From NCBI RefSeq assembly GCF_009905725.1, contig NZ_JAAAKV010000001.1, positions 496,001 through 560,000 of the forward strand: a DNA stretch of 64,000 nucleotides, given 5' to 3'. Each line of letters begins with the position of its first letter. Within the stretch, counting starts at the first letter, position 1. This DNA comes from Emticicia sp. CRIBPO (GTDB lineage: Bacteria; Bacteroidota; Bacteroidia; Cytophagales; Spirosomataceae). The notes beneath the pieces are model-generated. The model made no database searches and was not told where the DNA came from. It worked only from the letters and a program-made list of their open reading frames with translations. This document shows, piece by piece, positions 1 through 64,000 of this stretch. The position numbers and the translations under genes were made by a program.

Positions 1-2495
1 TCTTCATTCATATAATAATAATCCGTAAAAGCAGCCCCGGCATCCGGGTGCTGTTCAAACAAGACGGATATTTCATCATAAAAACCCGGCAGAATTTTAT
101 CATCCCCATGCAGGATGTGTAAACGGTGTCCTTTTGCCCTGTTGATGCAGGTTTCGAAATTCCTGAGGCTTCCCACGTTCCTGTTCTGGCGAAAATACCC
201 CACCCTTCCTTTTCCCACCCGGCTGACAATGGCGGCGACATCCGCATCCGTGCTACCGTCGTCAATGACCTCGATCTGCATGGCTTCGGGGCCCTGATCC
301 TGCTCCAGAACGCTCAGGATGGTTTCTTCGAGGTAAGGAGAACAGTTGTAAGCCGGAATCATCACCGACCACAGCGGCCTTTCTGTATCCGGGTCAAGCG
401 GGGCAATCTGCGGCGGTGACTGGGGAGTCCGCTCAGGCAGCATATTATCTGCTTCACTATAATATTTTTTCCAGTTGTCTTTTCCTGTTTCAAGGGCCTT
501 CAGCTGCTCAGCGTTCAGGTTATGTTTCTTCTGGCTTTCAAGAACCTGCAGGGCAGTTTCGAGCATTAATGTTTTCTGATGGGAAACATTGCTTTCGTGA
601 ATCCTGTAGGCTGCTATTTTCTCCGGATAACAAAACCCGGGCAGATGCCTGGTGATGTTCAGATGCAGATCATAGTCTTCACACGGCCTGAGCTGCGTGT
701 TGAAATGAAAACTGAAGAACACGTCTTTCCGGTACATGACATTGGACTGTATGCCGATAAAATTGCCCTGTAAGAGAGATAAATACAAATCACCGGGCAT
801 CTCCAAGGGCTTTACAAACTCCAGAAGTTTATTATTCGCATCTACCCTGTCAAAGCTGCCGGCTACAAAAACCGATTCCGGGGCATAATTAAAGTAATAA
901 AGGTGAAGTTCAACGGCGTTGGCATAAAGATAGTCGTCGGCGTCGAGAAAGATAACGAAATCCCCCTGGGCATGGGCCGCTCCGATGTTTCTTGCCGCCG
1001 AAACCCCCACCCGGTGGGCATACACATAAGTCAGGCCTTTTTCATTCTTGCAGACTTCTGCAGTTTCGTCAGTGGAGCCGTCATCTACCACAATGATTTC
1101 GAGATGAGGATAACTCTGGGCTCTTACGCTCTGAATAGCTTCCCTGAGAAATTTACCCTGGTTATAGCAGGGAATCACCACGGATACCAGGGCTCCGGGA
1201 TTCACTTTTGCCTTGTCTTGCAAAGACGGATCAAGCCGCAGCGGTGACGGCTGGGCGATATTTTTATGCTTCTGATAGTATCTCCATCCTGAAAAACAAC
1301 CCTTGATTTCAGACCATAGTGTCTGATTGGCGGGATCATTAGGATGGCGGATCAGTTTAAAGAATTTTTTCAGATAATATTCAGGCAAGGCCTTGTAAAG
1401 TCTCTTCAGGTTGCCCTCGTGACCGTATTTCTCATGCTGGATCAGAAGGGAGCAAACATTGCCCCGCATGTAGGAGAATATCTGGTGATGCAAATCCTTG
1501 TGGGTTTCGCGGTGCTGGTGATGTACGAATACCTGCGGATCGTAGCGGCAGTTCCATCCCTCTGCCAGTACGCGGTACCAGAATTCAGAATCTCCGCTGC
1601 ATCCTGCTGCCCCGACGTCCAGTCGCTCGTCAAACCATCCGGCAAGATCAAAAACCTCGCGGCGGAACGCCATATTGGCTCCCGCCCCCACATCCCAGAC
1701 CGGGGCCCCGAAGGCCTGGTGCGATAAGAAGTAGCGGTGATCAAAGGTCAGAGGCACATATCCCCTGTTAAATCCCCAGTATTTTTCAAAAATATATTGT
1801 GATTCCGTCCGGACGGCTACCGGCAGAATCAATCCGGTGACGGCCATCGTCATGGGGTCATCAAAAGCCGTTTTAACGGTACTTACCCAATCTTCATGGA
1901 TCACGACGTCATCGTCAGTGTAAGCAATCAAAGCATGTGAAGCATTCCTGGCCCCGGTGTTCCGGGCTATGTCAAGTCCTTTCCGGGGTTCCCTGATGTA
2001 TTTTACCTCTGGATAACCGGCAATAACCTGTTGTGTCCGGTCGTCGTCCGGAGCATTATCCACCACAATAAGCTCAAAATCCTTATCGGAAGACTTCTGA
2101 AGTGAGTCAAGACAAATCCTGATGGCTTCGGGCCTGTTCCTGGTGCAGATCACCACCGACAAAGGTATCTTTTCAACAGCAGATGTCTTTTTACCTTCTC
2201 TGAACAACCTTTCAAAAACAGGCCGGGCTTCTCTTAAATCTATATTTTCAAGGTCTGCGAGTTCTTCCGAATCCAGCACTCCGTTTACCCGGTTGTGATG
2301 CGTAACGGCCTTCTTTATAGCTCCCCAGAAAAGAGACTTTGCCGCTTTCCCTTCAGGTTCTTCCCTGAGCCAGAGGTGCCCCAGAGGTACTTTCTTCCAC
2401 CAGAAAACCAGCAAAGCATTTTGCAGGAAAGTTCCGGTGGGATAATCTTCTTCCAGGCGGATATTCAGGATTTTATAAGGTTGAAATTCTTTCAT
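1..2495 (-). CDS. Large multidomain GT2 glycosyltransferase (partial, runs off the left edge)
   Basis: The minus-strand frame is open from ATG at 2495 to base 1, at least 831 codons with no stop, so the C-terminus lies outside the window. Three GT2 (GT-A fold) domains can be read in order: the first from about residue 108 (SVVICTRNRPEAI, then YTDDDV near 192), the second from about 434 (SVVIPCYNQGKF, then FLDADDY near 517), and the third from about 705 (SVMIPAYNCSPY). Each should transfer a sugar from a nucleotide donor at the cytoplasmic face. About 100 N-terminal residues have no recognised domain. The start codon overlaps the stop of the ABC ATPase gene by ATGA, so the two are translationally coupled, and the enzyme most likely builds the glycan that the transporter exports. 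Linkages and sugars cannot be told from the sequence. Confidence 0.9.
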   Translation of the reverse strand, partial: MKEFQPYKILNIRLEEDYPTGTFLQNALLVFWWKKVPLGHLWLREEPEGKAAKSLFWGAIKKAVTHHNRVNGVLDSEELADLENIDLREARPVFERLFREGKKTSAVEKIPLSVVICTRNRPEAIRICLDSLQKSSDKDFELIVVDNAPDDDRTQQVIAGYPEVKYIREPRKGLDIARNTGARNASHALIAYTDDDVVIHEDWVSTVKTAFDDPMTMAVTGLILPVAVRTESQYIFEKYWGFNRGYVPLTFDHRYFLSHQAFGAPVWDVGAGANMAFRREVFDLAGWFDERLDVGAAGCSGDSEFWYRVLAEGWNCRYDPQVFVHHQHRETHKDLHHQIFSYMRGNVCSLLIQHEKYGHEGNLKRLYKALPEYYLKKFFKLIRHPNDPANQTLWSEIKGCFSGWRYYQKHKNIAQPSPLRLDPSLQDKAKVNPGALVSVVIPCYNQGKFLREAIQSVRAQSYPHLEIIVVDDGSTDETAEVCKNEKGLTYVYAHRVGVSAARNIGAAHAQGDFVIFLDADDYLYANAVELHLYYFNYAPESVFVAGSFDRVDANNKLLEFVKPLEMPGDLYLSLLQGNFIGIQSNVMYRKDVFFSFHFNTQLRPCEDYDLHLNITRHLPGFCYPEKIAAYRIHESNVSHQKTLMLETALQVLESQKKHNLNAEQLKALETGKDNWKKYYSEADNMLPERTPQSPPQIAPLDPDTERPLWSVMIPAYNCSPYLEETILSVLEQDQGPEAMQIEVIDDGSTDADVAAIVSRVGKGRVGYFRQNRNVGSLRNFETCINRAKGHRLHILHGDDKILPGFYDEISVLFEQHPDAGAAFTDYYYMNE

Positions 2496-3724
2496 GCGAT
2501 TGATGCCTGTTTTAATAATAAAGGGAAGCCGGGATTAACCAGGCCCTTTGCCCTTGAAAATGATTCCGTATGCCCCGCCACATCAAATGAAAGACAAACA
2601 GGAAACTCGAATAGCTGATCAGGTCCGTCTGAAAATATCAGCGTGACATAATACGAAGACGGGTTAAGAAAGCCGGCAGGCAGAACACTCCGGGCTTCTA
2701 TCAATCCTGTATCAAATCCAGCGGTTTCAGAATCCAGGTTGAGGATACAATCCCCCATAAAATTGTAGACGAGTATGGTTAAAGAAAGCCGGGTGGCCGG
2801 TTTCGTCAGCCAGAATGAAGCCTTGATGACAAATGATGAATCCTTGCCTGACGGTTCCGCCGGAGGAATGATCTGGGCCTTTTTTATCCTGATACGGTCG
2901 TTTCCTGGAGCCTGCTCCGGAGAATCATATTCCTGCAGAAAATAATCGATCTGTTCTTTCTTCAGATATTTCTGAATCACGGCGTCAGGCGGGCCGTCGG
3001 CTATGATGCTGCCCTCGCTGAGGTACATGACCCGGTTGCAAAGACGCCTGACGGTATTCATATCGTGACTGACAAAAATGATGGTTTTGTCTCCTTTTGA
3101 AGCTATTTCCTGGATTTTAGCCAGGCATTTTTCCTGGAACCCGGCGTCGCCGACCGCCAGCACTTCGTCAATGATCAGGATATCAGGATCAATATGAGCT
3201 GCCACGGCAAAAGCAAGCCTGACATACATACCGCTGGAATAACGCTTTACGGGTGTATCAATGAACTTCTCCACTCCCGAAAAAGCAACGATATCCTTAT
3301 AACAATCGTTGATCTGGCTGGTGGTCATGCCCAGAATTTCCCCGTTAAGATAAATATTCTCCCTGCCTGTGAGTTCTTCATGAAAACCTGTCCCGACTTC
3401 CAGCAGACTGACTACCTTTCCCCTGCCTTTGATGACGCCTTCTGTAGGTGGATAAATCCTGGAAATCAGTTTCAGCAGGGTCGATTTCCCCGAACCGTTT
3501 TTCCCAATAAAACCCACCACTTCACCTTCCCTGATATCAAAAGTGATGTCTTTTAAAGCCCAGAAAGCATCATTATCCTGGTGTTCACCGCCTTTTTTAC
3601 CTGAACTGAAAAAGGCATGCCACCAGTCTTGCAGGTCTTTTTTAAATGACCCGGCCCCTGTGATGCCCAGCCGGTAAGACTTGGCAATGCCCTCGGCCCT
3701 GATAACCAATTTCCCGGCTTTCAT
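2492..3724 (-). CDS. wzt: ABC transporter ATP-binding protein for polysaccharide export (Wzt-like)
   Basis: A 410-residue ATPase that powers export of a lipid-linked polysaccharide through its membrane partner. Walker A GKNGSGKS is at residues 74-81, the signature SSGMY at 163-167 and Walker B DILIIDE at 181-187. Residues from about 245 onward form the extra C-terminal domain that in Wzt proteins binds the modified end of the O-polysaccharide and decides when a chain is exported. The start overlaps the permease stop by 4 bp, and its own stop overlaps the start of the downstream glycosyltransferase, giving one coupled transcript. A TagH-like role is the family alternative but makes no sense in a Gram-negative cell. 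The C-terminal domain is too divergent here to name the cargo. Confidence 0.92.
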   Translation of the reverse strand: MKAGKLVIRAEGIAKSYRLGITGAGSFKKDLQDWWHAFFSSGKKGGEHQDNDAFWALKDITFDIREGEVVGFIGKNGSGKSTLLKLISRIYPPTEGVIKGRGKVVSLLEVGTGFHEELTGRENIYLNGEILGMTTSQINDCYKDIVAFSGVEKFIDTPVKRYSSGMYVRLAFAVAAHIDPDILIIDEVLAVGDAGFQEKCLAKIQEIASKGDKTIIFVSHDMNTVRRLCNRVMYLSEGSIIADGPPDAVIQKYLKKEQIDYFLQEYDSPEQAPGNDRIRIKKAQIIPPAEPSGKDSSFVIKASFWLTKPATRLSLTILVYNFMGDCILNLDSETAGFDTGLIEARSVLPAGFLNPSSYYVTLIFSDGPDQLFEFPVCLSFDVAGHTESFSRAKGLVNPGFPLLLKQASIA

Positions 3725-4569
3725 AAATAATCCATCACTTTAAGTTCACGCTTCTTAAACAATACCACACCTGAAGTAAAAATGACTGCAATGACCAGAA
3801 CAGCAATACCCAAAGCCGGATAATTCAGCTCTGTCTGCTCTGAAAACCCTGACTTAAAGGTTTCGACCAGGGGAGTCAGCGGATTCAGCCAGAACAATAC
3901 CTTATATTTTTCGCTAACGATAGAACTCGGATAAACGATAGGCGTGGCAAACATATAAAGCCTTAAAAAATACTGCATGAAATTTTCCAGGTCTTTGTAC
4001 TTGACTGAAAAAGTGCTCACCAGCAGCCCCAGACCCATCGCAAAACAGGCCGTCAGTAAAAATAATACAGGAAACAGGAATATCCTCCAGGTCAGTTCCA
4101 CCTGGTCGCCTGTCCACAAATAGTAAAAACTGATGGCAAACAAAAGAACAAACTGGATCAGGAGCCTGAAAGCATGGGTCATGACCACACTGACCGGAAT
4201 AATGAGCCGGGGAAAGTATATCTTTTTGAAAATATGTAGGTTATGTCTGAAGGAATACATGGAGCCGTTGAAACAATCTGAGAAGAAGCCCCAGATGATG
4301 TTTCCCGTTAAATAAAACAGCAGGGATGGAAACCCGTCGGTGGAAATCTTCATGATGTTTCCGAAAATAAGGACAAAAACCAGCGTGGTGAGCAGGGGCT
4401 GTAAAACCAGCCAGAAAGAACCCATAATCGTCTGATGGTAGTTGCTCAGCAGGTCACGCTTCACAAACCGGCGGATAAGTCCGCGATAACGTACAAATTC
4501 CTGCCAGTTGAAATCATACCACTTTTGAACAGGGCTGATTTTCCAATCCCACTTACCGGATTCTTCCAT
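3721..4569 (-). CDS. wzm: ABC transporter permease for polysaccharide export (Wzm-like)
   Basis: A 282-residue inner-membrane protein of the ABC-2 type, as in Wzm and TagG: a cytoplasmic N-terminus carrying the segment FVRYRGLIRRFVKRDL, then about six hydrophobic segments. The phrase MGSFWLVLQPLL is typical of this family just before the first membrane segment. With the ATPase encoded immediately downstream it forms the channel that moves undecaprenyl-linked polysaccharide to the periplasm. It is the first gene of the minus-strand operon; its promoter must lie in 4570-4877. The length is normal for the family and I see no defects. Confidence 0.92.
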   Translation of the reverse strand: MEESGKWDWKISPVQKWYDFNWQEFVRYRGLIRRFVKRDLLSNYHQTIMGSFWLVLQPLLTTLVFVLIFGNIMKISTDGFPSLLFYLTGNIIWGFFSDCFNGSMYSFRHNLHIFKKIYFPRLIIPVSVVMTHAFRLLIQFVLLFAISFYYLWTGDQVELTWRIFLFPVLFLLTACFAMGLGLLVSTFSVKYKDLENFMQYFLRLYMFATPIVYPSSIVSEKYKVLFWLNPLTPLVETFKSGFSEQTELNYPALGIAVLVIAVIFTSGVVLFKKRELKVMDYL

Positions 4570-4877
4570 TTAAAAATTCTTATTAAGAAAACATTGCAAC
4601 AGAAAAAATGGCAAACATCATGCCATTAAGCATCACCCGGTGTCAATAAAAAAGCTGTCTCTTCCGAAAGAAACGGCCTTTACCATTTCATCCTTGCCGC
4701 TACTATTCACGGGTTAATACTGTTGACTTAAGCGATATTGACGGGCATAAAAAACGTTAAATAAGGGTTACGACGCGAATAGTACAGAACAATACAAGAA
4801 GCATGACAAAATTTCGTACATTTGGGAGTTTTGGTTATTACTTCACAAAAGTGTATAAAAACGAATAAAAGATGTGA
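4570..4877. other. Divergent intergenic region between polysaccharide operon and accessory island
   Basis: This 308-bp gap separates the minus-strand export operon from the plus-strand island. On the plus strand it contains one clear -7 motif (listed separately). I find no convincing TAnnTTTG motif for the minus-strand operon, no hairpin with a T-run and no repeat. The change from the more GC-rich operon to AT-rich sequence begins here, so it marks the left border of the island, but there is no tRNA or target-site duplication to show an integration event. Confidence 0.5.
4817..4824 (+). promoter_or_regulatory. Bacteroidota -7 promoter motif for AraC regulator 1
   Basis: TACATTTG matches the TAnnTTTG -7 consensus of the Bacteroidota primary sigma factor and lies 53 nt upstream of the ATG at 4878. 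No good -33 TTTG is present at the expected 19-21 nt spacing, so recognition may need an activator. Confidence 0.55.
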
Positions 4878-5714
4878 ATGAAAACAATTACACTACCCGA
4901 CGAATTAATTTCAGATGATTTACAATCCGTTCAGGTTTTTGACTACCGCAGCTCAAAAGAAATTGCTAAACAGCAAATTATTCTGAATCAAAATACATTT
5001 AGTTTTTTAACTGAGGGGCATAAAGAAGTTGTTTTTGACAACTCAACTTTATCAATCGACAATTCCAGATTTCTCATCATGAAGTCAGGACATTGCCTGA
5101 TGACCGAAAAACTCTCAGACATCAAAAATTATAGAAGTATACTTCTGTTCTTTACTAATGAAGTCCTGTTAAAATTCATGCGGAAAGCCGAACTGCCTAA
5201 AACCGGATCAACCGAATATAAATCCGTTTACTCATTCGGATACGATGAATTTATCCAACGCTTTGTAAACAGCTTGCTGGATATTTCCAAACTTTCAAGG
5301 AAGATACAGAAGAAATTGCTGGAAGTGAAGTTTGAAGAGATAATGCTCTATATTACAGAAATATACGGAACTGAGTTCCTATACTCGCTGACAGTAAACA
5401 GTGACGATACTACGCAAAAATTCATCCGGACCATTGAAAGCAATCAACTGAGTAAGCTGACATTAAAGGAATTGGCGTTTTTGTGTAATATGAGTATCTC
5501 TACATTCAAGCGGGAATTTGAAAAACACTACTCTGAATCGCCTGTCAGGTGGCTTCAAAATAAAAGACTGGAACACGCACATTATTTGCTTAACCAGGAG
5601 CAGAAAAAATCGTCCGAGATTTATCTTGAAGTTGGTTACGAGAATTTATCGAGCTTTACTCAGGCTTATAAATCGAAATACGGGATCACACCCAAACAGC
5701 ATCATAAAAATTGA
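4878..5714 (+). CDS. AraC family transcriptional regulator (1)
   Basis: A 278-residue DNA-binding regulator. The last 100 residues form the double helix-turn-helix of the AraC/XylS family: a first HTH around LCNMSISTFKREFEKHY and a second ending in YENLSSFTQAYKSKYGITP, the usual family signature. The first 150 residues are a variable ligand-sensing domain with no motif I can name. The gene has its own promoter, and the next gene, a secreted PEBP-like protein with a promoter of its own, is the obvious candidate target; this is inferred from position only. The start is supported by the promoter spacing. A second ATG six bases upstream is out of frame and stops at once. Confidence 0.9.
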   Translation: MKTITLPDELISDDLQSVQVFDYRSSKEIAKQQIILNQNTFSFLTEGHKEVVFDNSTLSIDNSRFLIMKSGHCLMTEKLSDIKNYRSILLFFTNEVLLKFMRKAELPKTGSTEYKSVYSFGYDEFIQRFVNSLLDISKLSRKIQKKLLEVKFEEIMLYITEIYGTEFLYSLTVNSDDTTQKFIRTIESNQLSKLTLKELAFLCNMSISTFKREFEKHYSESPVRWLQNKRLEHAHYLLNQEQKKSSEIYLEVGYENLSSFTQAYKSKYGITPKQHHKN

Positions 5715-5769
5715 GCTTTTGGCGACAGTTTTTGAACGTCCTCCTGAATTAATTCTGAATCGAACAGCC

Positions 5770-5777
5770 TAATTTTG
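5770..5777 (+). promoter_or_regulatory. -7 promoter motif for the PEBP-like gene
   Basis: TAATTTTG fits TAnnTTTG and lies 25 nt upstream of the ATG at 5802, leaving a short leader. It shows the gene can be transcribed separately from the AraC gene before it. Confidence 0.55.
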
Positions 5778-5801
5778 TCTGACATTTAAAATCGTAATAA
5801 A

Positions 5802-6356
5802 ATGAAAAAAACAAATTTAATTTTAGGGCTGTCCCTGATTTTCTCAACGGCACTTTTCGGGCAGAAGACATTTACTTTATCAAGTAAGGATTTGGGCGGA
5901 GAAACCACTAAAATGCAAGAGTTCAACGGGTTTGGATGTTCGGGAGACAACCTATCGCCTCAACTATCCTGGAAAAATGCACCCGAAGGGACAGAAAGTT
6001 TTGCTATTACAATGTATGACCCTGATGCACCTACGGGAAGTGGGTTTTGGCATTGGGTTGTATTTGATATTCCATCGGACATAAACGAGTTAGTGACAAA
6101 CGCAGGCAATGTTAAACTTAATTTAGCACCTAAAGGAGCCATACAAAGCAAAACAGACTACGGAATTAATGGTTTTGGAGGTCCTTGCCCACCTGTTGGC
6201 CACGGTTTTCATCAGTACATCATAACGGTTCATGCGTTAAAAACTGACAAATTAGGACTTGACGGAAACATTAATCCTGCTGTTGTTGGTTTTTATCTCT
6301 GGAATAATACGCTTGCAAAAGCAAGTATTGTAGCCTATTACAAACGGGACAAATAG
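5802..6356 (+). CDS. Secreted YbhB/YbcL family (PEBP, Raf-kinase-inhibitor-like) protein
   Basis: A 184-residue protein with an N-terminal signal peptide (LILGLSLIFSTALFGQ, cut near residue 20) and the phosphatidylethanolamine-binding-protein fold. The conserved ligand-pocket motifs are visible: YDPDAPTGSGFWHWVVFDIP in the middle and GPCPPVGHGFHQY towards the C-terminus. The bacterial family binds small anionic or phospholipid-like ligands; no enzymatic reaction is established. The signal peptide puts it in the periplasm. It sits between two AraC genes, all on the same strand, and has its own -7 motif. Its length is usual for the family. Confidence 0.9.
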   Translation: MKKTNLILGLSLIFSTALFGQKTFTLSSKDLGGETTKMQEFNGFGCSGDNLSPQLSWKNAPEGTESFAITMYDPDAPTGSGFWHWVVFDIPSDINELVTNAGNVKLNLAPKGAIQSKTDYGINGFGGPCPPVGHGFHQYIITVHALKTDKLGLDGNINPAVVGFYLWNNTLAKASIVAYYKRDK

Positions 6357-6370
6357 CATTAACAAAATAG

Positions 6371-6500
6371 TTATGCCCACAACATCGGTTTGGCAAAAGC
6401 GGGGCGACATTGCTCAATTCGACATTTGTGCTTATATTTGGCATTAGTGTTTACTTGAGCAATGGTGCATTAAATCCCTGTCTTTGCCAGGCCGGAAAAC
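6371..6500 (+). repeat. Long imperfect inverted repeat (attC-like spacer element)
   Basis: GGTTTGGCAAAAG at 6387-6399 pairs with CTTTGCCAGGCC at 6482-6493, and inside it CATTGCTCAA at 6408-6417 pairs perfectly with TTGAGCAATG at 6455-6464. Such nested arms, with an outer CCCACAACATCGG-type border, resemble the recombination spacers between integron cassettes. No integrase is in the window, so calling this an attC relative is inference; it may simply be a structured intergenic repeat. Confidence 0.45.
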
Positions 6501-6530
6501 TTTATTGTTAATTGTGCCAACACCCTGCAG

Positions 6531-7403
6531 ATGACAACAGACATCATAAAATACGACTTCAAGACAGGACTTCCGCAGGAATTTGAAATTGTGGACATCG
6601 CAAGATTATACAAAGAGTTCAAAGGCACTTTAACCACAACACACAGGACAGACTTTTACCACATCATTTGGTTTCAGCAGGGTAGCCCAACGCATTTGGT
6701 TGACTTCAAACCAATTAAAATTAAGTCCAACACCTTATTGTTTTTAAATAAAGACATCGTTCAACGTTTTGATGACAAAAGCAAATTCGGAGGAAAAGCC
6801 ATTTTGTTTACCGACAGTTTTTTCTGCAAGACTGAAGCCGACCATAAGTTTTTACGAAACAGTATTCTGTTCAATGACTTGTTTTCAGTTTCTCAAATTC
6901 AAGCCCAAAAGCAATCAAAATTATTTTCGGATCTGCTCCAACAAATGACGGACGAACTTCAAGGCATCAAAGACAATTCCCAAGCCGACATTTTACAAAA
7001 CTTACTGCATAATTTCTTGCTTCATTCGGAAAGAGAAAGACGCAAACAAAACTTTACCGAAATAAAAAAAGGTGCAGACCTTGATTACGTCATGCTCTTT
7101 AAAGACCTTTTGGAAACTGATTATAAAAATCAAAAGCAAGTCAATTACTACGCCAAACAAATAATCATTACCGAAAAACGCCTGAACCAGGCCACTGCAA
7201 AGATTTTGGGCAAATCGCCTAAAGAACTCATTGACGACCGGGTACTTTTAGAAGCCAAAAGAATTTTAGCTCACACTACCGAGAGCGTAAAGGAAATTGC
7301 CTATAACCTGGGCTTTGAAGAGCCTACCAATTTCATCAAATACTTCAAAAAACACTCGACACTTACGCCAAGCGAATTTAGAGAAAAAAATACCCTGGCG
7401 TAA
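6531..7403 (+). CDS. AraC family transcriptional regulator (2)
   Basis: A 290-residue regulator. The N-terminal part has the cupin-like AraC sensing features (YHIIWFQQGSPTHLVDF, then NTLLFLNKDIVQRF), and the C-terminal part carries the AraC DNA-binding region (YAKQIIITEKRLNQATAKI, then AYNLGFEEPTNFIKYFKKH, ending LTPSEFR). It is followed after 83 bp by a gene for a secreted SnoaL/NTF2-like protein on the same strand, a pairing that makes that gene its likely target. Upstream lies a hairpin-rich spacer and only a weak -7 match (TAATTGTG). It differs in sequence from the AraC proteins at 4878 and 9536, so these are not recent copies of each other. Confidence 0.9.
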   Translation: MTTDIIKYDFKTGLPQEFEIVDIARLYKEFKGTLTTTHRTDFYHIIWFQQGSPTHLVDFKPIKIKSNTLLFLNKDIVQRFDDKSKFGGKAILFTDSFFCKTEADHKFLRNSILFNDLFSVSQIQAQKQSKLFSDLLQQMTDELQGIKDNSQADILQNLLHNFLLHSERERRKQNFTEIKKGADLDYVMLFKDLLETDYKNQKQVNYYAKQIIITEKRLNQATAKILGKSPKELIDDRVLLEAKRILAHTTESVKEIAYNLGFEEPTNFIKYFKKHSTLTPSEFREKNTLA

Positions 7404-7486
7404 AAGTATCACTCAAAGGCTTATTCTTACCTTTTCCATTTTTACCGTTTGTAGCACCTTTGCATTGTAATTAAAAACAAAGCAAA

Positions 7487-8347
7487 ATGAACAAAATAAT
7501 TTTAGCTGCAACGATAATTTCAGGACTTGGATTGTCGACGGCAAACGCACAAAACAAGTCAATTTCTAAAACAAAAAAAACAGTAAAAATGGAAAACAAA
7601 CAACAAGTAGTAAGCCTGCTGAAAGCAATTGAAACAGGGGCGGCAGAACCCATCGGATACATTAATCCAAACAAATACATTCAGCACAATTTAGGTGCGG
7701 CAGACGGACTTGCGGGCTTTGGGGCACTATTGCAGGCTTTACCACCCAACTCTGCAAAAGTCAATACAGTCCGTGCCTTTCAGGACGGAGATTTTGTTTT
7801 CACTCATACGGACTATGATTTTTTCGGCCCTAAAACCGGCTTTGACATTTTCCGGTTTGAAGATGGTAAAATTGTAGAACATTGGGACAATTTGCAAGAA
7901 ACGGCAATGCCAAATCCAAGTGGACATACAATGATTGACGGAGCAACTGAACTCAAAGACCTTGACAAAACAGAAGCAAACAAAACTTTGGTCAGAAGTT
8001 TTGTGGACGACATTTTAGTGAATGGGAAAATGGAGAAGTTAGCCGGCTACTTTGATGGCGACAACTACATTCAACACAATCCAGCCATTCCAGACCAACT
8101 TTCAGGACTTGGTAAGACACTCGAAGCACTTGGCAAACAAGGCATCTTTCTGAAATACGACAAAATCCACAGAGTGCTTGGAGAAGGAAATTTTGTATTG
8201 GTTGTAAGCGAAGGACATTTCGGAAAAAGCCACAATTCTTTCTACGATTTATTCCGTGTAGAAAATGGTAAAATCGCTGAACATTGGGACGTTATTGAAC
8301 CCATAGCACCAAAAGAAACCTGGAAAAACAACAACGGAAAATTCTGA
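7487..8347 (+). CDS. Secreted tandem SnoaL-like / NTF2-family protein
   Basis: A 286-residue protein with a signal peptide (IILAATIISGLGLSTANAQ) and two copies of a SnoaL-like, NTF2-fold domain, at about residues 35-145 and 160-280. Both copies carry the pair YIQHN near the start and a KI(V/A)EHWD motif near the end, so the gene arose by internal duplication. Such domains form a cone-shaped pocket; some are polyketide cyclases or isomerases, but most, as here, have no assigned reaction. A sequence resembling a -7 motif (CACCTTTG, 7455-7462) precedes it. Its 3' end and terminator are repeated near 14262, next to a decayed copy of the second domain. Confidence 0.85.
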   Translation: MNKIILAATIISGLGLSTANAQNKSISKTKKTVKMENKQQVVSLLKAIETGAAEPIGYINPNKYIQHNLGAADGLAGFGALLQALPPNSAKVNTVRAFQDGDFVFTHTDYDFFGPKTGFDIFRFEDGKIVEHWDNLQETAMPNPSGHTMIDGATELKDLDKTEANKTLVRSFVDDILVNGKMEKLAGYFDGDNYIQHNPAIPDQLSGLGKTLEALGKQGIFLKYDKIHRVLGEGNFVLVVSEGHFGKSHNSFYDLFRVENGKIAEHWDVIEPIAPKETWKNNNGKF

Positions 8348-8429
8348 CAGACTTCATTTACAGGCAGACAAAAGCCATTCTCATTTTTGGGAGTGGCTTT
8401 CTTGTGGGCGGGAAACTACTGCCGCTTAC
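8282..8429 (+). repeat. Direct repeat, copy A (148 bp)
   Basis: This block covers the last 22 codons of the SnoaL-like gene, its terminator-like hairpin and the start of the following spacer. It recurs at 14262-14409 with only a handful of substitutions and no length change. The two copies flank about 5.8 kb that holds the SDR, AraC 3, aldo/keto reductase, lipoprotein, FemAB-like and Flavodoxin_2 genes. Confidence 0.9.
8371..8400 (+). terminator. Terminator-like hairpin after the SnoaL-like gene
   Basis: AAAGCCATTCTC at 8371-8382 pairs with GGGAGTGGCTTT at 8389-8400, using one G-U pair and one mismatch, 24 bp after the stop codon. The T-run after the stem is short, so termination may be partial. 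The same hairpin in the second copy (14351-14380) carries a compensating G-to-A change. Confidence 0.6.
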
Positions 8430-8571
8430 AAGGTATTTGCAGAAGAAGGGCTGAAGTACAAACTTCAGCTTTTGTGCTTCTATTAAACTTTTGTACGTTA
8501 GTGGAACGCTAAGTACATCTATTGCCCCACCTACATCTTACCAACAAGAACATGCAGACAAAAACACACTA
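8430..8571 (+). other. Spacer with strong hairpin
   Basis: GCTGAAGT at 8450-8457 and ACTTCAGC at 8462-8469 form a perfect 8-bp stem with an ACAA loop. AGAAG at 8441 and CTTCT at 8477 could extend it. No coding frame is supported. It lies between the repeat copy and the first operator copy. Confidence 0.5.
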
Positions 8572-8641
8572 CAATCAGTAATTTGTTTCCTTTTTTATAG
8601 TGGAATGTTTCTCTTACTTTTTTTAGCAGTTTTTACATTTG
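8572..8641 (+). promoter_or_regulatory. Operator copy 1 plus -7 motif for the SDR gene
   Basis: The block begins CAATCAGTAATTTGTTTCC, continues as a T-run and AGTGGAATGTTTC, and the -7 motif TACATTTG sits at 8634-8641, exactly 62 nt from the block's first base. The same block at the same distance is found at 10417 and 13380. The block's distance from the -7 motif suits an activator site. Which regulator binds is not shown; AraC 3 is the best candidate. Confidence 0.75.
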
Positions 8642-8665
8642 TGACTCGCAAATAAAAATTAAAAA

Positions 8666-9505
8666 ATGGCAAAAAGTAAAATTTATCTAATAACAGGTGC
8701 AGGTAGCGGACTTGGATTGGAAGTAGCAAAAACAGCACTTGCGGAAGGCAATAAGGTGGTTGCAACAGGCAGAGATGCCAACAAAATATCAAAAGCAATC
8801 AATAATACAACCGATAATTTGTTGGTAGTACAAATGGACGTTACTAAAACAAATGAAATAATTGCGGTTGTAAATTCGGCCATTGAAAAATTCGGAACAA
8901 TTGATGTGCTCGTGAACAATGCAGGAAACTTCTATGCAGGTTTCTTTGAAGGATTGAGTCAAAATCAGGTGGAACAACAAATTGCAACAAACTTGTTTGG
9001 ACCTATGAATGTTACACGGGCGATTTTACCATTGATGAGAAAAAATAAATCAGGGCATATCATCACCATTACATCTACTGCCGCTTTGGTGGGTTATGAA
9101 CTTTGTACGGCTTATGCCGCTTCCAAATTTGGATTAGAAGGTTTTATGGAATCCTTACAAATGGAAGTCGCACCATTTGGCATAAATACAACTATTGTAG
9201 AGCCAGGCTTTTTTAGAACAGAGCTATTGGGAACTTCGTCCATACAATGGTCAGAAATCGAAATAGCAGACTATGCAGAACGTTTGGCAATGCTTCGCCC
9301 AAATTGGGAATATAGGAACGGCAAACAAGGTGGCGACCCGGTAAAATTTGCCACAGCATTACTTAAAATTACCAATGAAGATACACCGCCAAAACGTTGG
9401 ATGGCAGGTGCAGACTGTTTGGCAGAAGTGGAAAGGAAAATAACGGAATTACAAGAGCAAGCAAGGGCTTATCGTGAATTATCTTTGTCACTTTCTTATG
9501 AATAA
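8666..9505 (+). CDS. SDR family NAD(P)-dependent oxidoreductase
   Basis: A 279-residue classical short-chain dehydrogenase/reductase. The cofactor motif TGAGSGLG is at residues 10-17, NNAGN follows in the middle, and the catalytic YxxxK is Y150-K154 (YAASK). These enzymes reduce or oxidise a carbonyl/alcohol with NAD(P)H in the cytoplasm; the substrate is unknown. The fold runs to about residue 250 and the tail is normal for the SDR5-like group. The promoter carries operator copy 1, shared with the aldo/keto reductase and the Flavodoxin_2 gene, so these three redox enzymes probably answer to one signal. AraC 3 follows on the same strand after 30 bp. Confidence 0.92.
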   Translation: MAKSKIYLITGAGSGLGLEVAKTALAEGNKVVATGRDANKISKAINNTTDNLLVVQMDVTKTNEIIAVVNSAIEKFGTIDVLVNNAGNFYAGFFEGLSQNQVEQQIATNLFGPMNVTRAILPLMRKNKSGHIITITSTAALVGYELCTAYAASKFGLEGFMESLQMEVAPFGINTTIVEPGFFRTELLGTSSIQWSEIEIADYAERLAMLRPNWEYRNGKQGGDPVKFATALLKITNEDTPPKRWMAGADCLAEVERKITELQEQARAYRELSLSLSYE

Positions 9506-9510
9506 ATACT

Positions 9511-9531
9511 AATCAGAAATTTCTAACTTTG
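9511..9531 (+). promoter_or_regulatory. Operator-like half site overlapping the AraC 3 promoter
   Basis: AATCAGAAATTT at 9511-9522 matches the first part of the shared operator (AATCAGTAATTT) at 11 of 12 positions and directly abuts the -7 motif TAACTTTG at 9524-9531. The ATG is at 9536, so transcription probably starts at or a few bases before it. Binding here would block rather than activate, which suggests autorepression. Confidence 0.5.
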
Positions 9532-9535
9532 TGGA

Positions 9536-10414
9536 ATGAAATTATTTAAAGACTTCAAAACTTACAATGAATATTTAGGGGTGTCAAAACCGTTAGATAA
9601 TGATATTGACATTGGGTATTACGAACCGGCGACTATGCTTCTAAAGTCGGACCCTGTAATGATTGATTTCTACAGAGTTTCTTTTAAAATAAATTTTACA
9701 GATAAAACAACACCGAACGCTAAACCTATTACTGCGGTATTTTTCAACAGTCCGGAAATGGTGGGAGGTTGGGATATTGAACCCACATTTTCGGGAATGT
9801 ATTTGCAACTTTCTAAAAAAATTATTGAAGAAAATCGTTTTTTGTTTAAAAATTATTTGGACTATGGACTGCACGAAGCTCTGTTTTTAACTGAAAGCGA
9901 ATTAGAGGAAATTAGCACCTTATACGGTTTAATGATAAAATATTATAACCAGGATAAACAAAATTATGGCGTACTTCTTTCTTATGTAAATGTATTAATA
10001 TCATTGGTAGAAGCATTTTATAAAAGACAATTTTCTGCCGACCCAAAACATTACAACCGTATCGTAACAGATTTTCAACAAAGCCTGAAAGATTATTACA
10101 ATGCACCGGTAAGTCAATCACCAAATGTTCAATTTTTTGCTGATAAATTAGGCTTAACACCAAACTATTTTGGCGACATCATCAAACACTTTACCCAAAA
10201 ATCTCCTATTGAAAACATTCACGAATTTGTAATCACGAAAGCAAAAGAAATGCTTGAAAAAAGAACCGATTTAAACAATACAGAAATTGCTTACGAATTA
10301 GGCTTTGAATATCCAAACTACTTTGCCAGGTTTTTTAAAAAACAAGTCAATCTCACCCCAAAAGAATATCGACTTAAGGTATTAGACAAACAATCTGCTA
10401 TGGAACGAATGTAA
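9536..10414 (+). CDS. AraC family transcriptional regulator (3)
   Basis: A 292-residue regulator with a C-terminal AraC DNA-binding domain: first HTH near VQFFADKLGLTPNYFGDIIK, second ending in YELGFEYPNYFARFFKKQ and LTPKEYR. The N-terminal 170 residues are a cupin-type sensing domain typical of the family. Its stop is only 3 bp from operator copy 2, and a decayed copy of its C-terminal end lies directly in front of operator copy 3 (13308-13375), so regulator and operator appear to travel together. The -7 motif is so close to the ATG that the mRNA may be nearly leaderless. It is the best candidate regulator of the SDR, aldo/keto reductase and Flavodoxin_2 genes (inference). Confidence 0.9.
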   Translation: MKLFKDFKTYNEYLGVSKPLDNDIDIGYYEPATMLLKSDPVMIDFYRVSFKINFTDKTTPNAKPITAVFFNSPEMVGGWDIEPTFSGMYLQLSKKIIEENRFLFKNYLDYGLHEALFLTESELEEISTLYGLMIKYYNQDKQNYGVLLSYVNVLISLVEAFYKRQFSADPKHYNRIVTDFQQSLKDYYNAPVSQSPNVQFFADKLGLTPNYFGDIIKHFTQKSPIENIHEFVITKAKEMLEKRTDLNNTEIAYELGFEYPNYFARFFKKQVNLTPKEYRLKVLDKQSAMERM

Positions 10415-10416
10415 CC

Positions 10417-11650
<1,234 letters not shown>

Positions 11651-11670
11651 GAATTACACAAAATTTAAAC

Positions 11671-12106
11671 ATGAGAAAATTAGGAACCATCATAATTTTA
11701 AGCGGAATATTTTTTACGTCTTGTTGTAGCAATAAACTGCATTGCAAAAAATCCAACAAAAGAATTGGTATACACAAAATCAGACTACGCTTTAATAGGC
11801 AAAAAAGGAATTACAACATTTCCTAAAATGAAGGTAGAAACAAACTACATTTCAGACAGTACGATGCACTGGAAGACAACTAACAGTAAAGGTATAGTTG
11901 CCGAAGGAGATGAAAAAATAAGCTATGAGAAATTGACAGATAACTTGCATTTCCTGAACTGGGTAGAAAAAAATGGTTATGTAATTAGCCTGATCATAAA
12001 TACAAAAGATGGGAAGGTCAAAGCCTTTTGGAGTTTTAATGATGAAATGGCCAGAGGGAAAAGAAATTCAACGTTTACAGATGGTAAATTTGAGTTTGTA
12101 AATTAA
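11671..12106 (+). pseudogene. Frameshifted MoaF-like lipoprotein
   Basis: The first frame begins at ATG 11671 with a lipoprotein signal (IIILSGIFFTSC) and stops without a domain. The rest of the protein (KELVYTKSDYALIGKK, then MHWKTTNSKG and LNWVEKNGYVISLI) is read in another frame, from about 11758 to the stop at 12106. Joining the two frames in the stretch 11728-11764 gives a single lipoprotein of about 145 residues with a domain resembling the C-terminal part of MoaF, seen as a small secreted family in Bacteroidota. The shift could be a real mutation or a sequencing error in the A-rich stretch near 11745. It lies 20 bp after the reductase gene and is probably co-transcribed. Confidence 0.65.
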
Positions 12107-12152
12107 TACCAACAAAAAGGATAATTTTGATTAAAAAAACACCTCAAAAAAA

Positions 12153-13301
12153 TTGAAAACAACTTATTCTTTCAAGATATTCACCAATGTAACCGACTTG
12201 CCTTTAGAATGGGATTCATTGAGTACCAAAAATGTATTTTTGACTACACCATACCTCGAAGTTCTCGAAAAATCGGCTCCAGCCAACATGGTCTGCCATT
12301 TTATTGGGATTTACCAGGAAGATGAATTGGTTGGCATTGCACTTTCGCAATTTTTGAATTTAAATCAATTAGAATCTTTAGGGAATAGAGATAAGTGCAT
12401 AACAACAGCTATTCGAAATACTGTTTTCAAAAACCTTATTTCACATATTCTGATTATTGGAAACAATATGTTCACAGGTCAGAATGCCTTTTCTTTTTTG
12501 GATGAAACAGATAAAATCGAAGCATTGAAAACCTTAAAAATGGCTTCTGGAAGATTGAAAACAATTTTTAAGAACAAAGGACTAAAAGTACATATTACCA
12601 CTTTTAAAGATTTTGAAAACGAGGAAGTGACATCATTTCGGCAAGCTGGCTTTCTACAATATTTTCAATTTACGACTCAACCCAGTATGGTATTTGATAT
12701 TCCTAACCAATGGAAAACAGAGCAAGATTATATCAATGCTTTGTCTAAAAAATATCGTGACCAATACAAGCGGGCGAGGAAAAAATCCGAAGGCATCGAA
12801 AAAAGAAAGATGAATTTGGAAGACATAATTAAATACGAAGACACTATTTACAATATGTATCATCATGTAGCTAAAAATGCCTATTTCAATACTTTTTTTC
12901 TTACCAAAAACCACTTTCGAGTCTTTAAAGAATTATTGAAAGACAAGTTCCTTTTTTTTGGCTATTTCATGGATGAAAAACTGATTGGGTTTAATACATT
13001 GGTTGAAAACGGAACAATCATGGATACTTATTTTTTGGGATACGATGAAAGCATTCAACGTAAAAAAATGGTGTATTTGAATATGCTTTACGACATGGTT
13101 GCTTATTCCATAAATAAAGGTTTTGAAAAAATAATCTTTGCAAGAACCGCTTTGGAAATCAAGAGTTCCATTGGTGCTAAACCACAAGAAATGTACGGTT
13201 TTGCAAAACACAGCAATTTGATTGCAGACCTTACATTTGAAAAAGCTTTTAATTACTTGGAGCCAAAAGTAGTTTGGCAAGAACGAAACCCTTTTAATTA
13301 G
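12153..13301 (+). CDS. GNAT/FemAB-like acyltransferase superfamily protein
   Basis: A 382-residue protein read from a TTG start at 12153; there is a stop codon shortly upstream in frame and no better ATG. The overall pattern, an N-terminal half with HFIGIYQEDELVGIAL and a C-terminal half with FFGYFMDEKLIGFNTLVENG and a long basic stretch between them (KKYRDQYKRARKKSEG), is that of the duplicated GNAT fold in the FemAB-like group that transfers acyl or aminoacyl groups. I cannot name a substrate. It follows the broken lipoprotein gene after 46 bp. Its end abuts a remnant of an AraC gene. Confidence 0.65.
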   Translation: MKTTYSFKIFTNVTDLPLEWDSLSTKNVFLTTPYLEVLEKSAPANMVCHFIGIYQEDELVGIALSQFLNLNQLESLGNRDKCITTAIRNTVFKNLISHILIIGNNMFTGQNAFSFLDETDKIEALKTLKMASGRLKTIFKNKGLKVHITTFKDFENEEVTSFRQAGFLQYFQFTTQPSMVFDIPNQWKTEQDYINALSKKYRDQYKRARKKSEGIEKRKMNLEDIIKYEDTIYNMYHHVAKNAYFNTFFLTKNHFRVFKELLKDKFLFFGYFMDEKLIGFNTLVENGTIMDTYFLGYDESIQRKKMVYLNMLYDMVAYSINKGFEKIIFARTALEIKSSIGAKPQEMYGFAKHSNLIADLTFEKAFNYLEPKVVWQERNPFN

Positions 13302-13307
13302 GTAGAT

Positions 13308-13375
13308 GAATACCCTGATTATTTTCCAAATTATTCAAAAAGCTAGCAAGCCTAACCTTAAAAGAATATCGGTTT
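13308..13375 (+). pseudogene. Remnant of the C-terminal end of an AraC regulator gene
   Basis: Reading 13308-13325 gives EYPDYF; after loss of one base the next frame gives SKLFKKLASLTLKEYRF up to about 13371. This is the recognition-helix end and closing motif of an AraC protein (compare EYPNYFARFFKKQ and LTPKEYR in AraC 3). Nothing upstream of it is left; the FemAB-like gene ends just before it. It directly precedes operator copy 3, as AraC 3 directly precedes copy 2. Confidence 0.7.
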
Positions 13376-13379
13376 ATTT

Positions 13380-13449
13380 CAATCAGTAAATTGTTTCCTT
13401 TTTTGAAGTAGAATGTTTCCGGCCTTCGTCTTACGAAGTTTTAATTTTG
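13380..13449 (+). promoter_or_regulatory. Operator copy 3 plus -7 motif for the Flavodoxin_2 gene
   Basis: The first 25 bases match copies 1 and 2 at all but one position (A for T at the eleventh), followed by GAAGTAGAATGTTTCC. The -7 motif TAATTTTG is at 13442-13449, again 62 nt from the first base. Between block and promoter the three copies are not similar, so the spacing is kept while sequence is not. Confidence 0.75.
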
Positions 13450-13475
13450 TACCATAATCACAAAACAAATTTAAA

Positions 13476-14081
13476 ATGGCAGAAACAAAAAAAGTATTGC
13501 TTATCAATACACATTTGACCTATCCAAATTGGACAGAAGGAACTCTGAACAACTCATTTTTTAAAGTTGCAAAAGACTTTTTTGAAGCCAATGCTTGCGA
13601 AGTTTTAGAAACAATAATTGAAGATGGTTACCAACCAGACGAAGAAGTTAAAAAACACGTACAGGCCGATATCGTAATTTTGCAAACACCCATCAATTGG
13701 TTTGGAGCACCCTGGATTTACAAAAAATATGTGGACGAAGTTTTTAACAGTGCCCTGTTTAGTAAATCATTCCTGACTGGTGACGGCAGAACACCCGAAA
13801 ACCCGGCTGCTCAATATGGAACAGGCGGACTAATGCAAGGCAAAAAATTTATGATTTCAGCTACGTGGAATGCACCAACAGAAGCATTTGATAACCCTGA
13901 CCAAACCTTACTTCAAGGCAAAGGTTTATCAGATATGTTCTTACCCATTACAAGCAACTATCGTTTTTGTGGTTACGACATTTTAGACAGTTTTAATTGC
14001 TTCAACATTTACAGACGAACAGATATTGCCAAAGACGTTGCAAATTATCCGTCTCATTTAGCAAAAGTTCTAGGCTTATAA
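13476..14081 (+). CDS. NAD(P)H-dependent oxidoreductase, Flavodoxin_2 / MdaB family
   Basis: A 201-residue flavodoxin-fold enzyme. The FMN/FAD phosphate loop follows strand one (VLLINTHLTYPNW), and the family motif TPINWFGAPWIYKKYVDEVF is in the middle. The YGTGGLMQGKKFMIS segment and the late FNIYRR are typical of MdaB-like quinone reductases, which transfer two electrons from NAD(P)H to quinones via bound flavin. It lies under operator copy 3 and probably joins the SDR and aldo/keto reductase in a response to reactive carbonyls or quinones (inference). Its length is normal. Confidence 0.9.
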   Translation: MAETKKVLLINTHLTYPNWTEGTLNNSFFKVAKDFFEANACEVLETIIEDGYQPDEEVKKHVQADIVILQTPINWFGAPWIYKKYVDEVFNSALFSKSFLTGDGRTPENPAAQYGTGGLMQGKKFMISATWNAPTEAFDNPDQTLLQGKGLSDMFLPITSNYRFCGYDILDSFNCFNIYRRTDIAKDVANYPSHLAKVLGL

Positions 14082-14111
14082 AACGGACGGAACAAACCCT
14101 TCGAAAAAACA

Positions 14112-14327
14112 GGAGGTAGAAGGTATCACAATGAATACGACACGATGCACAAGGTATTAGGTGAAGGCAATTTTGTTTTAGTTCTTAGAGAAGGACATCT
14201 TGCAGGTAAGCACACTTCATTTTACGACTTGTTTAGAGCTGATAATTGAAAAGTTACCATGCATTGGGACATTATTGAACCCATAGCACCAAAAGAAAGC
14301 TGGAAAAACAACAACGGGAAATTCTGA
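14112..14327 (+). pseudogene. Decayed fragment of a SnoaL-like / NTF2-family gene
   Basis: The frame reads the last 70 codons of a protein close to the second domain of the gene at 7487: HKVLGEGNFVLVLREGH, then FYDLFRADN, then a TGA stop at 14247-14249 where the intact gene has a glycine codon, then MHWDIIEPIAPKESWKNNNG and the normal stop. There is no start region. The fragment merges into the 148-bp direct repeat. Divergence is greater before the repeat (roughly up to 14261) than inside it, which points to recombination or gene conversion of the end only. Confidence 0.8.
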
Positions 14328-14409
14328 CAGACTTCATTTACAGGCAGACAAAAGCCATTCTCATTTTTGGGAATGGCTTTCTTGTAGGCGGAAAACTACT
14401 GCCGCTAAC
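14262..14409 (+). repeat. Direct repeat, copy B (148 bp)
   Basis: Second copy of the block at 8282-8429, including the gene end and the hairpin at 14351-14380. In this copy the hairpin's right arm reads GGGAATGGCTTT, restoring an A-T pair where copy A has G-U. The similarity ends at GCCGCT, exactly where the inverted-repeat spacer begins. Confidence 0.9.
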
Positions 14410-14485
14410 ATTGGTTTGTCAAAATAGGGGCGGACGGAATTTTATTTCCCCTTCGACAACGCCTGTCCATTACCAATGTTGGACG
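14403..14485 (+). repeat. Inverted-repeat spacer element (attC-like)
   Basis: TAACATTGG at 14406-14414 pairs with CCAATGTTGG at 14473-14482; TTTGTC and GACAA lie inside as further arms. A GTTGGAC end fits the GTTRRRY core of integron attC sites, but the other end (CGCTAAC) fits poorly. It resembles the spacer at 6371. No integrase gene is in the window. Confidence 0.4.
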
Positions 14486-14667
14486 ATCACACAAACCAAA
14501 CAACAGCCAAAAAAATGATAAAAAAATAGCTTACGACTTTACGCCAATCAAAGACAATGTTTTAAGACACTTTATGACAACAAATCCGTGAGAATCTGCA
14601 AGACCACTATTAGTTGTCAGAAAGCAACTGAATATAGCGTATCTACAACTTTAAGTAGCCGGTTTTA
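14486..14667 (+). other. Gene-free stretch with a short decayed frame
   Basis: No intact gene. A short frame at about 14526-14597 reads IAYDFTPIKDNVLRHFMTTN and then stops; it looks like a protein scrap but I do not recognise it. No repeat or terminator is evident. Confidence 0.4.
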
Positions 14668-14700
14668 TTTGCACTACGCCCACCGGACAAAATAACTTTG
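14668..14700 (+). promoter_or_regulatory. Complete Bacteroidota promoter for the XRE-hydrolase chimera
   Basis: TTTG at 14668-14671 and TAACTTTG at 14693-14700 are separated by 21 bp, matching the full -33/-7 consensus of the group. The ATG at 14724 follows after 23 nt. Confidence 0.65.
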
Positions 14701-14723
14701 CAGCATCAAAAAACAAAAAAAGT

Positions 14724-15578
14724 ATGATGCTAAATTCAAAACCAATTGGCAATAAAATTGCCTTATCTGAGAAAAACGAAAATCTATCACATAGTCAGTT
14801 TGCCTGGACGGGTATGGTCTCTATTGACGATACAGCCTTATCCGTCACCGACACTGGTGGTTCTGGGATTCCTGTAATCTACCTTAATGGTCAGTTTGCC
14901 AATCAGGGGTATTGGCGGAAAGTCATTGTTGAGCTCGGCTCAGAATTCAGACATATTACTTTTGACGAACGGGCAAGAGGCAAAAAATCGAAGAAGTCAG
15001 CCGACTATTCCTTCGATACTTGTGTTAAGGATGTTGATGCTATTCTTGCCGCTAGAGGCGTAGAGCAGGCATTGGTGGTGGGTTGGTCGTACGGAGCATT
15101 CGTGGCAGCTCATTGGGCAAGTCGCAATCCCGACCGTTGTTTGGGTGCAGTTCTGGTTGACGGTGCACAGCCTTATGACTGGATGAACTAGAAAATAGAA
15201 ACGCGTATCAGGAAACTTTTCCGATGGCTAAACCCATTAATGTGGGTATTGCGACCAACGGGGCTGACTCCTCGTATAAGTGCCTCTAAGATGGCAGAAA
15301 TTAACATTGAGCTAGGTCGAATAGCCAGCGTAAACAAACTGAGTCCGGTTATGGACAAAATTACGACACCTACAAGGTATGTACTTGCATCCGGAGCGTC
15401 ATTCGGAAGCAAAGGTGACGAGCAAGAACTAATTCGTACCGGGGTTAATGCGGTAATAGAACGTAATCCGAAAATCAAAATAAGTGCAAAGGTTTCGAGC
15501 AATCACGATGCTATTCTGAAAAAAGATTTCCGTGCTGTCGCCAACGCGGTCCGTGAACTTGCCAGTATTAAAGGATAA
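14724..15578 (+). pseudogene. Chimeric XRE N-terminus / alpha/beta hydrolase, broken by an amber stop
   Basis: Residues 1-30 (SKPIGNKIALSEKNENLSHSQ) match the first helices of an XRE-type regulator, and from WTGMVSIDDTAL the frame becomes an alpha/beta hydrolase with FDERARGK and the nucleophile elbow GWSYGA. A TAG at 15189-15191 stops translation after 155 codons, but the same frame then continues with the rest of the hydrolase (LRPTGLTPRISA, PTRYVLASGASFG and the catalytic-His region SSNHDAIL) to 15578. It is thus one 285-codon gene with a single nonsense mutation. The hydrolase part recalls a group common in actinobacteria (recalled, not searched). A second fragment of an XRE gene follows at 15631. 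Confidence 0.75.
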
Positions 15579-15630
15579 GGAGATGACAACAAAATAACTT
15601 GTAATATTCCATAAAATAAATTTTATAAAG

Positions 15631-15838
15631 TCAAAATCAATCGGCAATAAAATTGCCAAAGCAGGAAAAAATCAATCTTTCGCAAGCAGTTAGTCCACAG
15701 GCAGCAGGCAAATGGGAAAGAGGTGAATCAGCTCCAGACATCACGAAATCAAACCGACTTGCAGAAATTTTCGGAGTTCCCAAAATGCAAAACCCGACAT
15801 TTCCTCATAAAAAAATCAAAATAAATTTGCGAAACTAA
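15631..15838 (+). pseudogene. Decayed XRE-family helix-turn-helix regulator
   Basis: The frame 15631-15672 reads SKSIGNKIAKAGKN; a shifted frame then gives KINLSQAVSPQAAGKWERG, ESAPDI and RLAEIFGV, the core of an XRE domain, up to a stop at 15838. Compared with the usual domain, about seven residues are missing between the first and second helix, and the C-terminal region is absent. Its first 27 bp (15631-15657) are the same as 14736-14762 but for two bases. With the chimera before it, this suggests an XRE gene into which the hydrolase segment was inserted or recombined. Confidence 0.7.
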
Positions 15839-15970
15839 ATAGTTGCACATATATTCGCAACCGATTAGTTTCATTAATAACTAGCAAGGTGTCAGAACAA
15901 TACAGAAAAATCCGGGAAACCAGATTCAATCAAACTGACAATTTATCAGCAACCATTAAAAAAATAAAAA
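15839..15970 (+). other. Spacer between XRE remnant and SRPBCC gene
   Basis: AT-rich sequence with no supported frame. A weak promoter-like TATATTCG lies near 15849. Nothing else is seen. Confidence 0.3.
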
Positions 15971-16462
15971 GTGAACAGTAGTTTATTATTCAACTTTAAA
16001 GTTGACAAATCAACAAACACCGTATTTGTAGACAAAGAGTTTGATGCTGAACTTTCACTCGTATGGGATGCATTTACAAAGCCGGAAATTCTTGACCAGT
16101 GGTGGGCACCAAAGCCATTTATTTCAAAAACAAAATATATGGATTTCAGAGTTGGAGGTAAAAGGTTTTACGCAATGGTAAACCCGGAAGGAACGGAAAT
16201 AGGTTGGCAAATATTTAACTATACTTCTGTTACACCCAAATCAAATTTTAAATGCCTCAGTTCTTTTACAGATAAGGACGAAACGCCGATTCTGCCAGCT
16301 ACAAACTGGGACCTGGCTTTTAGTGAACGAAACAGAATCACTAAAGTCTGTATTTCAATTTACTTTGAATCACTTGAAGAATTGGAAAAAATGACAGAAA
16401 TGGGCTTCAAAGAAGGATTTACAGCAACATTAAACGAACTGAACGAATTATTAACCTCTTAA
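15971..16462 (+). CDS. SRPBCC / AHSA1-like domain protein (1)
   Basis: A 163-residue START/Bet v1-like protein of the AHSA1 type, read from GTG at 15971. Typical features are [22 protein letters not shown] near the start, then [11 protein letters not shown] in the middle and [16 protein letters not shown] at the end. The fold is a helix-grip with a hydrophobic cavity; members bind small molecules or act as co-chaperone-like factors, and no reaction can be given. It precedes the alpha/beta hydrolase gene by 10 bp and is probably co-transcribed with it. Two further SRPBCC genes lie within 2.2 kb, a local cluster. Confidence 0.85.
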
Positions 16463-16472
16463 AAATAACACT

Positions 16473-17348
16473 ATGAAAAGAGTATTTAACGGATTCAACG
16501 CCCCCAGACTCATATCAGTAGTTGCCATACTTTTCTTTACAGTATTTCAATCTAACGGGCAACAGAATAAACCCGACGCCAGTGGTTACGCACCAGTTAA
16601 CGGCATTAAGGTTTATTACGAAGTATATGGAAAGGGCAAGCCCATCGTATTGCTGCACGGTGCTTTTTATGACATTAACATGAATTGGGGTGAATTAATA
16701 CCTGAATTGTCAAAAACAAGAAAAGTTATCGCCATTGAATTCCAGGGACACGGACACTCCCCTTTTTCAGAGAGAAAATTAGACATTGTCAGCCTTGCAA
16801 GTGATGTGGAAGGAGTAATGAACCATTTAAAAATTGATAGTGCTGATGTGGCGGCCTATAGTATGGGCGGTTCTATAGCTTACCAATTCGCCATAAACTA
16901 CCCTGAACGATTAAGAAAATTAGTGATTATTTCTTCTACTTACAAATCCGGTGGCTGGTTACCGGAAGTAAACGGTGCATTTGAGGATTTTAAGCCTGAA
17001 TTTTTTGATAACACGCCATTGAAAGCTGCATACGATGCGGTAGCACCAGACAAAACCAAATGGAGAAAGTTCTTACAACAAATGATTGAGTTTGCAGGAG
17101 AGCCGTTTGACTGCGGTGACTCCAATATTGCAAAAATTACTTCGCCGGTATTGCTCATCTCAGGCGACAATGATGGCCTGGATAAAATTGAGTTGATGAA
17201 AACTTATCAACTCCTCGGAGGTGGTGTAGTTGCCGATATGGCACCGATGCCAAAATCGCATTTAGCTATAGTCCCTTCACAGGGACACGTAACCCTGATG
17301 ATGCAGACGAAAACAATATTAGGGTACCTGGATGATTTTTTAAAGTAA
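16473..17348 (+). CDS. Secreted alpha/beta hydrolase
   Basis: A 291-residue hydrolase with a signal peptide ending near SNGQQ (about residue 30). The catalytic triad can be placed at S130 (AYSMGGS), D232 (SGDND) and H272 (SQGHVTL), and the oxyanion-hole motif LLHGAF precedes it. It should cleave an ester, amide or similar bond in the periplasm; the substrate is unknown. The 10-bp spacing from the upstream SRPBCC gene suggests an operon. It is intact, unlike the hydrolase at 14724, and not closely similar to it. Confidence 0.9.
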   Translation: MKRVFNGFNAPRLISVVAILFFTVFQSNGQQNKPDASGYAPVNGIKVYYEVYGKGKPIVLLHGAFYDINMNWGELIPELSKTRKVIAIEFQGHGHSPFSERKLDIVSLASDVEGVMNHLKIDSADVAAYSMGGSIAYQFAINYPERLRKLVIISSTYKSGGWLPEVNGAFEDFKPEFFDNTPLKAAYDAVAPDKTKWRKFLQQMIEFAGEPFDCGDSNIAKITSPVLLISGDNDGLDKIELMKTYQLLGGGVVADMAPMPKSHLAIVPSQGHVTLMMQTKTILGYLDDFLK

Positions 17349-17491
17349 ACCATTCCGATTTTCAATCCGGCTTTTTGTTGGTATCTTCATAATCCGTTTC
17401 CCAATTTGGCGGTTACAGGCTATGTTAAACGACAGCTAAGTATGAAGGAAAATAAAGAAACAAAAGATTAATTTAAACCTATATCGATATT

Positions 17492-17950
17492 ATGGAAAAA
17501 TTACAATTCAAAGTAAACATCAATGCACCTGTGACCAAGGTATATGATGTTATGCTTGGCCTGGGCAGTAAATCAACTTATGAACAATGGGTTGCTTTGT
17601 TTAACCCGACATCCACCTATGAAGGGAACTGGGACAAAGGAAGTAAAATCCTGTTTGTGGGCGTCGATGAGAATGGAGAAAAGGGAGGTATGGTTTCCAG
17701 GATAACTGAAAACGTTCCCCACCGCTTTGTTTCTATTCAGCATTATGGTCTTTTAACAGCCGGCGAGGAAATTACAGAAGGGCCGGACGTTGAAAAATGG
17801 GCAAACGGATTTGAAAACTACACTTTCGAAGAAAACAACGGGGCTACCACCGTTACGGTTGACCTGGACACCACTGAAGATTTTGTAGATTATATGAACG
17901 AGACCTACCCTACAGCACTCGGTAAGCTGAAAGAAATCTGTGAAAAATAA
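17492..17950 (+). CDS. SRPBCC domain protein (2)
   Basis: A 152-residue helix-grip protein. It begins LQFKVNINAPVTKVYDVMLG, the usual first strand and helix, and has YEQWVALFNPTSTYEGNWDKG, where this subgroup carries its conserved WxxG region, and a late FVDYMNETYPTALGKLKEIC helix. Ligand and function are unknown. It is of the same subgroup as the protein at 62133 (both have the WxxGSK and GxVxxxxP patterns), which lies far away on the other strand. A 143-bp gap before it has no clear -7 motif. Confidence 0.85.
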   Translation: MEKLQFKVNINAPVTKVYDVMLGLGSKSTYEQWVALFNPTSTYEGNWDKGSKILFVGVDENGEKGGMVSRITENVPHRFVSIQHYGLLTAGEEITEGPDVEKWANGFENYTFEENNGATTVTVDLDTTEDFVDYMNETYPTALGKLKEICEK

Positions 17951-18150
17951 CCGTTTGCCGGGGCAGGTTGTACAAGGTTCATAGGCTGGCGTGCCGGACC
18001 GCAACGTCAGCATCATTTTGTGCTAAAAACGCTCTCGTTTGACAATATGAATAAGGATGAAGTGCGGCTTTGGTTCTCAAGCTGCGTTCATCATAACGGG
18101 TTGCTCCTCTGAACCGAAAATATCACCCCCGGCAATCAAAAAAATTAAGC

Positions 18151-18597
18151 ATGATAACCAATGATTCTTCCGTATTTATTGAACACACTTTCGGGAGCCC
18201 TGTAGAAAAAGTATGGGATGCCTGGACAAATCCAAGCCAGATAATGAATTGGTTTGGCTCTGATCCCAATGGAAAAGTCTTACAGGCAGAGCTTGATGTA
18301 AGGCCGGGAGGCTACTTTGAAGTAACATTTCGAGACTCTGACCAGACAGAGCACACCTGCAGTGGAACGTATGATGAGGTACTGCCTTTGTCTAAGCTGA
18401 CTTTCAGCTGGCGGTGGAAAAGTGAACCCGATGTTGAATCATTTATTATTCTGATGTTAACTCCGGCAGGCGAATCTACCAGGATGCAGTTTGAACATAA
18501 GAATCCCGGCAGCGACTCAAAACACGATTACGTAAAAGGATGGCAAAGCACCTTTTCAAAACTGGAACGCCTGCTAAGTACTCAAACCAAATCCTGA
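18151..18597 (+). CDS. SRPBCC / AHSA1-like domain protein (3)
   Basis: A 148-residue AHSA1-type protein: FGSPVEKVWDAWTNPSQIMN near the start, RPGGYFEVTF in the middle, KLTFSWRWKSEP and a late DYVKGWQSTFSKLERLL helix. This is the standard pattern of the small ligand-binding SRPBCC proteins often encoded next to ArsR-type regulators, although no such regulator is present here. It is the last convincing gene of the plus-strand island. A 200-bp gap before it holds nothing I can identify. Confidence 0.87.
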   Translation: MITNDSSVFIEHTFGSPVEKVWDAWTNPSQIMNWFGSDPNGKVLQAELDVRPGGYFEVTFRDSDQTEHTCSGTYDEVLPLSKLTFSWRWKSEPDVESFIILMLTPAGESTRMQFEHKNPGSDSKHDYVKGWQSTFSKLERLLSTQTKS

Positions 18598-18960
18598 TAT
18601 GGTAAAAAGAACGATGAACCGCCAGGATGGGTTTTGCATCTGAAAGTCCGATGTTCAAAGTTCAGCAAAGGTTTTTCAACTGAACAACTCCTGTGGCCCG
18701 GTTTGGCAATACTTTCCCGTTCAGACCGGATCAGCTGTGCGTCGATTTCCTACCCGGAAACAAACCTCCTGAAACATCACCTCGACACATTTCTGTTTAC
18801 GCTCCTACCCTACACAGGCATGCGGACCGGAAGCACAGTTGTACCGAACGCACGCATAGATATCCCGAACGTCATCTCAATACTGACTTTGTAATTGGTC
18901 CTAAAACAAATGTGGAGATTCTATCCCTTAACTGAATTGCAGTTTAAGGAATGACTTAAT
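18598..18960. other. Gene-free stretch at the right border of the island
   Basis: Two overlapping plus-strand frames (18634-18894 and 18693-18935) are open for about 80 codons, but they show no domain, are rich in His, Arg and Pro like a chance frame, and lack promoter motifs. I see no repeat. This may be decayed DNA at the border between island and SusCD locus. Confidence 0.4.
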
Positions 18961-18964
18961 AAAA

Positions 18965-19000
18965 AAAGGCCGCCCCTGATGAATGAGCGACCTTTAAAAA
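18965..19000 (-). terminator. Rho-independent terminator of the susCD-like operon
   Basis: AAAGGCCGC at 18965-18973 pairs with GCGACCTTT at 18987-18995 (one G-U). On the minus strand the stem is followed by a run of seven T, about 20 bp past the SusD stop codon. A-rich flanks on both sides could let it work in both directions. Confidence 0.8.
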
Positions 19001-19014
19001 AAATTGTTTTAAGA

Positions 19015-20310
19015 TCATTTATTGACCGGGGTCTGGACAAATATATCCACAAAACCCGGGAAGCTCGTATTGGCATTTTTCTCCACCTGAGGATAAATAA
19101 ACCGCTGAGGAATCAGTTTTGAGGTACTGAGTTTTACCGGAATACCGATGGCGTTGGCCGTTCTTCTTATGTCATGATAAACCTGTAGCGAACCTATCAT
19201 CGTCACATACTTCTCTTCCAGGATATGCCTGATCAGCAAGTCACCGGTAGCCGTGGTCCTGGGGAAGCTTCCGCCGTAAACCACCGCCAGGCGGTCTCTG
19301 ACGTTGTTAAAAGCTGTTACTGCCGCTGTGGTATTGCCTGTTCTGGCTTGTGCTTCAGCCAGTATCAGCTGGTTTTCATACCAGTTGACGATAGGAAAAG
19401 GGGCATTGACAGCAAAATATCCGTTATCAAAATAGTTGAGTTCTTCACGGTCGAAATAGACCTCACCCCTGTTGGCATCCCCCGGAGTAGCCAGCAACCT
19501 GGCCCTTTCGCCTGTAATCAGTTTTCTCAGGTGTGACCTTGTAACGGTCATATAGCCGCCCCTTTGTTCAATGCCAAACTGGTAAAAAAGGTTTTTCTGA
19601 CCAGTCACATCCGTGTGCAACGAGTGAAGACCGCCGTTTACCTTGGAAATGCCTATCAAAGCCTGTGTTCTGGCGTTGGCGTAGTCTTTCGCAATCAGGT
19701 AATACCGTGCTTTCAAAGTATGGGCAATCTCAGCCCAGGTGGCGTTGGAAGCAGTAAACAAAGCCCCCGAAGCAGTGGTGGTACCGACATTCTGGATGGC
19801 CTGGTCCAGAAGGGTCTGCACAGCCGCCAGAACGTCTTTCTGGGCATCATATTTCGGATTTGGAAACTCCAGCGGTTTACAACTCTGCACATAAGGCACA
19901 TCACCATACAAAGCCGTAGCTTCACCTGCCAGAATGGCCTCCATGATCTGTGCACGACCTTTCAGCACGAGATTTTTATCGGCTTTTTCCTGCACGATAC
20001 GTGCCTGGGCAATGCCCGAAGAATAAATATTGGTCCAGGTATCATCAAAGTCACCTGAAATAACATTATAAGAATCGTAGGCTAAAAACTGGCGGTCAAA
20101 ACCTGTAAACTGGTCTGTGAATATACCCGCAAACCTGGCCGGCTGTGACTCGTTAAGCATCACCACCGCAATTTCAACCTGCCCGATGATCAGTTCAGGC
20201 GGAGCATCGGTAAATTGATTGGGGTTGACGTTCACCCCATCCACAAAACTTTTGCATTGACTGAGGCTGATTCCTAAAAAGAGTAATATGATGTTTCTTG
20301 CTATTTTCAT
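19015..20310 (-). CDS. SusD/RagB-like outer-membrane lipoprotein
   Basis: A 431-residue lipoprotein (lipobox LSQC, lipidated at about C19) of the short SusD-like type. SusD proteins sit on the cell surface as a lid over the SusC channel and bind the nutrient. Tetratricopeptide-like helices are suggested by ARIVQEKADKNLVLKGRAQI and by LYGDVPYVQ, the conserved segment of the family. The downstream half has NWYENQLILAEAQARTGN, also typical. It follows the SusC gene by 12 bp and ends at a terminator, so the pair is a two-gene operon. The substrate is not evident: no glycoside hydrolase or sulfatase gene is adjacent, so it is not a classical polysaccharide utilisation locus. Confidence 0.92.
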   Translation of the reverse strand: MKIARNIILLFLGISLSQCKSFVDGVNVNPNQFTDAPPELIIGQVEIAVVMLNESQPARFAGIFTDQFTGFDRQFLAYDSYNVISGDFDDTWTNIYSSGIAQARIVQEKADKNLVLKGRAQIMEAILAGEATALYGDVPYVQSCKPLEFPNPKYDAQKDVLAAVQTLLDQAIQNVGTTTASGALFTASNATWAEIAHTLKARYYLIAKDYANARTQALIGISKVNGGLHSLHTDVTGQKNLFYQFGIEQRGGYMTVTRSHLRKLITGERARLLATPGDANRGEVYFDREELNYFDNGYFAVNAPFPIVNWYENQLILAEAQARTGNTTAAVTAFNNVRDRLAVVYGGSFPRTTATGDLLIRHILEEKYVTMIGSLQVYHDIRRTANAIGIPVKLSTSKLIPQRFIYPQVEKNANTSFPGFVDIFVQTPVNK

Positions 20311-20322
20311 TGCCTTAATTAA

Positions 20323-23300
20323 TTAAAATCCTAATTTAACTGTGACGACATAAGAGCCTGTACCGGGGTTGGTGAAATACTCCAGACCTCTTCCTTTTGA
20401 CGCTCCCGTCAGGTTGACCTCAGGGTCAAAATATTTAATAGGCGACCAGATGAACAGGTTTCTTCCCGTAAAATTAATCGAAGCAGAATTCAGCCTGATC
20501 TTTTGTACCAATGAAGCCGGGATAGTGTATCCGGCAGATACTTCTCTGAGTTTGGTCCATGAGCCGTCGACAATGAACTGCTCAGACACCGGACCAAAAC
20601 CACCACCCAGGTCAGAATACCAGTCGGCGTCAAGGATAACATTACCGCCACCAAAATTGGCCACGTTTCCTCTGACTGTCGTTCCGGTCGAAACCGTTCT
20701 GCCGTCATAGGTTTTCATTTCCTGTTTGGTAACAAATTCGTTGGCTGTTTCGGGATCTATCCCGAAATATTTCAGGATACCGCTGGTTCCGGCCCAGACC
20801 TGGTTGCCCTGGAAAGTCTCAAACTGAACGGAAAGAGAAATGCCTTTCCAGCTCAGGTTAGCCCCCAGGCCGCCTTTCCACTTAGGGTTCGGATCTCCGA
20901 TCACACCCTCGGAAGTTGACGGCAACGGAAAACCGTTCTGATCCAGGATCAGGTTGTTCTGACCGTCTCTCTGCCACTTACCTCCCCACAAAGCCGCGAA
21001 AGGATAACCTTCCACTACCCTTGAAGACGCCCCGGCAAAACCATCCAGGAAGAATGATTCCACACCGCTTAGGCTTTCTACCATATTCTTGTTTTTCGAG
21101 AAGTTCGCATCCAGCCTGACCTCAAGGTCATGTGTCTTCGCCAGTCTTATGCCTGCATCAATCTCAAATCCTTTGTTGGATATTTCTGCCGCATTTCTCC
21201 ACACGGAAGTGTATCCTGATGACGGAGCAAGGTTAACCGGCAAAAGAGCATCGGTTGTTTTCCTGTTATAATAAGTTGTTCCTATCGTGATAAAATCATT
21301 AAAGAACCTGAAATCTCCGCCTACTTCATATTCTGTCACCAATTCCCGTTTCAGGTTCGGGTTACCGGCACTGCTGCTTCTGGCATAAGGGTTACCATAA
21401 TTGCTGGCCTGCAGGAAGTCCCCCCAGGTAGAGCCCCTGTCGTAGGCTCCGTAGTTGGTGCTGCTCAGATAAGCTCCCGGCTCGATACCCACCTGCCCGA
21501 ATGAAGCACGGAGTTTGGCATAATTAAGCGGTTTGAAATGCAGGTATTTATTAAACACCCACCCGGCAGACACGGAAGGATAAAATACAGCAGCAGGAAG
21601 CGTGGAAGGTAATTCGTACCTTCCGGTCATTTCAAGGTAAACCTGGTTCAGGATCTCCGCATTGATGACGGCATAAGCTCCTGACTTTTTACTCGCCTGA
21701 CGACTCAGACCTACGCTTTCATTCGCAGCTATGGCATTCCCGAATATCCTCAGATCACCCACATAAGGGTTGGTAAACTGCGTAGATCCGCCGCCTAATG
21801 AAGAAAACTTAAGGCTCTCAAACTGGGAGCCGAGTATCCAGCTGAAGTTAAATTTGTCGCTGATAACATGTGTTGAAGTCAGGAAAGTATTGAAACTCGT
21901 ATTCATTTCCGTCATCTCCGTGCGGCCGAACGACCCCGTGCTGGCTGCTCCGGCAGAGTTAACCGGGAAGTAACTTTCCCTCACATCATTATAGTAATCA
22001 ATACCGAACCTGGAGGTCAGTGTAATGTTTTTATATAATCGCACACTTAACTCCGGATTTAAAATAAAACGGCTTACGTCATTCGGGTTTTCCTGCTCGT
22101 AGATGGTCCATCCCGGGTTGTTGTATTCGGGAGCCACGTCGCCCAGGTATTTACGGTATGATCTGTGGGCATTCAGAGTAGCCACACCACTCGGGTTATA
22201 GTAAGTTCCTTTGTAATCCCTGTTGTCAAAATCGGCCGGGGTTCTCAGATAGCCCAGGTAAAGTCCGTTCAGGTTGGATCCCTGCTGTATCCTGTCCGAA
22301 TGTATTTTTGAAAAAGTCGTATTGAATTTCAACTTGGCCTTTTCGCTCAGCTTGGTTTCATTGTTGATTCTGAGGGTCGTTCTCCGGTAAGTGGAATTAT
22401 CCCTGAAAATACCTTCCTGGTCCCAGTCCGAGAAGCTGAAAAAAGTACTTCCTGCGTTACTGTTAAAATTGATACCTACTGACTTATTCCAGGTAAACCC
22501 GGTCTGAAAAACCTGGTCCCTGTTGCTTTCATTATAAATTGTCTTTGAATTTTTCTGCTGGATCGGATAATAAACGTTACCGCTCTGAGACTCAAAACGC
22601 TCATTGCCGGCACGCACATCGTCTTTTGCTCCCGACCTTAAACCGATCTTGTCTCCCCAAGAAAAGCTGCTGTTCGGATCGTATAAAAAAGTATAGGCTT
22701 CACGCGAAGCTCCGGATATCCAGTACCTTGGATACCCCTGACCAAATTTAGTCTGTTTTTCAAATTCCCGGATGATGTGATCCAGCGACACCTGGTTGGA
22801 AACTTCTATGCTGACTTTTTTTCCGCCGGCTTTGCCTTTTTTGGTCTGGATCAGGATTACACCGTTGGCCGCTCCCGTACCCCACACCGCAGCGGCGGCG
22901 GCTCCTTTCAATACCGTCACGTTTTCTATGTCGTCCTGGTTAAGGTCATTCAGACGCGACTGCTGAACCACGCCGTCAACCCCGCCTCCTAGACTTGAAT
23001 TTGAAATAGGCACCCCATCCAGGATAATCAAAGGACTTGATTCCCCGAAAATGGTATTCTGCCCCCTGATCTGGATATACGCTCCCGCACCCGGGTCACC
23101 TGAGTTTCTGACGACGGTCAGACCTGAGGTTTTACCGGACAAACTCTGGATCACCCCTGACTCGCCCGACCTTTTAAGGGCTGAGGCATCAATCAGCGTG
23201 GATGAACTCACGTCGTCGTCCTTTTTACGTTCCAGGCCCAGGGCTGTTAAAACCACGATTTCATTCAGCTGGCTGAGAGATTCCTCCATCACCACATTGA

Positions 23301-23568
23301 TGATACTCTGGTTTTCTACCAAAACCTCTTTCGTTACCATTCCTATAAAACTGAAGACGATGGTCTGGCCTTTGGCAGCCTCAATAACATAATTTCCTTC
23401 TCCGTTGGTCTGGCTGCCTTTGCCTGAGCCTTTGACCTGGACGGTTACTCCCGGAAGGGCGGAGCCATCACCATTCAGTGTTACTTTGCCCGAGACACGG
23501 CTCTGAGCCTCTACCGTTAAAATTCCCAGAAACAAAAGAAAGAATAAGGGTAATTTTTTTTTCATCAA
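20323..23568 (-). CDS. SusC/RagA-like TonB-dependent outer-membrane transporter
   Basis: A 1081-residue transporter with signal peptide (FFLLFLGILTVEAQ), an N-terminal carboxypeptidase-regulatory-like domain (residues about 23-105, GKVTLNGDGSALPGVTV), a TonB box region near NEIVVLTALGLERK, a plug (IQSLSGKTSGLTV, LIILDGVPI, VTVLKGAAAAAVWG) and a beta-barrel that ends in a C-terminal phenylalanine. It imports a ligand bound by the partner lipoprotein, driven by TonB. It has no N-terminal anti-sigma-interacting extension, so regulation through an ECF sigma/anti-sigma pair is not indicated. ATG at 23568 or the next codon are equally likely starts. Confidence 0.93.
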   Translation of the reverse strand: MMKKKLPLFFLLFLGILTVEAQSRVSGKVTLNGDGSALPGVTVQVKGSGKGSQTNGEGNYVIEAAKGQTIVFSFIGMVTKEVLVENQSIINVVMEESLSQLNEIVVLTALGLERKKDDDVSSSTLIDASALKRSGESGVIQSLSGKTSGLTVVRNSGDPGAGAYIQIRGQNTIFGESSPLIILDGVPISNSSLGGGVDGVVQQSRLNDLNQDDIENVTVLKGAAAAAVWGTGAANGVILIQTKKGKAGGKKVSIEVSNQVSLDHIIREFEKQTKFGQGYPRYWISGASREAYTFLYDPNSSFSWGDKIGLRSGAKDDVRAGNERFESQSGNVYYPIQQKNSKTIYNESNRDQVFQTGFTWNKSVGINFNSNAGSTFFSFSDWDQEGIFRDNSTYRRTTLRINNETKLSEKAKLKFNTTFSKIHSDRIQQGSNLNGLYLGYLRTPADFDNRDYKGTYYNPSGVATLNAHRSYRKYLGDVAPEYNNPGWTIYEQENPNDVSRFILNPELSVRLYKNITLTSRFGIDYYNDVRESYFPVNSAGAASTGSFGRTEMTEMNTSFNTFLTSTHVISDKFNFSWILGSQFESLKFSSLGGGSTQFTNPYVGDLRIFGNAIAANESVGLSRQASKKSGAYAVINAEILNQVYLEMTGRYELPSTLPAAVFYPSVSAGWVFNKYLHFKPLNYAKLRASFGQVGIEPGAYLSSTNYGAYDRGSTWGDFLQASNYGNPYARSSSAGNPNLKRELVTEYEVGGDFRFFNDFITIGTTYYNRKTTDALLPVNLAPSSGYTSVWRNAAEISNKGFEIDAGIRLAKTHDLEVRLDANFSKNKNMVESLSGVESFFLDGFAGASSRVVEGYPFAALWGGKWQRDGQNNLILDQNGFPLPSTSEGVIGDPNPKWKGGLGANLSWKGISLSVQFETFQGNQVWAGTSGILKYFGIDPETANEFVTKQEMKTYDGRTVSTGTTVRGNVANFGGGNVILDADWYSDLGGGFGPVSEQFIVDGSWTKLREVSAGYTIPASLVQKIRLNSASINFTGRNLFIWSPIKYFDPEVNLTGASKGRGLEYFTNPGTGSYVVTVKLGF

Positions 23569-23587
23569 GATGACCGTTTAGATATTT

Positions 23588-23595
23588 CAAAAATA
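23588..23595 (-). promoter_or_regulatory. -7 promoter motif for the susCD-like operon
   Basis: On the minus strand TATTTTTG fits TAnnTTTG and lies 19 nt before the SusC start. The -33 element is weak. Confidence 0.45.
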
Positions 23596-23856
23596 TACGA
23601 ATTATTATAGTTAAAGGTTGTCTCCAAAACCAAATGCATTATAGCCAAATTATTTGATAAAATTTAAAACTTATTATTAAAATAGGCCACAAACGTTATT
23701 TAAAGGCATAAAATCTTTAAAATGAGAGGATTTGTTTCATTCAATATTTTCTCCCTAAAATCCAGAAAAATGCCCGGTCAATAACATTTTTGTGATATTC
23801 TTTATCATTCTTTATCCTCCGAAAAGTTTGGACTAATTTTTGCAACCACCTCAAAT
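23596..23856. other. AT-rich divergent spacer
   Basis: This spacer separates the SusC gene from the exopolysaccharide cluster. TAATTTTTG near 23834, one base longer than the -7 consensus, may serve the plus-strand cluster. I see no gene, repeat or terminator. Confidence 0.35.
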
Positions 23857-25269
23857 GTGCTTATAAAACTTACATATCGGTACATTCTGCATTTTTTGCT
23901 TTTCCTGATAACAGCAGTTTCTCTGGCCTTTGTTGTTGCCAAGGGAGGTCTGGTCATTGGAATAGCTCTTCTTGCTTTACCCTTTGCTCTTGCTTACCTG
24001 GTTTTACAGATCAAGTATCCGGTGGTGGGCCTTTACACCTATCTGATTATTTCATTTATACTCAACGGTTTAGGCCGTTACCTTGATGCTCCGATGAGCG
24101 TCATGACGGACGGCATCCTGCTTCTGACTTTGCTGGCAGAATTTTTCCATCGTTTTTACTCCAAGAAATGGCCGAGTCTCAAAAACAACCCTGTGCTGAT
24201 TTTTACCTATGTCTGGAGTGCCTATTGCGTATTTGAGCTCGTCAACCCCCAGTCCTTAGGTCCCGGCCCGTGGTTTTTTGCGATGAGGAGTCTGTTCTTC
24301 TATATGCTGATTATCATGATCCTGGGAATGGAGCTGATGAATACTGAAAAAGACCTCGACAGATTTTTACATATCTGGATATTCTTCTCGTGCCTGGCGG
24401 TTATTTACGGAGCCAAGCAATTGTTTTTGGGGGTAAGTGCCGTAGAACAAAAATGGCTGGATGACGGCAATGCACTGACGCATGTACTCCACGGCAAACT
24501 CAGGGTATTTTCATTTTATTCCGATGCAGGCCAGTTCGGAGCAGCCATGGGACACATTGGTCTGGTAGGAGTCATTCTGGCCCTGGGTGATTTTTCAAAG
24601 GGAAAAAAACTTTTCTACTGGATCACAGGCTTGTTTTGTTTGTGGGGTCTGGCCATTTCCGGTACGAGAGGCGGCCTTTTTGTACCCATCGCCGGATTTG
24701 CGATTTATTTCCTGCTGGTTAAAAACATGAAATTGCTGATTGTCGGCGGAGGGACAGCCCTGACTATCCTTTTTATCCTGAAATTTACATTCATAGGTCA
24801 GGGTAACTACCAGGTACAGCGTATGCGGAGTGCCCTTGACCCTACCGATGCCTCGTTCCAGGTAAGGCTTAACAATCAGAAAAAATTAAAAGAGTACCTT
24901 GCCAGCAGGCCTTTGGGCGGCGGCATCGGGTCATCAGGATACTGGGGCTTAAGGTTTCGTCCCGACACTTTCCTGGCCCAGACACCTACCGACAGCTGGT
25001 ACGTAAGGGTGTGGGTTGAAACAGGGGTGGTCGGCCTCACGATCTACCTGGGGCTCTTTATTTATATCCTGATCTATTTCGGTATCAAGCTCTGGAAAAT
25101 GGAACCGTCGATGATGCGGCAAAAACTCATGGCGATTTATGCGGGGGTAACGGGTGTGACGGTGGCGAATTATGGTAACCCTGTGATCGGCCAAACCCCG
25201 ACCAGTACAGTCATATTTTTGGGCATAGCCTTTTTATACATTTTTACAAAAGAAGAACAAAAAACATGA
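23857..25269 (+). CDS. O-antigen ligase / polymerase (Wzy-like) membrane protein
   Basis: A 470-residue polytopic protein with about eleven or twelve hydrophobic segments and a large loop before the last group, the layout of O-antigen ligase/polymerase (Wzy_C) proteins. The loop contains the family pattern SGTRGG and later LAQTPTDSWYVRVWVETGVVG, with conserved histidine- and arginine-poor surroundings. It should join repeat units of the exopolysaccharide in the periplasm. The start is GTG at 23857; the ATG at 23855 runs into a stop after three codons. Its stop overlaps the next gene's start (ATGA), giving translational coupling with the response regulator. Confidence 0.85.
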   Translation: MLIKLTYRYILHFLLFLITAVSLAFVVAKGGLVIGIALLALPFALAYLVLQIKYPVVGLYTYLIISFILNGLGRYLDAPMSVMTDGILLLTLLAEFFHRFYSKKWPSLKNNPVLIFTYVWSAYCVFELVNPQSLGPGPWFFAMRSLFFYMLIIMILGMELMNTEKDLDRFLHIWIFFSCLAVIYGAKQLFLGVSAVEQKWLDDGNALTHVLHGKLRVFSFYSDAGQFGAAMGHIGLVGVILALGDFSKGKKLFYWITGLFCLWGLAISGTRGGLFVPIAGFAIYFLLVKNMKLLIVGGGTALTILFILKFTFIGQGNYQVQRMRSALDPTDASFQVRLNNQKKLKEYLASRPLGGGIGSSGYWGLRFRPDTFLAQTPTDSWYVRVWVETGVVGLTIYLGLFIYILIYFGIKLWKMEPSMMRQKLMAIYAGVTGVTVANYGNPVIGQTPTSTVIFLGIAFLYIFTKEEQKT

Positions 25270-25667
25270 ACACTATGAATCATCTGCTAATAATCGATGA
25301 CGAACCCAGTACACGAAAAATTCTGGAACACTTTTTGTCAACTGATTATAAAATTACCCTGAAAAGCGATGGAATGGAGGCAATGGCCTGGCTGGAAGAA
25401 GGTAATGAAACCAGTCTGATACTGGCCGATCTGAACATGCCGAACCTGAACGGGCGTGAATTCACGAAAGTGCTGAGGTCAAGTAATCTCTTCGGAGATA
25501 TCCCGGTCATTATTTTATCAGGTTCCGACCAGAGCAAAGACAGGATCGAATGCCTCAATTTAGGAGCGGATGATTTCATGATCAAACCCTTTAACCCTGA
25601 AGAAGTAAAAGCCAAAATCAGGGCGATACTAAGGAGAATGAACAGTTTGAAAAAGAACATTTTTTAA
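25266..25667 (+). CDS. Single-domain response regulator (CheY-like receiver)
   Basis: A 133-residue receiver without output domain. The acidic pair is D11-D12 (LIIDDEP), the phosphoryl acceptor is D55 (LADLNMP) and the conserved lysine is in FMIKPF, so it should be phosphorylated by a histidine kinase or Hpt protein. It lies between the polymerase and the initiating sugar transferase, coupled to the polymerase by an ATGA overlap. Acting as a free diffusible signal carrier inside a polysaccharide operon, it may adjust polymer synthesis by protein-protein contact. Its kinase is not in the operon; the Hpt and hybrid kinase at 46100-50812 are possible partners (inference). Confidence 0.9.
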   Translation: MNTMNHLLIIDDEPSTRKILEHFLSTDYKITLKSDGMEAMAWLEEGNETSLILADLNMPNLNGREFTKVLRSSNLFGDIPVIILSGSDQSKDRIECLNLGADDFMIKPFNPEEVKAKIRAILRRMNSLKKNIF

Positions 25668-25747
25668 CAGAAGCGGGCATAGTCAAACCTCTTCAACCAG
25701 AAATTCAGAACATTTTTTACCGAAAAAAATATAACCATTCCGTTAAA

Positions 25748-27007
25748 ATGGAAAAAGCTTCAAATACATTGTTATTCAACAGGCATGTGGATCTCCAGCA
25801 GCCCCCGGGCGGAAATGTCATTGCGGATCCCTATAACGTGCACGGCACAAAGGACTATATCCAGGTGTTCCTCATTGCCAATGACAAAGTACTGATCAAT
25901 GACTTTGTGAGCAAATTCGGAGCAAACCTGAAAATCAATGTTTTTGAATCTGAAAACAGCGGCTTCGCTTATCTGAAACAAAACTACCCTCCCGATACGA
26001 TCATCATTGACCGTAAAATGAACAGTTTCAAGTTCATCGAAACCGTCAGATCACTGGAATGGACCAAAAATATTCCGATCATCCTCATCACCGAACAAAT
26101 CACCTCCGGGCTGATAAATGAGGCGAAGAAGATAAAAATAGACGATATTTTTCCGAAAGATTTCAGCAGCGGTGATTTACTGGAAAGGGTCAATTATTTC
26201 CAGAAAAGGATGGAATTTAAAGCCAATAACCTTTCTGAATCGGCCAATTTCAACGTAAAAATCCCTTTCTGGAAGAGGGCCTTTGATGTGCTGAGTACAG
26301 GAACAGCCCTGTTGTTGCTCTCTCCCTTGCTTATTGTGGTCTCTATCCTCATCAAACTGGATTCCAAGGGGCCGATCGTCTATAAGAGTAAAAGAGTGGG
26401 TGCCGGCTACAAGATTTTTGAGATTTACAAATTCAGGTCCATGAGGACTGACGCAGACCAGCTCATCAAGCAGATGGACTCGCTGAACATGTATTCAAAA
26501 AACACCGATACGCCTAAAATGGAAGGCTTGTGTGACAACTGCAAAGCGGGCAATACAGATGAGTGTCAGCAAAAACTCTATCTCGACGGAAAAGTCTTTT
26601 GTGAAAAACAATACAACATGGAAAAAGAAGCCAAAGTGGCTTTCATGAAGTTCCAGAATGATCCGAGGATCACCAAACTGGGGCATTTCCTCAGAAACTC
26701 CAGCATTGATGAGCTGCCTCAGCTTTTCAATATCTTTTTCGGAGATATGTCGCTGGTGGGTAACCGTCCGCTTCCCTTGTATGAAGCTGAGAAACTTACC
26801 ACTGACGCCTATATCCAGCGTTTTGCAGGCCCGGGTGGTCTGACAGGCCTCTGGCAGGTGACCAAAAGAGGCAAAGGTAAACAAGACATGACCGAGGAAG
26901 AAAGAATACAACTGGACATAGAATACGCCAAAAACTTTTCTATGAAAATGGACATCAGTATTATTCTGAAGACATTCCCGGCTTTGTTCCAATCAGAAAA
27001 CGTGTAA
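25748..27007 (+). CDS. Receiver-fused initiating sugar-phosphate transferase
   Basis: A 419-residue protein. Residues about 34-155 are a receiver-like domain (acceptor D88 in IIIDRKM, lysine K137 in FPKDF, but only one of the two usual N-terminal acidic residues). Residues from about 172 form a bacterial sugar transferase of the WbaP/PglC type: membrane helix FDVLSTGTALLLLSPLL, then KSKRVGAGYKIFEIYKFRSM, DPRITKLGHFLRNSSIDELP and DMSLVGNRP. It transfers a sugar-1-phosphate to undecaprenyl phosphate, starting each repeat unit. An insertion in the catalytic domain has C262, C265, C273 and C285 (CDNC, DEC, FCE), a possible metal site. The usual multi-helix N-terminal membrane region is replaced by the receiver. 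Confidence 0.88.
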   Translation: MEKASNTLLFNRHVDLQQPPGGNVIADPYNVHGTKDYIQVFLIANDKVLINDFVSKFGANLKINVFESENSGFAYLKQNYPPDTIIIDRKMNSFKFIETVRSLEWTKNIPIILITEQITSGLINEAKKIKIDDIFPKDFSSGDLLERVNYFQKRMEFKANNLSESANFNVKIPFWKRAFDVLSTGTALLLLSPLLIVVSILIKLDSKGPIVYKSKRVGAGYKIFEIYKFRSMRTDADQLIKQMDSLNMYSKNTDTPKMEGLCDNCKAGNTDECQQKLYLDGKVFCEKQYNMEKEAKVAFMKFQNDPRITKLGHFLRNSSIDELPQLFNIFFGDMSLVGNRPLPLYEAEKLTTDAYIQRFAGPGGLTGLWQVTKRGKGKQDMTEEERIQLDIEYAKNFSMKMDISIILKTFPALFQSENV

Positions 27008-27013
27008 AAAAAT

Positions 27014-27712
27014 ATGAAGTTCAGACCATTAATCGTTGCTTTCCTAATCTCTGGCAGTCTGACAGCACAGGTCAATCCTGTTATTTCAGCCGCCAGCTTA
27101 AAACTGCCTTCACCGGAAGAACTGGTGGATGCCGCCATTGCCAATTCACCCCATCTGAAACAACAGGACGCTTTGTATCTGAAAAATGACTACCTTATCA
27201 AAACAGAGAAACAAAAGTGGATTTCGGGTGTAAAATTCAATTTCGAGCTGGGTTCCGGTAACCAGGCCCTGCTCATTCAGCAGGCGGTAGGTACGGTTGA
27301 ATCTTACTCCAACCTGAATAACGGGTACAGGGCTACTTTAAACCTGGGCGTTTCGGCTTTTGACCTGGTCAACCGCAAGTCAGCCGTTAAAATAGCTGAA
27401 TATGAAAAAAAGGCCAGCTATCAGCAAAGGGAAATCCTGATCCAGGAATTAAGACTGACCATCCTGACCCGCTATCAGACCGTACTGACCACCCTGAGAA
27501 TGCTGGAGATCAGGAGTGAGGCCAAACAGGTAAACAAACAAACACGGGCCATGGCAGAAAAGGAATTTGCAGAAGGCAAGATCCCGGTATCAGATATGTC
27601 AACCGTGATCGAAAGTGCTGCCAGGGCAGACGCAGAATACGAAACCACCAGACAGACATTAATTGAAAACATAAGAGTTTTAGAAGTCCTTACGGGGAAA
27701 AAACTATTATAA
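27014..27712 (+). CDS. Half-length TolC-like outer-membrane factor
   Basis: A 232-residue protein with signal peptide (LIVAFLISGSLTAQ). The helical pattern, with ELVDAAIANSPHLKQQDAL, a short beta segment around SGVKFNFELGSG and SAFDLVNRKSAVKIAEYEKK, and a second long helical pair ending VLTGKKLL, is that of one repeat of the TolC/outer-membrane-efflux fold, which normally contains two repeats and 400-500 residues. It begins and stops cleanly, so it is not obviously broken; it may assemble as a hexamer instead of a trimer. It lies 1 bp before the Wzc-like gene and may stand in for the usual Wza export pore, which I do not find in the window. Confidence 0.7.
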   Translation: MKFRPLIVAFLISGSLTAQVNPVISAASLKLPSPEELVDAAIANSPHLKQQDALYLKNDYLIKTEKQKWISGVKFNFELGSGNQALLIQQAVGTVESYSNLNNGYRATLNLGVSAFDLVNRKSAVKIAEYEKKASYQQREILIQELRLTILTRYQTVLTTLRMLEIRSEAKQVNKQTRAMAEKEFAEGKIPVSDMSTVIESAARADAEYETTRQTLIENIRVLEVLTGKKLL

Positions 27713-27713
27713 A

Positions 27714-29858
27714 ATGAGTATTATAAGACTTATACGGCTTATCCTTGATAATAAAACCTGGCTCATCCTGTTTCCGCTGGCCCTGGCCGCCGGCGTATTC
27801 TACATGACCAGGAAACAAGACAACAATTATAAAGCAAGTACCCTGATTTACACCGGGCTGGCTTCAGGATATACCATCGAATCAGAAGGAAGCGGAAAAA
27901 GTGATTATTCAAGTATCAACAACGCATTTGATAACCTGATCAATACCATTAAAGCCCGTACCACCATTGAAGAGGTAGGTTTAAGGCTTCTGGCCTCCCA
28001 CCTGATGCTCAGGTATCCTGACAATGCCATTGCCAATGAAGTGACCTTTCAAAGACTTCACGAAGCATTGCCTGATTCTCTGGTCAAAAGGCTTGTGGAT
28101 TATAATTCGGTTGACAACACCATCAGAAACCTGAATAACTACATTATACTTCCGAATAACCTGGTGTCTTTGAACTTACTGATTCCTGATGCGAGTATTT
28201 ACGGATTGAAAGGCATTACCCGATCACTGGTAGTACAGAGGGAAGGATCAAGCGACATGGTCAAGATTGCCTATGAATCGAACGACGCCGCTGTAACCAA
28301 GAACACCCTGGTGCTTATTTCTGACGTCTTTATGAACAAACACAAAGAGCTGAAAGTCAGTGAAACAGGCAATGTTGTCTCCTATTTTGAAGAGCAACTT
28401 CAGAAGGCCAGCGAGAAATTGTACAGCTCAGAAGATAACCTCAAGGACTTTTCTACCAAAAACAAGATCGTTAATTTTGAGGAGCAGTCCAAGTACGTAG
28501 CCGAACAGGACAACCTGGTGGAACAGGAAATACAGAAGGAGAAAGCCGACCTGGAAGCAGCCAAAGCTACCTTTAAAAACCTGAACAACCGCCTGAGTTT
28601 AAGGCAGGATGTAGCCCTTAAAAATGAAAAACTGGCTGACCTGAGAGATTCACTTTCTGTTTATAATTCAAGACTTACCTTGCTTGAATTTAACCCGGAT
28701 GCCAACAAAGAGTCTATCAGGAACCTGAAAAGCATCATTACGAAATTAGAGAACAAGACTAAAAGCGATATATCCGACATTTATGACATCAACAACAGCA
28801 AGAACGGGGTGCCCAACCAGATGTTGTTTACCGACTGGATCCAATCGTTTATTGACATAGACAAATCCGAGGCCAAGTTACTGATCCTGAGTGATGTTAA
28901 GAGAAATGCGGAACGTTATACCAATCAGTTTGCTCCCCTGGGAGCGAGCCTGAGCAAGCTGGAACGTGAAATCAGTGTGGCCGAGAAAGAGTACCTGGAA
29001 ATTCTGCACGGATTAAACGTCAGCAAGCTTCGTGAGCAAAACCTGCTGATGTCGTCACATCTGAAGGTGATTGACCCGCCGAAATACCCTGCTGAGCCCG
29101 AAGATTCCAAAAGGCTTCTGCTGGTAGCCATTTCTTATATACTGGGCATGGTGCTGGTGATTTTTGTCATCATTGCCAGGGAGTTTTTTGACGGCTCAAT
29201 GAAAAACCCGGCCAGGGCTGTAGAAGAAGTAGGCCTGCCGTTTATCGGTGCCCTGCCGTTTTACCAGCCGAGAAAGAAGTCGATCAACTATGAAAAGATG
29301 GAAAGCCAGTTGTTAAACCAGCTGATGACGGCGATCACCATCGAAACCGATTACAGCGTGAATAACAACCTGATCGTGATATGCAGCAACAGACCCAAAG
29401 AAGGCAAAAGCTATCTGGCGAGCAAACTGGCCGAAAAGCTGGAAGCCTCCATCTGCACGTCGATGTGGATACATCCGCATGAAAAGCAACCGGAGGATTA
29501 CGCCTTCAATTACACGGTCACTTCGAATTTTGTGCATGCCCGCAACATCGAAGACCTTGGACTGAGAAGAGACCCGGGTTCTGTCAATTACGTATTCCTG
29601 GAACTGCCGGCGTTGTTTGACAACCCGACACCGACAAGGCTCATTGCCAATGCCAAAATGATAGTGTACCTGGTAGACGCCACCAGGAGCTGGAAACCGG
29701 CAGACAAGTTCATTCTTGACAACCTGAGGAAAATTGCAGGAGACAAGATCGTGCTTTTTGTCAATAAAGTTAAATATGATCAGCTGGAAGATCTTATCGG
29801 CGAATTGCCAAGAAAAAGATCATGGTTCAGAAGAAAAATAAAAAATATTATAGCCTGA
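27714..29858 (+). CDS. Wzc-like polysaccharide co-polymerase with degenerate kinase domain
   Basis: A 714-residue inner-membrane protein. It has a Wzz-type first transmembrane helix (residues about 15-32), a long periplasmic coiled-coil part (about 210-460), a second transmembrane helix near LLLVAISYILGMVLVIFVII and a cytoplasmic P-loop domain. It controls chain length and spans towards the outer-membrane pore. The Walker A motif is present (SNRPKEGKS, 558-566), but the Walker A' motif, normally ending in an aspartate, reads SMWIHPHEK and the Walker B segment is FLELP (E630) instead of an Asp motif. The C-terminus lacks the usual tyrosine cluster. It is therefore probably not an active tyrosine kinase. 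Confidence 0.82.
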   Translation: MSIIRLIRLILDNKTWLILFPLALAAGVFYMTRKQDNNYKASTLIYTGLASGYTIESEGSGKSDYSSINNAFDNLINTIKARTTIEEVGLRLLASHLMLRYPDNAIANEVTFQRLHEALPDSLVKRLVDYNSVDNTIRNLNNYIILPNNLVSLNLLIPDASIYGLKGITRSLVVQREGSSDMVKIAYESNDAAVTKNTLVLISDVFMNKHKELKVSETGNVVSYFEEQLQKASEKLYSSEDNLKDFSTKNKIVNFEEQSKYVAEQDNLVEQEIQKEKADLEAAKATFKNLNNRLSLRQDVALKNEKLADLRDSLSVYNSRLTLLEFNPDANKESIRNLKSIITKLENKTKSDISDIYDINNSKNGVPNQMLFTDWIQSFIDIDKSEAKLLILSDVKRNAERYTNQFAPLGASLSKLEREISVAEKEYLEILHGLNVSKLREQNLLMSSHLKVIDPPKYPAEPEDSKRLLLVAISYILGMVLVIFVIIAREFFDGSMKNPARAVEEVGLPFIGALPFYQPRKKSINYEKMESQLLNQLMTAITIETDYSVNNNLIVICSNRPKEGKSYLASKLAEKLEASICTSMWIHPHEKQPEDYAFNYTVTSNFVHARNIEDLGLRRDPGSVNYVFLELPALFDNPTPTRLIANAKMIVYLVDATRSWKPADKFILDNLRKIAGDKIVLFVNKVKYDQLEDLIGELPRKRSWFRRKIKNIIA

Positions 29859-29889
29859 TTTCAATTTCAAAACATTAAAAAAACAACCG

Positions 29890-31083
29890 ATGTCCTCTGA
29901 ACACGCCGATATCATTTGTGTTGCTAATCCTTCGTGGGAGGGTGATTATGTTAAAAGTACGGTCAAAATCATGGCTGAACTGGCGGCCAATCATCGAATC
30001 CTGTACGTCGACTATCAATACACGATCAAAGACCTGATCTGGGGAATGCTCGGAAAAAGTGAATATGTGCCGGTAAAAAGGATGCTGGGATTAGAAAACC
30101 CTTTACGGAAACTGGAACTGGAGGACAACACATATATTTACATCCTGACGCCGCCTCCTATCCTTTCGATTAATTTTATCAGGTCCCCGGCCATCTATGA
30201 TTTTTTTGCCGGATGGAATGCCGGAATCATCGCCCGCTCGGTAAAAAAGGCAATAAAGCAAATCGGTATCAGAAATCCGAAATACGTCAATGCTTTTACG
30301 CCGCAGATCGGGGTGTTTTTACAAAAAAAGCTGAACATTACGGACGAGGTTTACTATTGCTATGATGAAATAAGCACCTGTTTATGGGCCAAAAATCACG
30401 GTAAAAGACTGGAAGACAAATACCTGAAGATGGTAGACAAGGTGATTGTCAGCTCAAAAGGTCTCTATGACACCAAACACACCGCCAATGAAAATTGCCA
30501 TATAGTCAACAACGGCGTTGACTTTGACCTTTTTCACCAGTCATTTGTCAAACTCGAAGAAAAAGAAAAACCAAAGAAAATTTTATACATCGGCAGCATC
30601 GACAGCCGTCTTGATTACGGCATTCTGACTGAAATAGCCATAAAATTCCCTAACCATTCGCTGGTGATGGTAGGCAGGCTGGTTTATGACGAGCCGTATG
30701 TCAAAGAAAAGATAGAGAAACTGAAGCTGATCCCGAACGTCATTTTTGAAGGAGCAAAAGCCCCTGAAGAGCTCGGAGCCTACCTGGCCCAGGCCACCAT
30801 CGGGATCATCCCCTTTGTCAAAAATGACCAGACCGCAGCCATTTATCCGATGAAAATCAATGAGTACCTGGCCGCCGGACTGGCCGTGGTCAGTACCGAC
30901 TTTGCCGACCTCAGCACCTTCAAAGGGCTGATTGACATCGCCAGAACCAAAGAAAACTTTGTCAGCTCTATTTCCGACTACTTTGAAAATGACAACCAGG
31001 GATTCCAGAATAAGCGGGTTTCTATCGCCAAGGGCAATTCATGGGAAAAACGTGCGGTTGAGTTTTCAAAATTATTAAGATAA
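29890..31083 (+). CDS. GT-B fold glycosyltransferase (GT4-like)
   Basis: A 397-residue cytoplasmic glycosyltransferase with the two-domain GT-B layout. The C-terminal donor-binding half has ILYIGSIDSRLDYG, NHSLVMVGRLVYDEP, APEELGAYLAQATIGIIP and KINEYLAAGLAVVSTDF, the last being the conserved nucleotide-sugar region (EX7E-like) of GT4. The N-terminal half has VYYCYDEIST, common to bacterial enzymes that handle exopolysaccharide repeat units. Donor and acceptor are unknown. It is separated by 31 bp from the Wzc-like gene and 23 bp from the acyltransferase gene in the same orientation. Confidence 0.88.
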   Translation: MSSEHADIICVANPSWEGDYVKSTVKIMAELAANHRILYVDYQYTIKDLIWGMLGKSEYVPVKRMLGLENPLRKLELEDNTYIYILTPPPILSINFIRSPAIYDFFAGWNAGIIARSVKKAIKQIGIRNPKYVNAFTPQIGVFLQKKLNITDEVYYCYDEISTCLWAKNHGKRLEDKYLKMVDKVIVSSKGLYDTKHTANENCHIVNNGVDFDLFHQSFVKLEEKEKPKKILYIGSIDSRLDYGILTEIAIKFPNHSLVMVGRLVYDEPYVKEKIEKLKLIPNVIFEGAKAPEELGAYLAQATIGIIPFVKNDQTAAIYPMKINEYLAAGLAVVSTDFADLSTFKGLIDIARTKENFVSSISDYFENDNQGFQNKRVSIAKGNSWEKRAVEFSKLLR

Positions 31084-31106
31084 TAACCTAATAAAAAAGA
31101 CATTCA

Positions 31107-32276
31107 ATGTTAACATTTATCCGGAAATTCTTTTCAACGCTGGTACAGAAACTCGGAAGGGTCACCACAGGCCATAATTTCATAGGTGAAATTGACGGTC
31201 TCCGCTTTCTGGCGATTTTACCCGTGGTGTTTCACCATTTCAGCGACAGGATTTTCAGAATTACCGGGATAAACACTCCGTTTGAAGAAAAAATGTCACT
31301 TACCGTAGCGAACGGCCACATCGGAGTATATCTTTTCTTTGCTATCAGCGGTTTTATTCTTTCATTGCCCTTCGGACGGCATTCCATCAATGCCGGGCCT
31401 GAGGTTTCTTTGAAAAAATATTTTATCAGGAGGCTCACCAGGCTTGAACCGCCCTATCTCCTGATCATGACCTTTTTCTTTTTTGTACTGATCATTGTCA
31501 AGCACCAGGATTTCTTTGAGTTGCTGCCCCATTATATCGCCAGCTTATTTTATGCTCACCGCTTGATTTACGGAGAATGGAGTCCTCTGAATCCACCTTC
31601 GTGGACACTGGAAGTCGAGATACAGTTTTATATCCTGGTTCCGTTCCTGACCATTTTTTACTTTTCAATCAAGAAACTGTGGGCAAGACGTTCACTCCTG
31701 ATCGGACTCATGCTGGCCAAAATACTGGTACATAACCTCACTACGGTGCTCGACGGTTTTGACCTGACTTTACCTTATGTTTATGAATTCTTCCTGGTAG
31801 GTATTCTCCTCGCAGACATTTATATCGTCGACTGGAAAGACGGGGTACCCAGGAGCAAAATCTTTGATTATATCACCGTAATCAGCATCATTACCCTGTT
31901 TTCAACCTGGACCTGGGAAAAGAACCTCACCTGGAAATTCGTATTCATTTTCTCTCTTTTCATGACCATTTACGGTTGCTTCAGGAGCATAGCCATCAAC
32001 CGCTTTTTCAGAAATCCCTGGATCAGCTCCATCGGCGGCATGTGCTATTCCATTTACCTGATTCACCTGGCCCTGGCCGAGTTTTTCACCATGGCCTTCC
32101 GCCGGATCATTGAGCTGTATGATTACCCGGTTGCTTATTTTGTGGGTATCATCCTATTTTTACCGTTCCTTTTCTTTTGCAGTGTCATATTCTTTTTAAT
32201 GATAGAAAAGCCTTGCATGGATGCTAACTGGCCGCAAAAATTATCAACCCGGTTTAAATCAGTATTTGCCAGATGA
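31107..32276 (+). CDS. Acyltransferase 3 family membrane protein
   Basis: A 389-residue polytopic protein with about ten hydrophobic segments. The family signature begins with IDGLRFLAILPVVFHHFS, which contains the catalytic histidine, and the RLTRLEPPYLLIM segment follows the second helix. These enzymes transfer an acyl group, often acetyl, from the cytoplasm to a sugar at the periplasmic side of the membrane. In this cluster it probably O-acetylates the exopolysaccharide. Its stop overlaps the start of the flippase gene at 32273 by 4 bp. Confidence 0.9.
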   Translation: MLTFIRKFFSTLVQKLGRVTTGHNFIGEIDGLRFLAILPVVFHHFSDRIFRITGINTPFEEKMSLTVANGHIGVYLFFAISGFILSLPFGRHSINAGPEVSLKKYFIRRLTRLEPPYLLIMTFFFFVLIIVKHQDFFELLPHYIASLFYAHRLIYGEWSPLNPPSWTLEVEIQFYILVPFLTIFYFSIKKLWARRSLLIGLMLAKILVHNLTTVLDGFDLTLPYVYEFFLVGILLADIYIVDWKDGVPRSKIFDYITVISIITLFSTWTWEKNLTWKFVFIFSLFMTIYGCFRSIAINRFFRNPWISSIGGMCYSIYLIHLALAEFFTMAFRRIIELYDYPVAYFVGIILFLPFLFFCSVIFFLMIEKPCMDANWPQKLSTRFKSVFAR

Positions 32277-33508
32277 GTATCCTCCGAAACAAGAATATGC
32301 TGTCACTGGCAGGTAACCTCGTTGCTGCCGGAGCGGGCTTTTTAAGCTTTGCCATTCTTGCCCGTGTGCTGAACACCAACATGATGGGTGAATGGCTGAT
32401 TTATCTGACGGCTATTACTTTCTTTGAGATCATCCGCTCAGGATTGATTCAGACTGCCCTTGTACGCTTTTACTCAGGGTCAGACGAGAAATCCTATGTC
32501 GGGAGCTCCTGGATCATCAGCGGGGTGCTGACGATCGCCATCCTGGTCATCCTCACGATCATTGACCTCATTTTTCCTGATTTATACAACGGCCTGCAAA
32601 TGCCGTTTTTCCTGCATCAGTTCTGGATTTATTTCATCGTCACTTTACCTGGTGGCGTAGCCAGCTGGGTGCTGCAGGCCGAAAGCAAATTTACCCAGAT
32701 CCTGATCCTCAGGCTTGGATTTGCGGTCCCGTTCCTGCTCTTTAATATTTCAGGTTTTTATTTCAAATGGACGTCTCTCGACATCTCTATGGCACAGAAC
32801 GTGCTTTATGGGGTCATTTCGCTGCTCACCATTATCGGAGGCTGGACACACTTGCAGTCGGTCCGGCAAATCGACATGGTCAGGATACGGGAAATGCTTC
32901 ATTACGGCAAGTACACCATGGGAACCACACTGGCGAGTAACCTGCTGAAAAGCACAGATACGTTTATCCTCGGTGCCCTGCTCAATCCGACAGCAACGGC
33001 GATGTACAACCTGCCATACAAACTGATTGACATCATTGAAATTCCGCTGAGGAGTTTTGCGGCTACGACTTTGCCGGACCTGTCAAAACACAGTCATGAA
33101 AAAAACAACAAAGCCATCAAGGAGATTTACGAAAACAGGATCAGAAAACTTTCATTATACCTGGCCCCTGTGAGTTTGTTGGTACTGATTTTTGCCGAGC
33201 AATTCGTCGTACTGATGGGTGGCGAAGAGTACCGCGAGTCGGCTAACATCCTGAGGGTATTTTGTATTTATAGTCTTTTCCTGCCCGCAGACAGGTTTAT
33301 TGGCATAACACTCGACAGCATAGGACAGCCCAAATTTAATACCATCAAGGTCATTGTCATGGTTTTGGTCAACGGTATTGGCAGTTATGTCATCCTCAAA
33401 GTGTATCCTGATCCACTTCCGGTAGCAATTGTAACAGTATTTACAGTTTTAGTCGGAGTTGGAATAGGATTTGCTGTATTAAAAAAATGGTTTAAAGAAA
33501 ATAAGTAA
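32273..33508 (+). CDS. Oligosaccharide flippase, Wzx/PST family (1)
   Basis: A 411-residue protein with about twelve hydrophobic segments, matching the MOP-superfamily flippases that move undecaprenyl-linked repeat units across the inner membrane. The motif HYGKYTMGTTLASNLLKSTD in the middle is typical of the second half. A second flippase of the same family with the same motif order lies at 37771. The gene is coupled to the acyltransferase before it (ATGA overlap) and is followed 1 bp later by a GT2 gene. Confidence 0.9.
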   Translation: MSILRNKNMLSLAGNLVAAGAGFLSFAILARVLNTNMMGEWLIYLTAITFFEIIRSGLIQTALVRFYSGSDEKSYVGSSWIISGVLTIAILVILTIIDLIFPDLYNGLQMPFFLHQFWIYFIVTLPGGVASWVLQAESKFTQILILRLGFAVPFLLFNISGFYFKWTSLDISMAQNVLYGVISLLTIIGGWTHLQSVRQIDMVRIREMLHYGKYTMGTTLASNLLKSTDTFILGALLNPTATAMYNLPYKLIDIIEIPLRSFAATTLPDLSKHSHEKNNKAIKEIYENRIRKLSLYLAPVSLLVLIFAEQFVVLMGGEEYRESANILRVFCIYSLFLPADRFIGITLDSIGQPKFNTIKVIVMVLVNGIGSYVILKVYPDPLPVAIVTVFTVLVGVGIGFAVLKKWFKENK

Positions 33509-33509
33509 G

Positions 33510-34385
33510 ATGGACCCTTTAGTTTCGATCATCACGGTAAATTACAATCAGACACAAGTGACTGAGGAGTTTCTGTTGTCCATTCAGAAGATTTCTTATC
33601 CCAATTATGAGCTCTTTGTGGTAGACAACGCCAGCCCTACGCAGGGAGTAGGATCATTAATACCGAAGTTTCCGGAATTCAGGTTTATTGAAAGCAAAGA
33701 AAACCTGGGATTTTCAGGCGGCAACAACCTGGCGGTGAAAGAAGCCAAAGGAAAATACCTGCTTTTTATCAACAATGACACCGAGGTGGAGCCTGATTTT
33801 CTTCAGCCATTGGTCAGACTGATGGAGAGCAATCCGAAGATCGGAATGGCGAGTCCGAAAATCAGGTATTTCTTTGAGGACAATCTCGTCCAGTATGCAG
33901 GCAGTACCGAAATGAACTCCTATACGGCCAGAAGCTTTTTCATCGGTGAAAAACAGGAAGATGACGGCAGGTTTGACACCACCATGAGAACGGCGTTTAT
34001 TCATGGGGCAGCTATGCTGGTGTCGGCCGGAGCGATGGAGAAGGTAGGTCTGATGGAAGACCAATTCTTTCTTTATTACGAAGAGTTCGACTGGTGTGCA
34101 CGTTTCAAAAAAGCCGGATTTGAAATATGGTACGTGGCCGATTCGCTGGTAAAGCACAAAGAATCGATAGCCACAGGAAAAAACAGTCCGTTAAAGGTCT
34201 ATTATCAGACCAGGAACAGGATTTTTTATGTCAGGAGAAACTTTACCGGTTCTCAAAAACTCGTATTTACCTTATTTTTTACTATATTTTCTATTCCAAA
34301 AAATACTGTTAAATTTGTCATTAACCAGAGATTCGATCATCTCAAAGCATTTTACAGGGGGATTTTCTGGAATTTCAAACATTAA
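33510..34385 (+). CDS. GT2 glycosyltransferase, rhamnosyltransferase-like
   Basis: A 291-residue GT-A enzyme. It begins with VSIITVNYNQTQVTEEFLLS, then VVDNASPTQG and FINNDTEVEPDFL, the metal- and nucleotide-binding motif. FLYYEEFDWCARFKKAGFEI is the conserved acceptor-side motif of the WbbL/rhamnosyltransferase-like subgroup. It likely transfers a (deoxy)sugar from a nucleotide donor onto the growing lipid-linked repeat unit in the cytoplasm. The sugar is not predictable with confidence. It is coupled to neighbours by gaps of only 1 and 3 bp. Confidence 0.9.
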   Translation: MDPLVSIITVNYNQTQVTEEFLLSIQKISYPNYELFVVDNASPTQGVGSLIPKFPEFRFIESKENLGFSGGNNLAVKEAKGKYLLFINNDTEVEPDFLQPLVRLMESNPKIGMASPKIRYFFEDNLVQYAGSTEMNSYTARSFFIGEKQEDDGRFDTTMRTAFIHGAAMLVSAGAMEKVGLMEDQFFLYYEEFDWCARFKKAGFEIWYVADSLVKHKESIATGKNSPLKVYYQTRNRIFYVRRNFTGSQKLVFTLFFTIFSIPKNTVKFVINQRFDHLKAFYRGIFWNFKH

Positions 34386-34388
34386 GCC

Positions 34389-35558
34389 ATGACTATTGTA
34401 ACTTTACTTATTTCTTTACTTCTGGTTGTTTGCGGAGTATATGTCGCTTATCTGGCGATATTTGCTTTTGCCGGCATACTGGTTCCGGCAAAGAAATATG
34501 CCAGTTCCGATAGAAAGAGCAGATTCGCGGTCTTTCTGCCTGCGTACAAAGAAGACGGGGTCATCCTGAATTCCACCAAAAAAGCACTCGAACAAAATTA
34601 TCCGAAAGAATTATTTGACGTCATTGTCATTGCCGATTCAATGAAACCCGAAACCATCGGGCTGCTGAATCAGCTTCCGGTCAAAACCATCGTTGTTTCT
34701 TTTGAGTTGTCGAGCAAATCCAAGGCCCTGAACTTTGCGATGAACACCCTGGACGACAACGCTTATGACATTGCCCTGATCCTCGACGCCGACAATATTA
34801 TGGAAGACGATTTCCTGGATAAGATCAACGCTGCCTTCCAGAACGGCTGGTCTATCGTGCAGGGGCATCGTACCGCCAAAAATACCAATACCACCACGGC
34901 TGTCCTGGATGCCATCAGTGAAGAGTCCAACAATCACATTTTCAACAAGGGTCACCGTGCACTCGGGCTGTCTTCAAGATTACTGGGCTCCGGCATGGCC
35001 TTTGATTATAAGTTGTTTAAAGACACGATGATCAAGATCGACACGCTGGGTGGTTTTGACAAGGAACTGGAAATGAGACTTCTGAAAAAGGAATACGCCT
35101 TTGAATACCTGGACGACGCTCTCGTTTACGACGAAAAGGTGCAGAACCCGGAAGTCTTCGAAAAACAAAGAACAAGATGGATTGCCGCCCAGTTAAAATA
35201 CCTGAAAAGTAACTTCTTTTCAGGATTTGTGCACTTGTTCAGGGGCAATATCGACTATTTCAACAAGGTGTTCCAGGCCATGATGCTGCCGAGGATCATC
35301 CTGCTTGGTTTATTATTTATTTTAGTGCCGGTTACCATTTTGCTCAAGAATTATCAGCAGACCATCCTGGCATTGTCGATGATATCTGCCCTTGCCATTG
35401 TGTTTTTTATTTCCATTCCCGGATGGCTGAAAAAACAGATAGGCTGGCGTGAAATATTGCTTTTGCCTAAATTATTCTTTAAATTCCTTAAGTCGATCAC
35501 AAAAATCGGGGATGCCAATAAAAAATTCATCCATACCCCGCACGACACGACCCATTAA
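34389..35558 (+). CDS. Membrane-bound GT2 glycosyltransferase (processive-type layout)
   Basis: A 389-residue enzyme with an N-terminal membrane helix, a GT2 catalytic domain (FAVFLPAYKEDGVIL, LILDADNIMEDDF, LGSGMAFDY, DALVYDEK and the QKTRW-like QRTRW) and two or three helices at the C-terminus, as in cellulose-synthase-like and related enzymes. The ED/QxxRW-type motif is present. The protein at 43285 has the same layout and motif order and is a paralogue. Whether this one adds a single sugar or is processive cannot be told. Confidence 0.88.
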   Translation: MTIVTLLISLLLVVCGVYVAYLAIFAFAGILVPAKKYASSDRKSRFAVFLPAYKEDGVILNSTKKALEQNYPKELFDVIVIADSMKPETIGLLNQLPVKTIVVSFELSSKSKALNFAMNTLDDNAYDIALILDADNIMEDDFLDKINAAFQNGWSIVQGHRTAKNTNTTTAVLDAISEESNNHIFNKGHRALGLSSRLLGSGMAFDYKLFKDTMIKIDTLGGFDKELEMRLLKKEYAFEYLDDALVYDEKVQNPEVFEKQRTRWIAAQLKYLKSNFFSGFVHLFRGNIDYFNKVFQAMMLPRIILLGLLFILVPVTILLKNYQQTILALSMISALAIVFFISIPGWLKKQIGWREILLLPKLFFKFLKSITKIGDANKKFIHTPHDTTH

Positions 35559-35598
35559 CCTGATAAACCAATTTTAAACTTTATAGTCAACTCAGTTC

Positions 35599-36669
35599 AT
35601 GTCACATAAAAAGGCCGTTTTACTTATAGGTTACGATTCTAACCTTTCACTAGGAGTAATTTACTGCTTGAGATCTTTTAATTATACGATCCATCTCCTG
35701 ACAAGTAACCAGAAAAATGCAGCCAGGCATTCCAGGTTCCTGGATAAAATCCACGTCAGGGAAGCCATCAACTCGAAGGACGACATCATTAAAATTGTGC
35801 AGGAAAATCACATTGACCTCATCATGCCCATTGACGAGATCGAAATCAGGTTTATCAGGCAACACAAAGAACTTCTGAGCCAGTATGCTCCCTGCAGCTG
35901 GTCTACAGACACTGAGTTTTTCGACATAGGTATCAACAAAAAGCTGCTCGCAGAATTTCTGACCAAAAACGGTGTTTCATGCCCGGTTTATGCCACGGTA
36001 AATGACTTGAAAGAGCTTGAAAACATTGCCGGACAGATCGGATACCCTTTGCTGTTAAAACCCACCAGGGGCTCTTTCGGGCGTATGATCCGGAAGTTTG
36101 AGAACTGGGAAGATCTTAAAGATTATTACAACAGCAATCCGCCGGAAGACCGCGAATTTATCATTCAGCCTTTCATTGTAGGCAGCGATATCACCTGTAA
36201 TGTCATTTGTAAGGAAGGCGAGATCATTTGTTATACCATCCAGGAATCGCCCGTAAAAACAGGCTCAGACTTCAGCTCTAATGACGTCCTGCAGTTTCAT
36301 GAAGACGAAGAAGTGATACGCGAAGTAAGTAAAATGATGAAACTCCTGCACTGGTCAGGCGTGGCTTGTGTAGACCTCAGAAGAGACCAGCGTGATAAAA
36401 AAGTATACATTCTTGAAATCAACGGCAGGTTCTGGGCTTCAGTGGTTACTTCATGTCTGAAAGCCAAAGTCAATTTCCCGCTGATTATGCTCAAACTGGC
36501 CCTTAATGAGCCTGTGGATATTCCGAAGCAAACCCACGGCAGGCAAATTGCCCTGAAACAATATTTTGATGCCCTGAAATCCGGGAAGAAAACCTCGTTT
36601 AAGGACACCAAATATGTCAGTTACCTGTCAGACCCGGTGGCCCGTTTTTTCCAGGTTTTCAAACTGTGA
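35599..36669 (+). CDS. ATP-grasp domain enzyme
   Basis: A 356-residue ATP-grasp enzyme. The N-terminal Rossmann-like part (KAVLLIGYDSNLSLGVIYCL) is followed by an ATP-grasp fold: YPLLLKPTRGSFGRMIRK (nucleotide lysine), EFIIQPFIVGSDITCNVIC, and the metal-binding ILEINGRFWASV. The family ligates a carboxylate to an amine or thiol with ATP. In a polysaccharide cluster it may add an amino acid to a sugar acid, which is an inference from context. The gene lies 40 bp after the GT2 gene in the same orientation. Confidence 0.85.
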   Translation: MSHKKAVLLIGYDSNLSLGVIYCLRSFNYTIHLLTSNQKNAARHSRFLDKIHVREAINSKDDIIKIVQENHIDLIMPIDEIEIRFIRQHKELLSQYAPCSWSTDTEFFDIGINKKLLAEFLTKNGVSCPVYATVNDLKELENIAGQIGYPLLLKPTRGSFGRMIRKFENWEDLKDYYNSNPPEDREFIIQPFIVGSDITCNVICKEGEIICYTIQESPVKTGSDFSSNDVLQFHEDEEVIREVSKMMKLLHWSGVACVDLRRDQRDKKVYILEINGRFWASVVTSCLKAKVNFPLIMLKLALNEPVDIPKQTHGRQIALKQYFDALKSGKKTSFKDTKYVSYLSDPVARFFQVFKL

Positions 36670-36808
36670 TCCGGCCCTCTTTTTTCTTCTGTTTTTAACT
36701 TTCAGTATTTATTATTCTTTTGGCTTGCTATTTGCTGAGGTATGAATAAGCCAGGCAGGCCTGCTTTCTGTTATGCGATTAAAAATGTAGTTTTAACCTA
36801 TATTTTGA

Positions 36809-37765
36809 ATGTTTATATATGTACTGAATAAACTTTTGAGCTTATTGGTATGGCTCAGATACGGAAAGTTACCTGTTAATATCAAATATTATTACAGACA
36901 TACTTATATGTGCCAGTTAAGGCAATGGAGGTTTGTCATAAGGGATTATTTCATTAAAAAACCTTACAAGGAAATATCATTCAGCGGGGAGTTCGGAGCT
37001 GAGCTGATGTTTGCCCTGCCTTTTGCGTACTGGCATCATCTCAACGGTACCCTTAAAAACACCACAAGCTCCCTATTTACCAAAGAGTTTTATTTTTTCT
37101 CACCCGATCACACCGAGAAATTCACTGCCCGGTCGGACGAAGGCAATTATAATTTTGATCTGCCCCGCATTCTTTACAGCCAGGACTACGACATGGAAAA
37201 GTGGGTCCGGGTTCCCTTAAAAGAACATTACAAAAACGATTTCTTCGTATTTGACAAACCCATTCTGATCATCGCCAACCGGTACAATACGGAATGGGAC
37301 GGCCCGCCGGTCAGCTTCTTCAGTCTGGAGATACTCGACGAGATGATCACCACCCTGAAAGATAAGTTTACCATCATTTATAACCGTCCCAAACCACAGC
37401 ACCTGGTGCCTGACCACAGCCTTACTTACGACCTGAAAGATTATGAATGGATAGCAGAACACCACCCTGAAATACATATTTTGAGCGAAATGTATCGCGA
37501 TAACCCACATAATGCCCATCACTTTAATCATTTCCAGATGATGGCTTATTCCAACGCAGATCATTTCATTTCAATCCACGGCGGGACGGCCACTTTTGCC
37601 AGTTATTTCGGCGGAACCAACCTTATTTTTTCAAAACAAGGTCCGGAACACCATTTTCATTGCTTTACCAAGCTTTTTCCACAGCTTTCGGGAGCTGCTA
37701 TTTTGCACGCTAAAACAGAAGACGAGTTGAGGGCTTATATAAATTCTCATTTTACTAAAAATTAA
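36809..37765 (+). CDS. Unrecognised protein of the exopolysaccharide cluster (glycosyltransferase-like)
   Basis: A 318-residue protein I cannot place in a named family. It has no signal peptide but the first 18 residues are hydrophobic (MFIYVLNKLLSLLVWLRYG), so it may touch the membrane. The segment ISFSGEFGAELMFALPFAYW near residue 55, the HFISIHGGTATFASYFGG stretch near 255 and the position between polysaccharide genes suggest a GT-B-like donor site (HGG followed by FGG). It is separated from the ATP-grasp gene by 139 bp and from the second flippase by 5 bp. A glycosyltransferase role is a guess from these glycine-rich turns and from context. Confidence 0.55.
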   Translation: MFIYVLNKLLSLLVWLRYGKLPVNIKYYYRHTYMCQLRQWRFVIRDYFIKKPYKEISFSGEFGAELMFALPFAYWHHLNGTLKNTTSSLFTKEFYFFSPDHTEKFTARSDEGNYNFDLPRILYSQDYDMEKWVRVPLKEHYKNDFFVFDKPILIIANRYNTEWDGPPVSFFSLEILDEMITTLKDKFTIIYNRPKPQHLVPDHSLTYDLKDYEWIAEHHPEIHILSEMYRDNPHNAHHFNHFQMMAYSNADHFISIHGGTATFASYFGGTNLIFSKQGPEHHFHCFTKLFPQLSGAAILHAKTEDELRAYINSHFTKN

Positions 37766-37770
37766 ATAAA

Positions 37771-39105
37771 ATGAAGAACAATTACTGGTTACGTTCAGGC
37801 ATGTTGAATATCGTTCAGAACATGACTTCTGTCCTGTTTGGCTTCGGCGGATTCTATTTTCTGGTCAGGCTGCTGGATAAAAACCAGTTTGGTACCTGGA
37901 CCTTGTTTCTCACTACCACCACCATCATTGAAGTCTTCAGAAACGGGCTCATCAGCAACGCCCTCATTAAGTTTGTTTCCGGAGAACCGGAAGCTGAACG
38001 GCCAAAGATCATTTCTGCCGCCTTTACGATCAGCTTTTTTATTACCTTACTTTATATCCTGCTGACCTTTATTTTTGCAGATCATCTCAGCAGTTACTGG
38101 AGAATACCCGAGCTCAGCCCCTTGCTCTATTACTACACCATCATTTTTATTTTTTCGGGATTACTCTCTCTTTTTAATAACATCGAACAAGCTCATTTTC
38201 ATTTTGAAGGCATATTTATTACTACGTTTTTAAGGCAGATCATCATGTTTCTGTACATTCTGATTTGTTACATCCAGAATTACGTACCACCCCTCACCTA
38301 CCTGGTTTACGTGTTGATCCTGGCGATTGTCGTCAGTGCGGCTGCCGGTTGGTTTTTTGTGAGAAAATACCTCGTTTTTACCTGGAGTTTTCATCCTGAA
38401 TGGATAAAAAAGATCTTTAATTATGGCAAATATGCCTTCGGAACTACGGTAAGCTCTATTATTTCAGGGTCCATTAACCAGATCATGCTGGGCGGGATGC
38501 TGTCGCCGGTGGCTTCAGGGATGTTCAATGTAGCCATCAGGATCACCAATCTGATCGAAATCCCTACCAATGCCATCGCCAACATTGTTTTTCCGCAAAG
38601 TGCCAAAAGGCTGGAAGAAACAGGCCTGGAGGGCATCCGTTACCTGTATGAGAAATCTGTGGGCACCATCCTGGCCCTTGTTATTCCCATGGTTTTGTTC
38701 CTTTATTTCTTTGCCGACCTCACCATCGGGCTGATCGCCGGGGATAAATATGACGACACCATCCCTCTGCTTAAAATCACTTTATTGTATTGTTTGTTAG
38801 TACCTTATGGCCGTCAGTTCGGCACTATACTGGACTCTATCGGAAAAACCCGGACCACTTTCCGGGTGGTTTTCATCTCGGCCTGTATCAACATCGGCAT
38901 GAACTACTTCTTTATCAAATCCAACGGTCTGCTGGGAGCCGCTTATGCCACCCTGTATTCCCAGATCATCGGGTTCGTTATCGGGCAGGTGATTTTATAT
39001 AAATTCCTGAAAGTCAACATTCTTCACCCGTTTATTTATGCTTACCGGTTTTATCCTGAGTTTTACCAGACGCATATTGCACCAAGACTGAAGAGGGGGG
39101 CATGA
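37771..39105 (+). CDS. Oligosaccharide flippase, Wzx/PST family (2)
   Basis: A 444-residue polytopic membrane protein with about twelve to fourteen hydrophobic segments. The central motif NYGKYAFGTTVSSIISGSIN and the following IEIP segment line up with HYGKYTMGTT and IIEIP in the flippase at 32273, so the two are paralogues of one family. It moves lipid-linked oligosaccharides across the inner membrane. Two flippases in one cluster suggest two polymers, or a repeat unit whose parts are flipped separately. It is the last gene of the plus-strand exopolysaccharide run; I see no good terminator after it. Confidence 0.9.
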   Translation: MKNNYWLRSGMLNIVQNMTSVLFGFGGFYFLVRLLDKNQFGTWTLFLTTTTIIEVFRNGLISNALIKFVSGEPEAERPKIISAAFTISFFITLLYILLTFIFADHLSSYWRIPELSPLLYYYTIIFIFSGLLSLFNNIEQAHFHFEGIFITTFLRQIIMFLYILICYIQNYVPPLTYLVYVLILAIVVSAAAGWFFVRKYLVFTWSFHPEWIKKIFNYGKYAFGTTVSSIISGSINQIMLGGMLSPVASGMFNVAIRITNLIEIPTNAIANIVFPQSAKRLEETGLEGIRYLYEKSVGTILALVIPMVLFLYFFADLTIGLIAGDKYDDTIPLLKITLLYCLLVPYGRQFGTILDSIGKTRTTFRVVFISACINIGMNYFFIKSNGLLGAAYATLYSQIIGFVIGQVILYKFLKVNILHPFIYAYRFYPEFYQTHIAPRLKRGA

Positions 39106-39275
39106 TTATTTCCTGCGAACAAAGCTTAAACCGGCCCTCCCGGTTTTCCTACATTTCCTGATTCTTTACTTTCCTCGTTCGTTTTACGGTACTTGTCGGT
39201 TTTATTGGCTTGGTGGTCGGTTTTCTTTGGAAATTTGATCAAAAAAAAGGTATTTTTATAAAATTTATTATTTAA

Positions 39276-42086
39276 ATGAAATTACCCGACCGAAACCTTA
39301 AAATTAAACTGTTTTACCGGTTCACTATTTCTGCCGTTTTACTGACCGGATGGGTGACCGCCTGTAAAGTAAGCAGCCCGGCTACCAGGGACCTTGTCAA
39401 AGATGTAATCGGTACCTTTTCCGAGCAATCACCCGCGGTAAAACTACCCGAAACCGCTGATCCGGAGAGTGATGACTGGAAAAACATTGACCTGCAGGCC
39501 AAATCTCCTGTAAAACCACTTTACCCTTCAGAAGAAGCCAAAAGCTTCCTTCTTCCCCCGGGTTACAAAATTGAACCCATCCTTACAGAACCTGCCATTC
39601 AGCAGCCCGGAGCCATTGCTTTTGATGGCAATGGCCGCATGTATGTACTGGAGCTCCGCTCTTACATGCTGGACGCCGACTCAAAAGATGAGCTGGAACC
39701 GACCAGCAGGATATCCAGATGGGAAGACAAAAACAATGACGGGATCTACGAGTCCGGTACCACGTTTGTCGACAGCCTGATTTTCCCGAGATTTGTACTG
39801 CCTTATGGCAAGGATTGTATACTGACCATGGAGTCTGATGCAGACAATGTCTATAAATACACCGACACCAACGGCGACGGTAAAGCTGATAAAAAAGAGT
39901 TTTTTACCAATAAATACGGCCGCTCCGGCAACGTGGAGCACCAGCAGGCATTTATGTACCAGGGCATGGACAACTGGCTTTACAGCACGGTCAATGCCTT
40001 CAGGGTCAGAGAAACGCCGGGTGGGGTGATCCGCGAAAAAACGGGATTCAACAGGGCCCAGTGGGGCATTACCCATGATGACAACGGCAAACTCTGGTTT
40101 CAGGGCGGAGCCAGCGGCTTACCTTCTTATTTCCAGTTTCCTATCCATTACGGCAATTTTGAAGTGCCGAATGAATTTGCCAAGGGATTTGACGTTCCCT
40201 GGGGCTCGGCCATCAAAATCAGCGATATGCAGGGGGGAATGGATGAAATCAGGCAGCCGGACGGTTCACTGAAAAGAGTAACAGGGTCTGCCGGAAACGA
40301 CGTTTATCGCGGCGACAGGCTGCCTGCCGACCTGAGAGGACAGTATTTTTATGGTGAACCGGTCGCGAGGATCGTCAGACAGATCAATCCGATCGTTACA
40401 GAAGGACTCACGACGCTTCATAATGTATACCAGGATCAGAAATCAGAGTTTTTACGTTCAAGTGACCCCCTGTTCAGACCGGTGGATATGGCCACTGCTC
40501 CTGACGGAACGCTTTATATAGTAGACATGTACCACGGCATTATCCAGGAAGGCCAGTGGACACAAAAAGGTACTTATCTGAGGACCAAGATCGAACAATA
40601 TCAGCTGGAAAAAGTAGTAGGTTTAGGCCGGATCTGGCGGATCACCTACGAAGGCATAGACCGCGATAAAACCAAGCCGAGGATGCTCAGCGAAAAAACA
40701 TCCAGGCTTGTGAAGCATTTTGAACATCCCAACGGATGGTGGCGTGACGCTGCCCAGCAGCAGATTGTCCTGAGAAAAGACCTTTCCGTTGCACCTGCCC
40801 TTGAATCGATGGTATCGAATTCTCAGAATGTACAGGCCAGGATACATGCCTTATGGTCGCTTGAAGGACTGGGAGCCCTGAAAAAAGAAACCGTTCAGAA
40901 ATTATTAAAAGACCCGAATCCGAGGATCCGCAACCAGGCCCTCCGTGCGGGAGAATCACTTTACAAAGCCGGAGAAAAGGAGCTGAAAGACGATTTCCTG
41001 GCCCTGATCAACGACCAGGATACAGATGTGGTGATCCAGGCGATGCTGACAGCACAGCACCTTAAACTGCCCGATACTGAAAGTCATATTAAAGCGACCA
41101 TCGAAAAAAACAAGGCTGCCGGTGTCAAACTGGTCGGTCAGCAGATCATTACCCCGCCCAAGCCCCGTGGTTTTGCGACGGGCGGTGCACAGGAGCTGAA
41201 CAAAAGCCAGAAGGAAATGCTGGCCAGAGGTGAGGTTATTTATAATGAATTATGCTCCCAGTGCCACGGAAACAATGGTATGGGGACGCCCGCCGGAGAC
41301 GGCAAATTACTGGCCCCTGCCCTGGCCGGGTCCTTACGGATACAATCTCATCCTGAATATGCCGTGAGGGTGGTGTTGCACGGAATGGAAGGGGCTATCG
41401 AAGGGAAAACCTATGCAGGCAATATGATGGCCAGTATGAAAGAGCAATCTGATGAATGGGTCTCTGATGTGGTTTCTTATATCAGAAACGGACTGTCTAA
41501 CGATGCTTCGATGATTACTGCCGACCAGGTAGCCAAAATAAGAGCCAGGACCTCCGGTCAATCCGGCACGTATCTTTATGACGGACTGATAAAGCAGGTG
41601 CCGCAGGAATTACAGCTGAAAGAAAACTGGAAGGTGACCGCCAGTCATACGGCTTCGACAAGGATAGGCGGCAATGTTTCTCCCAACACGGCGTTTACCT
41701 ATGAAGGCTGGTCTACAGGGCTTAAACAGGAAAAAGGAATGTGGTACCAGATAGAATTCCCGAAAGAAGTCAACCTCAACGAAATACACTTTACCTCTGC
41801 CCAGATGATACGCAAAGGCTGGGTACCGGACCCTAAAAAGCCCAATGAACCAAGGCCTTTTGTGCAGACATTCCCGAGGGTTTACGTTGTGGAAACGTCT
41901 TCAGACGGTGTCAACTGGCAGGAAACCCTCAGCTCTGCCAAAGGACAGGAAGGACAGAATGTTCTTTTATTCAACGCCCCCAAAACCCGGTTTATCAGGA
42001 TAAAGCTGAATGAAGGCGTAGAGAAAGAAAATGAGGATGTCCCTTGGACCATGAAACAAATGAAAATATTCGGTCAAAATTTCTAA
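39276..42086 (+). CDS. Secreted propeller/HEAT/cytochrome c/discoidin lipoprotein
   Basis: A 936-residue exported protein; the leader ends near TACK, compatible with a lipoprotein. Domains in order: a dehydrogenase-like beta-propeller (about 80-450, with PPGYKIEPIL, GIYESGTTF and GPGAIAFDGN-like blades), HEAT-like helical repeats (about 455-600), one c-type cytochrome with haem motif C660-x-x-C663-H664 (LCSQCHGNNGMG), and a C-terminal discoidin-like (F5/8 type C) domain from about 775. Members of this family, frequent in Planctomycetes and Cytophagales, are thought to oxidise carbohydrates at the cell surface. The tandem partner at 42111 starts 24 bp later. Confidence 0.85.
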   Translation: MKLPDRNLKIKLFYRFTISAVLLTGWVTACKVSSPATRDLVKDVIGTFSEQSPAVKLPETADPESDDWKNIDLQAKSPVKPLYPSEEAKSFLLPPGYKIEPILTEPAIQQPGAIAFDGNGRMYVLELRSYMLDADSKDELEPTSRISRWEDKNNDGIYESGTTFVDSLIFPRFVLPYGKDCILTMESDADNVYKYTDTNGDGKADKKEFFTNKYGRSGNVEHQQAFMYQGMDNWLYSTVNAFRVRETPGGVIREKTGFNRAQWGITHDDNGKLWFQGGASGLPSYFQFPIHYGNFEVPNEFAKGFDVPWGSAIKISDMQGGMDEIRQPDGSLKRVTGSAGNDVYRGDRLPADLRGQYFYGEPVARIVRQINPIVTEGLTTLHNVYQDQKSEFLRSSDPLFRPVDMATAPDGTLYIVDMYHGIIQEGQWTQKGTYLRTKIEQYQLEKVVGLGRIWRITYEGIDRDKTKPRMLSEKTSRLVKHFEHPNGWWRDAAQQQIVLRKDLSVAPALESMVSNSQNVQARIHALWSLEGLGALKKETVQKLLKDPNPRIRNQALRAGESLYKAGEKELKDDFLALINDQDTDVVIQAMLTAQHLKLPDTESHIKATIEKNKAAGVKLVGQQIITPPKPRGFATGGAQELNKSQKEMLARGEVIYNELCSQCHGNNGMGTPAGDGKLLAPALAGSLRIQSHPEYAVRVVLHGMEGAIEGKTYAGNMMASMKEQSDEWVSDVVSYIRNGLSNDASMITADQVAKIRARTSGQSGTYLYDGLIKQVPQELQLKENWKVTASHTASTRIGGNVSPNTAFTYEGWSTGLKQEKGMWYQIEFPKEVNLNEIHFTSAQMIRKGWVPDPKKPNEPRPFVQTFPRVYVVETSSDGVNWQETLSSAKGQEGQNVLLFNAPKTRFIRIKLNEGVEKENEDVPWTMKQMKIFGQNF

Positions 42087-42110
42087 CCTTAATAAATAGC
42101 TAATCAAACA

Positions 42111-43160
42111 ATGAAAAAAACAAACGATTTATCTGTATCACGCCGTAATTTCCTCGGCACTTCAGCGGCTCTCGTTTCCGGTGCGGTTCTGGGATCAAAC
42201 AACCTTTTCGGGGCTCCGGCCATCATTCGTAACCTGCTCAGTCCCGGATCACTGATCAATGGCGTTCAGATTGGCGTTATCACTTACTCATTCAGAGATT
42301 TACCGGATCAGAGTGCGGAAGCCACCCTTAAATATGTACTGGACACAGGTGTCAGTGCGATTGAACTGATGGGAGACCCTGCAGAGAGTTTTGCAGGCAA
42401 GCCGAAAAGCACGGTTGATTTCCGTTCCCTTTATCCCCTGATGAGAAAAAGAAACGAAAAGCAGGAGCTGACGGAAGAAGAGAAAAAGAAACTGGCTGAC
42501 GGCGAAGCCCAGATGAAGTCATATAACGAAGAGGTAACCAAATGGCGTGCCGGCGTTTCAATGGCTAAATTTGAGCAGGTTCGTAAGATGTACAACGATG
42601 CCGGTGTTAAAATTTATGCCTTCAAACCGAATGCTTTCGGTAAAAACAACTCTGATGCGGAAGTGCTTTACGGCATGAAAGCCGCAAAGGCCCTGGGAGC
42701 TTCACACGTGACGCTGGAACACCCTTCCGACGACGCACAAACACTCAGATTAGGAAAACTGGCTGAAGGCGTGGGCATCAAGGTAGGATACCACGGCCAT
42801 GAGCAGGAAACCCCTACTTTCTGGGATACGGCCCTGGCCCAGTCGCCGGCCAACGCCCTGAACCTTGACCTGGGTCACTACATTGCAGCCGGTAACACGG
42901 ATGCTCTTGACCTGATCAGAAAGAAACACGACAGGATCAGCAGCATGCACGTGAAAGACCGTCAGAAGCCTGCCAACGGCAAAGGAAACCTGGTCTGGGG
43001 ACAAGGAGATACGCCTTTGACTGAAGTCCTGGGTCTGATGAGAAAAGAGAAGTACAAGTTCCCCGCTACGATTGAGCTGGAATACAAAGTTCCGGAAGGC
43101 TCTACTTCGGTAAATGAAGTAAAAAAATGTGTAGAGTATTGTAAGAAAATATTGAGTTAA
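42111..43160 (+). CDS. Tat-exported TIM-barrel sugar isomerase/epimerase-like protein
   Basis: A 349-residue protein. The N-terminus SRRNFLGTSAALVSGAVLG is a twin-arginine signal, so it is exported folded. The rest is an AP endonuclease-2-type TIM barrel of the sugar phosphate isomerase/epimerase group, with metal ligands suggested by VTLEHPSDD, GYHGHEQE, LDLGHY and ATIELEYK. An acidic/basic helical insert, KQELTEEEKKKLADGEAQ, precedes residue 130. A periplasmic enzyme of this type beside a haem/propeller dehydrogenase suggests joint conversion of a sugar or cyclitol. A terminator follows. Confidence 0.87.
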   Translation: MKKTNDLSVSRRNFLGTSAALVSGAVLGSNNLFGAPAIIRNLLSPGSLINGVQIGVITYSFRDLPDQSAEATLKYVLDTGVSAIELMGDPAESFAGKPKSTVDFRSLYPLMRKRNEKQELTEEEKKKLADGEAQMKSYNEEVTKWRAGVSMAKFEQVRKMYNDAGVKIYAFKPNAFGKNNSDAEVLYGMKAAKALGASHVTLEHPSDDAQTLRLGKLAEGVGIKVGYHGHEQETPTFWDTALAQSPANALNLDLGHYIAAGNTDALDLIRKKHDRISSMHVKDRQKPANGKGNLVWGQGDTPLTEVLGLMRKEKYKFPATIELEYKVPEGSTSVNEVKKCVEYCKKILS

Positions 43161-43182
43161 TCAATAATACCTATGATAGAAG

Positions 43183-43214
43183 ACGGTCCCGGTGAAAATC
43201 GGGATCGTTTTTTT
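43183..43214 (+). terminator. Rho-independent terminator after the TIM-barrel gene
   Basis: ACGGTCCCG at 43183-43191 pairs with CGGGATCGT at 43200-43208 (one G-U), followed by a run of seven T. It closes the two-gene operon 39276-43160. Confidence 0.85.
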
Positions 43215-43284
43215 ATGGGCAAAATCGTGACCCTGGCATGAAATACGATCCGCCGAAAGCCCCCAAACATCGTGTAAGAGATAT

Positions 43285-44484
43285 TTACTTATTATCCAGA
43301 GAAGAATCTGAATGATGGAAGTGTTTGGTCGCTACAGAGCGTTTGTTGGCCCTTACCGCGTTCAGAAGAGAGATCACCTGGAAGAAGATGAACTTCGGAA
43401 TGCTGACGAGCGATTTATAGATGACCCGGTCGGTTTTCGAATTAAGCAGGGCAGTGGCAAAACCCACTACAAAAAATATCAGTCCGGCTACCCAGACGAC
43501 GCTTTCAATCGGGCTTATGTATAAATCAATGACAATGAAGACGATGGCAAAACCCAGCTTGATAAACAAGGGGGGTCTGAGCAGCACAATCCCGAAAAGG
43601 AACTGATTGAGGCTGAAGTTCTTAACGCCCCTGGCAATGATCTGAAAACCATATTTAAAGTACCTGAACCACGTATTGATCCACCTGGCCCGCTGATTTA
43701 CCAGCTGATCAGATTTGGAAGTTTTTTCGTCGTAAATAATGGCATCTTCTGCAAAAGCGATACGGACATCCCTCTTAAGGATTTCAGCCTGAAGCACTTT
43801 GTCAAATCCGGCCCCGGTAATGTCTTTAGACTCGAGGCAATCCTTATACAAAGCAGTGGTAAAAGCCATACCCGAACCGGCCAGTGTAGCAGATGAGCCC
43901 AGACCGAAAAGGATTTTTCCATCATAGAAATGATAGTAGATATCACGGGCAGCATCGAGCCTGGCATATTCGGTGTCCAGGTTCTTGGCATTTCTGACCC
44001 CCTGGACGGCCAAAAAGCCTTTGTCAAAAAATACATCAAGTTTTCTGAGGAAATCAGGCTCAACCAGGTTATCACTATCAATGATGGTCAGCCTTTCGTG
44101 AGGCCTTTTGAAGCGGTTGATGGCATAAAAATGTGACCTGGTGTTGCTGCTGAGGGTCTCTTCAGGTCTGAGGATCACCACACGCTCGTCCTCAAAGTGC
44201 AGGCCGGTGATGTCACATTTGTCGGCTACCACATAAACAATGAAGTCGGGGTAGTCGAGATTCAGAATGGACTGGACCACATTGGGAATATTCGTTAGCT
44301 GCTCATAAGCCGTTACAATGACCGCGTAGTCTGAGTATTGTACTTCTCTACCAAGATGATTGTCTTTCTTTTTAAACAAGGAAACCAGTTTATAAAAAAC
44401 AAACAAAATGAAAGGTAAGAACAAATGCCAGCCAATGTATACCTGCAACAGTATCCACAGAATAAAGAATATTTCTTTCAGCAT
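43285..44484 (-). CDS. Membrane-bound GT2 glycosyltransferase (paralogue of 34389)
   Basis: A 399-residue enzyme with an N-terminal hydrophobic segment, GT2 core (YAVIVTAYEQLTNIPNVV, TIIDSDNLVEPDFL, LAGSGMAFTTAL, DAIIYDEKTSK and QRARW) and two to three C-terminal helices. The motif order and spacing are the same as in the protein at 34389. Its substrate is unknown. It is on the minus strand, outside the main cluster, and 222 bp from the next glycosyltransferase gene upstream, so it may be separately transcribed. Confidence 0.88.
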   Translation of the reverse strand: MLKEIFFILWILLQVYIGWHLFLPFILFVFYKLVSLFKKKDNHLGREVQYSDYAVIVTAYEQLTNIPNVVQSILNLDYPDFIVYVVADKCDITGLHFEDERVVILRPEETLSSNTRSHFYAINRFKRPHERLTIIDSDNLVEPDFLRKLDVFFDKGFLAVQGVRNAKNLDTEYARLDAARDIYYHFYDGKILFGLGSSATLAGSGMAFTTALYKDCLESKDITGAGFDKVLQAEILKRDVRIAFAEDAIIYDEKTSKSDQLVNQRARWINTWFRYFKYGFQIIARGVKNFSLNQFLFGIVLLRPPLFIKLGFAIVFIVIDLYISPIESVVWVAGLIFFVVGFATALLNSKTDRVIYKSLVSIPKFIFFQVISLLNAVRANKRSVATKHFHHSDSSLDNK

Positions 44485-44705
44485 ATTTTCCTGCTACTTT
44501 TAAACATCAATCTTGTATATCAATTAACATACCAATACTTTCAGCCCTGCTGAAATTATCTGATATTTTTATTAACAACCCACTTATCGGTATTATTTAA
44601 AAAAACACATCCGGTACTCATTCCTAAATCTACGAAAAATAATGATTTTTGGCTGAGAATCCCGATATATCTGCATCTTATTGTGCACCAGCCGTTTACC
44701 TTTTC
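44485..44705. other. Spacer between two minus-strand glycosyltransferase genes
   Basis: AT-rich spacer of 221 bp. I see no gene, clear promoter motif or hairpin with T-run. Confidence 0.3.
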
Positions 44706-45902
44706 TCATTCAGCCCTGCGGACCTTCTCCCAGATGCCTGAGGTGAGCCCGTTGCGATATCTGAAAAATCCCCTGATGGCACAATAATTCATAAAAGAGA
44801 AATAATAAGGCACGAACAGCAGTTTTATCCTGATTTTACGATTTTCAAAGTAATTACCCAGGATCGCGAGGCCATAAAACAATATTTGTCCTGCCAGAAA
44901 ATAAATATAAATCATGTCAGCCGACAAGGCAACCAGGGCTACATTCACAACAAAAATCAACGGTAAACAAAAAGGTGCCACCGCCCAACGCATCGCCCGG
45001 TGCGAAACGTACTGGAATGACAACCAGCCGTATTTAAAAATGTTTAAAAGAAACCCGAGCCTGGCAATCGACTGAAAACCTCCGGCAGCAATCCTGACTT
45101 TGCGTTTCTGTTCGTCACCTATTGAAAAAGAAGGCCTTTCGCTTGCATAGGCATCAGGCTCATAAATGACCCTGAATCCCCTGGCAGCAATACGAAGTGA
45201 AATCATGAAATCGTCAAGCAGCGTATCTTTCTCTACTTCTTCAAAAAGCTCAGTCCTGACGGCAAAGAGTTCACCGGCCGCACCGACTACAGAGTAGAGT
45301 TCGGTATCCAGTTTTTTAAGGAAAGATTCGTATTTCCAGTAAAGCCCCTCTCCTGCTCCGGCAGCGGCTTCATTGTCATCCATCATGATCCTTTTTTCCC
45401 CGGCTACTGCCCCGGTTGAGGCATCTTTAAAATGACGGATGATATTTTTAATGACGAGTTTGTTGAGTGTCGTATTGGCATCAGAGAAAATGACAATGGG
45501 CGTAGAAACGGTTTTCATGGCGATGTTCATCGCCTCAATCTTACCTCGTCTTTCGCTGCCACCGAGATAATGGACAGAAGCATTTTTTCCAGACAGTTCC
45601 CTGACAAATTCTGTGGTGCCGTCGTCAGACCCTTCGGTCACAAACAGCAGCCTGAGCAAATGGGCCGGATAATCAAGTCCCAGTGAGTTTTCGACTTTTT
45701 CCTTGATACATGACATTTCATTATAAGCCGGGATAATGAGGGTCACTTCAGGCAGATACTGATCATCAAAGTCCTTTTTATAGGCTTTGCCTAGAGCTTT
45801 TTTGATTTTGACCAGTACATAAATCAGGATGCCGTATCCTATATAAGTGTAAAAAACCAGAAAGAGAGAAAACCAAAAAACGAAAATCAGGAAAGGGATC
45901 AT
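44706..45902 (-). CDS. Membrane-bound GT2 glycosyltransferase
   Basis: A 398-residue enzyme with an N-terminal membrane helix (FWFSLFLVFYTYIGYGILIY), a GT2 domain (EVTLIIPAYNEMSCIKEKVE, PIVIFSDANTTLNK, GAAGELFAVRTELFEE and LLDDFMIS) and about four C-terminal hydrophobic segments. The expected QxxRW motif is replaced by KRKVRIAAGG, as in the chitin/hyaluronan-like and WcaA-like branches. It probably makes or extends a membrane-linked glycan. A strong hairpin lies 19 bp before its start codon. Confidence 0.88.
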   Translation of the reverse strand: MIPFLIFVFWFSLFLVFYTYIGYGILIYVLVKIKKALGKAYKKDFDDQYLPEVTLIIPAYNEMSCIKEKVENSLGLDYPAHLLRLLFVTEGSDDGTTEFVRELSGKNASVHYLGGSERRGKIEAMNIAMKTVSTPIVIFSDANTTLNKLVIKNIIRHFKDASTGAVAGEKRIMMDDNEAAAGAGEGLYWKYESFLKKLDTELYSVVGAAGELFAVRTELFEEVEKDTLLDDFMISLRIAARGFRVIYEPDAYASERPSFSIGDEQKRKVRIAAGGFQSIARLGFLLNIFKYGWLSFQYVSHRAMRWAVAPFCLPLIFVVNVALVALSADMIYIYFLAGQILFYGLAILGNYFENRKIRIKLLFVPYYFSFMNYCAIRGFFRYRNGLTSGIWEKVRRAE

Positions 45903-45920
45903 GAATGTAATTTTTATTAA

Positions 45921-45947
45921 CCGTATGACACAACTACCGTCATACGG
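45921..45947 (-). other. Perfect 9-bp hairpin between Hpt and glycosyltransferase genes
   Basis: CCGTATGAC at 45921-45929 and GTCATACGG at 45939-45947 form a perfect stem with a 9-nt loop. It may end the Hpt transcript or lie in the leader of the glycosyltransferase mRNA; the T-content after it on the minus strand is low, so it is not a typical terminator. Confidence 0.55.
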
Positions 45948-46099
45948 GCTGGCTATTTTGCAAATCGGATTCCGGCTACATGTAAGGCATTAACCTACGG
46001 CTTCAGTAAAGAAACTTCCTTCTGAATTCCTGTAAGATCAACACCTGAGTTTTTTTATATCAGGAGCACATTATGGATAAAAAACTATCCTGCTATTAC

Positions 46100-46462
46100 T
46101 TAAAGCGATTCCATTTTCAGTTTGATATTCCCGGCTCCTGCCTGCACATTAGCGTCCAGGTTATCATAGGCGGCCTTCAGACCGGCTTTATCAGAACCGT
46201 TAAAATCTTTTACTACCCTCTCAAATTCCTGTATCAGGGGATATATGCCGGTAAGGCCAACCATAGAAAAGTTAGGCTTGATCTGATGGATTTTCTGACC
46301 GGCCTCGTTAAAATTATTCAATTCAATTAAAGTGCCGATCTGATTCCAGATCAGTAAAGAATCCTCTAAAAAAGACTCAAAAATTATTGATAAAATTTCT
46401 TTATCTTCGCCGTATAGTTCCTGAAGATGTTTTGTATCTACTAAAGTTAGATCTTGACTCAT
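46100..46462 (-). CDS. Hpt (histidine phosphotransfer) domain protein
   Basis: A 120-residue, all-helical protein with the Hpt motif KIHQIKPNFSMVGL, phosphoryl-accepting histidine H59. It would pass a phosphoryl group between a hybrid kinase's receiver and a second receiver. It is divergent from the FIST/hybrid-kinase operon, 101 bp away, and no kinase or receiver is fused to it. The canonical xHxLKG motif is modified to HQIKPN, which occurs in some Bacteroidota members. Partners must be inferred: the kinase at 47675, and free receivers such as the one at 25266. Confidence 0.82.
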   Translation of the reverse strand: MSQDLTLVDTKHLQELYGEDKEILSIIFESFLEDSLLIWNQIGTLIELNNFNEAGQKIHQIKPNFSMVGLTGIYPLIQEFERVVKDFNGSDKAGLKAAYDNLDANVQAGAGNIKLKMESL

Positions 46463-46563
46463 AATTACCTTTTTGTTTTTCAGTGCAAAAAAAATGCCAC
46501 CTTATAAATTTATAAAAACTTTGAAATTAATGTCCCTAAATAATTCAACCTGTCTTAAAACTC

Positions 46564-47682
46564 ATGAAAACTTTTTTTATCCAAAACCCACTGGACGTTT
46601 CGCCGGTAGCAGAAACCCTGGGGGCCTGTGACCTGGATCCTGAAATCAAGAGTATCCTTATCTTGTCATGCGATAAAGATCACACCCCAAAAACAGATAT
46701 TGATCTGATTTTAAAACGTTTAAATAAACCCGTATTTGGTGGACTTTTCCCCGAACTCATCTATCAGGGTCAAAGAAAACAATCAGGAATGATCGTTGTC
46801 GGCCTGTACAAAGAAACTAAAACGCTCCTTTTTGAAGGTAATAATTCCGAAGAGCAAATATATGAATTGATCAGTGAAAAATTTAAGGATGATAACCCGG
46901 AAGGAAAAAGTATTTTTTTGTTTACAGACGCCCTTCATTTCAACAAGACCGGCCTGATCGATTCCTTATATAATTATTTCGGGATGTTCCCGGCTTACAT
47001 CGGCGGTGGTGCCGGTTCCCTGAGTTTTGAAAATATCCCGAGCATATATTCCAATGAAGGGCTGGTCCAGTCGTCGGCCATTATCGGCTTGTATGATGGA
47101 AGTATTTCTATAGGCGTAGATCATGGTTATACAGCCATCAGTGATTCTTTCAAGGTGACGGAGTCTGTCAACAACCAGATCATCAGTCTCAACTGGAAAC
47201 CGGCCATGGAAGTGTATCAGTATGTGGTAGAAAAACATTCAGGTAAACTTTTCAAAAAATCTGAATTCGGGGATTTTGTCAAATCTTATCCCTTCGGGAT
47301 CAATAAAGTTGATTCTCAGATGGTTGTCCGGGACCCTTTCATGGAAAAAGACGGCTCTATCTTTACCCTTGACGCCGTTGAGCAAGGATCTTATATTAAT
47401 ATTGTCTACGCAAAAGAGCAGAATCTTGTTGAAGGGGCCGGGTTAGCCAAAGCATATGCACAAAATAATATCAGAAATCAGAATTCAGGTTCGATTTTTG
47501 TTATAGATTGCATTACCAGATCACTATTTTTAGATGAAAATTTTCATAAGGAATTAAATGCACTGGACCCAGAAAACGTTGCTTTCGGAGCTTTAACTTT
47601 AGGCGAAATCGCGAATTTCGGGAATTCTTATCTGGAAATTTATAATAAAACAGCCGTAGTGGGCATTTTTGAAAATGATTGA
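46564..47682 (+). CDS. FIST domain signal-sensor protein
   Basis: A 372-residue cytoplasmic protein with FIST N-terminal (about 25-190; SKDDHT-like start, PVFGGLFPELIYQG, YIGGGAGSLSF) and FIST C-terminal (about 210-350; AVEQGSYINIV, FVIDCITRSLFL) domains. FIST proteins bind small ligands, perhaps amino acids, and hand the signal to kinases. The gene overlaps the hybrid kinase gene by 8 bp, so the two are made together and the FIST protein is likely to feed the kinase. Its own promoter probably lies in the 101-bp gap from the Hpt gene (AAACTTTG at 46516-46523 is one base off the -7 motif). Confidence 0.88.
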   Translation: MKTFFIQNPLDVSPVAETLGACDLDPEIKSILILSCDKDHTPKTDIDLILKRLNKPVFGGLFPELIYQGQRKQSGMIVVGLYKETKTLLFEGNNSEEQIYELISEKFKDDNPEGKSIFLFTDALHFNKTGLIDSLYNYFGMFPAYIGGGAGSLSFENIPSIYSNEGLVQSSAIIGLYDGSISIGVDHGYTAISDSFKVTESVNNQIISLNWKPAMEVYQYVVEKHSGKLFKKSEFGDFVKSYPFGINKVDSQMVVRDPFMEKDGSIFTLDAVEQGSYINIVYAKEQNLVEGAGLAKAYAQNNIRNQNSGSIFVIDCITRSLFLDENFHKELNALDPENVAFGALTLGEIANFGNSYLEIYNKTAVVGIFEND

Positions 47683-50600
47683 CGTAAACAGTAAAGTTCT
47701 AAAAGAAATCCTGCTAGAATTAACACTTGTTATCGGGGGTGAAACAGATTATAATAAAATACTCAAAAAAACACTGCCTCTTTACCTGAGAAGGCTGAAC
47801 TGTACGGTTGCTTTGGTTTTTCACACTGATAAGGGAAAGGTAAAATCTGAGTTTATATTACCAATCTCATTATCAAAAACAAAAGAATGGCCCACTTTCC
47901 GTGAAAAAGTGCTTGAAGAAATCAGGTCCGGCAAAATCGGCAGCCTGACAGAACTTTCAGAAAATGGCCTTAATTATTATCTGTTTTCGCTCAATCCGGA
48001 AATTTTCCTGATACTGGGCAGAAAAGAAGCTTTCGGAGATAATGTCATTGATGAGCTCATTCCGGTCATCCAGTTTCTGGGCCAGGCCCTCAACAATGCC
48101 ATGGAAATTCAGAAAAGGAAGTTTGCCGAAGAAGAGCTGAATAAAGAAAGACTTCTGCTTAAAACCATCATTGATCATATTCCTGATTCCATATATCTAA
48201 AGGACCTTTCCTTAAAAAAACTGGTGGCCAACAAGGCCGACCTGTTTTTTTCGGGCTATGATTCAGAATCCGAAATTCTGGGTAAAACTGATTCAGAAAT
48301 TTACCCCCCGGAACTGGCAGATCATGCTACCAAGGTCGAAAAAGAGATATTGAGAACAGGGCTTCCCATGCTGAATGTTGAAGAGTTCCTTGAAAATAAA
48401 AAAGGTTTTAAGGCTGTCCTCAATACTTCTAAATTCCCGCTTATTGACGAAAATCAAAATATACTGGGAATTGTCGGGATAGGTAAAAACATCACTGAGT
48501 TCAAAAACAATCAGAAAGAAATCAAGCTTTTGTCGCTGGTAGCCAGCCAGACCGACAGCAGCGTACTGATCACTGACCTGGAAGGTAAAATAGAATGGGT
48601 CAATGACGGGTTTATCCGGCTGACCGGGTATACAGCAGACGAAGCACGGGGCATGAGGCCCTGGTGGCTCCTTCGCGGGCCGCTGTCTGACGAAACAACC
48701 CTCAATGAGATAGTCACGGACATTCTCCTGCAAAAGCCGATTGATAAAGATATTATTATTTATAATAAGAAAAAGGAAGCTGTCTGGATCAATATCCAGG
48801 GTAGCCCGCTGAAAGATGACGACGGAAACGTACAAGGCTTTTTCTCTATTCAGAATGATATCAGTGAAAGGAAAAAAAGCGAAGCTCAGATCAGGCAGCT
48901 GCTTACCTGGATAGATGAATCGAGTGACGCCATGCATGTTATTGATGAAACCGGAAACATCCGTTTTATTAATACAGAAGCGGCCAATCGCCTGGGAAAG
49001 ACCAAGGAAGAACTTATCGGTCAGCATATAGGGACCGTGGAGATCATGTTTCAGGATCACAGCAAATGGGAAGAACATGTGGCCGAACTGAAAGAAGTGG
49101 ACCAACAAATACTTGAAGGCCGCCATGTGAGAAAAAACGGCCACGAATACCCGGTAGAAGTCAGTGCCAAATACCTTAATATTGAGAACCAGGGCTTTGT
49201 GATTGCCTTTACAAGAGATATTACCGAAAGAAAAAGGACGGAACTGATCCTGAGACAAAGTGAGGAAAAATACCGTGGTATCATGGAAAACATGGAACTC
49301 GGGTTTCTGGAAGTGGACCTGGACGGCAAAATCATACGGGCCCATGACCAGATGTGCCGCATGAGCGGCTATACGGAAGCCGAACTGATCGGGAAGAATG
49401 CCATGGAGATTTTTACGCCCGAGGAGTTTAAAGAAACCCTGCTGAGGCAAGACAATGACAGGCTTGAAGGCCGGGTGGGCAACTACGAGGTGCAGCTGAG
49501 GAAAAAGAACGGAGAGCGGCTTTGGGTGCTCATCAGCGGCGGCCCTGTTTTTGATTATGACGGCAACGTGGTGGGTTCGGTAGGGATTCATTATGACATC
49601 ACCGAACAGAAACAGTTCCAGGAAGAGCTGGCCAAGGCCAAAAACCTGGCAGAAAAAGCCCAGGAAGCAGAAAAGCAGTTCCTTTCCAACATGAGTCATG
49701 AGATCCGGACACCGCTCAATGCCATCATCGGGATGACCAACCTGCTGTATGACACCAAGCCGACCAATGAGCAGATCGACTACCTGGATACCCTTAATTC
49801 TTCGGCCAACTTCCTGTTATCCCTCATTTCCGATATTCTCGACATCGCCAAAATTGAATCGGGCAAGATCGAATTGCACCCGAAACCGTTTAACCTTTCT
49901 GCTAACCTGAACACCCTCAGGAAGACATTCAAGCTGAAGGTGGGCGACAAACCGGTAAAAATAGAGACCCATATTGACGAAAAACTTAATCCGGCGGTTA
50001 TCGGTGACGAAACCCTCTTTAACCAGGTTTTGATGAACTTACTGAGTAACTCAGAGAAATTCACCGAATCAGGCACCATCGGTCTGCAGGCAAAGCTGAT
50101 CGAACAGGATGATCCGACGGTCCAGTGGATTGAGTTCAAGGTGTACGACACCGGTATCGGTATCAGTAACGACAATCTTGATGCCATTTTTGAGAAATTC
50201 AAGCAGATCAAAAGCGATACCGGACAAAAATACCGCGGTACAGGACTGGGGCTGGCCATTACCAAACAGTTGATCGTTGTGATGGGCGGGCAGATCGGTG
50301 TGGAAAGTAAAAAAGGAGAAGGAACGACGTTTACGTTCCAGCTTCCTTTCAAAAAATACAACTCTGATCTGGACCAAAACCACGAATTTGCCCAGAAATC
50401 AGTGAAAGTGATTGAGAAAATCAATCAGAAAGCCGATGTCAGACTGGATCCGCTCCTGGTGGTGGAAGACAACCTGACCAATCAGAAATACATCAGAACA
50501 GTACTGAGCAAGTTTGACATTGATTTCGAAATCGCCAATGACGGCAAGGAAGCCCTGGAGCTGACCTTTCAGAAGAAGTATTCCCTGATACTGATGGACT

Positions 50601-50812
50601 TACAGATGCCGGTCATGGATGGCTATGAATCGACAATCAGCATCAGGAATTCGGAGAATATCAACCAGCATACGATCATCATCGCGTTAACGGCTTCGGC
50701 TTTACTGGATCAGAAAAACAAGGCCTTGTCGGTGGGCATGAACGACTTTATTACGAAACCGTTTACACCATCACAATTAAAGGAAAAATTAGAAGAATAT
50801 TTAGGTTTTTGA
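47675..50812 (+). CDS. Hybrid PAS-domain histidine kinase with receiver
   Basis: A 1045-residue cytoplasmic sensor. An N-terminal sensing part is followed by four PAS domains (roughly 150-275, 285-405, 410-525 and 530-650), a HisKA domain with phosphorylated H675 (SNMSHEIRTPLN), an ATPase domain (NQVLMNLLSNS, DTGIGIS, RGTGLGLA) and a C-terminal receiver with D975 (LMDLQMP). No transmembrane segment is visible. I use ATG 47675 instead of the upstream TTG at 47669. As a hybrid kinase it needs an Hpt protein; one is encoded divergently at 46100. Confidence 0.92.
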   Translation: MIDVNSKVLKEILLELTLVIGGETDYNKILKKTLPLYLRRLNCTVALVFHTDKGKVKSEFILPISLSKTKEWPTFREKVLEEIRSGKIGSLTELSENGLNYYLFSLNPEIFLILGRKEAFGDNVIDELIPVIQFLGQALNNAMEIQKRKFAEEELNKERLLLKTIIDHIPDSIYLKDLSLKKLVANKADLFFSGYDSESEILGKTDSEIYPPELADHATKVEKEILRTGLPMLNVEEFLENKKGFKAVLNTSKFPLIDENQNILGIVGIGKNITEFKNNQKEIKLLSLVASQTDSSVLITDLEGKIEWVNDGFIRLTGYTADEARGMRPWWLLRGPLSDETTLNEIVTDILLQKPIDKDIIIYNKKKEAVWINIQGSPLKDDDGNVQGFFSIQNDISERKKSEAQIRQLLTWIDESSDAMHVIDETGNIRFINTEAANRLGKTKEELIGQHIGTVEIMFQDHSKWEEHVAELKEVDQQILEGRHVRKNGHEYPVEVSAKYLNIENQGFVIAFTRDITERKRTELILRQSEEKYRGIMENMELGFLEVDLDGKIIRAHDQMCRMSGYTEAELIGKNAMEIFTPEEFKETLLRQDNDRLEGRVGNYEVQLRKKNGERLWVLISGGPVFDYDGNVVGSVGIHYDITEQKQFQEELAKAKNLAEKAQEAEKQFLSNMSHEIRTPLNAIIGMTNLLYDTKPTNEQIDYLDTLNSSANFLLSLISDILDIAKIESGKIELHPKPFNLSANLNTLRKTFKLKVGDKPVKIETHIDEKLNPAVIGDETLFNQVLMNLLSNSEKFTESGTIGLQAKLIEQDDPTVQWIEFKVYDTGIGISNDNLDAIFEKFKQIKSDTGQKYRGTGLGLAITKQLIVVMGGQIGVESKKGEGTTFTFQLPFKKYNSDLDQNHEFAQKSVKVIEKINQKADVRLDPLLVVEDNLTNQKYIRTVLSKFDIDFEIANDGKEALELTFQKKYSLILMDLQMPVMDGYESTISIRNSENINQHTIIIALTASALLDQKNKALSVGMNDFITKPFTPSQLKEKLEEYLGF

Positions 50813-50852
50813 TGTATATTGGGACTTTGTTCAACCCTAAAACATACTTTCT

Positions 50853-52169
50853 ATGCCTTTATTGTTTACGTTACTGGCCATTTTGGTATTGATTCTTCTG
50901 ATTACGCTTGTCAAACTTGATACTTTTATATCCTTCATTATTGTGGCCATCGGACTCGGGCTCGTCAGCGGGCTCGAGATCCCTGTCATCGGGAAGGCCA
51001 TCCAGTCAGGCATCGGCGGCACGCTCGGCGACCTGACCCTCATCATCGGTTTCGGAGGTATGCTCGGAAAACTGGTGGCAGAAAGTGGTGCCGCTCAAAG
51101 GATCACTTCCAAACTGCTGGACCTTTTCGGTAAAAAATACCTGACCTGGGGACTTGCCCTGGCGGGTTTTGTGATCGGCATCCCGCTTTTTTACAATGCA
51201 GGTTTCATCATCGTGGTCCCTTTGATTTTCAGCATTGCCACTTCGGCCCGTCTGCCTGTGCTGTATGTCGGTATTCCGATGTTATCAGCATTGTCGGTGG
51301 CCCATGGATACCTCCCCCCTCACCCTTCACCGGCGGCCATTGCCAGTCAGTTGGATGCAGACCTTGGTAAAACCCTTATTTACGGTATTATCATTGCGAT
51401 CCCGGCCATTGCCATTGCCGGACCGCTTTTCGGAAAGACCTTAAAAAAATACAATCCTACGCTCAACACGAGTTTATTCAGCACAAAGGAAATCCCGGTA
51501 AATGAGCAGCCGAGCCTTACCGTCAGCCTTTTTGTGGCCTTGCTTCCGGTGATCCTGCTGACACTCACTGCGTCCTTTAAATCCTATTTTCCGGGCATTA
51601 AAATAATCGCCCTGTTGTCTGAGCCCTATGTAGGGATGCTGGTATCTGTATTATCGGCCATTTATTTCCTGGGCATCAGACAGGGAAAAACGATTTCACA
51701 AACCAGTAAACTGCTGGAAGAATCTTTCAAAAGCGTAGCTCCTATCCTGCTGATCATTGCCGGAGCCGGGGCTTTAAAACAAGTACTGACAGAAAGCGGC
51801 ACCAGCCTTTATATCGGTGAGCAACTCAAACATTTTGATCTCAACCCCTTGATCCTCAGCTGGGTGATTGCGGCCTTTATCAGGGTTTGCGTGGGTTCTG
51901 CCACCATTGCCGGTTTAACCGCTGTCGGCATCCTTTTACCCTTGATTAAATCGCAGACTTCGATAGAGCCCGAACTGATCGTATTGTCTATCGGGGCAGG
52001 CAGCCTGATGTTTTCGCACCTCAATGACGGTGGTTTCTGGTTGTTTAAGGAATACTTCAACCTGAGCATCAAAGACACCATCAAAACCTGGTCGGTAATG
52101 GAAACCATCGTTTCTATCGTAGGGCTTCTCGGGGTATTGGTTCTCCAAAAAGTATTACCTTTGCTTTAA
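50853..52169 (+). CDS. GntP-family (gluconate:H+ symporter-like) permease
   Basis: A 438-residue polytopic protein with about twelve hydrophobic segments. The GntP family signature is seen in GFGGMLGKLVAESGAAQRI near residue 68 and in HPSPAAIASQL in the middle. These transporters take up gluconate, related sugar acids or hydroxy acids with protons. It starts 40 bp after the kinase gene; a RidA-family gene follows after 21 bp in the same orientation, with a terminator after that, so permease and RidA are likely one transcript. The substrate cannot be fixed by sequence alone. Confidence 0.88.
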   Translation: MPLLFTLLAILVLILLITLVKLDTFISFIIVAIGLGLVSGLEIPVIGKAIQSGIGGTLGDLTLIIGFGGMLGKLVAESGAAQRITSKLLDLFGKKYLTWGLALAGFVIGIPLFYNAGFIIVVPLIFSIATSARLPVLYVGIPMLSALSVAHGYLPPHPSPAAIASQLDADLGKTLIYGIIIAIPAIAIAGPLFGKTLKKYNPTLNTSLFSTKEIPVNEQPSLTVSLFVALLPVILLTLTASFKSYFPGIKIIALLSEPYVGMLVSVLSAIYFLGIRQGKTISQTSKLLEESFKSVAPILLIIAGAGALKQVLTESGTSLYIGEQLKHFDLNPLILSWVIAAFIRVCVGSATIAGLTAVGILLPLIKSQTSIEPELIVLSIGAGSLMFSHLNDGGFWLFKEYFNLSIKDTIKTWSVMETIVSIVGLLGVLVLQKVLPLL

Positions 52170-52190
52170 AATAATAAATACATATATTAA

Positions 52191-52652
52191 ATGACTGCTG
52201 ATATTAAGCTGGAGAAGTACAGATCAGAATTACCTGAAGCTCCAAAACCGGCCGGGGTATATAAGCCCTGCCTGATTGTTGATAATTTTCTTTATGTTTC
52301 GGGACATGGCCCCAACAGACCTGACGGCACCCAGTTTGTAGGTAAAGTGGGCTCTGAAGTAGACATCGAGTTTGCCAAGGCTTCAGCCAGGCAGGTGGGC
52401 CTGACCATCCTTTCTACCCTTAAAGAAAACCTGGGTACTTTGAACAGGATCAAAAGAGTGGTTAAAGTGTTGGGTATGGTCAACGCTGCTCCTGATTTCG
52501 GCAGCCATCCTTATGTGATCAATGGTTGCAGTGAGCTTTTTGCTGAGATCTGGGGAGAAGAACACGGTATAGGTGTGAGAAGTGCAGTGGGCATGGGCTC
52601 ATTGCCGGGAAACATCACAACAGAAATCGAAGTTATTTTTGAACTGATCTGA
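52191..52652 (+). CDS. RidA/YjgF/Rid family protein
   Basis: A 153-residue protein with the Rid fold: FLYVSGHGPNRPDGT near the start, NRIKRVVKVLGMVNA in the middle and RSAVGMGSLPGNITTEIEVI at the end. The C-terminal G(S/V)xxLPG pattern belongs to the Rid group; the conserved arginine found in active imine/enamine deaminases (normally in RxAxxVxxLP) is represented by R in VRSAVG. The protein would hydrolyse reactive enamine or imine products of PLP enzymes. It lies behind the GntP permease gene. Confidence 0.87.
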   Translation: MTADIKLEKYRSELPEAPKPAGVYKPCLIVDNFLYVSGHGPNRPDGTQFVGKVGSEVDIEFAKASARQVGLTILSTLKENLGTLNRIKRVVKVLGMVNAAPDFGSHPYVINGCSELFAEIWGEEHGIGVRSAVGMGSLPGNITTEIEVIFELI

Positions 52653-52669
52653 AAAACAGGATAACATAA

Positions 52670-52701
52670 AAAAACAGCGGGTCTATGGCCCGCTGTTTTT
52701 G
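52670..52701. terminator. Bidirectional terminator between RidA and the next gene
   Basis: AACAGCGGG at 52673-52681 and CCCGCTGTT at 52689-52697 form a perfect 9-bp stem with a 7-nt loop. There are A's before and T's after, so it can work on both strands and serves the convergent genes ending at 52652 and 52704. Confidence 0.9.
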
Positions 52702-52703
52702 TT

Positions 52704-53345
52704 TCAGGATCTCGGTCCGTATGAACCTCTTCCCTTATCCTCTTTCTTGCTGCTATTTCTATTGTTGCTGTTGTCATTTTTACTGTAATCATTTCTTCCG
52801 TCGTTACCTCTGCCCTTATCGTTTTTGTAATGATTATCTTCTTTAACAACTACTTTCACATCATTTTTAACAACCACTTTCACATCTTTGTCTTTTTTGT
52901 GATAGTTTTTGGCTACCTGTTCTCTTTCCCATTGGTCATGTTTCGGGTGAAACTTGCTTTGATAGTATTTCTCTTCTCTGCTGTCTCTGATGACCTGCTG
53001 GTTATATTGTTTTTTGAACTTTGAGTACTGACTTACGTGAATTCTGTTGTTCAGGTATGGATTACGCTCGTTAATCACCACTTTATACATTCTGAACAAA
53101 TCCGGTTTACCGAAATAAGACGGAAGTCTGTAAGCGTGTATCCACTGTCTGTTGTTAAAGTAAACGTATTGCTCACTGGTCACATCATAGTAGACATTGA
53201 TTTCAGGGAAATAATAATACCCCGCATAATCATACCCTGTTGGTCCCCAGGCTGGTTGAACACCGATGTTAACGTTGATTTTAACCTGGGCTTCTGCCGA
53301 CAAGCCGGCGATAAAGATGGCGAATACTACCAATAACTTTTTCAT
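52704..53345 (-). CDS. Secreted protein with charged low-complexity tail
   Basis: A 213-residue protein with signal peptide (LLVVFAIFIAGLSAEAQ). The first 130 residues have many aromatic residues (YAGYYYFPEINVYYDVT), a pattern found in small Bacteroidota secreted proteins around an YXXP-type beta structure, but no named domain. The tail, from about residue 145, is very rich in Lys, Asp, Asn and Gly with a repeated DVKVVVK, and is probably disordered. I do not recognise a function. The protein is probably periplasmic or outer-membrane attached, and the gene stands alone between a shared terminator and a 278-bp spacer. Confidence 0.75.
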   Translation of the reverse strand: MKKLLVVFAIFIAGLSAEAQVKINVNIGVQPAWGPTGYDYAGYYYFPEINVYYDVTSEQYVYFNNRQWIHAYRLPSYFGKPDLFRMYKVVINERNPYLNNRIHVSQYSKFKKQYNQQVIRDSREEKYYQSKFHPKHDQWEREQVAKNYHKKDKDVKVVVKNDVKVVVKEDNHYKNDKGRGNDGRNDYSKNDNSNNRNSSKKEDKGRGSYGPRS

Positions 53346-53623
53346 GATTTCAATCTTTTTTTTGGTTAAAAATTCAGGAAATTAACTGCCTGTTTTGCTT
53401 CTATGACAGCCAAAAGGGTATGAGGGTTTAGACTGAATACCGGCCTGTTCGACAACCGGAGTGAGATTATCGACAAACCGGGTGGCATTTGCCGACAGCC
53501 GGGCCGATTTTTTTTTCACTAAAATTGTGACCAAATCAGCCTGGAAAGCCCGGTCGGTTTCCCGATTATTGGAATTTTGTATTAACTTGGATTAATAATC
53601 AATTTACCCTTAACACAAGAATT
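53346..53623. other. Divergent spacer
   Basis: The 278 bp between the minus-strand secreted protein gene and the plus-strand serine hydrolase gene include GAATTTTG at 53572-53579, one base off the -7 motif, placed 44 nt before the hydrolase ATG. Otherwise no features are seen. Confidence 0.35.
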
Positions 53624-54952
53624 ATGTCAACTGCTAAAAAAATCTTCCTTGGGATAGGTGTGCTCGTAATCTCAGCCCTTGCTTATGGTTTTTATTTTGG
53701 CCTTCAATATGCCTACATAGGCTCTTCGTATAATGCGAAAACCGTTTGCTCGTGCATGTTTGTTTCAGGAAGGGACCTGAACAGCATCAAAAACGAAGAT
53801 TTATATGCTGTACCCTATTCCAATATTTCGGTGGACGAAGAAAATAAAACCGTTAGTGTAGACATCTACGGTCTGGCAAAGACCAAAGCCATTTACAGAA
53901 AAGGGCTGGGCTGTACTTTAGTGAACGAACTGACTGAAGAAGAAATCCGGAAACAGCCGGGTGTGCCTCCGGCCGATTCCGCGAAAAGCTACCTGGTATG
54001 GGGTGATTCTTTAAATGCTTCCATCGATAAAGTGGCTCTTACCAAGGCCGTAGAAGATGTTTTCACAGAAAAAGACCCGCAAAACATCAAGCGTACAAGA
54101 GCCGTGGTAGTACTTTACAAAGGCAAGATCATCGCCGAGAAATATGCCGACAACATTCCGCAGGGCACCCCTTTGCTGGGCTGGTCAATGACCAAAAGTG
54201 TGACGAGTACGTTGATCGGTTTACTGGTAAAAGACGGGAAAATTGACATTAAAAAACCTGCCCCGGTGGCAGAATGGGCGGCAGATGCCAGAAACAAGAT
54301 CACCACGGACCATTTACTCAGGATGAGCAGCGGTCTGGCCTTTGAAGAAAATTATGCGGCACCGAGCGATGCCACGAAGATGCTCTTCAGATCAAAAGCC
54401 GCCGGTGAATATGCCATTCAAAGCAAACCCGCCACTGATCCCGACAAAGTCTGGTCTTATTCGAGCGGCACGACCAATATCCTGCAGGAAATCATCAGAA
54501 GACAATTCAAAACGCATGCAGACTACCTGGCGTTTCCTCATATAAGGCTGTTTCATAAATTGGGCATGAAGAGTGCAGTGCTGGAGCCTGACGCTTCAGG
54601 AACTTACGTGGGGTCTTCCTTCATGTATGCCAATGCCCGCGACTGGGCCAAGTACGGCCAGTTTTATCTGCAGGATGGCATCTGGAACGGTGAAAGACTG
54701 CTGCCGGAGGGTTGGGTAAAGTATTCTTCGACAGAAACACCCCATTCAGATGGTAAATATGCGGCTCAGTTCTGGGTTGACCACCGGGATAAAACTTTCC
54801 CGCAGGATGCTTTTTTTGCAGATGGTTTTGAAGGCCAGTTTGTGACGGTCATCCCGTCAAAAGAGATGGTCATTGTCAGACTTGGCTGTACTCCGGGTAA
54901 AGGTTTCAACCATGTGGAGTTTGTCAAGAGTGTTGTGAAGGCTGTTAGGTGA
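53624..54952 (+). CDS. Class C beta-lactamase-fold serine hydrolase
   Basis: A 442-residue serine hydrolase with an N-terminal hydrophobic anchor (FLGIGVLVISALAYGFYFGL). The active-site SxxK is S188-x-x-K191 (WSMTKSV), and the second motif is Y279-S-S (SYSSG) in place of YxN. The late HxG-like segment is within GFEGQFVTVIP. The family contains penicillin-binding-like peptidases, esterases and transpeptidases; resistance to beta-lactams is not implied. It should act in the periplasm, attached to the inner membrane. Confidence 0.85.
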   Translation: MSTAKKIFLGIGVLVISALAYGFYFGLQYAYIGSSYNAKTVCSCMFVSGRDLNSIKNEDLYAVPYSNISVDEENKTVSVDIYGLAKTKAIYRKGLGCTLVNELTEEEIRKQPGVPPADSAKSYLVWGDSLNASIDKVALTKAVEDVFTEKDPQNIKRTRAVVVLYKGKIIAEKYADNIPQGTPLLGWSMTKSVTSTLIGLLVKDGKIDIKKPAPVAEWAADARNKITTDHLLRMSSGLAFEENYAAPSDATKMLFRSKAAGEYAIQSKPATDPDKVWSYSSGTTNILQEIIRRQFKTHADYLAFPHIRLFHKLGMKSAVLEPDASGTYVGSSFMYANARDWAKYGQFYLQDGIWNGERLLPEGWVKYSSTETPHSDGKYAAQFWVDHRDKTFPQDAFFADGFEGQFVTVIPSKEMVIVRLGCTPGKGFNHVEFVKSVVKAVR

Positions 54953-55183
54953 AGCCCGCCCGGCCTGACCGCCAGTTCGGACGGGGAGAAAGGAGGAAAG
55001 GACAACGGAAAAAGGATATTTATATCGGACCTCGAAAAATGACAATGGAGGAAAGAAAAGTGGACGTAGGTAAGAAATGACAACGGAAGATGGACAAAAG
55101 ATGCGGAAGAGTCTCATATATACTTGCAAACAGAGAGAAAGGACAATAGACAATGTTCCTTTGTCCTTCCTCCCTTCTCCTCC
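54953..55183. repeat. Convergent intergenic region with hairpin and dispersed repeat
   Basis: CCCGCCCGG at 54955-54963 and CGGACGGG at 54978-54985 can form a hairpin. Its reverse complement resembles 60346-60372 (GTCCGA, CTGG and CCGGGCGGG in the same order). The rest is purine-rich; AGGAAAGGACAA near 54994 has a pyrimidine-rich counterpart TTGTCCTTCC near 55160. No gene is evident. Confidence 0.5.
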
Positions 55184-56341
55184 CTAGAATGCCTCTCCGG
55201 TGAAAATATAAAAGCCGGGGCCTTCTTCGGTAAATCCAAGGTCGAACCTCAGGAAAATATCTTTTTTAGGGAATAAAAGATAGCGTAATCCTGCCCCTCC
55301 GGCCAGGCGTGTTTTGTTGATCATCATCTGGTCCAGTGCAGGGCTCACATTGGCAAGGCTCGCAAAGACCGTCCCTCCTATCCTCCTGCTGAAACTGAAA
55401 GGAAGCATGCGGTATTCTACCTGTGCCGCCACCAGGTTTTTGTCCCGGTATCGCCCCTGGTAATAACCCCGCATCATCATATCTCCGCCCATCTGGGCCA
55501 TCTGGTTGAAAGGCACCTGTCCGTTGATAAAATTACCCGTCACCTGCCAGGCAATCACGTTATTTTTGCGAATGGGGTGAAATGACCTGAAATCGACATT
55601 CCATGAATGAAAGCTGAAATCACTCCCAAAAGTCTTGTTATAATTCAAAAAAGCAATTTCTCCGAAGAATCCTTTCCTGACATTGAGAACGTTATGGCGG
55701 TTGTCATAAACCAAAGCGAGCCCCCCTCCGAGATTTTCCGTGCCGCTGCTGCCCGCCGGTAAGGGATAAGGAGCATGGTTTTCGGGTTGTTTAAACTCTG
55801 TTTTTGATAAAAGCTGATAATCCACCTCCGGCCCGAAGAATAAGTTGGGCACTATTTTTCTCAGCACCCGCTGGCGGAAAAGGATATAATTGGCATCTAC
55901 AATGGCGGGGGCATTGCCGGGAGTAACCGGGCCGATGCCGTAATATAAAAGCGGGAAACGCTGTATCCTTGTCCTGCCCAGGAAAAACCACTTGTCCTGA
56001 TCGCCGTAAATGGCATTATCAAACCACAAACCGTATTGTTGCCTCAACGTCACAAAAGTAAAGGCGTTGATTTCGCTCAGGCGGTTTAAGGTATCTTGCT
56101 TAGCCCTGAACAACATCAGCGAAGAAAAGCCGAATTCAAAGCTGGTTTCAGGTGAATAAGCAATGGTGGGATATACCCTGAAACTGCGGGATTCGGAGGA
56201 AGTGGTATCAATAACCAATTTATACACCAATCTGGAAAGCCATCTTTTTTTCTCCTGTGCTTCGGCAGACATTGAAAACAAGACGATTAAGAAACCCGTG
56301 CAACTGACTTGCCATTTTGATTTTATAGATTTGACGGGCAT
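55184..56341 (-). CDS. Outer-membrane beta-barrel protein, BamA/TamA-superfamily-like (surface antigen)
   Basis: A 385-residue protein with signal peptide (FLIVLFSMSAEAQ) and alternating-residue strands throughout, ending in a terminal phenylalanine (FTGEAF), the signal for barrel assembly. The segment QMGGDMMMRGYYQGRYRDKN matches the conserved G-x-x-xRGY motif of the Omp85 barrel, close to the lid loop. There is no N-terminal POTRA region, so it is one of the short, barrel-only members in Bacteroidota. The function is unknown. It is convergent with the serine hydrolase gene. Confidence 0.8.
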   Translation of the reverse strand: MPVKSIKSKWQVSCTGFLIVLFSMSAEAQEKKRWLSRLVYKLVIDTTSSESRSFRVYPTIAYSPETSFEFGFSSLMLFRAKQDTLNRLSEINAFTFVTLRQQYGLWFDNAIYGDQDKWFFLGRTRIQRFPLLYYGIGPVTPGNAPAIVDANYILFRQRVLRKIVPNLFFGPEVDYQLLSKTEFKQPENHAPYPLPAGSSGTENLGGGLALVYDNRHNVLNVRKGFFGEIAFLNYNKTFGSDFSFHSWNVDFRSFHPIRKNNVIAWQVTGNFINGQVPFNQMAQMGGDMMMRGYYQGRYRDKNLVAAQVEYRMLPFSFSRRIGGTVFASLANVSPALDQMMINKTRLAGGAGLRYLLFPKKDIFLRFDLGFTEEGPGFYIFTGEAF

Positions 56342-56485
56342 AGAGCTATGGTATTAGTTTTACTTAGGTATGAAATTAACGTTAAACTTCCGTAAAACCG
56401 CTGTCAGGACCCTGAAATATTCGAATAAATGAAGCGGAAGCCCTGGAAAATACACAGAACTTCCGCTTTCTTATTTATCAAGAAC

Positions 56486-57274
56486 TCAATCCAGGTAAAA
56501 AGATCCTTCTGAATACGTCCGGGCATAGCCTGAGATCAGTACCCTTTCGCCTTTATTTTCACAGGTGAGTTTGCCTTGTCTTTCTGACAGCTGCAGGGCA
56601 TTCAGCTGGTTTTTCCCTAACCGCTCAGCCCAGAAAGGGATGAGAGAGCAGTGGGCTGAGCCCGTGACCGGGTCTTCAAAATTAACGGACTGTGTCACAA
56701 AGAATCTCGACACAAAATCTACCTTTTCGCCCTGTGCCGTCAGGATAATTCCACCGGGGGCAAGGTCAATTTCATCCAGCAATAGTCTGTTCAGCTTTAT
56801 GTTTTTAATATCTTCTTCACTTTCAAAAACCAGGAAATAATCCCTTGCTTTTAATACTTCTGAAGGCTGAATATCTATAGCCCTTGAAATAATATCAGGC
56901 AATTCAGCTTTGATGGGCATCCTCGACGGAAAGTCAAGGGTATATAAGTTTCCGGTGTTGCTTACTTTCAACTCACCACTTCTTGACCTGAATTTTATGA
57001 CTTCCGGCTCATAGTTCAAAATGGCTTTTAAAGTGTGGGCAGTGGCCAGTGTGGCGTGACCGCAGAGGTCCATTTCCAACTCGGGGGTAAACCATCTGAG
57101 GTGAAAACCATCACCGTCAGGCAGAAAAAAGGCCGTTTCTGCCACTGCATTTTCGGCCGCAATTTTCACAAGGGTTTCGTCAGGCAGCCAACTTTCCAGG
57201 GGTACTACACACGCAGGATTGCCTCCGAAAATTTTGTCGGTAAAGGCATCGATCTGATAAATAGGTAACTTCAT
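56486..57274 (-). CDS. PhzF family isomerase-like protein
   Basis: A 262-residue protein with the PhzF/DapF-type double fold. The N-terminal IYQIDAFTDKIFGGNPA and the general-acid/base glutamate E46 (AVAETAFF) are typical; DLCGHATLATAH is the next conserved block, and FEDPVTGSAHC lies in the second half. The family catalyses proton transfers on small cyclic or acyclic acids; the phenazine pathway is not present here, so the substrate is unknown. The gene lies alone on the minus strand, 67 bp behind the decarboxylase gene's end. Confidence 0.9.
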   Translation of the reverse strand: MKLPIYQIDAFTDKIFGGNPACVVPLESWLPDETLVKIAAENAVAETAFFLPDGDGFHLRWFTPELEMDLCGHATLATAHTLKAILNYEPEVIKFRSRSGELKVSNTGNLYTLDFPSRMPIKAELPDIISRAIDIQPSEVLKARDYFLVFESEEDIKNIKLNRLLLDEIDLAPGGIILTAQGEKVDFVSRFFVTQSVNFEDPVTGSAHCSLIPFWAERLGKNQLNALQLSERQGKLTCENKGERVLISGYARTYSEGSFYLD

Positions 57275-57341
57275 CTGATTTAAATAATTATGGTTAAAAA
57301 TATAGCTTTTTCAAAATTTATGTCTAAAAACCGGTGATAAA

Positions 57342-58772
57342 TCATTCATTATCTGTCAGTTTACTCATTTCATCTATTACAATCTGAACGTCCTCTTCCG
57401 TGGTACGCCAGTTGACAAAAGAGGCTCTTATTCCTTTTTTACCGTTGTAAACCGTGGGAGTCATGAATACCTTTCCTGTTTCATTCAGTCTGGCCAGAAA
57501 GACGGGTACTTTGTCCTGGTTTTGTTCACCGCTTAAAGTAAAACAGACGTTATTGAGTCTTACAGTAGCCAGTAAGTCAAATGCCTTGCTTTGTTCTATG
57601 AACTGTCCCAGAAGCCGGGCCATGTTAACCGAGTTTTCTACAATATCCCTGTACCCTTTCTTTCCGTAAGCCTTCAAGGTAAACCAGACTGGCAAGGCTC
57701 TGAGGCGTCTTGAGTTCTCGGGCAGGAAATTCAAATAGCTGAAATTCTCCATCGGGTCGCCGAGGTACGGGGCATTGGCATTCTGAAATGTTTCTGTTTG
57801 TAATATCTTGTGTTGTTCTTTGACAAAAAAAGCGGCGTTTTCATAAGGTACATTTAACCACTTGTGACAATCCACCGTAATACTGTCAGCGTTTTCCCAG
57901 CCTGCCACGAGATGCTGATACTTTGGAGAACAAGCCGCAAACGCTCCGAAAGCTCCGTCAATATGCCACCAGAAATTGTACTTTTCTTTGAGTTTAGATA
58001 TGGCCTTAAAGTCGTCAAAGTCAACAGTATTTACAGTCCCGGCACTGGTAATGAGGATAAAGGGTTGTCCGTTGAGGGCTTTTATTTTTGATTCCAGGTC
58101 TTCCGGGTCAATACTCTCGCGGTTGCCCTCTTCTACTTTTACCTTCTCAAAATTATTACTGCCGATACCCAGCATAGAAAGTGATTTGATGACCGAGGAA
58201 TGCGGCACGGCCGATAAAATATGGATGTGACCGGAAACTCCTTCCCTGGCAAAGTCTTTGCCGGATTGTCTGCCGACCCATTGTCTGGCTACGGCAAGGC
58301 AGGTAAAATTGGACATCGTGGCTCCGGTCACAAAGCCCCCAAGGAAACCGCCGGGCAAACCGAAAAGGTCGAGAAGCAATTGGATAGCTCCGGTTTCAAT
58401 AATAGCGGAAATATCCCCCTGACCTTTAACAGTCTGGGTGTTCTGGTCAAAGATCGTAGCAAGCCAGTCGCCGGCAATGGCCGCCGGTGTGGAGCCACCG
58501 GTTACAAATCCCAGATACCTCGGCCCTGATGAGCCTACGATCAGTTGTTCAAACCTTTTATTAAACAAACTGAGTGTATTTAATCCACCCAATCCATCTT
58601 CATTCAACGTCTCCGGGGTCTGACTTACCGGTGTTGCCGACGTGGGTCTTTCTGAAAGTTTCTCCAGGAAGTCCAGTCCCTGCCATTTTACTTTTTCGAG
58701 CAGACTGTCTACCTGTTTCAGATCATTTTCTAATTGCTTATTCATATGCACTGGCTGGTCATTTAAATCCAT
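57342..58772 (-). CDS. PLP-dependent group II decarboxylase-like protein
   Basis: A 476-residue fold-type I PLP enzyme. Conserved parts include GFVTGGSTPAAIAGDWLA, GFVTGATMSNFTCLAVAR, WWHIDGAFGAF (the PLP-ring aspartate) and the Schiff-base lysine K304 in DCHKWLN. These are features of aromatic-L-amino-acid and glutamate decarboxylases. It should decarboxylate an amino acid, unidentified. The gene is divergent from a MocR regulator gene, 85 bp away, a common arrangement in which the regulator senses the product or substrate through its own PLP domain. ATG at 58772 or the in-frame ATG nine codons on could both serve as start. Confidence 0.9.
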   Translation of the reverse strand: MDLNDQPVHMNKQLENDLKQVDSLLEKVKWQGLDFLEKLSERPTSATPVSQTPETLNEDGLGGLNTLSLFNKRFEQLIVGSSGPRYLGFVTGGSTPAAIAGDWLATIFDQNTQTVKGQGDISAIIETGAIQLLLDLFGLPGGFLGGFVTGATMSNFTCLAVARQWVGRQSGKDFAREGVSGHIHILSAVPHSSVIKSLSMLGIGSNNFEKVKVEEGNRESIDPEDLESKIKALNGQPFILITSAGTVNTVDFDDFKAISKLKEKYNFWWHIDGAFGAFAACSPKYQHLVAGWENADSITVDCHKWLNVPYENAAFFVKEQHKILQTETFQNANAPYLGDPMENFSYLNFLPENSRRLRALPVWFTLKAYGKKGYRDIVENSVNMARLLGQFIEQSKAFDLLATVRLNNVCFTLSGEQNQDKVPVFLARLNETGKVFMTPTVYNGKKGIRASFVNWRTTEEDVQIVIDEMSKLTDNE

Positions 58773-58831
58773 ATTTATTCAACGGCACAAAGTTCTTTTA
58801 AAAATAATTACCAAAGCAGATGCAGTTTTAT

Positions 58832-58839
58832 TAATTTTG
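58832..58839 (+). promoter_or_regulatory. -7 promoter motif for the MocR gene
   Basis: TAATTTTG fits TAnnTTTG and lies 18 nt before the ATG at 58858. It supports that start over the longer frame beginning at 58642, which would run through the divergent gene. Confidence 0.6.
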
Positions 58840-58857
58840 ACCATAGCAATTTTATTT

Positions 58858-60297
58858 ATGGATACTTTCTCTGAAAAAACAGAACATCTGTACCTGCAAA
58901 TAGCCGGTAACATTGAACAAAAAATAAAGACCAAAGTCATCGGCATCGGGGATAAGCTGCCTTCACTGAGGCGTTTATGCGAGATGTACAACATCAGCCA
59001 GAGCACGGCGATGCAGGCGTATTATCACCTCGAAAGTAAAAGCCTGATTGAAGCCAGGCCTCAGTCGGGGTACTTTGTCAGCCGGGTGATCAAAAGATTT
59101 CCGGCCATTCCGGCCACCAGTCAGCCTGTTTCCGGTCTTGAAAATCTTGAAATGAACAGCCTGCTCGATTCTGTTTTCAGTCATATAGAGCAGAAAGACA
59201 TGGTGATGTTTTCGCACGGGGTTCCGGCTGAAGAGATGCTTCCCGTAGCCCGGCTGAATAAAGGTCTGATCCAGGCGATGAGAGACCTGCAGGGAAGTGG
59301 TACGGCCTATGAAATCACGCAAGGGAATGTAAAACTGAGAAGGCAGATCGCGAAGAATGCCTTCAGACACGGACACCTGACAGAAGAAGACATTGTAACC
59401 ACCACAGGCTGTATCAATGCCCTTTCCTGCAGCCTGATGGCCATTACGAAGCCGGGAGATACGATTATCGTGGAAAGTCCGGTCTATTTCGGAATCTTAC
59501 AGCTGGCCCAGAGCCTGGGTCTCAGGATACTCGAACTGCCGACGCATCCTGAAACGGGTATACAGCCGGATGCACTCAAAAAAGCACTTGAAACAGAGAA
59601 GGTGAAGGCTTGTATCCTGATCAGTAATTTCAGTAACCCGCTGGGCAGCTGCATGCCCGATGAGCATAAAAAAGAAGTTGTCAGACTGATCCAGCAGCAT
59701 CATGTGGCGTTGATTGAAGATGATCTTTACGGCGATGTCTATTTCGGCAGAAGCCGTCCTTCAACCTGCAAGAGTTTTGATGAAAGCGGGCTGGTGCTCT
59801 GGTGCGGATCTGTTTCCAAAACCCTGGCACCGGGCTACAGGGTGGGCTGGGTAGCACCGGGAATCTTTAAAGAACAGGTGAACCGCATTAAACTGCTCCA
59901 CACGATCTCTTCCACGAGTATCACACAGGAGGTAATCGCGAATTTCCTGGAAACCGGGAGATATGAAAACCACATGAGGAAAATGAGGCATACCCTTTAT
60001 ACCAATTATCTGCAATACCTGAGAGTGATCCAGGAGCACTTTCCTGAAGGTACAAAAGTGAGCAGACCGCAAGGGGGCTTTGTACTTTGGGTAGAATTCG
60101 ACCGGAAAATAGACACGATCCATCTGTTTAAAAAGGCGGCTGCTGAGAAAATCAGTTTCTCGCCCGGCAGAATGTTTACCCTCAGAAGACAATTTGATCA
60201 CTGCCTGAGATTAAACTACGGACTGGTATGGACTGAAGAAGTACAACGGGCCCTGATCAGGCTTGGGGAGATGGCGAAGGAAATAGGTGAGTTTTGA
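58858..60297 (+). CDS. MocR-type regulator (GntR DNA-binding plus PLP aminotransferase-like domain)
   Basis: A 479-residue regulator. Residues about 1-75 are a GntR-type winged helix (GDKLPSLRRLCEMYNISQST). From about 100 on comes a fold-type I aminotransferase-like domain, with the PLP lysine K321 (GSVSKTLAPGYRVGW) and ESPVYFGILQL in front of it. MocR proteins bind PLP adducts of amino acids or amines and switch a nearby PLP-enzyme gene; the divergent decarboxylase fits. The frame upstream to 58642 is open but overlaps the decarboxylase gene and is not used. Confidence 0.92.
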   Translation: MDTFSEKTEHLYLQIAGNIEQKIKTKVIGIGDKLPSLRRLCEMYNISQSTAMQAYYHLESKSLIEARPQSGYFVSRVIKRFPAIPATSQPVSGLENLEMNSLLDSVFSHIEQKDMVMFSHGVPAEEMLPVARLNKGLIQAMRDLQGSGTAYEITQGNVKLRRQIAKNAFRHGHLTEEDIVTTTGCINALSCSLMAITKPGDTIIVESPVYFGILQLAQSLGLRILELPTHPETGIQPDALKKALETEKVKACILISNFSNPLGSCMPDEHKKEVVRLIQQHHVALIEDDLYGDVYFGRSRPSTCKSFDESGLVLWCGSVSKTLAPGYRVGWVAPGIFKEQVNRIKLLHTISSTSITQEVIANFLETGRYENHMRKMRHTLYTNYLQYLRVIQEHFPEGTKVSRPQGGFVLWVEFDRKIDTIHLFKKAAAEKISFSPGRMFTLRRQFDHCLRLNYGLVWTEEVQRALIRLGEMAKEIGEF

Positions 60298-60573
60298 ATG
60301 AGTGAGTGAGTTCTGAATTTTGAATGAGTTAATGAATGAATGCTTGTCCGACCTGGGCTTCGACCGGGCGGGAGTGAATAATGAATAATAGAATGATAGA
60401 ATGAATTGTGAATTTCCGAGTGCCCGGCCCCCTAAAGGGTCCGGGCAGGAATAATATAATCCATCCTCTAGATAAAGCCCTGAAGGGTGAATTTCTCTGT
60501 AAAGGCTCTTGAGACCCAAAGTCTTTATTCATTGCTCAGGCCTTGAGGCCTGAGCATCTGAGGGAAAATAAGA
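60298..60573. repeat. Convergent intergenic region with short repeats and hairpins
   Basis: It begins with irregular GAATGA/GAGTGA repeats (about 60296-60410). A dispersed repeat lies at 60346-60372 (see 54953). TGCCCGG at 60421-60427 pairs with CCGGGCA at 60441-60447, and GCTCAGGCC at 60534-60542 pairs perfectly with GGCCTGAGC at 60547-60555. The last hairpin may end transcription from either side, though T-runs are short. I see no gene. Confidence 0.6.
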
Positions 60574-61083
60574 TTATAACCGACAGGTAAGGGATAATTT
60601 AAGAGAGGGTTGAAACCAGGTGGTTTTTAAGAGGAAGCCGCCGCCGGCTTCTCCTCCGATGCTGAATTGTTTAGAAATCCGGAGATCGAACCCTGCAAAT
60701 CCACTTGCTTTGAAGCTTTTATATAAGGGCGAGAGCTCAGTGAGGGTGTCCCAGTCACTCCAGTCCCAGTTTTTGAAATGTCCGTAAGACAGACCTGCCT
60801 GAAGATATAAAGGTGCATTTTTCTCTTTCCCGTATCTCCTGATAAAACCTCCGGCTTCTCTCCTCGAAGATAAAAACTCGTGTCTTTCAGCATTTACTCC
60901 TATCAGTAAGTTGTCTTTCAAGAATATTCCGGCGTCGGCATGAACACCTATCAATGTAGGTCCGACACTCAATAAGACTGTTTTGGGCGGAGTACCTTGT
61001 CTGTAATATCCGGCACTTTCCTGTGCTTTTGTGTAGGATGTGAATAAAGAAAGAAGAATTAAAAGGACAAGTTGTTTCATCAT
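60574..61083 (-). CDS. Secreted protein of unknown function
   Basis: About 169 residues from the likely start at 61083 (adjacent ATG at 61080), with signal peptide (LVLLILLSLFTSYTKAQ). The sequence has alternating polar and hydrophobic stretches: LLSVGPTLIGVHADAGIF, LLIGVNAERHEF, LYLQAGLSYGHFKNWDWSDW and FSIGGEAGGGFLL, which suggest a small outer-membrane beta-barrel of eight strands. No named family is recognised. Sixteen further codons upstream are open but lack a leader-like sequence, so I omit them. Confidence 0.65.
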   Translation of the reverse strand: MMKQLVLLILLSLFTSYTKAQESAGYYRQGTPPKTVLLSVGPTLIGVHADAGIFLKDNLLIGVNAERHEFLSSRREAGGFIRRYGKEKNAPLYLQAGLSYGHFKNWDWSDWDTLTELSPLYKSFKASGFAGFDLRISKQFSIGGEAGGGFLLKTTWFQPSLKLSLTCRL

Positions 61084-61168
61084 TAAAAGTTGGTTGGTTA
61101 AAAATTGTTCAGGATGGAATAAATCCGCCACAAAACTATAAAACCCTGCTGACTTTCAAAAATATTTA

Positions 61169-61399
61169 TCAGGAAGGTACTACGTCTTCCAGAACCACAG
61201 CATGTACACCATGGGTTTGGAGAAGGTCAATGAGGCAATTGATCTCAATGTTTTCATGCCAGGTTTCGATTCTGAGTATGCGGTCGCAGTCGTCCAGATC
61301 TACATTGGCCTCGTAAGCAGTAAACACACGCCTGATGTCCCGGATCAGTTTCCTGGCTTGTGTAACGTTCCTTATGTTGGTTTTAAAAACTTCTATCAT
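61169..61399 (-). CDS. Small conserved-looking protein of unknown function
   Basis: A 76-residue protein from ATG 61399. The pattern FKTNIRNVTQARKLIRDI, NVDLDDCDRILRIE and LIDLLQTHGVHAVVLED has the beta-alpha-beta-beta-alpha-beta order of ferredoxin-like small domains. It contains two cysteines but no metal motif. Upstream in-frame codons to 61444 run into the end of the DHFR-like gene and are probably not translated. I do not recognise a family or function. It lies 16 bp behind that gene in the same orientation, so it may be co-transcribed. Confidence 0.6.
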   Translation of the reverse strand: MIEVFKTNIRNVTQARKLIRDIRRVFTAYEANVDLDDCDRILRIETWHENIEINCLIDLLQTHGVHAVVLEDVVPS

Positions 61400-61415
61400 A
61401 GTCAAAAAGTAGTGT

Positions 61416-61979
61416 TTATTGCGGTTCATAACACAGCAAGACATTGCCGGAGTTAAATACCATGCTGTTTATCAATTTCATTTTAAGTCTGTGTCCCGAA
61501 TTCTTAAAAAAAGGGATACCGCTTCCCAACACCAAAGGGTTGACAATAATCCGGAACTCGTCAATCAAGCCGTTTTCAATCAGCGATGAAGCGAGATCTG
61601 CACTGCCGAAGAGCAGAATGTCTTTACCGGTGTTTTCTTCTGAGCTCCTGAGTGCCTGTATCACTTCTTTTAAGTCTTTATTATACAAAACCGCGTTGGT
61701 CCACCTGACTTCATGCAATGTCTCAGAAAAAACCACTTTCGGTAAATCATTCATCAGGACGGTAGTCGCGGCATCCGTTTCTTCAGCAAAAGCACTTGTC
61801 CAGAAACGCTCCATCATTTCATAGGTCTTTCTTCCGAAAACGAGGGTATCGGCGTTCCGGAGCTGACTGACAGAGAATTCATTAAACTCTTCGTCTGCAT
61901 TATGCCAGTCGAGTTCACCACCGGGACCTTCGAAGTAACCGTCGAGGGTCATCATCTGGAAAGAAATGAGTTTTTTCAT
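61416..61979 (-). CDS. Dihydrofolate reductase-like (RibD C-terminal) family protein
   Basis: A 187-residue protein of the RibD_C/DHFR-like fold: LISFQMMTLDGYFEGPGG near the start, DTLVFGRKTYEMM in the middle and DILLFGSADLASSLIENGLIDE, followed by a VNPLVLGSGIPFF motif near the end. These proteins bind NAD(P)H and usually act on small heterocycles, but many stand-alone members such as this have no known substrate. True folate reduction is unlikely. Length is normal for the YwjB-like subgroup. Confidence 0.88.
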   Translation of the reverse strand: MKKLISFQMMTLDGYFEGPGGELDWHNADEEFNEFSVSQLRNADTLVFGRKTYEMMERFWTSAFAEETDAATTVLMNDLPKVVFSETLHEVRWTNAVLYNKDLKEVIQALRSSEENTGKDILLFGSADLASSLIENGLIDEFRIIVNPLVLGSGIPFFKNSGHRLKMKLINSMVFNSGNVLLCYEPQ

Positions 61980-62132
61980 GTTTAGGCGTTAGCTATTGGC
62001 TTTAAGCTGTTAGCTTTTTTGATTTTTGCTGTAAGGTGTAGGCTATATGCTGTAAGCTTTTTGTCGGTTTATGCCACGAGGGCACAAAGGCAAAATGCTT
62101 TTGCTCCGAACAAATCGATAGTTAAAAATTGA
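61980..62132. repeat. Spacer with degenerate short repeats
   Basis: GCTGTTAGCTTTTT, GCTGTAAGGTGTAGG and GCTGTAAGCTTTTTG are variants of one GCTGTnAGC unit between 62005 and 62060. Such imperfect repeats recur in Bacteroidota intergenic regions. No gene or terminator is supported. Confidence 0.45.
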
Positions 62133-62582
62133 TTATCTGCGACTTATGGCCAGTTCACTGATTTTCTTCATGGCGTTGTCCCAGGCTTCCGACATGATGT
62201 CGTAGTACTCGTCGCTCATGTCGACATCTACAGAAAGCGTAGTAATCCCGTCTTTTTCTGTCAAAACGTAAGTCTCCATCGTGTCTTTTACTTCTTTGGC
62301 CAGTTCGCTGTCATAGTCTTCCAGGCCGTCCACCACAATCCCGGTGTATTTCACCGACAGGATTTCTCCGGGACGATTGATCATCACCACCCCTACCAGG
62401 CCGCTGCCGCTGTCGTCTGTGAATGCCGCTTTGCTGCCTTCTTCCCAGGTGGTTTCGGCGTGTGCACCCTCTCCGAATTCCGCAAACCAGTGTTTGGTGC
62501 ACTCGTCATCCACCAGCACTTCAAAGACTTTCTCTTTGGGTGCGGGGATGTCTATTGTTTTTTTGATTACTTTATTGATCAT
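62133..62582 (-). CDS. SRPBCC domain protein (4)
   Basis: A 149-residue helix-grip protein: KKTIDIPAPKEKVFEVLVDD near the start, TWEEGSKAAFTDDSGSGLVG, then IVVDGLEDYDSELAKEV and a late YDIMSEAWDNAMKKISEL helix. It is of the same subgroup as the protein at 17492 (same WxxGSK and GLVG/GMVS context). It would bind a small hydrophobic ligand; the function is unknown. The next minus-strand gene upstream is a DoxX-like gene 51 bp away. Confidence 0.87.
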   Translation of the reverse strand: MINKVIKKTIDIPAPKEKVFEVLVDDECTKHWFAEFGEGAHAETTWEEGSKAAFTDDSGSGLVGVVMINRPGEILSVKYTGIVVDGLEDYDSELAKEVKDTMETYVLTEKDGITTLSVDVDMSDEYYDIMSEAWDNAMKKISELAISRR

Positions 62583-62633
62583 AATTCCTCCTGTTTATTA
62601 TGTTGATGAAGCGTAATCAGTTGATGCACAATA

Positions 62634-63002
62634 CTATGCTGCTTTTGAAATTTTGTGGTAATAAATGTACGAGCCTGCAATCAGCCCGAACCCGATCAGC
62701 ATCGGCAGCCAGTGCTTGGCGGGCTCTCCTGTGGCTATCAGGGAATAAGTGGCTCCGACCAGGTCGAAAGTAAGGCCTGCATAAGCCCATTCTTTGATCC
62801 TGTAATATCCGGGTATCAGGATGGCGATCAGTCCGGCGAGTTTCGCCACGCCCAGAAACGGGATGATGTAGGCGGGATAACCCAGACCTGTCACGTTTTT
62901 TATGGCCTCCGGGGCTGAAATAGCATCAAAAACAGAACCTGTACCTAGTAACAAAGTAAGAATACCGGTGAAAATCCAGAAGAGAATTTTGTTCTTTTTC
63001 AT
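62634..63002 (-). CDS. DoxX-like small membrane protein
   Basis: A 122-residue protein with four hydrophobic segments: ILFWIFTGILTLLLGTGSVF, YIIPFLGVAKLAGLIAIL, EWAYAGLTFDLVGATYSLIA and WLPMLIGFGLIAGSYIYY. The pattern and the LGVAKLAGLIAILIPG stretch are those of the DoxX-like family in Bacteroidota. Members are linked to thiosulfate:quinone oxidation or oxidative-stress membrane complexes in other bacteria; here there is no such partner. It is probably co-transcribed with the SRPBCC gene that follows. Confidence 0.87.
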   Translation of the reverse strand: MKKNKILFWIFTGILTLLLGTGSVFDAISAPEAIKNVTGLGYPAYIIPFLGVAKLAGLIAILIPGYYRIKEWAYAGLTFDLVGATYSLIATGEPAKHWLPMLIGFGLIAGSYIYYHKISKAA

Positions 63003-63117
63003 GTTGAGATCATTTAAGGAATGAAAGGGTTTATTGGTTTTATTTTTATTAACACGATTATGGGTTTTATGGACAGGATTACAGGATTTACAGGATGCGG
63101 CGACTAAACGATAAATT

Positions 63118-63432
63118 ACGTTAGCCGAACTGAACTTTACGTTAGCCCAACTGTCTCTTACGTTAGCTCAACGTAACTTTGCGTCGGCTCAACGTAACTT
63201 TGCGTCAGCCCAACGTAACTTTGCGTCAGCCCAACATAACTTTGCGTCGGCCCAACGTAACTTTGCGTCAGCCCAACGTAACTTTGCGTCAGCTCAACGT
63301 AACTTTGCGTCAGCTCAACGTAACTTTGCGTCAGCTCAACGTAACTTTGCGTCAGCCTAACGTAACTTTGCGTCGGCCCAACGTAACTTTGCGTTGCTCA
63401 AACTGCCTCTTGCGTTAACCCAACGCAACTTT
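63118..63432 (+). repeat. Tandem array of fifteen 21-bp units
   Basis: The units follow (G/A)CGTCAGCCCAACGTAACTTT with small changes, head to tail without spacers, from 63118 to 63432. The inner units (about 4-13) are almost identical and the outer ones (1-3, 14-15) are degraded, the usual pattern of a recently expanded satellite. Because 21 is a multiple of 3, the plus strand is open for 79 codons with a seven-residue repeat, but there is no start region or promoter. The array sits upstream of the DoxX-like gene and behind the VOC gene, both on the minus strand. Confidence 0.92.
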
Positions 63433-63474
63433 ACGTCGCATTTCCTGAAGAATTCTTCCGGTCTTCTGAAAAAA

Positions 63475-63882
63475 TTACTCCTGCGGCATGCCTGAGGGGT
63501 CCATCCACATCACTTCCCAGATGTGACCGTCCAGGTCTTCATAACCCCAGCTGTACATAAAGCCCATGTCGTTCGGTTCATTATGTGCTTTTCCGCCTGC
63601 TTTAATGGCCATATTCACAATACTGTCTACATCAGCCCGGCTTTCGCGGGAAAGGGCCAGGGTTACTTCGGCAGTTTTTGAGGTATCTGGTATTTCCTTT
63701 TTGGTGAAACCCATGAAATAAGGTTCCACCAGCAGCATAGCGAATATGGTATCAGAGATGATCATGCAGGTAGCCTTCTCATCTGTGAAGTTCGGATTGA
63801 AAGAATATCCCAGTTCAGTGAAAAAAGCCACTGATTTGTCAAGGTCTTTTACCGGGAGGTTTACAAAAATCTGAGTTGCCAT
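63475..63882 (-). CDS. VOC (glyoxalase/bleomycin-resistance-like) family protein
   Basis: A 135-residue protein with the paired beta-alpha-beta-beta-beta modules of the VOC superfamily: VNLPVKDLDKSVAFFTELGY at the start and MYSWGYEDLDGHIWEVMWMD at the end, the last containing the metal-ligand glutamate region. Typical metal ligands are only partly kept. Members with this layout are found as lone genes in many bacteria and have no proven substrate. The gene is preceded by about 118 bp to the window edge with no gene. Confidence 0.88.
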   Translation of the reverse strand: MATQIFVNLPVKDLDKSVAFFTELGYSFNPNFTDEKATCMIISDTIFAMLLVEPYFMGFTKKEIPDTSKTAEVTLALSRESRADVDSIVNMAIKAGGKAHNEPNDMGFMYSWGYEDLDGHIWEVMWMDPSGMPQE

Positions 63883-64000
63883 AAGTGATAAGTTATTTTG
63901 TTGTTTATTGAATGTTTTAGCCTGGCTCTACCATTGATAAAATTATTTAAATATCTGCTTATCAATAACATATCAGATAGTTAATCATCTACCTCGCAAG
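63883..64000. other. AT-rich end of the window
   Basis: No gene or clear promoter motif is seen on either strand in the 118 bp upstream of the VOC gene. Confidence 0.3.

What the first reader, a model, noticed from the sequence alone, without database searches (positions are those of the whole stretch)
8572..13449. Three promoters share a ~30-bp block at an identical distance of 62 nt from the -7 motif
At 8572, 10417 and 13380 the block CAATCAGTAA(T/A)TTGTTTCC plus a T-run and AGT is nearly identical, and TAnnTTTG starts exactly 62 nt later in all three (8634, 10479, 13442). The sequence between block and -7 box has diverged, while both ends and the spacing are kept. This indicates a bound regulator working on a fixed helical face, and a regulon of three redox enzymes (SDR, aldo/keto reductase, Flavodoxin_2). 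I know of no published description of this element.
Basis: partly seen in the sequence, partly recalled or inferred. Interest (0 to 1): 0.75.

Follow-up and report, generated by a model that had tools for sequence, protein, structure and literature searches.

The report
AraC-type operator fixed to promoter
Three enzyme genes share an upstream DNA site that is most likely where a neighbouring AraC-type switch protein sits to turn them on; the same site, at the same distance from the promoter, follows relatives of that protein in many bacteria of the same phylum, so this is a well-conserved but apparently undescribed member of a familiar kind of gene switch.

Summary
Three copies of the block lie at 8572, 10417 and 13380, with TAnnTTTG exactly +62 in each; nothing else in the 6.06-Mb genome comes within two mismatches. 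The block is half of a larger element: a tandem direct repeat, AGTAATTTGTTTC and AGTAATCTGTTTCC, 22 bp apart, ending where the -33 region should be. It is a phylogenetic footprint. Of 52 AraC matches at >=60% identity to the window's AraC (9536-10414), 48 have the element just 3' of the gene, 47 with TAnnTTTG at +62 and one at +63, while the spacer is 37% identical. Over 88 sites, down to 32% AraC identity, 82 keep a strict or relaxed box at +62. In two genome samples all element carriers also carry this AraC: 4 of 149 (5 AraC carriers) and 9 of 248 (10 carriers). Best explanation: operator of this AraC protein, a class II activator of an MdaB/aldo-keto reductase/SDR module. Binding, activation and inducer are untested. 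New member of a known kind.

The parts
8577..8590 (+). distal half-site, element 1 (SDR-AraC operon)
8599..8612 (+). proximal half-site, element 1 (22 bp downstream)
8634..8641 (+). -7 box TACATTTG of element 1, +62
8666..9505 (+). SDR-family oxidoreductase, predicted target 1
   Evidence: Pfam adh_short 1.3e-54
9536..10414 (+). AraC/XylS-family regulator, proposed binder; 30 nt after SDR, probably co-transcribed with it
   Evidence: Pfam HTH_18 1.5e-18; co-occurrence with the element
10422..10435 (+). distal half-site, element 2 (AKR)
10444..10457 (+). proximal half-site, element 2 (degraded)
10479..10486 (+). -7 box TACCTTTG of element 2, +62
10511..11650 (+). aldo/keto reductase with an SRRGFLQQ N-terminus that resembles a twin-arginine signal, predicted target 2
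   Evidence: Pfam 5.2e-73; nearest solved chain perakine reductase; twin-arginine reading is recalled, not tested
13298..13390 (+). decayed remnant of the 3' end of an AraC gene (about 31 codons, two in-frame stops) running into element 3
   Evidence: tblastn 14/31 identical, E 4e-6 on a 105-nt target
13385..13398 (+). distal half-site, element 3 (mdaB-like gene)
13407..13420 (+). proximal half-site, element 3
13442..13449 (+). -7 box TAATTTTG of element 3, +62
13476..14081 (+). Flavodoxin_2 protein of the MdaB type (NADPH-quinone reductase function recalled), predicted target 3
   Evidence: Pfam 4.9e-24; solved 'Modulator of drug activity B' chains, best E 2.6e-41

Best explanation
The block is the distal half of a tandem direct-repeat operator for the AraC-family protein encoded at 9536-10414. 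A dimer of that protein would place one DNA-binding domain on each repeat, about -69 to -56 and -47 to -34 if the -7 box is at -12 to -5 as reported for a flavobacterium. The proximal domain would then contact RNA polymerase at the place of the -33 element, making this a class II activator. One AraC protein would switch on three promoters: SDR plus araC itself (positive feedback), AKR, and mdaB. Shown by computation: the element, its repeat structure, its fixed geometry, its footprint conservation and its co-occurrence with this AraC. Inferred: that AraC binds it, that binding activates, and that the signal is an electrophile such as a quinone or aldehyde.
For: (1) AraC matches at >=60% identity give 52 rows; 49 scored a block of 6 mismatches or fewer within -40..+300 nt of the AraC 3' end, one of them by chance (L059), so 48 are real; 47 have TAnnTTTG at +62 and one (L089) at +63. 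(2) Information is concentrated in two half-sites, the T-run and the -7 box; over 47 elements the spacer is 37% identical, half-sites 87% and 75%. (3) The halves are direct repeats: PWM self-match 1.36 at offset 22, next best 0.43. (4) Of 88 sites, 82 have a strict or relaxed -7 box at +62 and 2 at +63. Both +63 cases (L089, L115) have one extra base between the half-sites and keep the proximal-half-to-(-7) distance of their clade. (5) A PWM of the operator alone gives no score above 5 in the reversed sequence (725,558 bases, both strands) and 59 sites above 14 in the real sequence; 9 of the 12 sites outside its training set have TAnnTTTG at +62. (6) Genomes: elements in 4 of 149, all among the 5 with this AraC (the window's genome included); in 9 of 248, all among the 10 with it. 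(7) In one MAG (G248) the only element found lies on a different contig from AraC and still has +62, as a trans-acting factor predicts. (8) Element 3 has kept its operator although the AraC gene beside it has decayed to a remnant. (9) AraC-family activators with a fixed site-to-promoter spacing are documented: AggR, 22 bp to -10 (PMC6392122, passages); CdhR binds direct repeats (PMC5806209, passages).
Against: No binding, expression or TSS data exist for this organism in anything I saw. L040 has an AraC at 77% identity and no element within the fetched flanks. G193 and G452 have an AraC match (34-37%, each with a stop codon in the matched frame) and no model hit. Four of 88 sites have no recognisable -7 box. 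In the distant clades the box is often nAnnTTT(G/A), not strict TAnnTTTG: 17 of the 82 sites at +62 are of the relaxed kind. PWM and model R1 were trained on AraC-adjacent elements, and some genomes contain training loci. In G031 the only element lies 5', not 3', of AraC. Between clades the proximal half-site shifts by one base relative to the -7 box (35 or 36), so the geometry is not absolutely fixed. I did not test for covariation between AraC residues and half-site bases. CdhR, which binds direct repeats, is a class I activator. Position favours activation, but repression cannot be excluded from sequence.
Confidence: 0.85

Rival explanations
1. The three copies are recent duplicates of one promoter; the shared spacing is inherited by copying and has no function.
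For: The cluster is rearranged and of low G+C (35% against 44% for the rest of the window). Element 3 carries an AraC-gene remnant, so at least this copy probably arose by duplication of an AraC-operator unit. A 277-bp repeat joins 8154-8430 to 14134-14410 at 82%.
Against: Within the window the spacers are only 35-55% identical while the distal half-sites are 93-100%. The same geometry is found in dozens of other loci with 37% spacer identity. Copying explains origin, not retention.
Confidence: 0.04
2. The AraC protein binds here but represses, blocking polymerase at the -33 region.
For: The proximal half-site would overlap the -33 region.
Against: A fixed distance to the core promoter and a site reaching the -33/-35 region are what AggR-type activators show (PMC6392122, passages). 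A repressor would be expected to tolerate varied positions (inference).
Confidence: 0.06
3. A different, unlinked regulator binds the element and AraC is a bystander.
For: Binding was not tested.
Against: 13 of 13 element-bearing genomes in the two samples also carry this AraC, and the element is usually just 3' of it.
Confidence: 0.03
4. The element acts as RNA (attenuator, riboswitch or terminator).
For: A hairpin with MFE of -8 kcal/mol or lower lies in the 58 nt before the block in 35 of 49 rows, a likely araC terminator (no shuffled control was run).
Against: RNAalifold predicts no pair in the 50-sequence alignment; no Rfam match in window 7400-14500. The element lies upstream of the predicted start of the target transcript.
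Confidence: 0.01

Closest known systems
E. coli AraC at araI1-araI2
   Same: AraC-family dimer on two adjacent operators, recruiting RNA polymerase when bound to both (PMC4760080, passages). A half-site spacing of about 21 bp and overlap with -35 are recalled, from no call.
   Different: Different half-site sequence, phylum, -33/-7 promoter type and target genes; an upstream looping site was not looked for.
AggR (AraC-XylS activator)
   Same: Binding site at a fixed distance from the -10 box (22 bp best), thought to contact sigma domain 4 (PMC6392122, passages).
   Different: A single AggR site suffices; here two direct half-sites and a Bacteroidota TAnnTTTG box.
E. coli YqhC-yqhD-yqhE (dkgA)
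   Same: AraC-family activator beside reductase genes, one an aldo-keto reductase, answering electrophiles (PMC5297802, passages).
   Different: YqhC is divergently transcribed; here AraC lies upstream in the same direction, followed by the operator. The commonest target here is mdaB. Homology to YqhC was not tested, and the inducer is unknown.

Membership tests
AraC/XylS family regulator | C-terminal AraC-type helix-turn-helix domain | tested here: met
   HTH_18 1.5e-18, residues 202-279, and HTH_AraC 3.9e-07; PDB sequence matches to YesN and SoxS
AraC/XylS family regulator | N-terminal effector/dimerisation domain | tested here: inconclusive
Class II AraC-type direct-repeat operator | two direct half-sites about two helical turns apart | tested here: met
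   period 22 in 61, 21 in 26, 23 in 1 of 88 sites, by best match to five consensus strings of my own
Class II AraC-type direct-repeat operator | proximal half-site abuts the -33/-35 element at fixed distance from the core promoter | tested here: met
   proximal half to -7 = 35 in 58 and 36 in 26 of 88; 4 without a box; TSS position taken from PMC9723704 (passages), not measured here
Class II AraC-type direct-repeat operator | protein binds and activates | not testable with these tools
   needs EMSA, footprint or reporter
YqhC-type electrophile response | induction by glyoxal, furfural or similar | not testable with these tools
   analogy from target enzymes only
Thiol-based redox sensor | conserved cysteine | tested here: not met
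   window AraC has no Cys; 33 of 51 aligned homologues have none (distant rows shortened at the 3' end); the fullest Cys column has 8 of 51

The most novel reading that the evidence does not exclude
The AraC gene, its terminator, the tandem operator and the locked -7 promoter form one portable 'sensor plus promoter' cassette that moves between Bacteroidota and drives exchangeable detoxification genes (mdaB, AKR, SDR, zinc ADH, hydrolases, SMP-30-like), answering a quinone or aldehyde signal through a cysteine-free ligand domain. The operator can stay behind and act in trans after the local regulator decays.
Probability: 0.45. Interest if true: 0.6.

Novelty: new member of a known kind. Interest (0 to 1): 0.47.

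Why it matters
[quoted passage not shown] Here sequence alone gives a regulator, its half-sites to the base, their spacing, the promoter and the target genes. It is directly testable and could give a compact inducible promoter for Bacteroidota. It also suggests that activators may take the place of a weak -33 element in this phylum.

Tried and rejected
A short-block search over 247 genomes (the window's and its relatives) gave matches in 74 at up to 2 mismatches. Apart from G000's three perfect ones these have 1 or 2 mismatches; I did not inspect them one by one, because the full-length model R1 over 149 genomes (the window's and its relatives) found only 4 genomes.

RNA element rejected: no consensus structure, no Rfam hit.

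Autoregulation through a half-site over AraC's own promoter: the window has AATCAGAAATTTCT just before araC, but over 53 upstream regions the best half-site score reaches 12 of 17 or more in 11, against 4 in reversed controls. Weak, and not supported as a general feature.

Plasmid carriage: 8 plasmid records matched at E <= 1e-20, none covering 80% of the query, all under 60% identity. No evidence of plasmid mobility.

AraC structure: never ran.

Literature: nine searches were answered. Terms: AraC/Bacteroidetes/TAnnTTTG; AraC/AKR/SDR; YqhC; TAnnTTTG/Flavobacterium; class II direct repeat (42); AraC/Chryseobacterium/flavodoxin; araI1/araI2 (46); literal half-site strings; mdaB/AraC. I saw titles and abstract beginnings only, and only 20, 20 and 12 of 297, 295 and 212 papers were listed (in one search, 10 of 11). 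Nothing listed described this operator. One search returned one paper, on insect RNAi, unrelated. The library omits most subscription papers.
Full report
CHECK. The window has exactly three matches to CAATCAGTAAWTTGTTTCC at up to 3 mismatches, all perfect, at 8572, 10417 and 13380; shuffles give 0.07 on average. TAnnTTTG starts at +62 in each. The window's genome (6.06 Mb, 39 contigs) has no other match within 2 mismatches, and model R1, built from 50 elements including these three, finds only these three in it at E <= 0.001. Downstream are an SDR, an aldo/keto reductase and a Flavodoxin_2 protein. The last is MdaB-like: three solved 'Modulator of drug activity B' sequences match at E 2.6e-41 to 3e-34. 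Distances from the first T of the -7 box to the ATG are 32, 32 and 34 nt.

FOOTPRINT. One scan of the genome collection with the AraC protein at 9536 found 119 relatives and kept the best 80, giving 79 loci, L039-L117. AraC matches at >=60% identity give 52 rows (L080 twice). In 49 the best block match within -40..+300 nt of the AraC 3' end has 6 mismatches or fewer; 47 of the 49 have TAnnTTTG at +62 and one (L089) at +63. The last of the 49 (L059) is a chance match; its real element lies further downstream at 5961. The three misses are L040, L045 and L050. L045 and L050 have the element further downstream with +62; L040 has none in the fetched DNA.

ANATOMY. Per-column information shows two conserved blocks, a T-run between them, and the -7 box; the 20 nt before the -7 box are far less conserved. 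The two blocks are direct repeats, AGTAATTTGTTTC(C/T) and AGTAATCTGTTTCC, at offset 22 (self-match 1.36, next best 0.43). Mean pairwise identity over 47 elements chosen for having a box at +62: distal half 0.87, T-run 0.88, proximal half 0.75, spacer 0.37, -7 box 0.85. With the three window copies added, the 50 spacers fall into 11 groups at 60% single linkage and 31 at 70%, so the geometry is not one recent copy. In those 50, no second TAnnTTTG starts between +42 and +86.

SPACING ACROSS CLADES. I tabulated 88 sites, including distant AraC clades of 32-53% identity; before the count I dropped AraC rows whose best block had more than 7 mismatches and the chance rows of seven loci. The -7 box is at +62 in 82 (65 strict TAnnTTTG, 17 relaxed nAnnTTT(G/A)), at +63 in 2, and not recognised in 4. 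The repeat period is 22 in 61, 21 in 26 and 23 in 1. The proximal half lies 35 bp from the -7 box in 58 and 36 in 26. Two readings compete. The two +63 sites, L089 and L115, have one base more between the half-sites and keep the proximal distance of their clade, as if the proximal half were locked to the promoter. But between clades the proximal distance moves by one while the distal +62 stays. In the distant group that I called c2 (15 elements) the box mostly reads GAnnTTT rather than TAnnTTTG.

REGULATOR. Whole-genome searches separate this from a neighbourhood effect. Among 149 genomes (the window's and its relatives), R1 hits 4, and these 4 are among the 5 with an AraC at E <= 1e-40. Among 248 (Flavobacterium reichenbachii, G249, and its relatives), R1 hits 9, all among the 10 with that AraC. 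The searches over many genomes used stricter filters that lose weak matches; some genomes contain training loci, and genomes are related, so I give no p-value. In 23 genomes reached through AraC loci each has one or two elements, 27 in all; 26 lie on a contig of the same length as that of the AraC locus. In the distant G053 and G009 the AraC gene is flanked by elements on both sides, and in G031 the element found is 5' of AraC. In G248 the only element is on another contig than its AraC and precedes a reading frame with a hydrolase-like part, with +62 kept; this is a MAG, so binning error is possible.

TARGETS. Of 53 first genes downstream in the main clade, the window's three included, 30 match Flavodoxin_2, 16 aldo/keto reductase, 3 SDR, 1 zinc alcohol dehydrogenase. 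Of 28 in distant clades, 19 match Hydrolase_4, 5 SMP-30-like, 2 NmrA, 1 Flavodoxin_2, 1 pirin. First genes were picked mechanically (first ATG frame of 100 aa or more); two sites gave none (L072, L082), and four frames listed were not passed on: one duplicate (L085), and three at sites without a -7 box, two of them AraC genes. An MdaB homologue is present in 47 of 53 loci L039-L091, and 15 have the order AraC, operator, AKR, mdaB. L071 and L080 show operator-SDR-AraC-operator-mdaB, the arrangement closest to the window.

ORIGIN OF THE WINDOW CLUSTER. L039, a Chryseobacterium MAG, has AraC-operator-AKR-mdaB contiguous and its DNA is 79-81% identical to window 9535-11650 and 13462-14126. In the window 1.8 kb separates AKR from mdaB, and mdaB has its own operator preceded by a decayed AraC 3' end at 13298-13390 (E 4e-6 on a 105-nt target, two stops). 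The cluster is 34.9% G+C against 44.4% for the rest of the window; among nine other genomes of the genus only G009 has a related AraC at E <= 1e-40, at 40% identity. Horizontal gain and later rearrangement is the simplest reading.

MECHANISM. The -7 box lies at -12 to -5 in Flavobacterium psychrophilum (PMC9723704, passages). That puts the half-sites at about -69..-56 and -47..-34, so the proximal one ends at the -33 region. AraC-XylS activators at such places are thought to contact sigma (PMC6392122, passages). I infer class II activation by an AraC dimer. Because element 1 precedes SDR and AraC, with 30 nt between the two genes, I infer positive feedback. The protein has no cysteine, so a bound ligand is likelier than thiol oxidation. 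The YqhC analogy (PMC5297802, passages) and the MdaB, AKR and SDR targets suggest quinones or aldehydes; this is the weakest step.

NOVELTY. Nine answered literature searches, including literal half-site strings, listed no description (listings only, four of them capped). The kind of switch is well known; this regulator-operator pair appears undescribed within what those searches showed.

Noticed in passing
window 9524-9531 and upstream of AraC in other loci: The araC gene has TAACTTTG starting exactly 12 nt before its ATG. The same -12 position holds TAnnTTTG in 15 of 53 upstream regions, the window included (2 more at -13), which predicts a leaderless araC mRNA starting at the A of the start codon.
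   Followed up: partly
window 8154-8430 and 14134-14410: A 277-bp repeat at 82% identity: the end of the SnoaL-like gene at 7487-8347 and what follows it recur after the mdaB-like gene.
   Followed up: no
window 8428-8527 and L039 6786-6884: The stretch just before element 1 matches (85%) the DNA that follows mdaB in L039, another sign of shuffling in the cluster.
   Followed up: no
58 nt before the block in AraC loci: 35 of 49 rows have a fold of -8 kcal/mol or lower just before the operator, and most of the examples printed end in a T-run: a likely araC terminator. Window element 2 directly follows the araC stop codon.
   Followed up: partly
L043 6168 (-): An extra element with +62, on the other strand, precedes a gene of 154 codons; the putative lumazine-binding match is probably this one, as that table gives counts, not names.
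   Followed up: no
L084 and L085: Two 4-kb contigs with the same AraC coordinates and the same element sequence are binned as Rhodocyclaceae and Candidatus Dojkabacteria, probably MAG binning errors.
   Followed up: no
window 4878-5714 and 6531-7403: Two further AraC-family regulators lie just upstream of the cluster, also at low G+C (36-38%); their targets are unknown.
   Followed up: no
window 12153-13301: A 382-aa reading frame without Pfam or NCBIfam match lies between AKR and the AraC remnant.
   Followed up: no
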